This document shows, piece after piece, positions 1 through 31,663 of a DNA stretch of 31,663 nt. Position numbers and translations under genes: made by a program. Each line of letters begins with the position of its first letter. Position 1 is the first letter of the stretch. This stretch comes from a virus, in the IMG/VR virus record IMGVR_UViG_3300034019_000911, positions 1-31,663 of that record. One strand, 5' to 3'. Under the pieces are notes generated by a model, which saw nothing but the letters and a program-made list of their open reading frames with translations, had not been told where the DNA came from and did no database searches.

Positions 1-18
1 GGGCATAGGTTTCGTCAC
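1..18 (-). CDS. start of an unidentified gene running off the left edge (partial)
   Basis: A GTG codon at 18 overlaps the metallophosphoesterase stop in a GTGA arrangement and opens a frame beginning M-T-K-P-M-P before the window ends. Such four-base overlaps join many genes of this operon, which is the only real support. If the window is a circular genome cut at its ends, the frame continues from position 31663 for about 29 more codons and stops near 31572, giving a peptide of about 34 residues. No function can be assigned. Confidence 0.3.
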
Positions 19-1202
19 GCCGGCACCTCCATCCGGGGACCGGCGACGTGCATGGCAGCCAGCCCGCCAGCCTCGTCGTAGATGAACAACTCCATCGCCC
101 GACGCTGGCCCAGCCAGCCGTTCACGGCGTGGTAATCGTCTGCCGGCCCGAGCGACGGCGCGACCCGCACCAGAACCCCATCGAGGGTTTCGATCGGCCG
201 TGACCACTCGGCCGACTGGTGGTGGAGGTGGCCGGTGTGGATCTCTCGGTAGGGGCAGCGGGCCCACGCCTTGGCCGCCTCGATCGCCATGAGCTGAGGC
301 AGCTTGCGTTTAGCCCGATGCCCGTGGACGAACCCCAGAAGATTGCGGCCGTGGTCGAGATACTTGCGGGGCGTGAACTTCTCGTCGATGCGGACCCGAC
401 CGCCGGACTGGTAGCGTTCGACGAGCAACCGATGCAGGGCCCACGTCAGCGTCTCGTCGTGGTTGCCGTTGACGATAACCACGTCGGCCGGTGCGATGCC
501 GCTGGCATCATCGACCACGCCGATGATGGAGTCGGTGCCGACGCCGATCATCTTCTGCAGCCGACCGTCACGCTCGAGCGGCGTGCCGCTGGTGGTGGTC
601 CCGGCCGGAGAATCGTAGTGCATCAGATCGCCAAGCATCCCGACGGTCATGCGGGCCGGTCGGTATCGAGCGGCCAGCTCCAGCAGCTCGCGGGATGCGT
701 CGGCGACCAGTTGGGCCGCGATGTCGAGATCGTAGTCGGCCTCGCCGGTCGTGCCCTCCCAGCAGTATTTTCCGAAGTGAGTGTCGGCCACGACGAGCAC
801 TGCCCACGGCCCAGACTTTGACTTCGGCAGCGGCTTCGCCTTTACCCGCCGGCCAGCCAGCGCCGACGCGATCATCGCCTCAACGCACTCGCGGACGCCG
901 GGGCCGGGCTTAGGCTTCAGCCGCACGAACACGCGGAACAGCTCGGTCACCTCCGGCCGCCCGGTCTCGCGGTTGACGCTCATCCCCTCCCATTTGGTCG
1001 CTTCACTCTGTGCCACCTGGTATAGCTCAAGGTCAGCCTCGATATGCCTCAACAGATCCTCGACCGTGCGGATCGTCCGCGAGACGCTCCGGGCCTCGAC
1101 GTTGTCGCCCTCGGTGCGCCTGGTCACATGCTCGGCCTCGGCCGCCGGTGAAGGCTGCGGAAGGCTGGCGACCACGTCAGCTATTAGCGGCCGTCGAGCC
1201 AT
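15..1202 (-). CDS. calcineurin-like metallophosphoesterase
   Basis: The 395-residue protein carries the full motif set of the calcineurin-like (MRE11/SbcD-type) phosphoesterase fold: D-T-H at 140-142, G-D at 191-192, G-N-H-D at 246-249, H at 293 (VHGH) and G-H-L-H at 324-327. These residues bind two metal ions and hydrolyse phosphodiesters or phosphomonoesters. Residues 1-130 form an N-terminal extension with no recognised domain. It overlaps the upstream DNA-binding gene by 19 nt and forms a two-gene unit with it. Whether the substrate is DNA, RNA or protein cannot be read from the sequence; a DNA-end processing or phosphatase role is inference. Confidence 0.85.
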   Translation of the reverse strand: MARRPLIADVVASLPQPSPAAEAEHVTRRTEGDNVEARSVSRTIRTVEDLLRHIEADLELYQVAQSEATKWEGMSVNRETGRPEVTELFRVFVRLKPKPGPGVRECVEAMIASALAGRRVKAKPLPKSKSGPWAVLVVADTHFGKYCWEGTTGEADYDLDIAAQLVADASRELLELAARYRPARMTVGMLGDLMHYDSPAGTTTSGTPLERDGRLQKMIGVGTDSIIGVVDDASGIAPADVVIVNGNHDETLTWALHRLLVERYQSGGRVRIDEKFTPRKYLDHGRNLLGFVHGHRAKRKLPQLMAIEAAKAWARCPYREIHTGHLHHQSAEWSRPIETLDGVLVRVAPSLGPADDYHAVNGWLGQRRAMELFIYDEAGGLAAMHVAGPRMEVPA

Positions 1203-1426
1203 CTGGTCACCGTAGAGGAGTGTGCGCTAATGCCGCGGTCAGCGAGAGTCTTTGCAATGGCTTTTGCCAGCCCGGTCTTCGTTGCGCTGATCCGGCCAGC
1301 GCGAAACTCCGACCGAATCTCCTCTAGTTCCTTGAGAATCTCCGGCGGCAGCACGTCGGAAAAACTCTGCCGCGTTCGCCGTGGCAGATTCGTCAGCACG
1401 TCATCGAGCAAACCCAACGTCGCCAT
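1184..1426 (-). CDS. small putative DNA-binding protein, 80 aa
   Basis: The start at 1426 follows GGAGG by 4 nt; the longer open frame upstream of it is a shadow of neighbouring genes. The protein is helical and charged. Its C-terminal half (about residues 35-80, containing SATKTGLAKAIAKTLADRG and ending TVTRWLDGR) looks like a helix-turn-helix unit in which residues near TVTRWL would be the recognition helix. It lies directly behind a promoter-like sequence and overlaps the metallophosphoesterase gene. It could be a small terminase subunit or a transcription regulator; neither is shown, and the large terminase gene is 20 kb away. Confidence 0.7.
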   Translation of the reverse strand: MATLGLLDDVLTNLPRRTRQSFSDVLPPEILKELEEIRSEFRAGRISATKTGLAKAIAKTLADRGISAHSSTVTRWLDGR

Positions 1427-1445
1427 GCCGCCTCCGCATACAGTC

Positions 1446-1473
1446 AGTTTGCGGATAGGTGTACGGGTGTCAA
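1446..1473 (-). promoter_or_regulatory. putative promoter of the DNA-binding/metallophosphoesterase pair
   Basis: On the minus strand a perfect -35 (TTGACA, 1468-1473) is followed after 16 nt by a weak -10 (CAAACT, 1446-1451). The first ten spacer bases are CCCGTACACC. The same element GGTTGAC(A/G)CCCGTACACC recurs at 21734-21751 before another small gene group, with one difference in 18 bases. The embedded CGTACA matches half-sites in the early control region. Confidence 0.5.
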
Positions 1474-1802
1474 CCGCTGTTTTTTTCGGCTTCAACCGGC
1501 CCCCACTTGCCCACTGGGCACGACTGATCCGCCCAGTGCAGCTTGGATATGTAGGCCCGTTCGCGGCTGATGCCGCAGCCGCATTTAGTGCAGACGTTGG
1601 CAGCGAAATACTCGCACGCCGTGCAGATGGCGTGCCGATCGGCCACTTGCTCGTCGGTGCAGCGGGGAGCACCGGCGGCGACGTGCGACACCGCGGCCTT
1701 AGCGAAGTTGCCCATCCGCTCGAGCAGCGGGGGGGGCTCGCTGCTAGCACGCGCGGCCCGGCGGGCATTGACCTCAGACGCTGCAAGGAGCCTGGATTTC
1801 AA
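1470..1802 (-). CDS. zinc-ribbon-like protein with paired Cys motifs
   Basis: The C-terminal half carries a metal-binding pattern: C-T-A-C, then C-T-K-C-G-C, then SCPVGKW. This C-x2-C...C-x2-C-x-C...C-P spacing fits a small zinc ribbon often seen in phage late operons next to tail or adhesin genes. The start is uncertain. No ATG lies in a good position; a TTG at 1802, overlapping the upstream gene by 29 nt, gives 110 aa and is used here, but an ATG at 1718 (MGNFAKAAV) is possible. The role is unknown; structural or assembly functions are guesses. Confidence 0.65.
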   Translation of the reverse strand: MKSRLLAASEVNARRAARASSEPPPLLERMGNFAKAAVSHVAAGAPRCTDEQVADRHAICTACEYFAANVCTKCGCGISRERAYISKLHWADQSCPVGKWGPVEAEKNSG

Positions 1803-3123
1803 ATCGGATCCGCGGTGCTGTAGCTCCGCAGCCGCCAGTGGAGTCTTGTGGGTAGCCAATTGATCGCTCCATGGTTGGTTCGCCGATCGGGACGGGGTCG
1901 CCTGCTGAGATGTTCCCGCAGTTCTCCGGGGCCGCATACGTGTCAATCGTGCCGGCCCATTGGTCCACCGTAAATGGGCCGGCGCAATATTTAATCGTCT
2001 GATGCACGACGTACCACGCGGTCACCGGCGGGCTGACGTTGTTGTCCGATTCGCAGTACAGGTCCAAATACTGCTGCTCCAGCGTTTGCGTATTGGGGTT
2101 GTCGGTGCGGTAGAAAAAAAACTTGTACGGGTTGACGATCGTCCCAATGCCGCCCAGATGCTCGTAGTACAACAGATCGTTAGTCACCGGGTCGGTGACC
2201 GACATCAACTCGGGCGTGCCTAAAACAAACTCTGGAGTTTCGCCTCCCCAGAACACCCTGGTGTTGCCCTCGCCGATCGGAACGTCGCAATCCGCCGGGA
2301 CGGTGCGACACGTTGGGCGGGAGGTGATGCGGAAGGTGTAGCTAACCCCGTCCAAGATGTCGTCTACGGCATCCTGCGCATAGGGAAACTCTGGCGGAAG
2401 ACCCCCTGTAACACCTATGCCTCCATCAGAAATCATGTCCAAGTTCCCAAGCGAGCAAGTGCCGTCCCCGCTTAGGGTTATTGTCAGCGGCGTGGAAATG
2501 TGGCGCGACTTTTGGATGAAAGGGTCGCAAATCCTTCCTGGAGCCGACAAACACGAAGAGGGAATCTCAAACTCTCCGTAGTAACGGCGTCTCCAGATTC
2601 CAATAGTTTGATACCCTAAGCTTTCAAAACCGAACCCTGCGCCTGCCGTTAAGTCGACGCGCGCGCAGTATGCAGATTCACCGTCGGCGCCAACGCAGCA
2701 ATAGACTTCAACTGATACGATCACAAACGCTCCGAACCGGTTTCCGGCCTCGACTATTTCGTGGTATCCCCCTGCTTGATGGGTGACACTAGCGGCAATC
2801 AAACTTCCAGTATTGAACGCAACAGACACGCTTTGATTGGCGAAAGGCTGAAACAACTCTTGCCCGGTAATCTCAAATGCGAGCAAGTCCGTAATCAACG
2901 AACCTGTACCCAAAGACCGGAAAACCTGATTGCCGTCGCACGCATACGGACCGTGCTTCACCGTCAGGACAGATGGCTCAACGACTTCTATGAAGTAGCT
3001 GCAAAAGTTCTGGCAGAAGCACAACGAGTCCGGCGGCGGCGGATTCTCGCAGCAGCACGTTTGGCTGCCAGCCACTTGACCACCAACCAGCAACGGCATC
3101 CCGCCCTTGAGTCGGATCTCCAC
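1774..3123 (-). CDS. Cys-rich distal tail protein, putative receptor-binding protein
   Basis: A 449-residue protein starting at GTG 3123, just after the stop of the preceding gene. Near the N-terminus it has a dense Cys cluster (TCCCENPPPPDSLCFCQNFC) and further Cys throughout, suggesting disulfides or metal sites in an exported virion part. The body is beta-rich with many aromatic, Gly, Thr and Asn residues. It is the last large gene of the tail module, the usual place for a host-recognition protein. The DNA between about 2400 and 3060 is visibly less GC-rich than its surroundings, as expected for a swapped or fast-evolving segment. A run of eight T lies in the coding strand at 2113-2120. 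No family was recognised. Confidence 0.7.
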   Translation of the reverse strand: MEIRLKGGMPLLVGGQVAGSQTCCCENPPPPDSLCFCQNFCSYFIEVVEPSVLTVKHGPYACDGNQVFRSLGTGSLITDLLAFEITGQELFQPFANQSVSVAFNTGSLIAASVTHQAGGYHEIVEAGNRFGAFVIVSVEVYCCVGADGESAYCARVDLTAGAGFGFESLGYQTIGIWRRRYYGEFEIPSSCLSAPGRICDPFIQKSRHISTPLTITLSGDGTCSLGNLDMISDGGIGVTGGLPPEFPYAQDAVDDILDGVSYTFRITSRPTCRTVPADCDVPIGEGNTRVFWGGETPEFVLGTPELMSVTDPVTNDLLYYEHLGGIGTIVNPYKFFFYRTDNPNTQTLEQQYLDLYCESDNNVSPPVTAWYVVHQTIKYCAGPFTVDQWAGTIDTYAAPENCGNISAGDPVPIGEPTMERSIGYPQDSTGGCGATAPRIRFEIQAPCSV

Positions 3124-3125
3124 GC

Positions 3126-3464
3126 TCAGGTGATCTCCAACGACGACACCACCACCTCAAGCCGGTCGGCCGCCGACGCAAGAGCGGACACCGAATCCCC
3201 TTGCCGCACCGCCAGCGGAGCCGTCAGCACCTCGAGCCTTGTGCCGGTCGCCACGTTGACGTTGGCCGCGAGGGCGTACCCTGTGGCCCCCTGGTGTAGC
3301 CGCACCGTCACCGCGGCCGCGTTGGTCAGATCGATATTGGCAACGCTGATCGACCGGATCAGCGTCACCCCGGTGGTCCCGGTCGTGCCGGTCACGCCCG
3401 TGGCGACGTAGGTCGTGCCGGTGGTGGAAAGCCGATAGCCACGGCTGGCAAATGCTTCTGGCAT
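3126..3464 (-). CDS. small beta-rich virion protein, 112 aa
   Basis: Starts at ATG 3464 with GAGG 5 nt upstream, 7 nt after the preceding gene. The composition is Thr/Val/Gly/Ala with alternating hydrophobic residues (for example SISVANIDLTNAAAVTVRL) and no charged helices, as in small jelly-roll or Ig-like virion decoration proteins. The stretch VTGTTGTTGVT reflects a low-complexity DNA segment. Its place between two tail genes argues for a structural role; no family is identified. Confidence 0.6.
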   Translation of the reverse strand: MPEAFASRGYRLSTTGTTYVATGVTGTTGTTGVTLIRSISVANIDLTNAAAVTVRLHQGATGYALAANVNVATGTRLEVLTAPLAVRQGDSVSALASAADRLEVVVSSLEIT

Positions 3465-3471
3465 GAGAACC

Positions 3472-4194
3472 TCAGAGGAAATAACTGGTGGCGTAGGACG
3501 GGTTGCCGGAGCACTCGGTCACGGTAAACCACTTCAGATCGGTGTCGCAGCCGCTCGCACCCGTGACGGCCTTGCCGTGGCCGAGGAGCTGGTCGGCCCC
3601 TGTGGTGTGGCCGGAGATGGACTCCGACATGCGCTCGGTGCCGAACAGCAGTAGCGCCCATGGAGTTCCAGGCCCGGTGGTGCCGGTGGGAATCGGCCCG
3701 GTGGCACCGACCCACATAATCCGGAACGGGCCGGAGTCGGCCGACTCCATGTAGCCGATCTCGTTTGTCTTTGGCTTGGCGTATTGGTGACCGGTGCATC
3801 GCATCTGCACCCTCGCCTGCACAACTCCGTTGATCGCCCCCTGCCCGATCTCGCCGGCCGGGATCGGCTCGACGGCTACGGCATAAGACTTGGTGTCTGC
3901 GGACCCGAGGCCCGGCACCACGCCCACCACGCCGGGCCACGACTCGAACGAGTCCACGTCTGGGCCGGTGACTCCGGTCGGTGTCTCGAGCAGTGAGTCG
4001 ATTTGCAGCACGCCCCACCGCTCCAGAGTGCCGGTGGTAAAGTTTTTCATCCGCACAGTGAAGTTGGTGCGGGGGAAATCGGCAGTCTCGCCGACCGCCC
4101 GCGGGTGAAACTTCACCTCCTCGACGAGCTTGTTCCACGTCGACGCGGCAATCTTCACGGGCTGGCCGGGCCGGACGTGCCGGAGGGGGTTCAT
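3472..4194 (-). CDS. putative distal tail protein, 240 aa
   Basis: Coupled to the gene before it by an ATGA overlap at 4191-4194. The N-terminal segment RPGQPVKIAASTWNKLVEE resembles the start of structural proteins common in phages of planctomycete-type hosts. The rest is beta-rich with Gly/Thr-Pro turns such as GATGPIPTGTTGPGTPW. It sits downstream of the tape measure in the distal-tail/baseplate region. An exact role (hub, fibre attachment or fibre) cannot be read from the sequence. Confidence 0.65.
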   Translation of the reverse strand: MNPLRHVRPGQPVKIAASTWNKLVEEVKFHPRAVGETADFPRTNFTVRMKNFTTGTLERWGVLQIDSLLETPTGVTGPDVDSFESWPGVVGVVPGLGSADTKSYAVAVEPIPAGEIGQGAINGVVQARVQMRCTGHQYAKPKTNEIGYMESADSGPFRIMWVGATGPIPTGTTGPGTPWALLLFGTERMSESISGHTTGADQLLGHGKAVTGASGCDTDLKWFTVTECSGNPSYATSYFL

Positions 4195-5207
4195 GCCAGC
4201 CCCTTTGCTGCGTCATTCATGGGCTGCGTGAACGTATTCCCGCCGACAAGATAGAACCGCGGCCAGAAAGTCCCTATCTCTAGGTCGGCGAAATCCTTCC
4301 GGGGATGTACCTGGTCGACGTAGACGTACTTCGCACGCTTGACCGGAGACCCGCCGGCGCTGGCGTCGCCGTACTGCACCCACATAAAATCTTGCCCGTC
4401 TTTCTCTGCGACGGTCACGTTCCCGATCTTAAAGTTTTTGCGGTTGGCAGTCGCCGTGAACGAATAGGAAACCGGCACCATTGTCGATGATCGATTGGTG
4501 TCGAACTTAGCTCCGAGGAACAGCACCTCACCAGGGAGGAACGAACGAAATGCCTTATCGTTCACCGCCCCGCCCATGTCGTGCAGCTTGATCCCGTATG
4601 GCGTGTTCAGCCCGGGATCGCCTGCCGACGTTGTGTTGGTTGCATCGGGCTCGCTGCCGTTGACCAAATACCACGCCGGGACCAGCCATGTCTCGGTCCA
4701 CGAAAACGACGGGACCGCCACGTCGATGCCGCCGACCCTGCCGCCGGACACGTTGATGGCACCCTCGGAGTCTGGGGCGGTCTCGCCCTCGGCCGCATAG
4801 CCCGTGCAGATTGGCTCTTCGCCGTCGTCATCCACCCACGCCGTCGTGATGTGCTCAGTCTTCGTGGACGTGTCTACGGACAGCCCGGCCGGGATCATTT
4901 TTACGCCGCCCGGGCCTTCAATCCCGAACTCGTCCGGGTAAGCCTGGATGCCGGCATTGCCGTAGGTGGCCTCGATCTCATACCACCCATTGCCGACCGG
5001 ACGCGGCACCAGGCTCGTGCGGACGTGGCCGTCGTAGTAAAGGGGGGCGAGCGATGCCGCCTTCTCTTCGGCCTTCGCGTAGTTCTCGATTGAGTGGACG
5101 AGCCACCGCATCGAGACATCGCGAGACATGAGCCCGTCGGTGCTGGTCGAGACTTGACCAGACCCGGAGTCGATCCGTTCGATTACTTCTGGGGGCAGTG
5201 TGGGCAT
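4191..5207 (-). CDS. putative distal tail or baseplate protein, 338 aa
   Basis: The chosen start is ATG 5207 (MPTLPPEVIERIDSG), 11 nt after the tape-measure stop; the longer open frame extends into the tape-measure gene in another frame and is a shadow. Being the first gene after the tape measure, it occupies the slot of distal tail (Dit)/baseplate proteins in siphoviruses. The protein is beta-rich and acidic with no membrane segment. I recognise no catalytic motif. The tail role rests on synteny only. Confidence 0.65.
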   Translation of the reverse strand: MPTLPPEVIERIDSGSGQVSTSTDGLMSRDVSMRWLVHSIENYAKAEEKAASLAPLYYDGHVRTSLVPRPVGNGWYEIEATYGNAGIQAYPDEFGIEGPGGVKMIPAGLSVDTSTKTEHITTAWVDDDGEEPICTGYAAEGETAPDSEGAINVSGGRVGGIDVAVPSFSWTETWLVPAWYLVNGSEPDATNTTSAGDPGLNTPYGIKLHDMGGAVNDKAFRSFLPGEVLFLGAKFDTNRSSTMVPVSYSFTATANRKNFKIGNVTVAEKDGQDFMWVQYGDASAGGSPVKRAKYVYVDQVHPRKDFADLEIGTFWPRFYLVGGNTFTQPMNDAAKGLA

Positions 5208-5217
5208 CAAAATACTT

Positions 5218-7110
5218 TCAGATGAATGCGACGCCGGCCCCATAGCCCTCGGCCATCTTGCGGAGCAGGCTGTTTGACTCCTCTGTAGCCATAGCCGTTC
5301 GCTCGGCAGCGGAGATAAGATCTCGGTCACTGGTGGCCGCGACACCAGCGGCAGCCACCGGGCCGCCCGAGGCGATCCCAGCCCGCAGGCCCGCGGCGTT
5401 GGGGACGACCCGTCCTGAAGCCACCAGCTCCGCGACGCCGTCGGCGGTTCGGGCGGTGTTAGCCGCGGTCTCTTCGGCCACCGAAAGGGCCGGGCCGATG
5501 GCGAGCCGGGAGGCGACGCCACCGAAGAATGTTCCAAGGGTTTCGCCGGTGCCGAGAGTTGGCCTAGCGGCCATCATCGGGCCGCCGCCCAGCGGCCTTC
5601 GGTTTACGTCCCTGGTGATTCCGGACCGATTCGCCATCTCGGTGGCTTCGGCCGCGGCTTGCGATGAAGATGCCGCCCACCACGCCAAGCCTCCCACGGC
5701 GGCAAGGGCACCGGCAATCCACCCGACGCCTGGAATGGCGAACAGGGCAACGCGAAGACCGGCGAGGGCGGTAGACAGCCCGCCGATCGCAACCGTAAAT
5801 GCCCGCGTCATCGTCGTTGCGGTCACCCCGGCCGTAATGTATCCAGCCAGGGCGAAGTTGGTTGCCTGGAGCAACGCACCAAGCCCGAGGGCGGCGACAC
5901 CGACAGCAAACATTCCGCCGGCCAGCCCAGCCATAACTACGGTCAGGCCCGGGACGGTGGACATAAGCCTCGAGTATGTGTCGATGATAAAGATTGCGGC
6001 GTCCGCGGCCATCCGGACCGCCCCCGTGAATCCGCTATCGGCAAAGGCGATCGCCAGCCGCTCAACCACCGCCATCAGTGAGTTGCCGACGCCGGTGAGC
6101 TGCGACATCGCGATGTCAAACTTGTCGGCCACGGTGCGGGACGTTTCCATCGCGTCCGCAATGCGATCGAAGCCCTTCTCGCCCTGCTCCGCAAACGCAT
6201 GGATCACGCGAATACCGCGAACGTCGAACACGTTGACGAGCGCCTCGTTTGTAAGCATGGCGTCGCGGGCGGACCGGTCCATGTTCTTCATCGACTTGGC
6301 AAAGATCTCTGCGATCTGGGCAATCGGCAGGAGCTTGCCTTGCTGATCGACCAACGATTCCATCGAAATACCAAGGCTCGCGAGCGCCTCCTTTGCCTCG
6401 TTGGTGGGGGCGAGCAGCTTCACGAGCAGCGTCTTGATACCGGTGCCGGCCTCCTCGCCTTTGATTCCGTACCGGGCGAGAATCGCTATCCCTTGCGACA
6501 AGCCGAACAGCGATTGGTTCGTGCCCTTCGCAACGCTCGCCACGAGGGCGAACGATTCGATCATCGCGGCGATCGACGTTTCGCTCGAATCTGCGGCGGC
6601 GGACAGAGTGTTTGCTGCATCCTCGGCGCTCCCGCCGAAAACATTCATCGCGACTTTCATGAACTCGGCGGCCTGCGCGGCCTCGACGCCGCTGACCTGG
6701 GCAAACTCAACAGCCGACCGGCCAGCACCACCCAGAGCCTCCTCGACCGTCATGCCGGCCTTGATGAGCAGCGTGAATGACTGGGCGATCCTGGTCGCTG
6801 AGATACCCATAGTGCGGGACAGCCGCAGGGCCTCGGCCCGCACCCGGGCCAGCCCCTCGTCGGAAAGGTCGGCCGTGGCCCCCTTCAGCTCTAGGAGCGA
6901 ATCCTGGAACGTGGCGGCAGACTGTGCGGCCAGGAGCATCGGCAGACCCATCGCGGCCCCGCCGATTGCCATGCCCGTGCCGGCCCGCTTGAGCGTGCCC
7001 GACAGCCGGACGATCGAATGCTGAGTTTTCTTGAGCGTTCTCGTGAACTTGTCGTCGTTCGCCGAAATCTCGATGAATGCCTTGCCGGCCCTTACTGCTC
7101 CAGCACTCAT
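5218..7110 (-). CDS. tail tape measure protein (TP901-type)
   Basis: A 630-residue protein whose N-terminal 300 residues match the TP901 tape-measure core: EISANDDKFTRTLKKTQ near the start, then SAATFQDSLLELKGAT, SFTLLIKAGMTVEEAL, QVSGVEAAQAAEFMKVAM, KGTNQSLFGLSQGIAIL. The centre (about 365-490) is hydrophobic and Gly/Ala-rich with membrane-like stretches (for example VVMAGLAGGMFAVGVAALGLG), and the C-terminus is Ala-rich. It sets tail length and takes part in DNA delivery. At the usual 1.5 A per residue the tail would be roughly 95 nm. The start overlaps the chaperone frame by ATGA (7107-7110). Confidence 0.93.
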   Translation of the reverse strand: MSAGAVRAGKAFIEISANDDKFTRTLKKTQHSIVRLSGTLKRAGTGMAIGGAAMGLPMLLAAQSAATFQDSLLELKGATADLSDEGLARVRAEALRLSRTMGISATRIAQSFTLLIKAGMTVEEALGGAGRSAVEFAQVSGVEAAQAAEFMKVAMNVFGGSAEDAANTLSAAADSSETSIAAMIESFALVASVAKGTNQSLFGLSQGIAILARYGIKGEEAGTGIKTLLVKLLAPTNEAKEALASLGISMESLVDQQGKLLPIAQIAEIFAKSMKNMDRSARDAMLTNEALVNVFDVRGIRVIHAFAEQGEKGFDRIADAMETSRTVADKFDIAMSQLTGVGNSLMAVVERLAIAFADSGFTGAVRMAADAAIFIIDTYSRLMSTVPGLTVVMAGLAGGMFAVGVAALGLGALLQATNFALAGYITAGVTATTMTRAFTVAIGGLSTALAGLRVALFAIPGVGWIAGALAAVGGLAWWAASSSQAAAEATEMANRSGITRDVNRRPLGGGPMMAARPTLGTGETLGTFFGGVASRLAIGPALSVAEETAANTARTADGVAELVASGRVVPNAAGLRAGIASGGPVAAAGVAATSDRDLISAAERTAMATEESNSLLRKMAEGYGAGVAFI

Positions 7111-7379
7111 ATGATGTCTTTCAGCTCCTCGCTGCTGATCGTTTTCACCAACTGCTTCGTGCGGTCACGCATGGGGTGAATCTCGGCAGCGTCATACGGT
7201 CGCGGGCGTTTCTTGGGGTCTCGGTGGATCTCTGCTAGTTGGGCGAGGAGGCTACTGGTGTGGTTCCACAGTTCTCGCTGCCGGCCTTTGACTGCGGCGA
7301 GCAGCTCGCGGAGGGACCAGGGGCCGGGGTGGACGCCGACGACGCCGGCGAGTTCATAGCCGAGGCACCAGATGTCCAC
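7107..7379 (-). CDS. second tail-assembly-chaperone frame (GT-type extension)
   Basis: An open frame overlapping the end of the first chaperone frame. From GTG 7379 it encodes 90 residues with strong coding character: VDIWCLGYELAGVVGV, LRELLAAVKGRQRELWNHTS, HRDPKKRPRPYDAAEIHP. This fits the short second chaperone product encoded just before the tape measure. It may be made as a frameshift fusion with the upstream frame (it lies in the -1 frame) or by reinitiation: GAGGAG lies 8 nt before the GTG. The frame stays open upstream to 7634, but that part is Gly/Arg-rich and looks non-coding. It is joined to the tape measure by ATGA. Confidence 0.75.
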   Translation of the reverse strand: MDIWCLGYELAGVVGVHPGPWSLRELLAAVKGRQRELWNHTSSLLAQLAEIHRDPKKRPRPYDAAEIHPMRDRTKQLVKTISSEELKDII

Positions 7380-7801
7380 CGGGCCAGCTCCTCGTCGATC
7401 GCCGCCTCGATCTCCGGCATCCTCTCCTCCACCGCCTTTTCCGCCGCCGCGTCGACCTCCCGAACCTTCTTGACCGCCACCGTCAGGATCTTCTGAACGC
7501 GGGTCGGGCAAAAAAAAACCATCTCGTCGAGCAGTGCGTTGTAGGAAGCCTCGAGCGTCTTGCCGTCGAAGGCCCCATAGAACGCCTCCGGCGTCAGGTT
7601 GCGGGCCACGGCTTGCGGCTCGACCATGCACCAAATGACCTGGCCCAGCACGAACGGGTCCGACAGTTGCTCCAGACTCTTCCGCTCCTCGGTGGCGAGA
7701 TCAAAGAGCGACACGCCGGTGTGTGCCTTCACGCGGGCGTAGGAAGCGTAGGTCGCCACCAGATCCCAGGAGCGGTCGGCGTTGTCTTGAAAGGTGTGCA
7801 T
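7235..7801 (-). CDS. tail assembly chaperone (G-type, frame 1)
   Basis: A 188-residue frame starting at ATG 7801, directly after the stop of the tube-like gene. The first 140 residues are convincing: a helical hydrophobic N-terminus, then KILTVAVKKVREVDAAAEKAVEERMPEIEAAIDEELA. Beyond about residue 141 the frame is Ser/Pro/Ala-rich and is probably only the shadow of the second frame. Position between tube and tape measure is the standard place for the chaperone that coats the tape measure during assembly. A run of nine T at 7510-7518 (coding strand) lies inside the real part. Confidence 0.75.
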   Translation of the reverse strand: MHTFQDNADRSWDLVATYASYARVKAHTGVSLFDLATEERKSLEQLSDPFVLGQVIWCMVEPQAVARNLTPEAFYGAFDGKTLEASYNALLDEMVFFCPTRVQKILTVAVKKVREVDAAAEKAVEERMPEIEAAIDEELARWTSGASAMNSPASSASTPAPGPSASCSPQSKAGSENCGTTPVASSPN

Positions 7802-8257
7802 TTAGTACGACCCTCCCGATCCGGGCGGGGGCGTCCAATCGGGTATTGGCGGGGCCTCGTAGTTCCACTCGCGGAGTTCAAATCGTGGGATCACGGCGTC
7901 GTTCAGGGGTTCGTCTCCGTCAATGCCGTGGATCGTGAAAGGCCGGCTGATGTCAAACAGCCCGCCCGTCAGTTCAACGTCAAGGATTCGCGGGAGGTAA
8001 AAAACAGAACTTCCCACCTCGGTCCTCTCCCATCGATTCGCAAACAGAAGCCTCGCCTTGGCAATGTCTGGAAACGAAAACATGATCTCGTAGGTTCGCC
8101 CGACGACCACCGTCGACGACCCGTACCCGTTGAACCCGGATGCGTCGACCTCGGTCACCGACTCGCGAACGCTGACATCGGACACGCCCTTGATCTCGGT
8201 GCCCTCGATCGTGAGGACGCAGTTCGTGCCGAGAACGTAGGTAATGGGCGCCGGCAT
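7802..8257 (-). CDS. tail-tube-like protein, second paralogue
   Basis: A 151-residue beta-rich protein just before the chaperone. Its N-terminal part (YVLGTNCVLTIEGTEIKGVSDVSVRESVTEVDASG) follows the same pattern as the neighbouring 8277-8642 product (KLGKDQLFTFGTT..NVKDVTITRETAAEAEVTTRG): LG, a strand, a turn, V-x-D-V-(S/T)-(V/I), then an acidic-polar segment. This suggests two related beta-barrel tube-type subunits. It ends in the Pro/Gly-rich tail IPDWTPPPGSGGSY. Which of the two forms the tube is unknown. Confidence 0.65.
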   Translation of the reverse strand: MPAPITYVLGTNCVLTIEGTEIKGVSDVSVRESVTEVDASGFNGYGSSTVVVGRTYEIMFSFPDIAKARLLFANRWERTEVGSSVFYLPRILDVELTGGLFDISRPFTIHGIDGDEPLNDAVIPRFELREWNYEAPPIPDWTPPPGSGGSY

Positions 8258-8276
8258 CAGTCACTCCCAAACTGGA

Positions 8277-8642
8277 TTAGGCGACCTGCGCCCCAGCCAG
8301 CCGCTTGAGCGTGATGCTGTATTCGATCGCACCGTCCACGACCTGCGGCTCGCCGATGTTGTTGACGTAGTAGAGGCCAGTGGAGAGGCTGCCCGTAACG
8401 CCGATCGACACGACGCCGGTGCTGTGAATGCCCGCCGTGTGATCGAAGCAGACCACCTCGACAGTGGTGTTCCAGCGAACGGGCACGAACTCTTGGATGT
8501 AATCGCTCCCCCTGGTCGTCACCTCGGCCTCGGCTGCCGTCTCGCGGGTGATCGTGACATCCTTTACGTTCGCGTTGGTGATCGTCGTCCCGAACGTAAA
8601 AAGTTGGTCTTTGCCGAGCTTGTATGAGTGTGCGACTGGCAT
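8277..8642 (-). CDS. tail-tube-like protein, first paralogue
   Basis: A 121-residue beta-rich protein beginning MPVAHSYKLGKDQLFTFG, consistent with a small siphovirus tail tube subunit, which assembles as stacked hexamers. Position fits: after the gp10/terminator-like genes and before the chaperones and tape measure. It is preceded by a 64-nt non-coding gap with an extended -10 sequence, plausible for a highly expressed protein, and by a purine-rich CAGGAGA site 12 nt before the start. It pairs with the following gene in the VxDV(T/S) motif. Confidence 0.7.
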   Translation of the reverse strand: MPVAHSYKLGKDQLFTFGTTITNANVKDVTITRETAAEAEVTTRGSDYIQEFVPVRWNTTVEVVCFDHTAGIHSTGVVSIGVTGSLSTGLYYVNNIGEPQVVDGAIEYSITLKRLAGAQVA

Positions 8643-8692
8643 GGTGCGGCATTCTCCTGTGCGGTTTCGGCGGCGACCGCCACCTGAACGTC

Positions 8693-8701
8693 AGTATACC
8701 A
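8693..8701 (-). promoter_or_regulatory. extended -10 promoter element before the tube genes
   Basis: The minus strand carries TGGTATACTG, an extended -10 (TG-n-TATACT), in the only non-coding gap of the tail module. A nearly identical TGGTACACTG stands at 19906-19915 before the portal unit. No good -35 is visible at either site, which would suit an activator or extended -10 recognition. Confidence 0.35.
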
Positions 8702-8706
8702 GTTTG

Positions 8707-9495
8707 CTATCCGCGGCTGACGGTGAACCCGGACCGGGAACCGGCTGAACTCTTGAACTGGCCGGCGAAAGCCTTGGCGATCGATCCGTTGGAAATACAG
8801 AACTCCATAGCCGGTTTCATAAACGGCCGTGCCGGGTAGGTGGTCGACTTGTGCTCGAACGACCGCATCGGCCGCCATCGCGATTGGTCGCGTGGCATCT
8901 GCCCGGCCGGCAGCTTCATGATGATCGGGCTCCTCATGCCGCCCCTCAGCGTCTTGATCTGCGGGATGAAAGCCCACGTCTTGAGTTTGAGCGTCCCGCC
9001 GAACTCGTGGAGGTAGGGGATCATGCGGCCCTTCTTCGACGGGCCGACAACGACGGAGTGCGTCGATTGGTCGTAGTAGTACCAGAGGTTGCGGCGGAAG
9101 CCGAGGTAACTGGCCTGGTGCCCAAACTCCGGCGTGTGCGTGAACGGCGGCGAGCCAGCCGGTGAAGGCTTGGGATTCTGCACCTCGCGGATTACTCGAC
9201 GCCCAAACTTTCCGCTCTGCACCCAACTCTTCCCGAGGACGCCCATCTGCATGAGCGTGCTGATGCCGGCCCCGGGAAAGTCTCGCCGGATCTTTGACGG
9301 GATCCTCGCCATGCCACGTCTCTTGATAATCCGCCTGACGCGGTCACGAATCAGACCGCCAGACTTGAACAGTGCCCGATGATCCATTCCCGACATGGCA
9401 TCGCGGATTGCTTGCCGGTCAAAGAACAAGTCAATCGAGGCTTTCATCCCGATCGAGGGGACGTGCGGAATCATGCCGGGGACGCGAGGGATCAT
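8707..9495 (-). CDS. HK97 gp10-like minor tail/head-closure protein
   Basis: The start is ATG 9495 (MIPRVPGMIPHVPSIG), 3 nt after the upstream stop; the longer frame overlaps the neighbour and is a shadow. The 262-residue protein is basic, with KASIDLFFDRQAIRDAM followed by KSGGLIRDRVRRIIKRR near the N-terminus and a C-terminal segment PARPFMKPAMEF. That basic helical start and the PARPFMKPA-type end are typical of the HK97 gp10 family, which takes part in neck or tail completion. Genes on either side fit this module. Confidence 0.7.
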   Translation of the reverse strand: MIPRVPGMIPHVPSIGMKASIDLFFDRQAIRDAMSGMDHRALFKSGGLIRDRVRRIIKRRGMARIPSKIRRDFPGAGISTLMQMGVLGKSWVQSGKFGRRVIREVQNPKPSPAGSPPFTHTPEFGHQASYLGFRRNLWYYYDQSTHSVVVGPSKKGRMIPYLHEFGGTLKLKTWAFIPQIKTLRGGMRSPIIMKLPAGQMPRDQSRWRPMRSFEHKSTTYPARPFMKPAMEFCISNGSIAKAFAGQFKSSAGSRSGFTVSRG

Positions 9496-9497
9496 GG

Positions 9498-9956
9498 CTA
9501 GACCTTCGCGTTGGCGTAGCGGTAGGTAACGGAAATGTCGGCCAGGAAGACCCTGGCCCCCGTCACCTGGTCGCGGTCGTAGGTCACCAGATTGGTGACG
9601 TTCATCCACGCGACCCCCGGCGGCATCGTGGTCTCGCCGGCCGGCAGTTTCTTGGAGCGGATAGCGTCCACGATGTTCGTCCGCAGCTCGACCAGGTCGT
9701 CGATCTCGGCGTCGGACGCCATCCGCTTCCCGACCACGACATGAATGTCGATCTCAAACAGGTCAGCCCCGTGAGTGTGCGGCGTAACCTGGGTTTCCCC
9801 CGGGACCACCGACACCTTGAGGTCGCCCAGTTCCTCGGCCGTGTAGTCGGGGACGTAGGAACGGACGGCGTCGACGGACGCGATCGCCCCGTCGAACCGT
9901 GCGAGCGACAGGCTGCCGGCGAGCGAATCAGCGATGAGTATTTCGATGGCTTCCAT
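9498..9956 (-). CDS. putative tail terminator/completion protein, 152 aa
   Basis: An alpha/beta protein of the size of lambda gpU-type tail terminators. It has an N-terminal helix (MEAIEILIADSLAGSL), a strand-rich centre (FEIDIHVVVGKRM), a helix (EIDDLVELRTNIVDAI) and a C-terminal strand LADISVTYRYANAKV. This order, and its place immediately before the gp10-like gene, fits the protein that caps the tail and joins it to the head. No catalytic motif is seen. The assignment is by fold pattern and synteny. Confidence 0.6.
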   Translation of the reverse strand: MEAIEILIADSLAGSLSLARFDGAIASVDAVRSYVPDYTAEELGDLKVSVVPGETQVTPHTHGADLFEIDIHVVVGKRMASDAEIDDLVELRTNIVDAIRSKKLPAGETTMPPGVAWMNVTNLVTYDRDQVTGARVFLADISVTYRYANAKV

Positions 9957-9963
9957 GTTTGTC

Positions 9964-11016
9964 CTATGGTTTCGGTCCGTCCGCTACCACCATTCTCTCA
10001 ATCGCCGCCACGTTCTCGGCGTGCCGCGTCTCGGCAGGGTTCCGGCGGGCCGCCTCGCGGGCGTACTCCAGGGCCTCGGCATATAGCCCCAGCTCAAACG
10101 CGGAGGAGTAGGCGAGGTCAGCAGACAGGTCGCCGTAGGCCGCCACGTCGCTGGTGTGCGAGATGTTCTCGCGGTCGCAGTGATACGCTTGGCGAGCCCA
10201 GTAGAGGGTCGCCACGGGATCGCGTTTCTGCCACCCCATCTGGGCGACGTACAGGTGGGCCTCCGGCTCCGTCGGAGCCTCGAGCATGGCGGCGAGGATA
10301 TGGCTGTTCGCACCGCCTTGATCGAGTCTAGCCAGCGACCGGCGGGCGTGGGCCCGCTCGTTGGGGGCACCGCCCGGCATCTTGAGGTAGGTCGCGAACG
10401 CCGGCCCGGCCCGCTTGTCCCCGGCGTAGTCCAGCTCCCGGGCGTAGTACCAGTGCATCCGGGCGTCGGTCGGATTCTCCTCCACCGCCCGTGTGAGCAG
10501 CTCCAGGTCGCTTTTGTGAACCTTGCCCGGCTCGCGGTGATGGCGGATCACGACGTTGTCGGCGAACGTCTGCACGTCGGTTCCGGACCACCGCACCAGC
10601 CCCTCGTGCGTGGCCCCGGTCCACCGGTAGCCATGCCGCGAGTGGATCCGGTCGCACCGGAAGCAGAAGTCTTCACTCCACCAGTAGGGGTATCGGAGTT
10701 TCGTCGTTTCTGGCGTCCACGCGGTCTCCAGGGCCTCCCGCCAGCCGGGGTCGAGGGCCTCGTCGAGATCCAGTCGGATAGCAACCTCCGCGTCGGCCGG
10801 GACGTGCATCAGCGAAAGGTTGTGCGCGTCGTCCCATCGCCACGGGATCGGGGCACCGCGGGCCACCGTCACGCCGGCGGCCTCGAGCAGCTCCACGGTG
10901 TTGTCGGTGCTGCCGGTGTCGGTGACCACCCGCACGTCGGCATCCCGGCAGGATGCCTCCCACCGCTCGACGTTGGCGGCTTCGTTCCTGGCGAGGGCGT
11001 AGATGGCGATTTTCAT
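9964..11016 (-). CDS. family-2-type glycosyltransferase with TPR-like C-terminus
   Basis: The 350-residue protein has the GT-A signature of family 2: MKIAIYALARNEAANVERW, nucleotide-sugar motif DTGSTDNT (33-40) and metal-binding D-L-D at 83-85 in RLDLDEAL. Residues from about 180 on are helical repeats (ENPTDARMHWYYARELDYAG; EALEYAREAARRNPAETRH) resembling TPRs that could hold a protein acceptor. It transfers a sugar from a nucleotide donor. It is coupled by ATGA to the methyltransferase gene and lies inside the virion operon, so a capsid or tail protein acceptor is inferred. LPS or another host glycan is an alternative target. Confidence 0.88.
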   Translation of the reverse strand: MKIAIYALARNEAANVERWEASCRDADVRVVTDTGSTDNTVELLEAAGVTVARGAPIPWRWDDAHNLSLMHVPADAEVAIRLDLDEALDPGWREALETAWTPETTKLRYPYWWSEDFCFRCDRIHSRHGYRWTGATHEGLVRWSGTDVQTFADNVVIRHHREPGKVHKSDLELLTRAVEENPTDARMHWYYARELDYAGDKRAGPAFATYLKMPGGAPNERAHARRSLARLDQGGANSHILAAMLEAPTEPEAHLYVAQMGWQKRDPVATLYWARQAYHCDRENISHTSDVAAYGDLSADLAYSSAFELGLYAEALEYAREAARRNPAETRHAENVAAIERMVVADGPKP

Positions 11017-11573
11017 GTGAGGATCGCCCCCTTCCTCAAGCCGTCATCGAAATACTCCACCGTCCGGGCTTGCTCGCGGGCAAACGTCTCCACCGCGGCT
11101 CGCACCTCGCGGTTGTCCACGTCGTCGGCGAGGATCACCCGGCTGCCGGCCACCAGCCGGAGATCGGCGAGAGCCCCGGCGTAAGAGTGGTCGCCATCTA
11201 TGTGGGCGAAGTCCGCCGGAGGAAGCGACTGGATCGCGTGGGAGTCGACCACGACCAGGTCGGCGTCGATGCTGTGCTTCTCAACCAGCCGCCGCCAGTG
11301 GGCGAGGCAGTCGTAGGAATCGGCATCCATCGCACCGTCGATGCAGAGGTAGTGGGCACCCGGGGCCGCGGCCTCGAACGTCAGCAGCGAGTAGCCGCAG
11401 CGGGTGCCGATCTCGATCACGCTGGCGGGCTTGTGGCGGCGGAAAATCTCGCCCTTCATCGCGTAATGAAAAATCACCCTTGAGTCGCAGCCGAACCAGT
11501 CATCCTCCCGCCAGTTGCTCTCCAGCAACTTGCGAACGGCGTCGGTCCATGCCAGCGATGCGGTCACTCCCAT
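11013..11573 (-). CDS. class I SAM-dependent methyltransferase (Methyltransf_24-like)
   Basis: A 186-residue protein with motif I VIEIGTRCGYS (52-62), an acidic ribose-binding site YLCIDGAMD, and the typical AHIDGDHSYAGALADL and VILADDVDN segments of the Methyltransf_24 family. Members often methylate sugars or natural products. It overlaps the preceding TPR/propeller gene by 10 nt and the glycosyltransferase by 4 nt, so all three are surely co-translated. A glycan O-methylation role in virion decoration is inference from context. Confidence 0.85.
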   Translation of the reverse strand: MGVTASLAWTDAVRKLLESNWREDDWFGCDSRVIFHYAMKGEIFRRHKPASVIEIGTRCGYSLLTFEAAAPGAHYLCIDGAMDADSYDCLAHWRRLVEKHSIDADLVVVDSHAIQSLPPADFAHIDGDHSYAGALADLRLVAGSRVILADDVDNREVRAAVETFAREQARTVEYFDDGLRKGAILT

Positions 11574-12634
11574 GCGTCACCCATAATGTTGAGAACGTCG
11601 CCGATCGGTAGGTAGGCCAGCCAAGCCTCGGCGTCGCGGACACCGAACGATGCGACGATCGTGCTCTGGCCGCTAACCGCGAGGCCGGCACAGAACTCGA
11701 TACTCCGCGTTTCGCGAAACGCGAAAGCCGGGGAGACCCTGGTGATCCGCCAGTCCTGGCCCTCGTCGAACATGACGAAGCGGTGTTCGTAGGCTCGCCG
11801 ACCGCCGGAGACCGCCACCTCGTGGACTATTCCCCACCACAGACCCGGAGCCCACGGGTGCTCGACGAGCTGCGAGCCGCCGCGGAACCCGCGGGCCACC
11901 AGCGGGGCCTCGGCGTGGGCGGTGACCGTCCAATCGTCCCCATCCTCGCGGACGAGGCACGTCCGGCCTTGGTGGCTGCACGAATAGAGCCACTCCCGCC
12001 GGCCGGTAATCGGCATCCAGTTTTTCTCGTGCCGGCCGCTTACGGTGTCGTGGCAGCGGAGGTCGTGGATCCGGTCAAACGTCTCCAGCTTGCCGACGCC
12101 GATGCGGCACGTCCCGTCGCGACCCGCCCAGTTGCGGATCGTGGCCGACGCGATCAGCTCACCTTCCACAGAGTTGAGCCGCACGTCCTCGAGCCCCTCG
12201 ACCGGGAACCCAGTGGCCTCGTAGTCGGCAGCCCAGTAGTCCCGAGCGTGCCCGTTGTCGACGAGGCAGTTGTAAGTCCGGATCGTCTCGCGATCCTCCG
12301 GCGGGATGACGTAGTTGCCCGCCTCCGCGATCGAATAGTTGCTCGACCGGACGTTGACCAGCAACCGGTCACCGTGGCTCACGACGCAAGGATTGAACAG
12401 CGACCAGCCGACGCGGGCCGGGGGCACGTCGATCTTTGTGAACTCCGCGGCGACGCCTTGGTCGGTTAGCGTCTGCGTGTACCAGGTGCGATTGGATCGC
12501 ACCCGCTCTTCCTTCTCCGCAGAGAGCGGCAGCCGCAGAAGCCGCTCGCAGCAGCGGCGGCCGACCTCGTGCTCGCCACAGTGGTAGGCGTGGGCCGCGA
12601 CGCGATGGAGGTGTTCGATCATGCCGGTGTTCAC
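11564..12634 (-). CDS. TPR/beta-propeller glycan protein (GH130-like)
   Basis: A 356-residue protein with a short helical repeat region at the N-terminus (about 1-55, LHRVAAHAYHCGEHEVGRR) followed by a propeller-like body: FNPCVVSHGDRLLVNVRSSNY, EDVRLNSVEGELIASATIRNW, KNWMPITGRREWLYSCSHQG, RGGSQLVEHPWAPGLWWGIVHE, IEFCAGLAVSGQSTIVASFG. This blade order resembles the GH130-like five-bladed propeller found next to, or fused with, phage glycosyltransferases. Whether it cleaves, phosphorolyses or only binds glycans is unclear. The start may be GTG 12634 or ATG 12622 (MIEHLHR). Confidence 0.7.
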   Translation of the reverse strand: MNTGMIEHLHRVAAHAYHCGEHEVGRRCCERLLRLPLSAEKEERVRSNRTWYTQTLTDQGVAAEFTKIDVPPARVGWSLFNPCVVSHGDRLLVNVRSSNYSIAEAGNYVIPPEDRETIRTYNCLVDNGHARDYWAADYEATGFPVEGLEDVRLNSVEGELIASATIRNWAGRDGTCRIGVGKLETFDRIHDLRCHDTVSGRHEKNWMPITGRREWLYSCSHQGRTCLVREDGDDWTVTAHAEAPLVARGFRGGSQLVEHPWAPGLWWGIVHEVAVSGGRRAYEHRFVMFDEGQDWRITRVSPAFAFRETRSIEFCAGLAVSGQSTIVASFGVRDAEAWLAYLPIGDVLNIMGDAWE

Positions 12635-12674
12635 CTGTTCACCGGTAGCCTACCCAAATGGGCGGGGCCGTAAA

Positions 12675-12693
12675 CCCCGGATTTTCGCCGGGG
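12675..12693 (-). terminator. hairpin between the 106-aa gene and the glycan island
   Basis: CCCCGG and CCGGGG arms of 6 bp around a 7-nt loop, followed on the minus strand by TTTA and then GC-rich sequence. The T-run is too short for a strong intrinsic terminator. It would partly separate the head genes from the glycan genes. Confidence 0.35.
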
Positions 12694-12699
12694 AGTGCC

Positions 12700-13020
12700 C
12701 TATATCACAGGGCTAGGAGACTCTGGCGGCAGGAGGGCGACGGCGTCGGCCAGGGGGATGATCTCAACCTGATCCATGAGTTCTGGCGTCATGTGGATTC
12801 CGATCCAGCCAAACAGGTCGCCCTCGCCTACGGCGGATAGCACCTCACCGTCGATCATCCAGCGGCCATCGGTGAGTTGCCTGCCGTAGCAGATATGTCG
12901 CGGATCGCCGTGTTCCTGTTGGATTTCGTACAGGGCCACAGCAACCTCATGCGGGTAGACCAACGCGAGGTCTTTGCAGTCAGCGTGCGGCATCGGGAGG
13001 GTGAGGTCGGAGAGTGTCAT
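12700..13020 (-). CDS. hypothetical protein, 106 aa
   Basis: The start is ATG 13020, ATGA-coupled to the LamG-like gene. The longer frame upstream is a shadow of that gene. The protein is acidic with mixed alpha/beta character (DLALVYPHEVAVALYEIQQEHGD, GRWMIDGEVLSAVGEG, ELMDQVEIIPLADAVALLPP). It has no transmembrane segment or recognised motif. Coupling suggests it accompanies the surface protein, perhaps as a chaperone or accessory virion protein; that is inference. Confidence 0.65.
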   Translation of the reverse strand: MTLSDLTLPMPHADCKDLALVYPHEVAVALYEIQQEHGDPRHICYGRQLTDGRWMIDGEVLSAVGEGDLFGWIGIHMTPELMDQVEIIPLADAVALLPPESPSPVI

Positions 13021-14609
13021 GCTCTGCCCATTGCTGCGTTGAAGGCCGCGAGGGCCGTGTTGTAATGGCCGACTTGCGTAGCGGTCATGGCAAGGCCGAG
13101 CGAGTAGCCGCCGAGCCTCGCGTTGGCGTAGGCCAAAACGCTTGCGTTCCTGCCGTTGTGGGCAAACACATAGATGGGGAATGTCTGACTGATCGTCTCG
13201 TTGGAACCGGCACCAGCAGAGGCTACAGAAGATGAGCCTACATACAGGCTGTTTGCCGTTGCGCTTCCAACGCCTGTCAGCAACCCTGGTGCGTAAGAGT
13301 TGCTGGAGTTGTCGGCTTGGATGAACGAGGTGGCGATGTTGTACCAAACCCAAATGCGAGTGGCTGATGCGAATGACACCAATGCCTGAAACGCGCGAGG
13401 AGAGACGCCGTCGCCGTTGGTATCGGCACCGATGAAGCCTGGGCCGCCGGAAGTAATGGACGAGACATACGAAGAGAGGTGGTAGTCGCGGAGGTTGGCG
13501 AAGTTCATCGGCACGCCAGTGTTCAGATACTTGCTACTGCCGTTGCCCTGCAAACCTGACGACTCGCTGTAATCGCCCACAAGGAACGACGGCGATCCGA
13601 GATTGGTATCGGTCGCATTGCCCAGCGGCGATCCGCCGAACGATGCAGAACGATAGAGGGGAACGAAAGCACCCTGGAAACTGCCGCAGAAGAGATTCAA
13701 ACGCAGGAAGCGATCCCGAATCGAACCGCCCGGCGCGTTTTCGATGTCGGTACAAAACTGATTCACCGCCGCCGCCGTCGCGGTACTCACCGTGCCGCCG
13801 TTGCTGTACACGCGATTGATCCAGTCCTGCGCGTCCAGATTGGACACTTGCGGGGGCAGAGAAATAGCCCATTGAGCCGACAAGTAGCGTTCCACCCGCT
13901 GACGTTCTGCGGTGGTCAGGACGCGGTCGTAAACCAGCACTTGGGCTGCATCGCCAACAAAACTGTAAGCACCAAAACTCGGAAACTCTAGTATCCTCCA
14001 CTCGCTAGTCCATCCAGAGAAGTTCACCGACATCGCCGCCAACGAATATGTCGCAGATGAACTGGCTGTTCGCAAAGCAGCGCGGGTTGCGGCGACGGAA
14101 ACTCCTCGCACTATGTACGACGGGCTGCCGGAGTTTGACGCTGGAGACGAGGCTGACCCAGACTCTGAGGCGTCCACATAATAGGAAGACCCAGCACTCG
14201 CGGTTAGCCAAGAGCCTCCTCCTGAGTAGCGACCAGCGAAAAAGTATGTCCCCGATGTGGAGTTTGTCGGAACGCCCGTCAGCGTCATCGATCTTGAGCC
14301 ATTGACAGTCACTGCCTTCCGGCCGTTGAGCGTTCCCACCAGCGGCCGACTCCCCGCCGTCGCCTGCACCGCGTGCCTGCCGTTTCCCGACTTGTCACCC
14401 CAGTACCCCACCGGATCGCTGCTCGCGGTGGCGGGAACTGTGCCGTCGCTGTTCTGAAAGAGCGTGGATGAGTCAGAGGCGTCAAGCCACAGGGCTAGGC
14501 CTTCAATGTCCGCCGGCGAGAACTCCGACGACCGACGATAGATCGTCACCGGCAGACGGGTGCGGACGCCGCCTCGAGGAAATGCACGTCGAGTCATATT
14601 TTTTGCCAT
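13017..14609 (-). CDS. LamG/concanavalin-like virion surface protein
   Basis: A 530-residue protein. Residues 30-240 have the pattern of LamG-type lectin folds in phage proteins: GLALWLDASDSSTLFQNSDG, YWGDKSGNGRHAVQ, RPLVGTLNGRKAVTVNG, AAQVLVYDRVLTTAERQRVE. Residues from about 255 on form a second module (DWINRVYSNGGTVS, RDRFLRLNLFCGSFQGAFVPLYR, GDYSESSGLQGNGSSKYLNTG) that often accompanies such domains. Ser/Gly-rich linkers lie around residues 125-170. It probably decorates the head or neck and may bind carbohydrate. It follows the FN3-bearing connector by 16 nt, with GAGG 10 nt before the ATG. It could instead be a tail fibre. Confidence 0.75.
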   Translation of the reverse strand: MAKNMTRRAFPRGGVRTRLPVTIYRRSSEFSPADIEGLALWLDASDSSTLFQNSDGTVPATASSDPVGYWGDKSGNGRHAVQATAGSRPLVGTLNGRKAVTVNGSRSMTLTGVPTNSTSGTYFFAGRYSGGGSWLTASAGSSYYVDASESGSASSPASNSGSPSYIVRGVSVAATRAALRTASSSATYSLAAMSVNFSGWTSEWRILEFPSFGAYSFVGDAAQVLVYDRVLTTAERQRVERYLSAQWAISLPPQVSNLDAQDWINRVYSNGGTVSTATAAAVNQFCTDIENAPGGSIRDRFLRLNLFCGSFQGAFVPLYRSASFGGSPLGNATDTNLGSPSFLVGDYSESSGLQGNGSSKYLNTGVPMNFANLRDYHLSSYVSSITSGGPGFIGADTNGDGVSPRAFQALVSFASATRIWVWYNIATSFIQADNSSNSYAPGLLTGVGSATANSLYVGSSSVASAGAGSNETISQTFPIYVFAHNGRNASVLAYANARLGGYSLGLAMTATQVGHYNTALAAFNAAMGRA

Positions 14610-14625
14610 GCTGATGTTTCCTCGG

Positions 14626-15519
14626 CTACGACACGCCCACAGCCACGGGTGCAGATTTCGGCCCCTCGCCTACGGCGTTGACTGCCGAAACTTCGGCGTT
14701 GTAGCCGCTGAAGTTGCCTTCAAACCGGTAGTATGCGCTGCCGACGATAGTGTCTGGCGTGACGTACTCGCCATCGAAGTACACGCGGTATCCAGTGATA
14801 GCAGTCCCGCCAGTGCTCGTCGGCGCTTGCCACGCGACGTTCGTGCCGCCTTCACTCGGATCGAAATATGCCCCAGCGATTGTCGGAGCACCTGGCACGG
14901 TCAGCGGGATCGTCACCGGCGAACTCTTTTCCCCCTCGCCGATCGCGTTCACCGCCGACACCCGGACCACCGTGCCACCCGAAAACGTCCCAACGCTCGT
15001 CCTCGAGGGGGCCGTCACGGTCTCCTGCAGCACGTCGCCGGCGTAGACCTTGTAGGAGGTCACGACGTACTCGCCGGTCACCACGGGAGCCGTCCACGTC
15101 ACGCGAGGGCCACTGACGACTACGAGAGCTGTCGGCGGACCTGGTACGGCTGGAGTGCGGGTAGATGGGCCCTCGGTCACCATCGTGTGAATCCGCCGTA
15201 GAGTCTTATTCCTGTCCGACCACCGCCAATGATGCTCGGCCCCCGGCGGGACCATCACCTCGTAGGTCGCGCCACCGGCAACGATCCGGTCGCCCTTCTT
15301 CGGATCTTGGGCAAGGTCCGTCGTGTCAACGAAAAAGTCTTGCGTCTCCGTCCGGAGCATCTGGCCGGCGGCATCTATCGACTCCCAACGGCCAATCACG
15401 ACTGTCGCACGCACTGTCCGCGTGGTGCCGATGGTCGGCTGATACGACACCTCAGTCGACAGGTGCTCACGCCGCTGCGACTGAAACCACGTCTCGCCGG
15501 CAGCGATCACGTCCTGCAT
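14626..15519 (-). CDS. head-tail connector fused to two fibronectin III domains
   Basis: The 297-residue protein has two parts. Residues 1-115 (AAGETWFQSQRREHLSTEV, DFFVDTTDLAQDPKKGDRIV, PPGAEHHWRWSDRNKTLRR) resemble small head-tail joining proteins of the lambda FII type, which are normally about 110-120 residues long. Residues 125-207 and 209-297 are two fibronectin type III repeats, each starting PGPPTALVV or VPGAPTIAG and ending in (A/S)VNA(I/V)GEGxKS. The FN3 pair would project from the neck or capsid and could bind host-surface glycans or be glycosylated. The fusion is continuous with no stop or start between the parts. Confidence 0.82.
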   Translation of the reverse strand: MQDVIAAGETWFQSQRREHLSTEVSYQPTIGTTRTVRATVVIGRWESIDAAGQMLRTETQDFFVDTTDLAQDPKKGDRIVAGGATYEVMVPPGAEHHWRWSDRNKTLRRIHTMVTEGPSTRTPAVPGPPTALVVVSGPRVTWTAPVVTGEYVVTSYKVYAGDVLQETVTAPSRTSVGTFSGGTVVRVSAVNAIGEGEKSSPVTIPLTVPGAPTIAGAYFDPSEGGTNVAWQAPTSTGGTAITGYRVYFDGEYVTPDTIVGSAYYRFEGNFSGYNAEVSAVNAVGEGPKSAPVAVGVS

Positions 15520-15537
15520 GTGTCACCAGTGCGAGAG

Positions 15538-15573
15538 GGGCGGGCGCGGCCGATAGCGTGGCCGCACCCGCCC
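15538..15573 (-). terminator. strong hairpin between cement and connector genes
   Basis: Twelve-base arms (GGGCGGGCGCGG and CCGCACCCGCCC on the plus strand) pair fully apart from one G-U wobble, around a 12-nt loop. It lies in the 71-nt gap after the cement gene. There is no T-run on the minus strand, so it may attenuate transcription or protect the capsid/cement mRNA 3' end rather than terminate. Confidence 0.45.
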
Positions 15574-15590
15574 CCTTGCGTGGGGTCGGG

Positions 15591-15914
15591 TCACGAGGGC
15601 CAGAGGAGAACCGCCACCTGGCGATCGGTCGCCAGACGGGGCCGGGCGAGGTAGCCCGCAGTGACGCCGGTCGTGGCGTCGAACACGCCCGAGGCGGCGT
15701 ACCACCGAACGAACGCACCTTGGGCACCGGTGACGCCGGTGGTGTGAACCGGGCCGGTCACGATGCAGTTCGTGTGCACCGCACCCAACTCATTGGCGAC
15801 GATCGGACGATCGGCGACCGTGACGAGCGAGCCGAGGACGACGATTTCGCCCGCTGCCACGCCCGTCGTCGGGGTGTAGTCGAGCTTGTCGCCGTCGGAA
15901 TAATAAGAAGCCAT
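15591..15914 (-). CDS. DUF2190-like capsid cement protein
   Basis: Starts at ATG 15914 (MASYYSDGDKLDYTPTTGV) with AAAGG 8 nt upstream; 107 residues. The opening YYSDGDKLDYTP...AAGEIVVLGSLVTVADRPI and the later VTGVFDATTG-like repeats are characteristic of the DUF2190 cement/decoration family that stabilises heads by binding between capsomers. Repeated TTGVxxG turns and the lack of charged helices fit a small beta-tulip fold. It follows the capsid gene after an 89-nt non-coding gap. Confidence 0.85.
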   Translation of the reverse strand: MASYYSDGDKLDYTPTTGVAAGEIVVLGSLVTVADRPIVANELGAVHTNCIVTGPVHTTGVTGAQGAFVRWYAASGVFDATTGVTAGYLARPRLATDRQVAVLLWPS

Positions 15915-16003
15915 CTGAAGAACCTTTCGTAAACGGGAGTGGAGTTTGAGAGCCCCAGCCGGCAGGTTGGACCCCCGCCGGCCGGGCAAGAATCACATTA
16001 CGA

Positions 16004-17869
16004 TCAAGCGGTCGCCATCCGGTAGCATCCGCGGCTCTCAGCCTTGGCAACGCCATAGCTGAAGTGACCGCGAACCTGGATGCCGAGCTGATTGAAATCC
16101 GCATCGGCCTGCTGCACGGTCGGGAGCCTCTGGCCGTTCAGAAACGCGACCTCCATCGCCGGCAGCTCGGCCGGGTTGGCGACGAGCCACCAGGTCGATG
16201 AACTCGTCAGGTAGGACGAGGGCACAACCTGGAACCGACCAGCGAACACGTTCACGTTTCCGCGGGTCACGCTCTCGCCCGTGATGAGCACCGTCGATCC
16301 CATCATCTCGTCGGCGGTGATCTCCAGGTCCGGGGGGACGAGGATCATCGACGGCGAGATGCCCAACGGGTTACCGTCGGGATCGGTGAGCTTCTTGTAG
16401 GAAGTCACCGCCGTCTTCAAAGACGAGATCGCCAAGGCGTTTCCAGCCGCAGCCGTTTCCTTCTGATAGAAGGTCGAGTTGTTGGCCTGAAACTCGGTCC
16501 AGAAATCCTTGTTCAACTTGACCGCGGCACCACGGCCCAGCCGGCTCGGCACCTGGGTCAGAGCACCCAGGTCGTCGTTCACGATGTCGACCATCGTGAT
16601 CGAACTCATACGGCCGGTCAGCTTGGCCTTGATCGTCCGAGTCTCGTCCGAGGCGTCGGCACTCTTCAGTTCGCCGGAAGGACCGAGATCCTCAAACTCA
16701 AAGCCGCCGTTGAGCCGGACGCCCGTGACCTGTTTGTAATCACTGACGCTTCTGATCGACGCGATCATGTCCCACGTCGACTCGACGGCGTTGTAGCCTT
16801 GCAGCAGGAACTTGCCGTAGGTCGCCGCGAGCACGTTGCTGATGCTGTGCGTGGCGAACCCGGCGGCTTGCACCTGGGGGAACGCACCGGCGAGAACCTC
16901 GCGGATGTTGCCGTCGTGGATGCGAGCCGGACCGGTGTAGCCGTTCCGACGGGCAGCCTCGATCAGCACCTCCTGCAGCGACGTGTGGTTTCGCCGCCGG
17001 TCAGCCGCCTCGAGGGTCTTCTCGTCGAAGACCTTCTCGACGTTGGCGAGACCGCCAGCGAGACACAGCGCCGCTTCCACCACCTTCGGCGCGTTGGCCG
17101 CGGCGGCATCGACAACGTGGATCGCGGGAGCCGACGGGCGCGAAGCCCGGACCTCCGCGATCCGCTCCTCTCGCATCCGCTGCATCACGATCTCGGCGAC
17201 CTCGCCGGCGATCAGACTGGCACTGTCACCGCCAGCGGTGGCGACGATGGGCTTCGGGTCCGCGGCGACAATCGCCGTGGCTTCCGTCGTTGGCACGGCG
17301 GCCTCGACGGGCTTCTCGTTGAGCTGCTCGCTCATAGGGAATACCTCACTCGCCTCGGCGGCGATAGCCGCGGACGTTGCACCGTCCGCACCGAACAAGA
17401 CCACACTCGTTTCGCGGAGGACCGCATTACGAGCAACACTGATTGGGCCGGAGAACTCGCGACCGTTGACTGTCACGCTGGCTCCCGCGGCGATGTTTTC
17501 GATTGAGCCCACGTCGGCCCCGATGCTCGCTTGCAGCGGCACGCCGGCCTTCGCGAGGGCGATCAGCTTGTCGCCGGCCGGCGTCCCGCGAATCAGTTCG
17601 CCGCGGAGCACGAGCTGGCTGCCGTCGTTGGTAGATTCCAGACTTCGTCCGATCACGCTGTCGAGCATCGACATCTCTTTGCCGTGGGCGTAGAGAATCG
17701 GGATCGGCCGCGAGGCGTCGATCTGTGCCAGATCGACCACCAGCGGATTCCTCGACCACCCCTGGCGGATCGACGCCCCGGTGTAGGCCAACAGTTCAAA
17801 CGTCGGCGTCGCGGCCTCGTCGGCCGCTTGGACGTTGAGGGTTGCGGATAGTTCGATGCGGTTGTTCAT
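16004..17869 (-). CDS. prohead protease-scaffold-major capsid fusion
   Basis: A 621-residue protein, ATGA-coupled to the portal. Residues 20-175 match an HK97-type (S78) prohead protease: H62 in YAHGKEMS, S115 in LQASIGADV, E153 in LRETSVVLFG as the likely catalytic set. Residues 180-290 are Ala/Glu-rich and scaffold-like. Residues 300-621 resemble Mu gpT-type capsid proteins (AATYGKFLLQGYNAVESTWD, LTGRMSSITMVDIVNDDLGAL, LNKDFWTEFQ). An internal ATG at 17335 (MSEQLNEKPVEA) with GAGG 8 nt upstream could start a separate 443-residue scaffold-capsid product, as with nested lambda C/Nu3. Normally these are two genes; the fusion is continuous here. Confidence 0.87.
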   Translation of the reverse strand: MNNRIELSATLNVQAADEAATPTFELLAYTGASIRQGWSRNPLVVDLAQIDASRPIPILYAHGKEMSMLDSVIGRSLESTNDGSQLVLRGELIRGTPAGDKLIALAKAGVPLQASIGADVGSIENIAAGASVTVNGREFSGPISVARNAVLRETSVVLFGADGATSAAIAAEASEVFPMSEQLNEKPVEAAVPTTEATAIVAADPKPIVATAGGDSASLIAGEVAEIVMQRMREERIAEVRASRPSAPAIHVVDAAAANAPKVVEAALCLAGGLANVEKVFDEKTLEAADRRRNHTSLQEVLIEAARRNGYTGPARIHDGNIREVLAGAFPQVQAAGFATHSISNVLAATYGKFLLQGYNAVESTWDMIASIRSVSDYKQVTGVRLNGGFEFEDLGPSGELKSADASDETRTIKAKLTGRMSSITMVDIVNDDLGALTQVPSRLGRGAAVKLNKDFWTEFQANNSTFYQKETAAAGNALAISSLKTAVTSYKKLTDPDGNPLGISPSMILVPPDLEITADEMMGSTVLITGESVTRGNVNVFAGRFQVVPSSYLTSSSTWWLVANPAELPAMEVAFLNGQRLPTVQQADADFNQLGIQVRGHFSYGVAKAESRGCYRMATA

Positions 17870-19653
17870 GCGTTGGCGTCCTCGTTCTCTCGCTTGTAGA
17901 CACCCTGGGCCCACGAGCGGCCGGCGTCACCACCCCACAAAAGCCATGCGATCCGGCCGGCAGACGGATAGCCCTCCTGGCCCTCCGACCATCCTTGACC
18001 TTGCTTGTCAACCTCGTGGCGTGCGAAGTAACTCACCATCCGCCCGATCGTGTCGAGCGAGAGAGATCGGCCATTGGCAATGTCACGGGCACGAGCCACG
18101 CCGATCGCCGTGCCGCCACGCCCGTACTCGCGTCGCCACTCCAGACCGCGGCGGGCCGCGTCGCGAGCAGCTTGCGGGGGCCGGTAGCCGTCGTCGGCCT
18201 CGATGCCGTCCACGTCATCATCGGCGGCCATTGCCTCCGGCTGGGCGGCAACGCCCAGGTCTCGCTCCATCTGTCGCTCGATCGACCGCTGCCGGAGAAC
18301 GACCCGCCAGTCGCGGCCACGCTTGGCACAGACTTCGGCGAGGCTCGCCATGTTGCCGCCCACCATTGCGGCGTCGGCGTCCGCTTCCTTGAGTGGGTCG
18401 ACGTGCTCAAATCCGTCCCACACCCACGTCCAGTTCCATGCCGCGAAGGGCGGGAGACCGCGGGGGATGAGCCCGGGGACGGCGACTGCTTCGTCGAGCC
18501 ACGAGTAGAGAAGAGGGTCGAGGAACGTGCGTTCCATGTCGGATCGCTCGACCGCGATTCTCTTGCGATACACGAGGTAGTCGCCACGCATCGACGAGTA
18601 GTTCGCGGAGCTGGAATCGAGGGAGGCCACGATATAGGGCATACCCAACGCGGCTGCGATCTCGTTGATGAGCCGACGCACAAATGCGTCGTGGCTCGAG
18701 GTCGGATGCTCGGCTCGCATCTGGACCGGCTCCCAGCCGTCGGGCGCGGCAATCGCCATTCCGCGGACGATGGGCATCGTTTCCAGTGTCTCGAGGCTGG
18801 CGGCCCCGGACCCGTCGGCCGGCATCGTCGTCTTGAGGATCGCGGCGAACGAGGCAGCCGTCTCGGCCGCGGTCACCACGGCGAGCGTGTACCGGCGAAG
18901 CAGGGCGAACAGCTCCAGGGCCGGAGCGATCTCCGGCACGCCGCGATGCTGGCCCGGGCGAGTCGCGTGATACCAGTGGCAGACATAGTTCGCGTCGATC
19001 CAGTCGCCATCCAGCAGGAACGCTTGCGAGAGCGATCCCGGGTGCCGCTTTGAAATCCAGTAGTCGGTGACGTTGCCATCGGGATCAAACCGAACGCCGT
19101 CAACGTCATGCTCGGTGCTGTAAAACCCGGCCGGCGACATGACCTGGTCGGCCTCGACCAGTTTGAGGTCGAGCTGCACGCCGCGGAGCCGGCGATTGCT
19201 GGTCTTCAGTCCGAAAACCTCTCCGTCGCTGATCTTGGCGGTCTTGGAGATCCGCAGTTTCTTCGCGAGGTCGATCGTGTCGGCCCAATCGGACACGGCG
19301 TTCTCGACCGACCGGACCGCTTCGGGCGACACGTCAGGGCCGAGGTCGAGTTGTAGCCGGGGGCCGGTGCCGACCAGGTCGTTGCTCCAGGTGCTCGCGA
19401 TGCCCGCGGCGTAGGAGTTATTTCGCAGCTCGTACCTTGCCCGATTGCGGAGGATCTGCCGGATTGCCGGCTGGAGACTCGCGTCCGCAGAGAGGTGGTC
19501 GGAGGCGGCCCAGTGATTGCGGTTGAGGTCGCTCGTCTGGGCAGCGTCGTACTTCGCCCGCACCATCGTGGCGAGCGCGGCCTTCTGTGCGTCGACCGTC
19601 GCCTGGAGCGACGATCGGCTGCGGCCGCCGAAAATGCTGCCGAGAATGCCCAC
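17866..19653 (-). CDS. lambda-type portal protein with extra C-terminal domain
   Basis: About 595 residues. The main body matches lambda gpB-type portals: LQPAIRQILRNRARYELRNNS, SNDLVGTGPRLQL, RHPGSLSQAFLLDGDWIDANYVCHWY, RPGQHRGVPEIAPALEL, RRLINEIAAALGMPYIVASLDSSSANYSSMR. It forms the dodecameric DNA channel at one capsid vertex. The last 100 or so residues (AARRGLEWRREYGRGGTAIG, ARARDIANG, MVSYFARHEVDKQG, PSAGRIAWLLWGGDAG) form a separate module that also occurs on other phage head proteins. The start is taken as GTG 19653, 3 nt after the upstream stop; GTG 19680 is possible. Confidence 0.92.
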   Translation of the reverse strand: MGILGSIFGGRSRSSLQATVDAQKAALATMVRAKYDAAQTSDLNRNHWAASDHLSADASLQPAIRQILRNRARYELRNNSYAAGIASTWSNDLVGTGPRLQLDLGPDVSPEAVRSVENAVSDWADTIDLAKKLRISKTAKISDGEVFGLKTSNRRLRGVQLDLKLVEADQVMSPAGFYSTEHDVDGVRFDPDGNVTDYWISKRHPGSLSQAFLLDGDWIDANYVCHWYHATRPGQHRGVPEIAPALELFALLRRYTLAVVTAAETAASFAAILKTTMPADGSGAASLETLETMPIVRGMAIAAPDGWEPVQMRAEHPTSSHDAFVRRLINEIAAALGMPYIVASLDSSSANYSSMRGDYLVYRKRIAVERSDMERTFLDPLLYSWLDEAVAVPGLIPRGLPPFAAWNWTWVWDGFEHVDPLKEADADAAMVGGNMASLAEVCAKRGRDWRVVLRQRSIERQMERDLGVAAQPEAMAADDDVDGIEADDGYRPPQAARDAARRGLEWRREYGRGGTAIGVARARDIANGRSLSLDTIGRMVSYFARHEVDKQGQGWSEGQEGYPSAGRIAWLLWGGDAGRSWAQGVYKRENEDANA

Positions 19654-19655
19654 GC

Positions 19656-19865
19656 TTAGTGTGCCCCCGGGTACACGCACTGCGCCAGACGCAGGGAGCC
19701 GAACGGGCTGCCGGACGACTGCGTCCGGGCCTTCATGACGAACTCTGCGGCCGCCACCTGGCGGTCAAGCTCGTGTTGCTCCACCTCACCCGCGTCAGTG
19801 CGGGCGCGTCTCGGCTGGGCGAGATTTGCTGCGACAGCGTCGATCACGTCGGAGTTGTCGGACAT
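19656..19865 (-). CDS. small head-joining protein (gpW position)
   Basis: A 69-residue protein with GGGAG 6 nt before ATG 19865. The order terminase...small protein-portal is that of lambda gpA-gpW-gpB, although five or more small genes intervene here between terminase and this gene. The helical N-terminus (VIDAVAANLAQPRRARTDAG) is followed by VEQHELDRQVAAAEFVMKA and a short C-terminal end. Similarity to gpW itself is weak; the head-joining role comes from size and position. Confidence 0.6.
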   Translation of the reverse strand: MSDNSDVIDAVAANLAQPRRARTDAGEVEQHELDRQVAAAEFVMKARTQSSGSPFGSLRLAQCVYPGAH

Positions 19866-19882
19866 GGTGAACTCCCGGTGGT

Positions 19883-19899
19883 GGGACGCTTCGCGTCCC
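19883..19899. repeat. 7-bp perfect inverted repeat upstream of the head operon
   Basis: GGGACGC-TTC-GCGTCCC forms a tight 7-bp hairpin with a 3-nt loop in the 68-nt gap between the 27-aa gene and the gpW-position gene. No T-run follows on either strand. It would lie in the 5' leader of any transcript starting at the extended -10 at 19906-19915, so it may stabilise the message or act as an operator. Confidence 0.45.
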
Positions 19900-19905
19900 T
19901 ACCAA

Positions 19906-19915
19906 CAGTGTACCA
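19906..19915 (-). promoter_or_regulatory. extended -10 promoter element before the head operon
   Basis: The minus strand reads TGGTACACTG, nine of ten bases identical to TGGTATACTG before the tail-tube genes. It lies about 40 nt ahead of the gpW-position gene in non-coding DNA. No clear -35 is seen. Confidence 0.35.
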
Positions 19916-19933
19916 ATGTTCACGCAACCAGCG

Positions 19934-20017
19934 TCACAGGAACTCGATCAGCGGGTGATCGACGTCCGCCTCGGCGTCGACTTCGTCCCAAAACTCTTCG
20001 TCGAGGTAGGCGGGCAT
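19934..20017 (-). CDS. acidic micro-protein, 27 aa
   Basis: A frame of 28 codons from ATG 20017, preceded by AAGGAG at 8-nt spacing, one of the best ribosome binding sites in the window. The product MPAYLDEEFWDEVDAEADVD... is strongly acidic (11 Asp/Glu) and aromatic, with no basic residue apart from one His. Third codon positions are mostly G or C, as in real genes here. It lies alone between short non-coding stretches. Acidic mini-proteins of phages can mimic DNA or bind host enzymes, but no function is shown. Confidence 0.6.
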   Translation of the reverse strand: MPAYLDEEFWDEVDAEADVDHPLIEFL

Positions 20018-20090
20018 GGCGTGGTCTCCTTGCCGCCATTTTACCCTACCGGTACATGCGTCCAGTAACGACGAGACTGCACACCAACTG

Positions 20091-20399
20091 TCACTTTTCG
20101 GCAGTTTCTGTGCGGCTGTTTTCTTGCAACAAAACTTGACGTAGCCGCTCCACCTCGGCCGCGAGCCGGTGGATCATGCACCTCTCATGCCTCGGCCACA
20201 GGTGGCACTCCGGCGAGTGCGTCCCGACACGATCCTCCTGCATCGATCGCCACTGCCGATAGTCGGCCAGGATGTCGTGAGGTCGTTTGCGACCGATATC
20301 ATAGTCGATGATTATTGCGTCGGCTTTATCGTTCAGCACGGGGGTATACCTCGCGCATAGCGGGCGCAACCATTTCAAATCCGCTCGGGTTCGCGGCAA
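20091..20399 (-). CDS. hypothetical protein with Cys/His cluster, 102 aa
   Basis: The frame looks coding: LNDKADAIIIDYDIGRKRPHDILADYRQWRSMQEDRVG followed by HSPECHLWPRHERCMIH, whose His and Cys residues could bind a metal ion, and a C-terminal helix RLAAEVERLRQVLLQEN that may form a coiled coil. The start is uncertain: the first candidate is TTG 20399 with poor spacing from a GAGG, and a 14-codon ATG frame at 20419 overlaps the upstream stop in another frame. No family recognised. Confidence 0.55.
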   Translation of the reverse strand: MPRTRADLKWLRPLCARYTPVLNDKADAIIIDYDIGRKRPHDILADYRQWRSMQEDRVGTHSPECHLWPRHERCMIHRLAAEVERLRQVLLQENSRTETAEK

Positions 20400-20415
20400 G
20401 TGTCAGAGTCGATCC

Positions 20416-20631
20416 TCATGAAAGCCTCTTCAGCAACGCGACGAGCGTTGCGTCAACGCCATATGGCCCACCAGTGCCAAGGTAGTACGCTATCGCCTCA
20501 CGCTCCTCATCGGTGAGAATGTCCGCGTTTGCCGCATTGTCCGAGCCCGGACAATCGGCTTTTGCGGACAACGGCACCGTTTCGCGGCCGTCTAGCGCAC
20601 CGTTTCGCAGCCGGTCGCTCACGTCAGTCAC
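20416..20631 (-). CDS. hypothetical protein, 71 aa
   Basis: Starts with GTG 20631, overlapping the previous gene by 8 nt. The N-terminal half is polar and low in structure; the C-terminal half (ILTDEEREAIAYYLGTGGPY, DATLVALLKRLS) is helical and resembles short C-terminal segments of phage proteins of unknown function. Part of the small-gene group between terminase and portal. No motif or membrane segment. Confidence 0.55.
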   Translation of the reverse strand: MTDVSDRLRNGALDGRETVPLSAKADCPGSDNAANADILTDEEREAIAYYLGTGGPYGVDATLVALLKRLS

Positions 20632-20842
20632 CCGTCCACCGCTGGTTTATCACGCCCTCGTCCGCAATCTCCGCGTCGGGCGTCGGTTGAACTCGACCGA
20701 GTGTGTACAGCAGCGTTTCCGAGACCTGGAACCCCAGGATCTCGTCCACCTCCTGCCGCCGCTCCGCGACGAGGCCCATCAGCCACTCCAGCGACGAGGC
20801 CGCCATCGGCTTCGTGTTCGCGTACTGTTCGATCACTGCCAC
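20624..20842 (-). CDS. hypothetical protein, 72 aa
   Basis: Starts at GTG 20842 with CAGGAG 8 nt upstream and 4 nt after the membrane-protein gene. It is helical and acidic (AASSLEWLMGLVAERRQEVDEILGF) with a polar C-terminus. No known domain. Co-translation with the membrane protein makes a shared process likely. Confidence 0.6.
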   Translation of the reverse strand: MAVIEQYANTKPMAASSLEWLMGLVAERRQEVDEILGFQVSETLLYTLGRVQPTPDAEIADEGVINQRWTGD

Positions 20843-20846
20843 GATG

Positions 20847-21101
20847 TCACTCCTGTTGCCACCGGACGGTCAGGTACGTTCCCAGAAAAGCCCCTGCCGC
20901 CAGCGGCACGACATACGCCGGGTTCGCCGCGTAGGTCACGACTCCGAACGCCAAGAGCGAATAGATCACCGAGGACAGGGCCGCGGCCCGAACCGCCCGC
21001 CGGTCACCGACCGCGATGATGTAGGCGGCATACAGAACGTCGATGACGACGTATGTCGCGAACACCAGCACGGCGGTGACCGGCGAGAAGTCGGAGGACA
21101 T
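20847..21101 (-). CDS. small membrane protein with three TM segments, holin candidate
   Basis: An 84-residue protein with hydrophobic segments at about 7-30 (VTAVLVFATYVVIDVLYAAYIIAV), 38-57 and 61-78, and a charged loop GDRRAVRAA between the first two. Size and three membrane spans fit a class I holin, but small phage membrane proteins with this V-I-D-V-L-Y-A-x-Y pattern are also found without a lysis gene beside them. The start overlaps the preceding stop (TAATG). No endolysin gene adjoins it, so holin is a suggestion only. Confidence 0.65.
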   Translation of the reverse strand: MSSDFSPVTAVLVFATYVVIDVLYAAYIIAVGDRRAVRAAALSSVIYSLLAFGVVTYAANPAYVVPLAAGAFLGTYLTVRWQQE

Positions 21102-21343
21102 TACTGCGGCTCACCGTGGCACGAAGCCTTGGCGGCACGCTTGGCCGCTCGAGCATCCTGCCGGACGGTCTGCCGGGCCGCGACACGCTGGGCCACCGTC
21201 AGCCGGCCGTGGCACGCAGCCGCTTGGCCGTGGCAGCCGACAACCGCCGGAGCGGCCTCCGGCGATGCACCAGCGAGGGCCACGCCCACCAGACCAAGAA
21301 ACGCCGCCATCGAAATACCTAGGATCGAACGAAACACGATCAC
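21101..21343 (-). CDS. small secreted Cys-His protein
   Basis: An 80-residue protein with a signal peptide (about 1-26, FRSILGISMAAFLGLVGVALAGA). The mature part contains three C-H-G tripeptides (VVGCHGQ, AACHGRL, ASCHGEP) around a basic helical stretch VAQRVAARQTVRQDARAAKRAAK. The CHG repeats could bind metal or heme, but a C-x2-C-H motif is absent. The GTG start at 21343 follows AGGA closely; GTG 21337 is better spaced. It belongs to a small group with its own promoter and no assembly function visible. Confidence 0.65.
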   Translation of the reverse strand: MIVFRSILGISMAAFLGLVGVALAGASPEAAPAVVGCHGQAAACHGRLTVAQRVAARQTVRQDARAAKRAAKASCHGEPQ

Positions 21344-21364
21344 CGTCCTTTCTGGGGAGAGAAA

Positions 21365-21679
21365 TCACCGACCATACCGGCGGCACGCCCACCAGCGACC
21401 GTGGCCGAACGCCACGCCCTGGTCGATGACGGGCCACCCGTTTTTCGAGTAACAGCAGTTACTGAGAGCTGCGGCCGGCGTTGGGCCGGAGCCGCACCCC
21501 TCAAACCCTCTGTTGCCGCCGTGGTGGCCGACACGGCCTTGCCGGGCTTGGATCTCCGCGACGCCCTGGGCGGTCGAGGTGGTGCTGACCATCCGGCACT
21601 GACCGTTCGCACACGTCCGCACGTCCTGGCCGACGGCGACGCTGCAAACGAGAACCGCGAGAAGCGTAAGAAATCGCAT
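21365..21679 (-). CDS. small secreted Cys-rich protein of planctomycete type
   Basis: A 104-residue protein with a clear signal peptide (MRFLTLLAVLVCSVAVGQ) and AAAGGAAA before ATG 21679. The mature part TAQGVAEIQARQGRVGHHGG, GFEGCGSGPTPAAALSNCCY, DQGVAFGHGRWWACRRY follows a compact pattern with Gly, Cys and aromatic residues that I associate with families of short exported proteins in planctomycete genomes; I cannot verify this without a search. It is exported across the inner membrane. A role in lysogenic conversion, lysis or envelope interaction is inference. Confidence 0.7.
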   Translation of the reverse strand: MRFLTLLAVLVCSVAVGQDVRTCANGQCRMVSTTSTAQGVAEIQARQGRVGHHGGNRGFEGCGSGPTPAAALSNCCYSKNGWPVIDQGVAFGHGRWWACRRYGR

Positions 21680-21721
21680 CGTGTTTTCCTTTCGGAATCG
21701 AGGTGCAATCGAACCGTCCGC

Positions 21722-21749
21722 ATTCTGCCCACTGGTGTACGGGCGTCAA
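21722..21749 (-). promoter_or_regulatory. putative promoter of the secreted/membrane gene group
   Basis: TTGACG (21744-21749), a 16-nt spacer, and CAGAAT (21722-21727) on the minus strand. The block GGTTGACGCCCGTACACC (21734-21751) repeats the element at 1458-1475. It stands immediately after the terminase stop, so the small secreted genes can be expressed apart from late transcription. Confidence 0.5.
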
Positions 21750-21756
21750 CCTCAGC

Positions 21757-23880
21757 CTACCTACCCATCTTGTCAATCAGCGCGGCACGTCGGGCCGCCA
21801 TCTCCTCGCGGGTGATTGTTTTTCGCGGAGCGGCACGCGGAGGTTCGGCACCGACCGCAGACAAGCCGGAGAACGACGCCGCGACCGCCGCACCGACGCA
21901 ACAGTCCCACCAGTGGTTGTCTCGACCAGGTATCTGCCGCCACTCGTCGACGATCCGCATCCGTGACTCCACCCTCACCGGCGTCTCGGCACTCATCTGC
22001 TCGGCAAGCATCTCGTGCTGGCCGGCGTGGATGGTGAACGCCAGCGGATCGCCGACCGGCAGCTTGCATCGCGTCGCCACGAAAGTCTTCCACGCATTTG
22101 TGTCGTAGAGAACGTGGCGCTGTTTCTGAATCGTCGAGGTCCGCCAGTTGGCACCGATCCTCTCGCCCCGATCCACAGCCTTGTCGCTGATACTCTGGCC
22201 CGACGCACCAACAAATCGCCCGTGGGTCGGCAGCACCCGCGGCCCCCACGACGATCGACGTGCGAAGTCTCGCACCACCCCGTGCGTCTGTGCCCAGTTG
22301 GCGTCCACGAACAACTGGCCGACCCGCAGAACCGCGTCGTCGTTCTCGCGGTTGATCTCCCGGCCGAGGATCATCGACGCCACCGACTCCAGCCCGGCGT
22401 GGATCGCGGCTTCGAGGGCCACGCCGCCGGCCGCTGACACGAGAGTCTTCTTGGCGTCGCGTAGCGTGTAGTACGCCCGGCCCTGCTCCGGGTACGCCCC
22501 GTAGGCCACGAGGTGCCCGCGGAGCTGGCTGCCCCACGCCACGACCGCCCAGTACAGGAGTTTTTCCTGCACGTCCACGAATGCCGTCAGCGTGTCGCAC
22601 CCGCGTGGGCATACCCACCTGGGTATTTCGAGAACGCGACCGCGGAGATCCTCCGCGGTGACGCCGAGGCTGGCCGCCTCGTCCTTGATCGGGCTCTGCT
22701 GAAACTCTGAAGCGAACACGTCCGCACCGTCGTCGATCAGCGCGTTGTATGAGTGTTGAATCGCGGAGTGTTCAGCGTCGGGGTCGAAGCACGACGCCCA
22801 GGATACTTCGCAGCCGGCGTCCATCGCGGTGCGGTTGGTTAGGTAGAACTCGTTTGCAGCCTTGTGGGCACGGGCCTGGTCGCCGGGAATGTCCTTCGCG
22901 AACGTGCATCGCAAATCGCGATAGTGGCTCATCCACAAATCGTCGTGGCCGTCGGAGAACTTGCGGACCATCGGAATCCGCTCGCCCTGCCACGCGGGGA
23001 ACCGGCTGGAGTCGAGGAGCTGGTCGACCATGTCGCCGGTCGAGATCACCGTGGCGTTGACCACGCACGCCATGCTGCGAGTGTGGCCGGCGAGTTTCAT
23101 TACCGACTTCGTCAGAATCTCCAGCCGGTAGGAGCACTGCACCGGAGACCGGGCAGACTCGCGAGTCTGCGGGTCGTCAACGATCGTGAAGTCCGGCCGG
23201 AGCTGCCGGCCGTCGGGAGTCTTCCACCGCAGACCCAAGATCGATCCGGTGAGCCCGCGGCTCATGATGATCGAGCCGGACGAAGGCGAGCCCTTGATCG
23301 CCGGCATGACCAGCGTGTCCTTGCGCCACCCGATATGAGTCCGCTCGCCGTTGTACGTCTGCGAGTTGCAGCGTTGGGCCTTTCCCTCCAAGCACCGGAC
23401 CGGGTGGCACACTTCGGGGAAGTCATCAAAGAGGAGGTCGTTGTCGGATAGCTCGGTGCGGACGGAGTTGATCGCCTTGTCGGCGAGGTCCGATTCTGCG
23501 GCGAAGATGCCGCCGAACTTTCGGTGGCCGTAGAGGATCGCCCACAGAAGGGCGTTCTCACTCACCGTCGATTTGGCGAAGCCGCGGTACACCGCGTTGA
23601 TAAATCGGCCGCCGCCGATAATGCAGTCCTGGATGCGGGCGATCACCCGCTTGTGGTCGGGCGAGAATGGCGAGAGACCGGTCGAGTATGGGAAGTAGGT
23701 GGTGAGGAAAAGCTCAAGGTCGAGCCGGCAAGACTCGCGCCGGGCCACGTTCACGACCGGCGGGATCTCGCCTATGTCGGCACCGCGGCGGGTCCGCTCG
23801 CGGCCGCGCTCGATTGTCTGCTCACGCGCACGCTCGGCGGCAGCGACCTGGTGCTCCGGGGCGGATTTGGGCCTACCCAT
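21757..23880 (-). CDS. terminase large subunit (GpA-like)
   Basis: A 707-residue packaging motor. The ATPase domain has a variant Walker A at about 98-105 (YRGFAKST) and a Walker B D-D at 235-236 (RPDFTIVDDPQ), with RGLTGSILGLRW between. The nuclease domain has Asp at 436 (LTAFVDVQ), 526 (LFVDANW) and 659 (DNHWWDCCVG), a likely metal-binding triad. It cuts concatemers and pumps DNA into the prohead. The start at 23880 has GAGG at 7 nt; ATG 23886 is too close to that site. It overlaps the RuvC-like gene by 8 nt. No small subunit is recognised nearby. Confidence 0.93.
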   Translation of the reverse strand: MGRPKSAPEHQVAAAERAREQTIERGRERTRRGADIGEIPPVVNVARRESCRLDLELFLTTYFPYSTGLSPFSPDHKRVIARIQDCIIGGGRFINAVYRGFAKSTVSENALLWAILYGHRKFGGIFAAESDLADKAINSVRTELSDNDLLFDDFPEVCHPVRCLEGKAQRCNSQTYNGERTHIGWRKDTLVMPAIKGSPSSGSIIMSRGLTGSILGLRWKTPDGRQLRPDFTIVDDPQTRESARSPVQCSYRLEILTKSVMKLAGHTRSMACVVNATVISTGDMVDQLLDSSRFPAWQGERIPMVRKFSDGHDDLWMSHYRDLRCTFAKDIPGDQARAHKAANEFYLTNRTAMDAGCEVSWASCFDPDAEHSAIQHSYNALIDDGADVFASEFQQSPIKDEAASLGVTAEDLRGRVLEIPRWVCPRGCDTLTAFVDVQEKLLYWAVVAWGSQLRGHLVAYGAYPEQGRAYYTLRDAKKTLVSAAGGVALEAAIHAGLESVASMILGREINRENDDAVLRVGQLFVDANWAQTHGVVRDFARRSSWGPRVLPTHGRFVGASGQSISDKAVDRGERIGANWRTSTIQKQRHVLYDTNAWKTFVATRCKLPVGDPLAFTIHAGQHEMLAEQMSAETPVRVESRMRIVDEWRQIPGRDNHWWDCCVGAAVAASFSGLSAVGAEPPRAAPRKTITREEMAARRAALIDKMGR

Positions 23881-24343
23881 TGCCATGCCTCGCGTACCAG
23901 TGTGCGAGGAGTGCCGCGTCGGCCCGCCCGTCGTCCTTGACCCTGGCGAACAGCTCCGCGTGCCGCGGCCAGAGCCGGCTCGCCACCAGCCGGTGCTCGC
24001 CTTTGTCGCGGCTGACTCCGACCGCTTTCGTCCACGACTGCGGGCGGACGAGGGTCAGCGGGTAGCCGAGGGCCGAGATCACGCCCTCGACCAGGCCGAA
24101 GCCGCGGCCGAAGTTGAACGCCGAGGTCGCCCCCGAACCTTGCACGCCCTGGACGTGCTCGAGGACGACGTGGTTGGGTTGGAAGGGGAAGCCTCTTTGA
24201 ACGAGGTGGGCCAGCCGGGCCGCGTCGATCACACGCTTGCCGCGGACCTCCGCGACCGGCATATCGAGGACGTGGAGGCCCTCGTCGGAGACCAGGGCGA
24301 GAGCGCCGGAGAGGCCGGGGTCGATGCCGAGGATGATGGTCAT
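23873..24343 (-). CDS. RuvC-like Holliday junction resolvase
   Basis: A 156-residue RNase H-fold nuclease starting at ATG 24343 (ATGA overlap). Motifs: GIDPGLSGALA with D8, VVLEHV with E62, and KDDGRADAALLAHW with D138/D142. The length fits RuvC (about 170). It resolves four-way junctions in replicating or recombining phage DNA, and its place directly before the terminase suggests it debranches DNA ahead of packaging. The 89-residue upstream extension of the frame is a shadow. Confidence 0.9.
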   Translation of the reverse strand: MTIILGIDPGLSGALALVSDEGLHVLDMPVAEVRGKRVIDAARLAHLVQRGFPFQPNHVVLEHVQGVQGSGATSAFNFGRGFGLVEGVISALGYPLTLVRPQSWTKAVGVSRDKGEHRLVASRLWPRHAELFARVKDDGRADAALLAHWYARHGNG

Positions 24344-24564
24344 TGCGTCACCTCCACCACCCGCACCGTCCTGGCCCGCCCCTCGTCCCAGGTCACCCGG
24401 CCGTCGCGCCGCAGCCGCCACAGTTTTTGCTGCACGTCGGAATGGATCGACCCGATGACCGCAGCGATCTCCCGCATGGTCGGCGGATAGCCGCGCTCCG
24501 CGGTCAGGTCGACGATCGCGTCGATGACCGCGAGTTGCTTCGGGGTGGTGGTGGTGGTTGTCAT
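24340..24564 (-). CDS. free-standing LexA-type DNA-binding domain
   Basis: A 74-residue winged-helix protein that matches the LexA N-terminal domain along its length: TPKQLAVIDAIVDLTAERGYPPTMREIAAVIG, then a recognition helix SDVQQKLWRLRRDGRVTWD and wing GRARTVRVV. The S24 peptidase/dimerisation half of LexA (usually about 120 more residues) is missing, so it cannot be cleaved in an SOS response. It may bind host or phage LexA-like boxes as a blocker, control early genes, or act as a small terminase-like DNA-binding subunit given its place near the terminase. ATGA-coupled on both sides. Confidence 0.8.
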   Translation of the reverse strand: MTTTTTTPKQLAVIDAIVDLTAERGYPPTMREIAAVIGSIHSDVQQKLWRLRRDGRVTWDEGRARTVRVVEVTQ

Positions 24565-25541
24565 GCGGGGCCTCCGGCTTTCTGCGACTTGATGGCGAGG
24601 AACTCAGCACGTCGCCTGGCGACCTCCGGATCCTCGACGGAACGCTTCCACTCGGCTGCGGCGTCAGCCGCAGAGCGGCGATCGTCCGGCCGCTTCGCGG
24701 CCTCGCGGTGGGTGCCGCCGCGGTCCTGGCAGTTGTTGAGCCAACTCGTCGTCAGCCATTTCCGCCAGTTCGACTTTTTCGCCTTCTTGGGATTCGCCTT
24801 GAGCCACTGGGTGGCCCGGGCCAGCTCGACCGGGATGTCCGCAGCCGGGTAGGCCGCGGCCCATTCGGCGAGGTCGGGATCGCTGATGCCCTCCCACCCT
24901 GCGCTAGCAGACCACCGGATGGAGTCGGTCGGCTCGGAGCCGGCCCGCGGAGCGGGACTGCTCGGAGCACAAGAGGAAAAGGGAAGAGGGAAAGAGGAAG
25001 AAGGAAGAAGGAAAGAGGCGCAAATCGCCGGGAAACTTCCCGGCTCCATCGTTGGATTTCCCGGCTCCATCGTTGGATTTCCCGGTTTTGCGTTTTCCTC
25101 GGGAAAAACCGCACTTTCTGCCTGAGCAACTACATTGCCGGGAAAAGCCGGGAAGTTTCCCGGCTCTGTTGTTGGATTTCCCGGCTCCAGCGCCGGACTT
25201 TCCGGTTTTCCTCCGTTTGGGGGCGGCAGGAACCCCTCTGACCGCTCTTCCGGGTGGCACCTTTGGTGCTCCCGGAACTTGGGTATTTCGAGCACCCGTT
25301 TGTCGCCCGCTTCGTAGGCGCGGACGAAGCCCTTGTCGGCGAGCTGCTTGAGCAGGCTCACCATGTCGCAGTTTTCGTAAGGGAACAGCTCGGCCTTGAT
25401 CCGCATTGGGCGGTTCTCAAGGCGGCCGTCGCGGTCGGCGAGTGTCCAGAGGCCGATGAACAGGAGACGAGCCATCGGCTCGCACTCGGCCAGGTGCTCG
25501 TTCTTGTAGAACGACGGCTTGATGCTACGGGCGCGTGCCAT
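24561..25541 (-). CDS. phage replication initiator with internal repeats
   Basis: A 326-residue protein starting at ATG 25541 after AGGAGG (6-nt spacing). Residues 1-90 (ARARSIKPSFYKNEHLAECEP, LLFIGLWTLADRDGRLENRP, LPYEN-like segment, LLKQLADKGFVRAYEAG) form a winged-helix domain typical of phage replisome organisers. A Pro/Gly linker of heptads (EPGNPTM) follows, encoded by 21-bp DNA repeats, then a Ser/Pro stretch. The C-terminal part (ATQWLKANPKKAKKSNWRKWL, SWLNNCQDRGG) resembles helicase-loader ends. It should bind the repeats in its own gene and recruit host helicase, since none is encoded here. Confidence 0.8.
   Translation of the reverse strand: MARARSIKPSFYKNEHLAECEPMARLLFIGLWTLADRDGRLENRPMRIKAELFPYENCDMVSLLKQLADKGFVRAYEAGDKRVLEIPKFREHQRCHPEERSEGFLPPPNGGKPESPALEPGNPTTEPGNFPAFPGNVVAQAESAVFPEENAKPGNPTMEPGNPTMEPGSFPAICASFLLPSSSFPLPFSSCAPSSPAPRAGSEPTDSIRWSASAGWEGISDPDLAEWAAAYPAADIPVELARATQWLKANPKKAKKSNWRKWLTTSWLNNCQDRGGTHREAAKRPDDRRSAADAAAEWKRSVEDPEVARRRAEFLAIKSQKAGGPA
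24971..25018. other. 48-nt polypurine tract beside the iteron-like repeats
   Basis: The plus strand is pure A/G over 48 bases, inside the initiator gene and 19 nt from the first repeat. It encodes a Ser/Pro/Phe/Leu-rich segment on the minus strand. Strand-asymmetric, easily unwound tracts next to initiator-binding repeats occur in lambda-type origins. Confidence 0.6.
25037..25212. repeat. iteron-like 21-bp repeats, putative replication origin
   Basis: Two blocks of tandem 21-bp units beginning TTCCCGGCTCC and ending GTTGGAT. Block A has units at 25037-25057 and 25058-25078 (identical) plus a partial TTCCCGGTTTT unit from 25079. Block B has units at 25157-25177 and 25178-25198 (diverged) plus a partial unit from 25199. 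Each unit also codes a PGNPTME-type heptad. Size, tandem spacing and location inside the initiator gene match the iterons of lambda ori within gene O. Confidence 0.7.
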
Positions 25542-26058
25542 ATTCGGCCTCCTGCTCGTCTTCGTGACCAACGCAAATGTTCATGGGACGCTGCCTCACG
25601 CCTATGGCGTCCGCATCTTGGTAGATGGCATCAAAAACCATATGGCTATTACACGAGAACCATTCGCCGGCCACCCGATACTTGCGCAGGCTTTTGTGAA
25701 CTGCCGACTCAAGTTCGTATGCCTCGCGATCGTCTCGGACGCGGCAAAAGCAAACCACGCGAAGCTGACTTGCGTTTCCTGTCTGAAGCTGTTTCATCCT
25801 CTTCTGCAGCGAAACCGCCTTGCCGACCTTGTGCATTGATCCGTCCGTGATCGCATACACAACAGTTGTTTCCGGGTTTAGTTTTCGCTGGCGAAGGATG
25901 CTCGCTACGTTGAGAAGCCACGCCGCGAATCGTTCACAATTTTCCGCAAAAAGAGGCTCGCCGTTCTGGATGTGTATGTTTACCGCCGGCCCAAAATCAT
26001 CAAGCTCGTTGAAAATGGCGTAGCCGCTTGCGAACTCGTCAAATAAGTGACTATCCAT
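25525..26058 (-). CDS. T5orf172/MUG113-type (GIY-YIG superfamily) protein
   Basis: A 177-residue protein with GGAGG 6 nt before ATG 26058. Residues 65-140 have the T5orf172/MUG113 pattern: VVYAITDGSMHKVGKAVSLQKRMKQLQTGN with Y and K-V-G replacing the GIY...YIG-type core, then CRVRDDREAYELESAVHKSL and VAGEWFS with E as candidate metal ligand. Such domains are distant relatives of GIY-YIG nucleases and occur in phages with unknown function; DNA cleavage is possible. The N-terminal 60 residues are unrecognised. The codon use is more A/T-rich than in neighbouring genes, hinting at recent acquisition. It overlaps the initiator gene by 17 nt. Confidence 0.78.
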   Translation of the reverse strand: MDSHLFDEFASGYAIFNELDDFGPAVNIHIQNGEPLFAENCERFAAWLLNVASILRQRKLNPETTVVYAITDGSMHKVGKAVSLQKRMKQLQTGNASQLRVVCFCRVRDDREAYELESAVHKSLRKYRVAGEWFSCNSHMVFDAIYQDADAIGVRQRPMNICVGHEDEQEAEYGTRP

Positions 26059-26131
26059 TGACCACCTCCATCCTGGTCGGATCGGCCACGTCGACGAGGG
26101 CTTGAAGCTCTGAAAAGATGTCTCTACTCAA
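26051..26131 (-). CDS. possible micro-ORF, 26 aa
   Basis: A TTG at 26131 overlaps the preceding stop (TTGA) and opens a 26-codon frame (LSRDIFSELQALVDVADPTRMEVVNG) ending inside the first codons of the T5orf172 gene. GGAGG stands 9 nt before the TTG. It exactly fills the 69-nt gap that otherwise breaks a chain of coupled genes. The evidence is its fit and amphipathic helix-like composition; it may simply be leader sequence. Confidence 0.35.
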   Translation of the reverse strand: MSRDIFSELQALVDVADPTRMEVVNG

Positions 26132-26469
26132 CTAGCCAACCTCCAAAGCCTTGCCCCGGCCGTGCCGTGACCCTTCCGCCGGGCCGCGAATCCGACCGAA
26201 ACGATCTGGTTTTGCTTTGCCAGCCCGGAGAACACGCTGCCGAACGCCCGTGCGTCGTGCGGCACCAGGCCCAGCCGCTGGCAGTGATCGACCAACTCCT
26301 CGCCAGTCATGGCACGCCCGCTCTTCGTGAGGGCCTCAAGGATCGCCGCACGGGCCGCGCCGGTGTCGAACGCCGCCACCCGCACCGCCTTCGCCGTGCA
26401 GGCCGCCGCGGGCTGCGAGAACAGCGGGAGTGCCGAGATCGCGTCGTCGGTAGACCATGACGCCGTCAT
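26128..26469 (-). CDS. winged-helix-like protein, 113 aa
   Basis: Starts at ATG 26469 by ATGA overlap. Residues 35-113 (AARAAILEALTKSGRAMTGEELVDHCQ, SVFSGLAKQNQIVSVG, RRKGHGTAGARLWRL) fit a winged-helix fold: three helices then a beta wing, with Arg/Lys suited to DNA contact. The N-terminal 30 residues look flexible. It lies in the replication block and might be a transcription regulator or a replication accessory protein; no specific family recognised. Confidence 0.65.
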   Translation of the reverse strand: MTASWSTDDAISALPLFSQPAAACTAKAVRVAAFDTGAARAAILEALTKSGRAMTGEELVDHCQRLGLVPHDARAFGSVFSGLAKQNQIVSVGFAARRKGHGTAGARLWRLAS

Positions 26470-26600
26470 GCCACCACCCCGCCGCGGCCCTCGACCGCAT
26501 CCGCGATGAGATCCACCGTCACGTCGGCCGGCGAGTCGCCGGCTTCCCATGCAGCGATGAGCTGCTTCACCACCGCGATCACGACAACGTCATTTGCCAT
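26466..26600 (-). CDS. hypothetical mini-protein, 44 aa
   Basis: Starts at ATG 26600 with GGAGG 7 nt upstream, overlapping the previous gene by 11 nt and the next by ATGA. The product MANDVVVIAVVKQLIAAWEA...VDLIADAVEGRGGVVA is helical and acidic in its second half. Clean coupling at both ends makes it real despite its size. No function inferred. Confidence 0.65.
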   Translation of the reverse strand: MANDVVVIAVVKQLIAAWEAGDSPADVTVDLIADAVEGRGGVVA

Positions 26601-26823
26601 TTGCAGACCTCCATGCCGCCAAGGCGGCGTCCAAGTGATTCCTCGTGTACCGATAGTGCCCGTACTTTTTCTCCGGCCGCGGGAGTCCCGCGAACGCGAA
26701 CGAGATCTCGTACCAGGTCCACGAGCACCCCAACTCGCGAAGCGCGTCGAGGATGTCGGACCGCCGGAACCACGTCCGGCGGTGATCGCCACGCATCTGG
26801 TCGAACTGTCGATACAACTTCAT
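26590..26823 (-). CDS. hypothetical basic protein, 77 aa
   Basis: Begins at ATG 26823 after AAGGAT. The protein is basic and aromatic (MKLYRQFDQMRGDHRRTWFR, ALRELGCSWTWYEISFAFAG, KKYGHYRYTRNHLDAALAAW). The helix-turn-helix-strand order and the Tyr/Arg-rich segment are consistent with a small winged-helix nucleic-acid-binding protein, but no family is recognised. It is followed at once by coupled small genes of the replication block. Confidence 0.6.
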   Translation of the reverse strand: MKLYRQFDQMRGDHRRTWFRRSDILDALRELGCSWTWYEISFAFAGLPRPEKKYGHYRYTRNHLDAALAAWRSANGK

Positions 26824-26921
26824 TTGCTCATCCTTGAGTGGTGCCGCGTGACGTGCGGCGGCCGGTCGGAGTCACTGGTCAACTGGCGGGAAGATTCGCC
26901 ACCCAGCCTCCGGCTGCGGAG

Positions 26922-27215
26922 TTATGTCGCGACCACCGCTTGCGCTCTCCCCGCGGCCGATGAAGAGGCAGCCGCTGCGGCCGGGAGCGGCCGGAGTTTC
27001 GCGAGAACGTCCTGGAGGTTGGCTATCTGCTTCTGAATCTTGATCGCCGCTGCCTGGTCAGCGGCCTCCGCGGTCGGGCAGAAGCGATCCGCCAACTCGA
27101 GGTCGGTGAGGTGTGTTCTTTTGACATAGGTCAAGTTGCCGACGACCACCGTTTCGCCGCTGAATCGGTAGATTTCGCCGTTCGGGAAGACGTGGGTTTG
27201 GTACAGGGTTGCCAT
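26922..27215 (-). CDS. hypothetical protein, 97 aa
   Basis: Starts at ATG 27215 with AAAGGAAA upstream. The N-terminal half is strand-rich (YQTHVFPNGEIYRFSGETVVVGNLTYVKR), followed by a helix that may coil (AAIKIQKQIANLQDVLAKL) and an Ala/Ser-rich tail. A 98-nt gap with a small CTCCG-CAGC-CGGAG hairpin follows it. No known motif; position suggests an early accessory role. Confidence 0.6.
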   Translation of the reverse strand: MATLYQTHVFPNGEIYRFSGETVVVGNLTYVKRTHLTDLELADRFCPTAEAADQAAAIKIQKQIANLQDVLAKLRPLPAAAAASSSAAGRAQAVVAT

Positions 27216-27241
27216 GATGGTTTTCCTTTTTCTGGAATGGA

Positions 27242-27730
27242 CTAAAACGGGAGGTCGTCGCCGCTCGCGCCGGTCGCCGCGTCCGCCTTCTGTGTGGCGG
27301 TGCGATTCGCAGTCCGCTCGACCACGGCCTTCGGCAGCGGATCCGCGTTGGGCTTGTATCTCTCGACCTTGACGTAGTCGCGTCCGGCCTTGCTCACCGC
27401 GATCACCGTCTCAAAGGTCACTGCATGATCCTTCAACTGCGACTCGTCCCAGTCGCCGCGCGGCGGGTCGATCCTCGCCGATCGGCAAAGGGCCTCGATC
27501 GACCCCCTGCGGTCGCACGGGATCGAGTCGAACACCGACTTGATTTCCTTGGAGAAGTCGAGCCGCACCGTGAGGCACTGGCCCTCCGGGTTGTTCTTGC
27601 CCTTGGCCCAGTCCTTCGGCTGGATCTTCACCCACCCGATAGTCGCGACGTGCGTTCCCTCCGGGCAGAGCTGCTCGGCTCCGGCGTCCGACTGCGTCTC
27701 GCTCGTATCTGCAAAATCGTCCCAGTTCAC
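27242..27730 (-). CDS. SSB-like/DUF669-type protein with DDLPF tip
   Basis: A 162-residue protein, GTGA-coupled to the gene before. The body (EGTHVATIGWVKIQPKDWAKG, GQCLTVRLDFSKEIKSVFDSI, DHAVTFETVIAVSKAGRDYVKVERY) has the beta-rich pattern of DUF669/SSB-like phage proteins. The last residues ASGDDLPF copy the acidic tip of bacterial SSB (usually DDxxPF), which binds repair and replication partners. It likely coats single-stranded DNA during replication and recombination with the AAA ATPase encoded upstream. It is not a canonical SSB OB-fold by motif, so the ssDNA-binding role is inferred. Confidence 0.75.
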   Translation of the reverse strand: MNWDDFADTSETQSDAGAEQLCPEGTHVATIGWVKIQPKDWAKGKNNPEGQCLTVRLDFSKEIKSVFDSIPCDRRGSIEALCRSARIDPPRGDWDESQLKDHAVTFETVIAVSKAGRDYVKVERYKPNADPLPKAVVERTANRTATQKADAATGASGDDLPF

Positions 27731-27924
27731 GTCGTCACCTCGGGGTTGTAGGGCTTGCTACTGATCTTCACGATTCGGTCGGCGTCGCCCACAAGGGCGT
27801 CGTCGATGATGGACTTGGCTCGGTTGAAACTCACCGCACCACGCTTGAACGCGGTCGCGGTGTCCTCCACGATCTGCATGGCCGCCGCATGGCGGGCCTC
27901 CTCGTCACGTTCGACCTGGTTCAT
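27727..27924 (-). CDS. hypothetical protein, 65 aa
   Basis: ATGA-coupled to the ATPase gene and GTGA-coupled to the SSB-like gene. A helical protein (MNQVERDEEARHAAAMQIVEDTATAFKRG, NRAKSIIDDALVGDADRIVKI) with no membrane segment or motif. Its place between two recombination genes suggests it belongs to the same complex, which is inference. Confidence 0.65.
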   Translation of the reverse strand: MNQVERDEEARHAAAMQIVEDTATAFKRGAVSFNRAKSIIDDALVGDADRIVKISSKPYNPEVTT

Positions 27925-28820
27925 GCGGGAACCTCCTCGGGTGACAGAACTCCACGACGCTTTGAGATCGCGTTGCCCAGCGTGTTTCGCTGGCTCTCGG
28001 TCAGGTCGCCGGCCGTCACGGCGTCGTCGGCGTCGCCCTCGATCACGTCCAGCTCCTCAACCGACGCCGCGGCCTTGACGCGGTCGCCCCAGCCGGGCTT
28101 CGACGCCGGAACGCTCGCGAACAGCGGGGCCAACGCCTCGATGGTCATGGGCAGTTCCGGGGCGAGCCCGTAGCGGTTTTTCGCGTCCCAAGCGGCCGTC
28201 CGCTCGGTGTGCAGCACCCGCTCCTTGCCGCCCCGTGCCCTGGTGCGGCCATCCTCGCCCGCGACAAGTCGGGTCTTGTAGTTCGCGAACAGAATGCAGT
28301 CGGCCCACTCCTTGACGAGCGGCCCGCTCTGCTTGGTCAGCTTTAACTCAAACCGGTCGTAGCCCTCGTCCATGTCCGGCGGGCTGCACCGCTTGACGGT
28401 GGTGTGGCACACGATGACCACGTTGATGCCACGCTCCACGAGCGAGTCGCAGACCGTGAGGAAGCGACCGATGGCCTCCGCGACCATCGTGTACCCCTTT
28501 CCGAATCCGAAGTCTTCGATGCTCCGCTTCTGAGCCTTAGAAAGAAGGTTCTCGATGAGAAGCCGCTCCAGCCAGTCGCCGGAGTCGATCACGACCGTCT
28601 GGTATCCCTGCGAGTCGCGAGCCAGCTCGTGCAGGGTTCCCTCGGCCTCGAGGTAGTTCGTGATCGTCACCCGATCCACGTCGAGGTGGTTCGTGCCGTC
28701 CTCGGTGTCGAGCACAAGTGGTTTCGGGAACTGGCTGGCAAGTGTGCTTTTGCCGATTCCCTCAACACCGTGCAGCACCACCCGCTTTGCAGTCTGCCGC
28801 TTTCCCTTCGTGATCTTCAT
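27921..28820 (-). CDS. Sak4/AAA_24-type P-loop ATPase (recombination)
   Basis: A 299-residue protein starting at ATG 28820 (AGAGGG upstream; ATGA overlap). Walker A GVEGIGKST at 18-26, Walker B TVVIDS at 75-80, then a helical core and VVIVCHTTVKR. The order FPKPLVLDTEDGTNHLDVDR after the P-loop is typical of phage AAA_24/Sak4 proteins, RecA-core ATPases that promote single-strand annealing with SSB. The SSB-like gene two positions downstream supports such a pair. A replicative helicase-loader role is the alternative. C-terminal 60 residues are acidic and variable. Confidence 0.8.
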   Translation of the reverse strand: MKITKGKRQTAKRVVLHGVEGIGKSTLASQFPKPLVLDTEDGTNHLDVDRVTITNYLEAEGTLHELARDSQGYQTVVIDSGDWLERLLIENLLSKAQKRSIEDFGFGKGYTMVAEAIGRFLTVCDSLVERGINVVIVCHTTVKRCSPPDMDEGYDRFELKLTKQSGPLVKEWADCILFANYKTRLVAGEDGRTRARGGKERVLHTERTAAWDAKNRYGLAPELPMTIEALAPLFASVPASKPGWGDRVKAAASVEELDVIEGDADDAVTAGDLTESQRNTLGNAISKRRGVLSPEEVPA

Positions 28821-29044
28821 ACTTTTATTCCCTCTTTTCGTGCCCACTCCTCCAACGCCCTCACGGCCGTGCGGACCATCCGCACGTCACCGTCAAAACT
28901 CCTGCTATAGCCCTCGACCGCACTGACACTCGTGAGCATCAATCGTGCGGCCCGGAGCAACTTCAACGCCCGGCAAATGCCCAGCGAGTGGCGGCCGTCC
29001 GCCGCTTTCACGCTGGCTCTCTTCGGATCGATTCCACTTGTCAT
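28817..29044 (-). CDS. hypothetical basic protein, 75 aa
   Basis: ATG 29044 has GGAGG 6 nt upstream and lies inside the csrA-like frame, overlapping it by 140 nt. The protein is helical and basic (ALKLLRAARLMLTSVSAVEG, DVRMVRTAVRALEEWARKEG) with a compact two-helix look. The stop overlaps the ATPase start by ATGA. No function is known; the strong ribosome site argues it is expressed. Confidence 0.65.
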   Translation of the reverse strand: MTSGIDPKRASVKAADGRHSLGICRALKLLRAARLMLTSVSAVEGYSRSFDGDVRMVRTAVRALEEWARKEGIKV

Positions 29045-29210
29045 TGATGACCTCCAGTTCGCTTCGTCTGATTGAGATGTGGGCTGGTGCTTCGATGCCC
29101 AGCTTGACCATTGGCCGACCGCCGCCCGCTCCGCGGATCTCCCGCACCACCACGACTACGTCCGGACCGATCTGGATTCGGTCTCCGAGGTAGCGATTAA
29201 GATTCAGCAC
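28905..29210 (-). CDS. CsrA-like RNA-binding regulator
   Basis: From GTG 29210 (CGGAG 5 nt upstream) the frame encodes M-L-N-L-N-R-Y-L-G-D-R-I-Q-I-G-P-D followed by VVVVREIRG and VKLGIEAPAHISIRRSEL. This is the CsrA strand order. L4, R6 and the late Arg (R49 in IRRSEL, matching E. coli R44) are the RNA-contacting positions. About five extra residues (AGGGRPM region) extend the loop before strand 4. CsrA dimers bind GGA motifs, often over ribosome sites, to block or stabilise mRNAs. The C-terminus runs about 45 residues past the domain, overlapping the next gene. It probably retunes host or phage translation. Confidence 0.85.
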   Translation of the reverse strand: MLNLNRYLGDRIQIGPDVVVVVREIRGAGGGRPMVKLGIEAPAHISIRRSELEVINDKWNRSEESQRESGGRPPLAGHLPGVEVAPGRTIDAHECQCGRGL

Positions 29211-29595
29211 GACGGCTCCGTTTCGTTGCCGCTTTGCCAGCCTTGGCTCGGCGGGGTGGTTCCTGTTCACGCCGCGGTCCCCGCGGCTCCGTTCCGGCGT
29301 GATCCGTCACGCCGGCATCCTGGTTGCTGGTGGCCGCGGTGATTGCACCGCCGTGCCACGGTTTTCCCGTGCGGTTCTGCCTCATCCGCACCTCGGAGAG
29401 TCGCCGCAGAGCCTCCGGCTCGCCGCAGAGAAGGTCGGCCATCCGGTCGGCGATCGTCTCCAGGTCGGCGATCGCCTCGCGCGTCGAGTCGTAGATGACC
29501 TCGAGATCCCCGGCGATCAGTCGCTGCTCGATGTCCATGTCGATCGTCTCGTTCAGCGGCAGTCGCCGAGTGCAGACGATCATGGCGGTCGCCAT
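29197..29595 (-). CDS. hypothetical protein with basic tail, 132 aa
   Basis: Chosen start ATG 29595 (MATAMIVCTRRLPLNET), 29 nt after the upstream stop; ATG 29583 is possible. Residues 18-75 are acidic helices (IEQRLIAGDLEVIYDSTREA, LETIADRMADLLCGEPEALR) that may form a coiled coil. The C-terminal 45 residues are very basic (PRREQEPPRRAKAGKAATKR) and could bind nucleic acid. The stop overlaps the csrA-like start by 14 nt. The first 96 codons of the longer open frame are a shadow of the preceding gene, judged by A-rich third positions. Confidence 0.55.
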   Translation of the reverse strand: MATAMIVCTRRLPLNETIDMDIEQRLIAGDLEVIYDSTREAIADLETIADRMADLLCGEPEALRRLSEVRMRQNRTGKPWHGGAITAATSNQDAGVTDHAGTEPRGPRREQEPPRRAKAGKAATKRSRRAES

Positions 29596-29624
29596 GCGGA
29601 CCCGTAGGGTGCGGACGACCTCGC

Positions 29625-29831
29625 CTACGTCCCCCGCGGCTTCCCGAAGAGCATCCGCACGCTGACCGGGTCCGCGTCCGGCGGCTGGTATTCGCACCGG
29701 GTCACCCGACGCTTGTATTCCTCGTCCGGCGACCAACTCATCCGAATCGCGGCCGCGAGCAACTGAATCGTCGGCTCGGTGGGGTCGGCCTGATCGCTCT
29801 CTCGATCCTGGTATCGCTGCTGGTTGTCCAT
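29625..29831 (-). CDS. hypothetical acidic protein, 68 aa
   Basis: Starts at ATG 29831 with GAGAGGAAG just upstream. Third codon positions are overwhelmingly G/C, so the frame is real although a longer frame overlaps it. The protein has a polar N-terminus, one helix (TIQLLAAAIRMSWSPDEEYKR) and a C-terminal PDADPVSVRMLFGKPRGT. First gene of the leftward early operon, expected to be made early. No known domain. Confidence 0.65.
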   Translation of the reverse strand: MDNQQRYQDRESDQADPTEPTIQLLAAAIRMSWSPDEEYKRRVTRCEYQPPDADPVSVRMLFGKPRGT

Positions 29832-29907
29832 TGCGGCTTCCTCTCGTTTTGAGGGTCGCCGATGCTGCGGTCTTGCGTTTCATGGCGCGTCCCTCGCCTG
29901 TCGTTCC

Positions 29908-29928
29908 TGCCGATCACCGTGATCGGCA
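29908..29928. promoter_or_regulatory. perfect 10-bp palindrome, operator or leader hairpin
   Basis: TGCCGATCAC is followed by one C and then its exact reverse complement. It lies about 14-34 nt downstream of the expected start of the promoter at 29949-29976, between that promoter and the first early gene. Either a repressor dimer binds it as a roadblock, or the RNA folds into a hairpin in the leader. Confidence 0.65.
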
Positions 29929-29948
29929 CCTAGTTCTCGTGGGTGGGC

Positions 29949-29976
29949 CCACTGTACTGTTGTTCAGATGCCGGTC
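29949..29976 (-). promoter_or_regulatory. putative leftward early promoter, proximal
   Basis: TTGACC (29971-29976), 16-nt spacer, TACAGT (29949-29954) on the minus strand. It is the closest promoter to the early operon. The same -35 and spacer length occur in the distal promoter at 30127-30154. Confidence 0.55.
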
Positions 29977-30059
29977 AAACGATTTTCTTGGTCGTGTAGG
30001 TCGGGGATTCGTTGCAGTTGGGGAGTTGAAATCCTTCCGGCGTCATGTCAGTGCGTTGT

Positions 30060-30074
30060 CGTACAGACATGGTC
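30060..30074. promoter_or_regulatory. operator-like half-site repeat
   Basis: CGTACAGACATGGTC repeats CGTACAGAC-TGGTC of 30139-30152 with one inserted A. It lies 53-67 nt downstream of the distal promoter -10, where a bound protein could block elongation or loop to the primary site. Confidence 0.45.
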
Positions 30075-30126
30075 CGAAGAATGCCGACGTTGAACTGCGT
30101 GGTGCTGTTCGTCGTCGGCGGGGGGA

Positions 30127-30154
30127 AGTGTACGGTAGCGTACAGACTGGTCAA
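30127..30154 (-). promoter_or_regulatory. putative leftward early promoter overlapping an inverted repeat
   Basis: TTGACC (30149-30154), 16-nt spacer, TACACT (30127-30132). The inverted repeat TGTACG-GTAG-CGTACA (30129-30144) covers most of the -10 and the adjacent spacer, the classic arrangement of a repressor operator over a promoter. Confidence 0.6.
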
Positions 30155-30193
30155 GGTCAGTTTGGGTTTTTTCTGACGACCGGATGAATCACG

Positions 30194-30436
30194 CTACTTT
30201 TTGCGTGATCGAGGCCCTCGCGGGCCGCCGCCGAGGGCGGGATCTAGGCTGGCGTCGTAGGTGCGGATGAACTTTGCGACTTCTTCCTCGTCGAACACCC
30301 ACGCTCGAGCACCGAGCTTTCGCCCTTTCAGCACTCCGTCGATCGCGAAACGCCGCACGCTGGCGTCGGCCAGGCCCATACGCTTCGCCACGTCGGCGGT
30401 TGAGAGGACTTTGAGATGAGAGTTTGCCATGACCAT
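30194..30436 (-). CDS. excisionase-type helix-turn-helix protein
   Basis: An 80-residue protein with AGGA just before ATG 30436. It has the MerR/excisionase-family winged HTH order: LSTADVAKRMGLADASVRRFAIDGVLKGRKLGARAWVFDEEEVAKFI, in which SVRRF is the recognition helix and GARAWVF the wing. It likely bends attachment-site DNA to steer the integrase towards excision, as it lies beside the att region. As the only regulator next to the operators it may also repress its own and the early promoters. The C-terminus is Gly/Arg-rich. Confidence 0.8.
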   Translation of the reverse strand: MVMANSHLKVLSTADVAKRMGLADASVRRFAIDGVLKGRKLGARAWVFDEEEVAKFIRTYDASLDPALGGGPRGPRSRKK

Positions 30437-30443
30437 GTTTCCT

Positions 30444-30471
30444 ATCGTACATACCCCGTCGCGACAGTCAA
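30444..30471 (-). promoter_or_regulatory. putative promoter of the excisionase-type gene
   Basis: TTGACT (30466-30471), 16-nt spacer, TACGAT (30444-30449). The ATG begins only 7 nt after the -10, so an mRNA from here would be nearly leaderless. CGTACA at 30446-30451 overlaps the -10, the same hexamer that overlaps the distal early promoter. Confidence 0.45.
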
Positions 30472-30480
30472 AAACGTCAA

Positions 30481-30538
30481 AACTTGAATCTCGCCCGCCA
30501 CTCCTCTAGAGTCGAAGTGGCCGGGCGAGAGTTGAAGT
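30481..30538. repeat. imperfect inverted and direct repeats flanking the att core
   Basis: Arms at 30481-30502 and 30516-30538 pair through TCTCGCCCG-CCACT against AGTGGCCGGGCGAGA with few gaps. The right arm sequence AGTCGAAGTGGCCGGGCGAG (30510-30529) is then directly repeated as AGTTGAAGTGG-AGGCGAG (30530-30547), running into the att core. Such arrays beside a core fit integrase or excisionase arm-binding sites. Confidence 0.5.
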
Positions 30539-30563
30539 GGAGGCGAGGGGAGTCGAACCCCTG
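30538..30563 (-). other. putative attP core: 3' end of a tmRNA or tRNA-Ala gene
   Basis: On the minus strand the sequence forms a T-arm (AGGGG-TTCGACT-CCCCT, 30546-30562), a 7-nt acceptor half (CGCCTCC, 30539-30545) and discriminator A. U at position 70 with A73 fits a G3-U70 pair, the alanine identity shared by tRNA-Ala and tmRNA; TTCGACT is common in tmRNA T-loops. Upstream sequence does not complete a tRNA, so this is a 3' fragment, as phages carry in attP when they integrate into such genes. Confidence 0.7.
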
Positions 30564-30631
30564 AAAGGGGTGATGTACTAGCGTCCAGTTATGAGGCAGA
30601 CTGCCCGGCATCAACAACAGGGAGATGCCAG

Positions 30632-31567
30632 ATGCGAGGGATGCCAGTCAGGGAGTTAACGACGAGATACGCGAGGGTGCGGGAGCTGAAGCCGAAGACT
30701 TTGGCTCTCTACGAGATGATGTGGGCCAGGTTCGAGCGTTTCCTTGAGCGGCCGGCGACGGTCGGTGATCTGAACGTCGACACGGTCTCCGAGTACATCG
30801 AGTGGAGGAAGGCCACGCCGGGGTGGCGGGGCCGATTGCCGAAGCCGGCCACGGTGCGGCGCGATCGAAATATGATCCGGGCGACGTGGGAGTACGCCGC
30901 TCGGCGAAAGTTTGCCGACGAGTTCCCCGAGGTGCCTCGCGTGCGGGTGCCGGAGTCGATCCCGACCGGTCGGGCCTACACCGCCGAAGAGGCGTCGGCC
31001 TTGATCCGCCAGGCGAAGCACCGGATCGGCAAGGTTGGCGGATTGCCTGCTCGCTGGTGGTGGCCGACGCTGCTCTACGCTGCGGTATGCACTGGTGAAC
31101 GGTTTGAAGCGTTGACGAGCATCAAGTGGGCGCAGGTTGACCTCGAGCGGCACACGATGCTGTTCTTGGCGGACACTCGGAAGGGGAGCACGAGAGACAT
31201 CGTGCGGTCGATCACGCCGCGGCTGGCGACGATGCTTGCCGAGCACCGGCGCGACGATGCTTGCCTCGTCTGGCCTTGGGATCGGAAGGGCCGGTCACAG
31301 TGGGCATCGCTCCAGGTTCTGTGCCGGACCGCCGGCGTGGAGTATCGAGGGCGAGGCTTCCACGGCTTTCGCCGGATGGCGGCGAGTTATCTGGCGGCCA
31401 AGTTTGGCAGGGGGGCGGCGACCGAGCTGCTCGATCACTACGACCCCAGACTTCAGAGGGTATATGTCGATCCGCTGATCTGCCCGTCGACGTTCAACTC
31501 GCTGGCGGGGTTGCCGGAGCTGGACATCGACGATTCTGAGCCCCCTGAGAGCGTTTCTCCGGGGTGA
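30632..31567 (+). CDS. tyrosine recombinase (phage integrase)
   Basis: A 311-residue integrase and the only plus-strand gene. An N-terminal SAM-like core-binding domain (about 15-95, YARVRELKPKTLALYEMMWA, LNVDTVSEYIEW) is followed by the catalytic domain with R157 (CTGERFEAL), K184 (DTRKGST), H244-x-x-R247 (FHGFRR), H269 (LLDHYD) and nucleophile Y278 (QRVYVD). All key residues are present. GGGAG lies 7 nt before ATG 30632. It catalyses site-specific integration and excision at the att core just upstream. No long arm-binding domain is evident at the N-terminus, so it may be a simpler type than lambda Int. Confidence 0.95.
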   Translation: MRGMPVRELTTRYARVRELKPKTLALYEMMWARFERFLERPATVGDLNVDTVSEYIEWRKATPGWRGRLPKPATVRRDRNMIRATWEYAARRKFADEFPEVPRVRVPESIPTGRAYTAEEASALIRQAKHRIGKVGGLPARWWWPTLLYAAVCTGERFEALTSIKWAQVDLERHTMLFLADTRKGSTRDIVRSITPRLATMLAEHRRDDACLVWPWDRKGRSQWASLQVLCRTAGVEYRGRGFHGFRRMAASYLAAKFGRGAATELLDHYDPRLQRVYVDPLICPSTFNSLAGLPELDIDDSEPPESVSPG

Positions 31568-31587
31568 TCGCCGCTAGGGGGTGGCGT

Positions 31588-31616
31588 CGGCCGCCGCGAT
31601 CAGCGGCGGCCGTTTT
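31588..31616 (+). terminator. intrinsic terminator of the integrase gene
   Basis: A perfect 10-bp stem (CGGCCGCCGC / GCGGCGGCCG) with loop GATCA spans 31588-31612 and is followed by TTTT (31613-31616). It lies 20 nt after the integrase stop, so it ends the plus-strand transcript before it can oppose the late operon. Confidence 0.8.
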
Positions 31617-31663
31617 GGGGCTTCTGGCGACGTTTGGGCGCGGACTCGATGATAGGGTGTCGT

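Follow-up and report, generated by a model that had tools for sequence, protein, structure and literature searches.

Setting of the locus

The window, a 31.7-kb linear virus record analysed over its full 31,663 nt, carries the gene set of a tailed phage, with portal, capsid, terminase, Sak4-like annealing protein, CsrA-like protein and tyrosine integrase identified in Pfam and PHROGs scans. The integrase (30632–31567, plus strand; PHROG 1 integrase, E 5.8e-25) provided the anchor for finding relatives, and the CGTACA-bearing locus described here sits between this plus-strand gene and the minus-strand early genes. At 30538–30557 (plus strand) lies the tRNA 3′-end sequence TGGAGGCGAGGGGAGTCGAA, which is kept beside the integrase in relatives and is probably the attP core, an assignment made from its resemblance to a tRNA 3′ end; no tRNA gene was found in the window. 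No match to the integrase was found in cultured phages, and one match in genome contigs fell on a 3.4-kb MAG contig labelled Proteobacteria. The CsrA-family protein is encoded in the early region (28905–29270, minus strand; Pfam E 2e-10).

Within the locus, positions 30194–30436 (minus strand) encode an 80-aa excisionase-like regulator, which matches Pfam HTH_17 (PF12728; E 9.8e-7, 29.4 bits) above the gathering cut-off of 27. Among eight other types of this protein found in relatives, one exceeded the same cut-off, five fell below it and two were without a match. It also matched PHROG 66, ‘excisionase and transcriptional regulator’ (E 3e-5), and did not reach the cut-off of the NCBIfam excisionase model TIGR01764 (21.4 bits vs 28.8). 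An AF2 model is a winged helix-turn-helix (mean pLDDT 73.6, ~81–86 in residues 11–60), with weak structural matches, none better than E 0.009, to RacA, BldC, MerR-type domains, Pukovnik Xis and RdfS; the best sequence match among solved structures was Pukovnik Xis (E 1.5e-4). Pfam and PHROGs scans of the main ORFs in the window returned no LexA/CI-type protein, and Pfam scans of these ORFs, and of the end regions that a 41.7-kb relative has in addition, returned no other HTH regulator. The HTH_17 protein is most likely the regulator that reads the cassette sites described below.

Promoters and predicted operators

Three minus-strand promoters of TTGAC type with 16-nt spacers had been predicted, and all three were found in place (0.6 expected in shuffles). 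P1 (TTGACT-N16-TACGAT, 30444–30471) stands 7 nt ahead of the ATG of the HTH gene; P2 (TTGACC-N16-TACACT, 30127–30154) reads towards the early operon and has TACAAT as its −10 in several relatives; P3 (TTGACC-N16-TACAGT) lies at 29951–29978. Across types, P2 is found ~30–60 nt behind the HTH gene and directed at the early genes, a position that would suit an early lytic promoter. Just ahead of the first early genes is a near-perfect palindrome, TGCCGATCAC-C-GTGATCGGCA (29908–29928), which is kept in most relatives and in some has changes on both arms (L003/L004 read GCCGGCCATGGTGGCCGG), a pattern that points to an RNA hairpin.

Of 43 distinct upstream regions, 34 place the start of the HTH gene 6 or 7 nt after the P1 −10 (shuffles would give 0.1%), such that the architecture TTG-N16-TANNNT-N6/7-ATG recurs in 34/43 distinct relatives. 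This count was made on HTH genes found without the promoter pattern, the set found by pattern being biased towards a leaderless P1. With this spacing, the transcript would start at or beside the AUG, and the P1 mRNA is probably leaderless.

As predicted, TGTACG/CGTACA overlaps the −10 elements at 30127–30132 and 30444–30449, and the inverted repeat at 30129–30144 is indeed perfect (TGTACGGTAGCGTACA). We propose three operators, all on the minus strand. O1 (TGTACG-ATAG-GAAACA, 30436–30451; 14/16 columns invariant) has one strong and one weak half-site and covers the P1 −10 and start, further downstream than the corresponding sites of other types. O2 (30129–30144; 15/16 invariant) is the perfect dyad TGTACG-N4-CGTACA and fills the P2 spacer plus the first bases of the −10. 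O3 (TGTACG-N4-CGCACW, 30050–30065; 14/16 invariant) looks like a degenerate duplicate of the P2 operator region. The 14-base direct repeat claimed for 30060–30074 matches exactly over nine bases (CGTACAGAC), after which a one-base indel precedes TGGTC. In the HTH type of the window, 43 of 48 operator columns are invariant vs 61 of 115 other non-coding columns (P = 5e-6). Inverted symmetry is strongest with an N4 spacer at both P1 and P2 (z 6.2 and 7.3).

Spacers of 16–17 nt are normal for sigma-70, and a dyad placed between −35 and −10 would suit occlusion of the promoter. The same location, together with the likeness of the fold to MerR-type DNA-binding domains (SoxR, HiNmlR, BldC), could also be read as MerR-type activation, in which an HTH dimer bound in the spacer remodels the promoter and switches it on. 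We consider this highly improbable: MerR promoters have over-long spacers of 19–20 bp, whereas those here are 16–17 nt between near-consensus hexamers that need no remodelling, the dyad extends into the −10, and the HTH protein carries no MerR effector domain.

Counts of CGTACA in a single genome

Counting by eye had given about six non-coding and five coding copies of CGTACA, and exact positions return the same numbers, with the non-coding copies (CGTACA or TGTACG, by our own assignment) at 30060, 30129, 30139, 30446, 1460 and 21736. Against a background model, however, the expected enrichment did not materialise genome-wide, with 11 copies vs 7.7 expected and 19 of 100 shuffles reaching 11. 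Within 505 nt of local non-coding DNA the word is enriched if named beforehand (mean 0.23; 0/3000 shuffles reach four copies), but this count is post hoc, since some hexamer reaches four copies in 44% of shuffles of the same DNA. Hexamer enrichment in one genome is therefore unconvincing as sole proof, and it is comparison with relatives, rather than the raw count, that supplies the evidence for the putative operators.

Exchange of the cassette among relatives

Relatives were collected through the HTH protein, the integrase, two DNA patterns and an integrase alignment, giving ~135 loci, many of which overlap the same contigs. Aligned by blastn with a 41.7-kb relative of another HTH type, the window is 89.5% identical at 27727–30033 and 92.1% identical at 30508–31620, with nothing aligned between, delimiting an exchangeable cassette (30034–30507, minus strand) that holds P1, the HTH gene, P2 and the third site. 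In the seven loci of the same HTH type first found (protein 74–96% identical), the sites are kept in all seven, as TGTACGATAGG ahead of the gene, CTGTACGNTANCGTACA behind it and TGTACGACANCGCAC further on. In loci of other HTH types with integrases up to 97% identical to that of the window, the flanks are kept and the middle differs. Between attP and P1, an inverted repeat (CTCTCGCCCGGCCACTTC / GAGTGGCGGGCGAGA, 30485–30535) is replaced by a different hairpin in other cassette types, and is possibly a terminator insulating the cassette.

Among 178 pairs of loci with integrases at least 90% identical, the HTH proteins were <50% identical in 104 and ≥90% identical in 63, a bimodal distribution in which the counts are not independent, as pairs share loci and some loci are closely related. 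Of the 74 related integrase loci whose flank was long enough, 73 had an HTH-like gene in this place, a few of the matches being weak. Regulator gene and apparently cognate sites are replaced together between related phages, as in a phage immunity cassette.

Type-specific words shared by P1 and P2

The words within the cassette follow the type of the HTH protein. The non-coding part of the cassette, ~215 nt, contains exactly four CGTACA/TGTACG in 8/8 cassettes of the type found in the window, and none in 31 of 32 cassettes of other types. Other types carry words of their own in both P1 and P2, namely CTACCG/TTACCG, CTAACG/CTAGCG, GATACG, GTTGCN, GTAACG, GCAAAG and AACTNCCG. The site takes the form of a 6-N4-6 inverted repeat over the promoter in the clearest types, while several types, those with AACTNCCG words, show no clean dyads of this form.

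Matching of P1 to P2 was scored across nine broad types, grouped at 60% HTH identity from genes found without assuming a promoter. The 8-mer score for a P1 with its own P2 was 6.92, vs 6.01 (sd 0.18) across types, a difference reached in none of 20,000 permutations, and the own P2 ranked first for P1 in 7/9 types. Division into 14 types gave 18.71 vs 17.47 (sd 0.26), again with 0/20,000 permutations. Type L126 fails the match test, its P2 being perhaps misplaced. When P1 was compared by 12-mers, without anchoring, with the full 170 nt behind the HTH gene, the signal was noisy (P = 0.001), and promoter anchoring was used instead. Sharing of words between P1 and P2 is informative because contiguous DNA that merely moved together would not give two promoters flanking a gene the same word.

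These comparisons also bear on another explanation of the hexamer, that GTACA reflects a −10 preference of these phage promoters (TACANT after G) with no regulator involved. P1, P2 and P3 do all have a G-TAC −10, P3 is not type-specific, and the shuffles described above show how readily some hexamer reaches four copies by chance. Promoters at the same place in other types, however, use CTACCG, GTTGC, CTAACG or GCAAAG, matched between P1 and P2 within each type, and the half-site at 30139–30144 and O3 lie outside any −10 and yet are conserved, leaving this explanation scarcely credible.

Sites outside the cassette

The original prediction of one regulator with many sites is well supported inside the cassette, at P1, P2 and the third site, where the 8/8 vs 31/32 split applies. 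It is not supported genome-wide: P3, a GTACAT beside attP and two distant promoters all persist in phages with other HTH types, which speaks against a single CGTACA regulon across the genome. P3 lies outside the cassette and accompanies all cassette types of this backbone. It has a dyad of its own over the −10 (TGAAC-N4-GTACA, 29953–29966, minus strand), kept in eight of nine distinct sequences whatever the cassette type. This dyad is a candidate for a second operator, independent of the cassette and perhaps read by a regulator of the host or the backbone, LexA for example; a literature search found no host LexA motif usable for testing P3. The GTACAT beside attP is likewise independent of type. 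The two distant non-coding copies of CGTACA belong to GTTGACRCCCGTACACC, and lie in the promoter-like elements GTTGACGCCCGTACACC (21734–21750, minus strand) and GTTGACACCCGTACACC (1458–1474, minus strand), outside the cassette regulon. The pair is kept in relatives, two of which, 41.7 kb long and with a different HTH type, each have two copies of GTTGACRCCCGTACACC, and both copies in the window are likely promoters of later operons.

A proposed repressor exchanged with its operators

We propose, with a probability of roughly two in three, that the HTH_17 protein is an autoregulated repressor of P1 and P2 that is swapped together with its operators as an immunity-like block. The CGTACA words would be half-sites of an operator TGTACG-N4-CGTACA, and the inverted repeats predict that the 80-aa protein binds as a twofold-symmetric dimer. 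Bound over the P1 −10 it would regulate its own synthesis, from a leaderless mRNA whose 5′ end coincides with or adjoins the AUG; bound over the spacer and −10 of P2 it would repress the early promoter, with O3 helping or acting as a roadblock. As the cassette lying between attP/integrase and the early operon would carry gene and cognate operators together, a swap would change regulator specificity in one step, as with the lambdoid immunity region, and a swapped phage could escape the repressor of lysogens carrying another type.

The main weakness of this proposal is P3. As P3 is not type-specific and also points at the early operon, repression of P2 alone would not silence these genes, and P3 could express them regardless of the HTH protein unless controlled otherwise. 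Further observations weigh against the proposal: the P1 site in the type of the window has a single clear half-site in a shifted position, several types lack clean 6-N4-6 dyads, type L126 fails the match test, and the proteins nearest in sequence and structure (Pukovnik Xis, BldC, RdfS) act as excisionases or bind direct repeats.

The main rival is a dual excisionase and transcription regulator of the Cox/Apl kind, which would bend DNA near attP for excision and also repress or tune promoters; the sites would then serve primarily recombination directionality and autoregulation, and immunity would be set elsewhere. Excisionases are indeed closest by profile, the HTH gene adjoins the integrase and attP, and Apl of phage 186 does both jobs (PMC7498355), as does XisF4 (PMC7379572). 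Nevertheless, the sites here are inverted repeats with an N4 spacer, rather than the direct repeats about one helical turn apart typical of recombination directionality factors. From the cassette edge to the integrase, a stretch that remains 92% identical while the HTH protein changes completely, no site specific to a type was seen; near-identical integrases are paired with HTH proteins <40% identical; and P2, which has the best site, is ~400 bp from the attP core. We therefore judge a dual excisionase unlikely, and favour the exchanged repressor.

Relation to known phage switches

In the lambdoid immunity regions (imm-lambda, imm434, imm21), lambda cI has a leaderless repressor mRNA. The cassette resembles these regions in that repressor gene and operators would be swapped as one block, with operators overlapping promoters. 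It differs in that an 80-aa HTH_17 protein takes the place of the CI/Cro pair, with no protease-sensitive domain and no second (Cro-like) gene seen in the cassette, and in that regulator and early promoter read the same way. Cluster A mycobacteriophages also include related phages with different repressors, distinct cognate motifs and graded specificity, but in those phages 13-bp stoperators are scattered genome-wide and motifs diverge in step with the genomes (PMC6550527), whereas here three sites are confined to a cassette that is exchanged as a block. Like Apl of phage 186 and P2 Cox, which repress phage promoters, the HTH_17 protein is a small winged-helix protein near the integrase; Apl sites, however, are direct repeats about one turn apart at att and promoters (PMC7498355), in contrast to inverted repeats at promoters, with no type-specific copy seen close to attP. 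The HTH_17 protein resembles Pukovnik Xis (4j2n), BldC (6amk) and RdfS (8dgl; PMC11963761) in fold and, weakly, in sequence, but these bind direct repeats or form filaments, head-to-tail in BldC and RdfS, whereas a twofold-symmetric dimer is predicted here.

More tentatively, and at slightly below even odds, these loci may represent a large undescribed family of single-protein phage switches, with excisionase-fold immunity repressors of ~75–105 aa in at least nine specificity types, expressed from leaderless mRNAs and exchanged, along with their matching inverted-repeat operators, into uncultured phages that are otherwise near-identical. Such a family would be a natural library linking HTH_17 recognition residues to operator sequence; the matched pairs could allow recognition specificity to be deciphered and offer small orthogonal repressors to try. 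Most of what is known of phage immunity groups comes from lambdoid phages and mycobacteriophages in culture, whereas exchange of a full regulator–operator block can here be read directly from metagenomic relatives, for a much smaller regulator of a sort usually filed as an excisionase. If the repressor proposal is right, many ‘excisionase’ annotations beside integrases may conceal an immunity determinant. In three distant relatives (L028, L026, L030), GTGTACA words also stand in pairs next to the start of the integrase, as in GTGTACATATGTGTACA; these are possibly integrase arm sites or an int operator.
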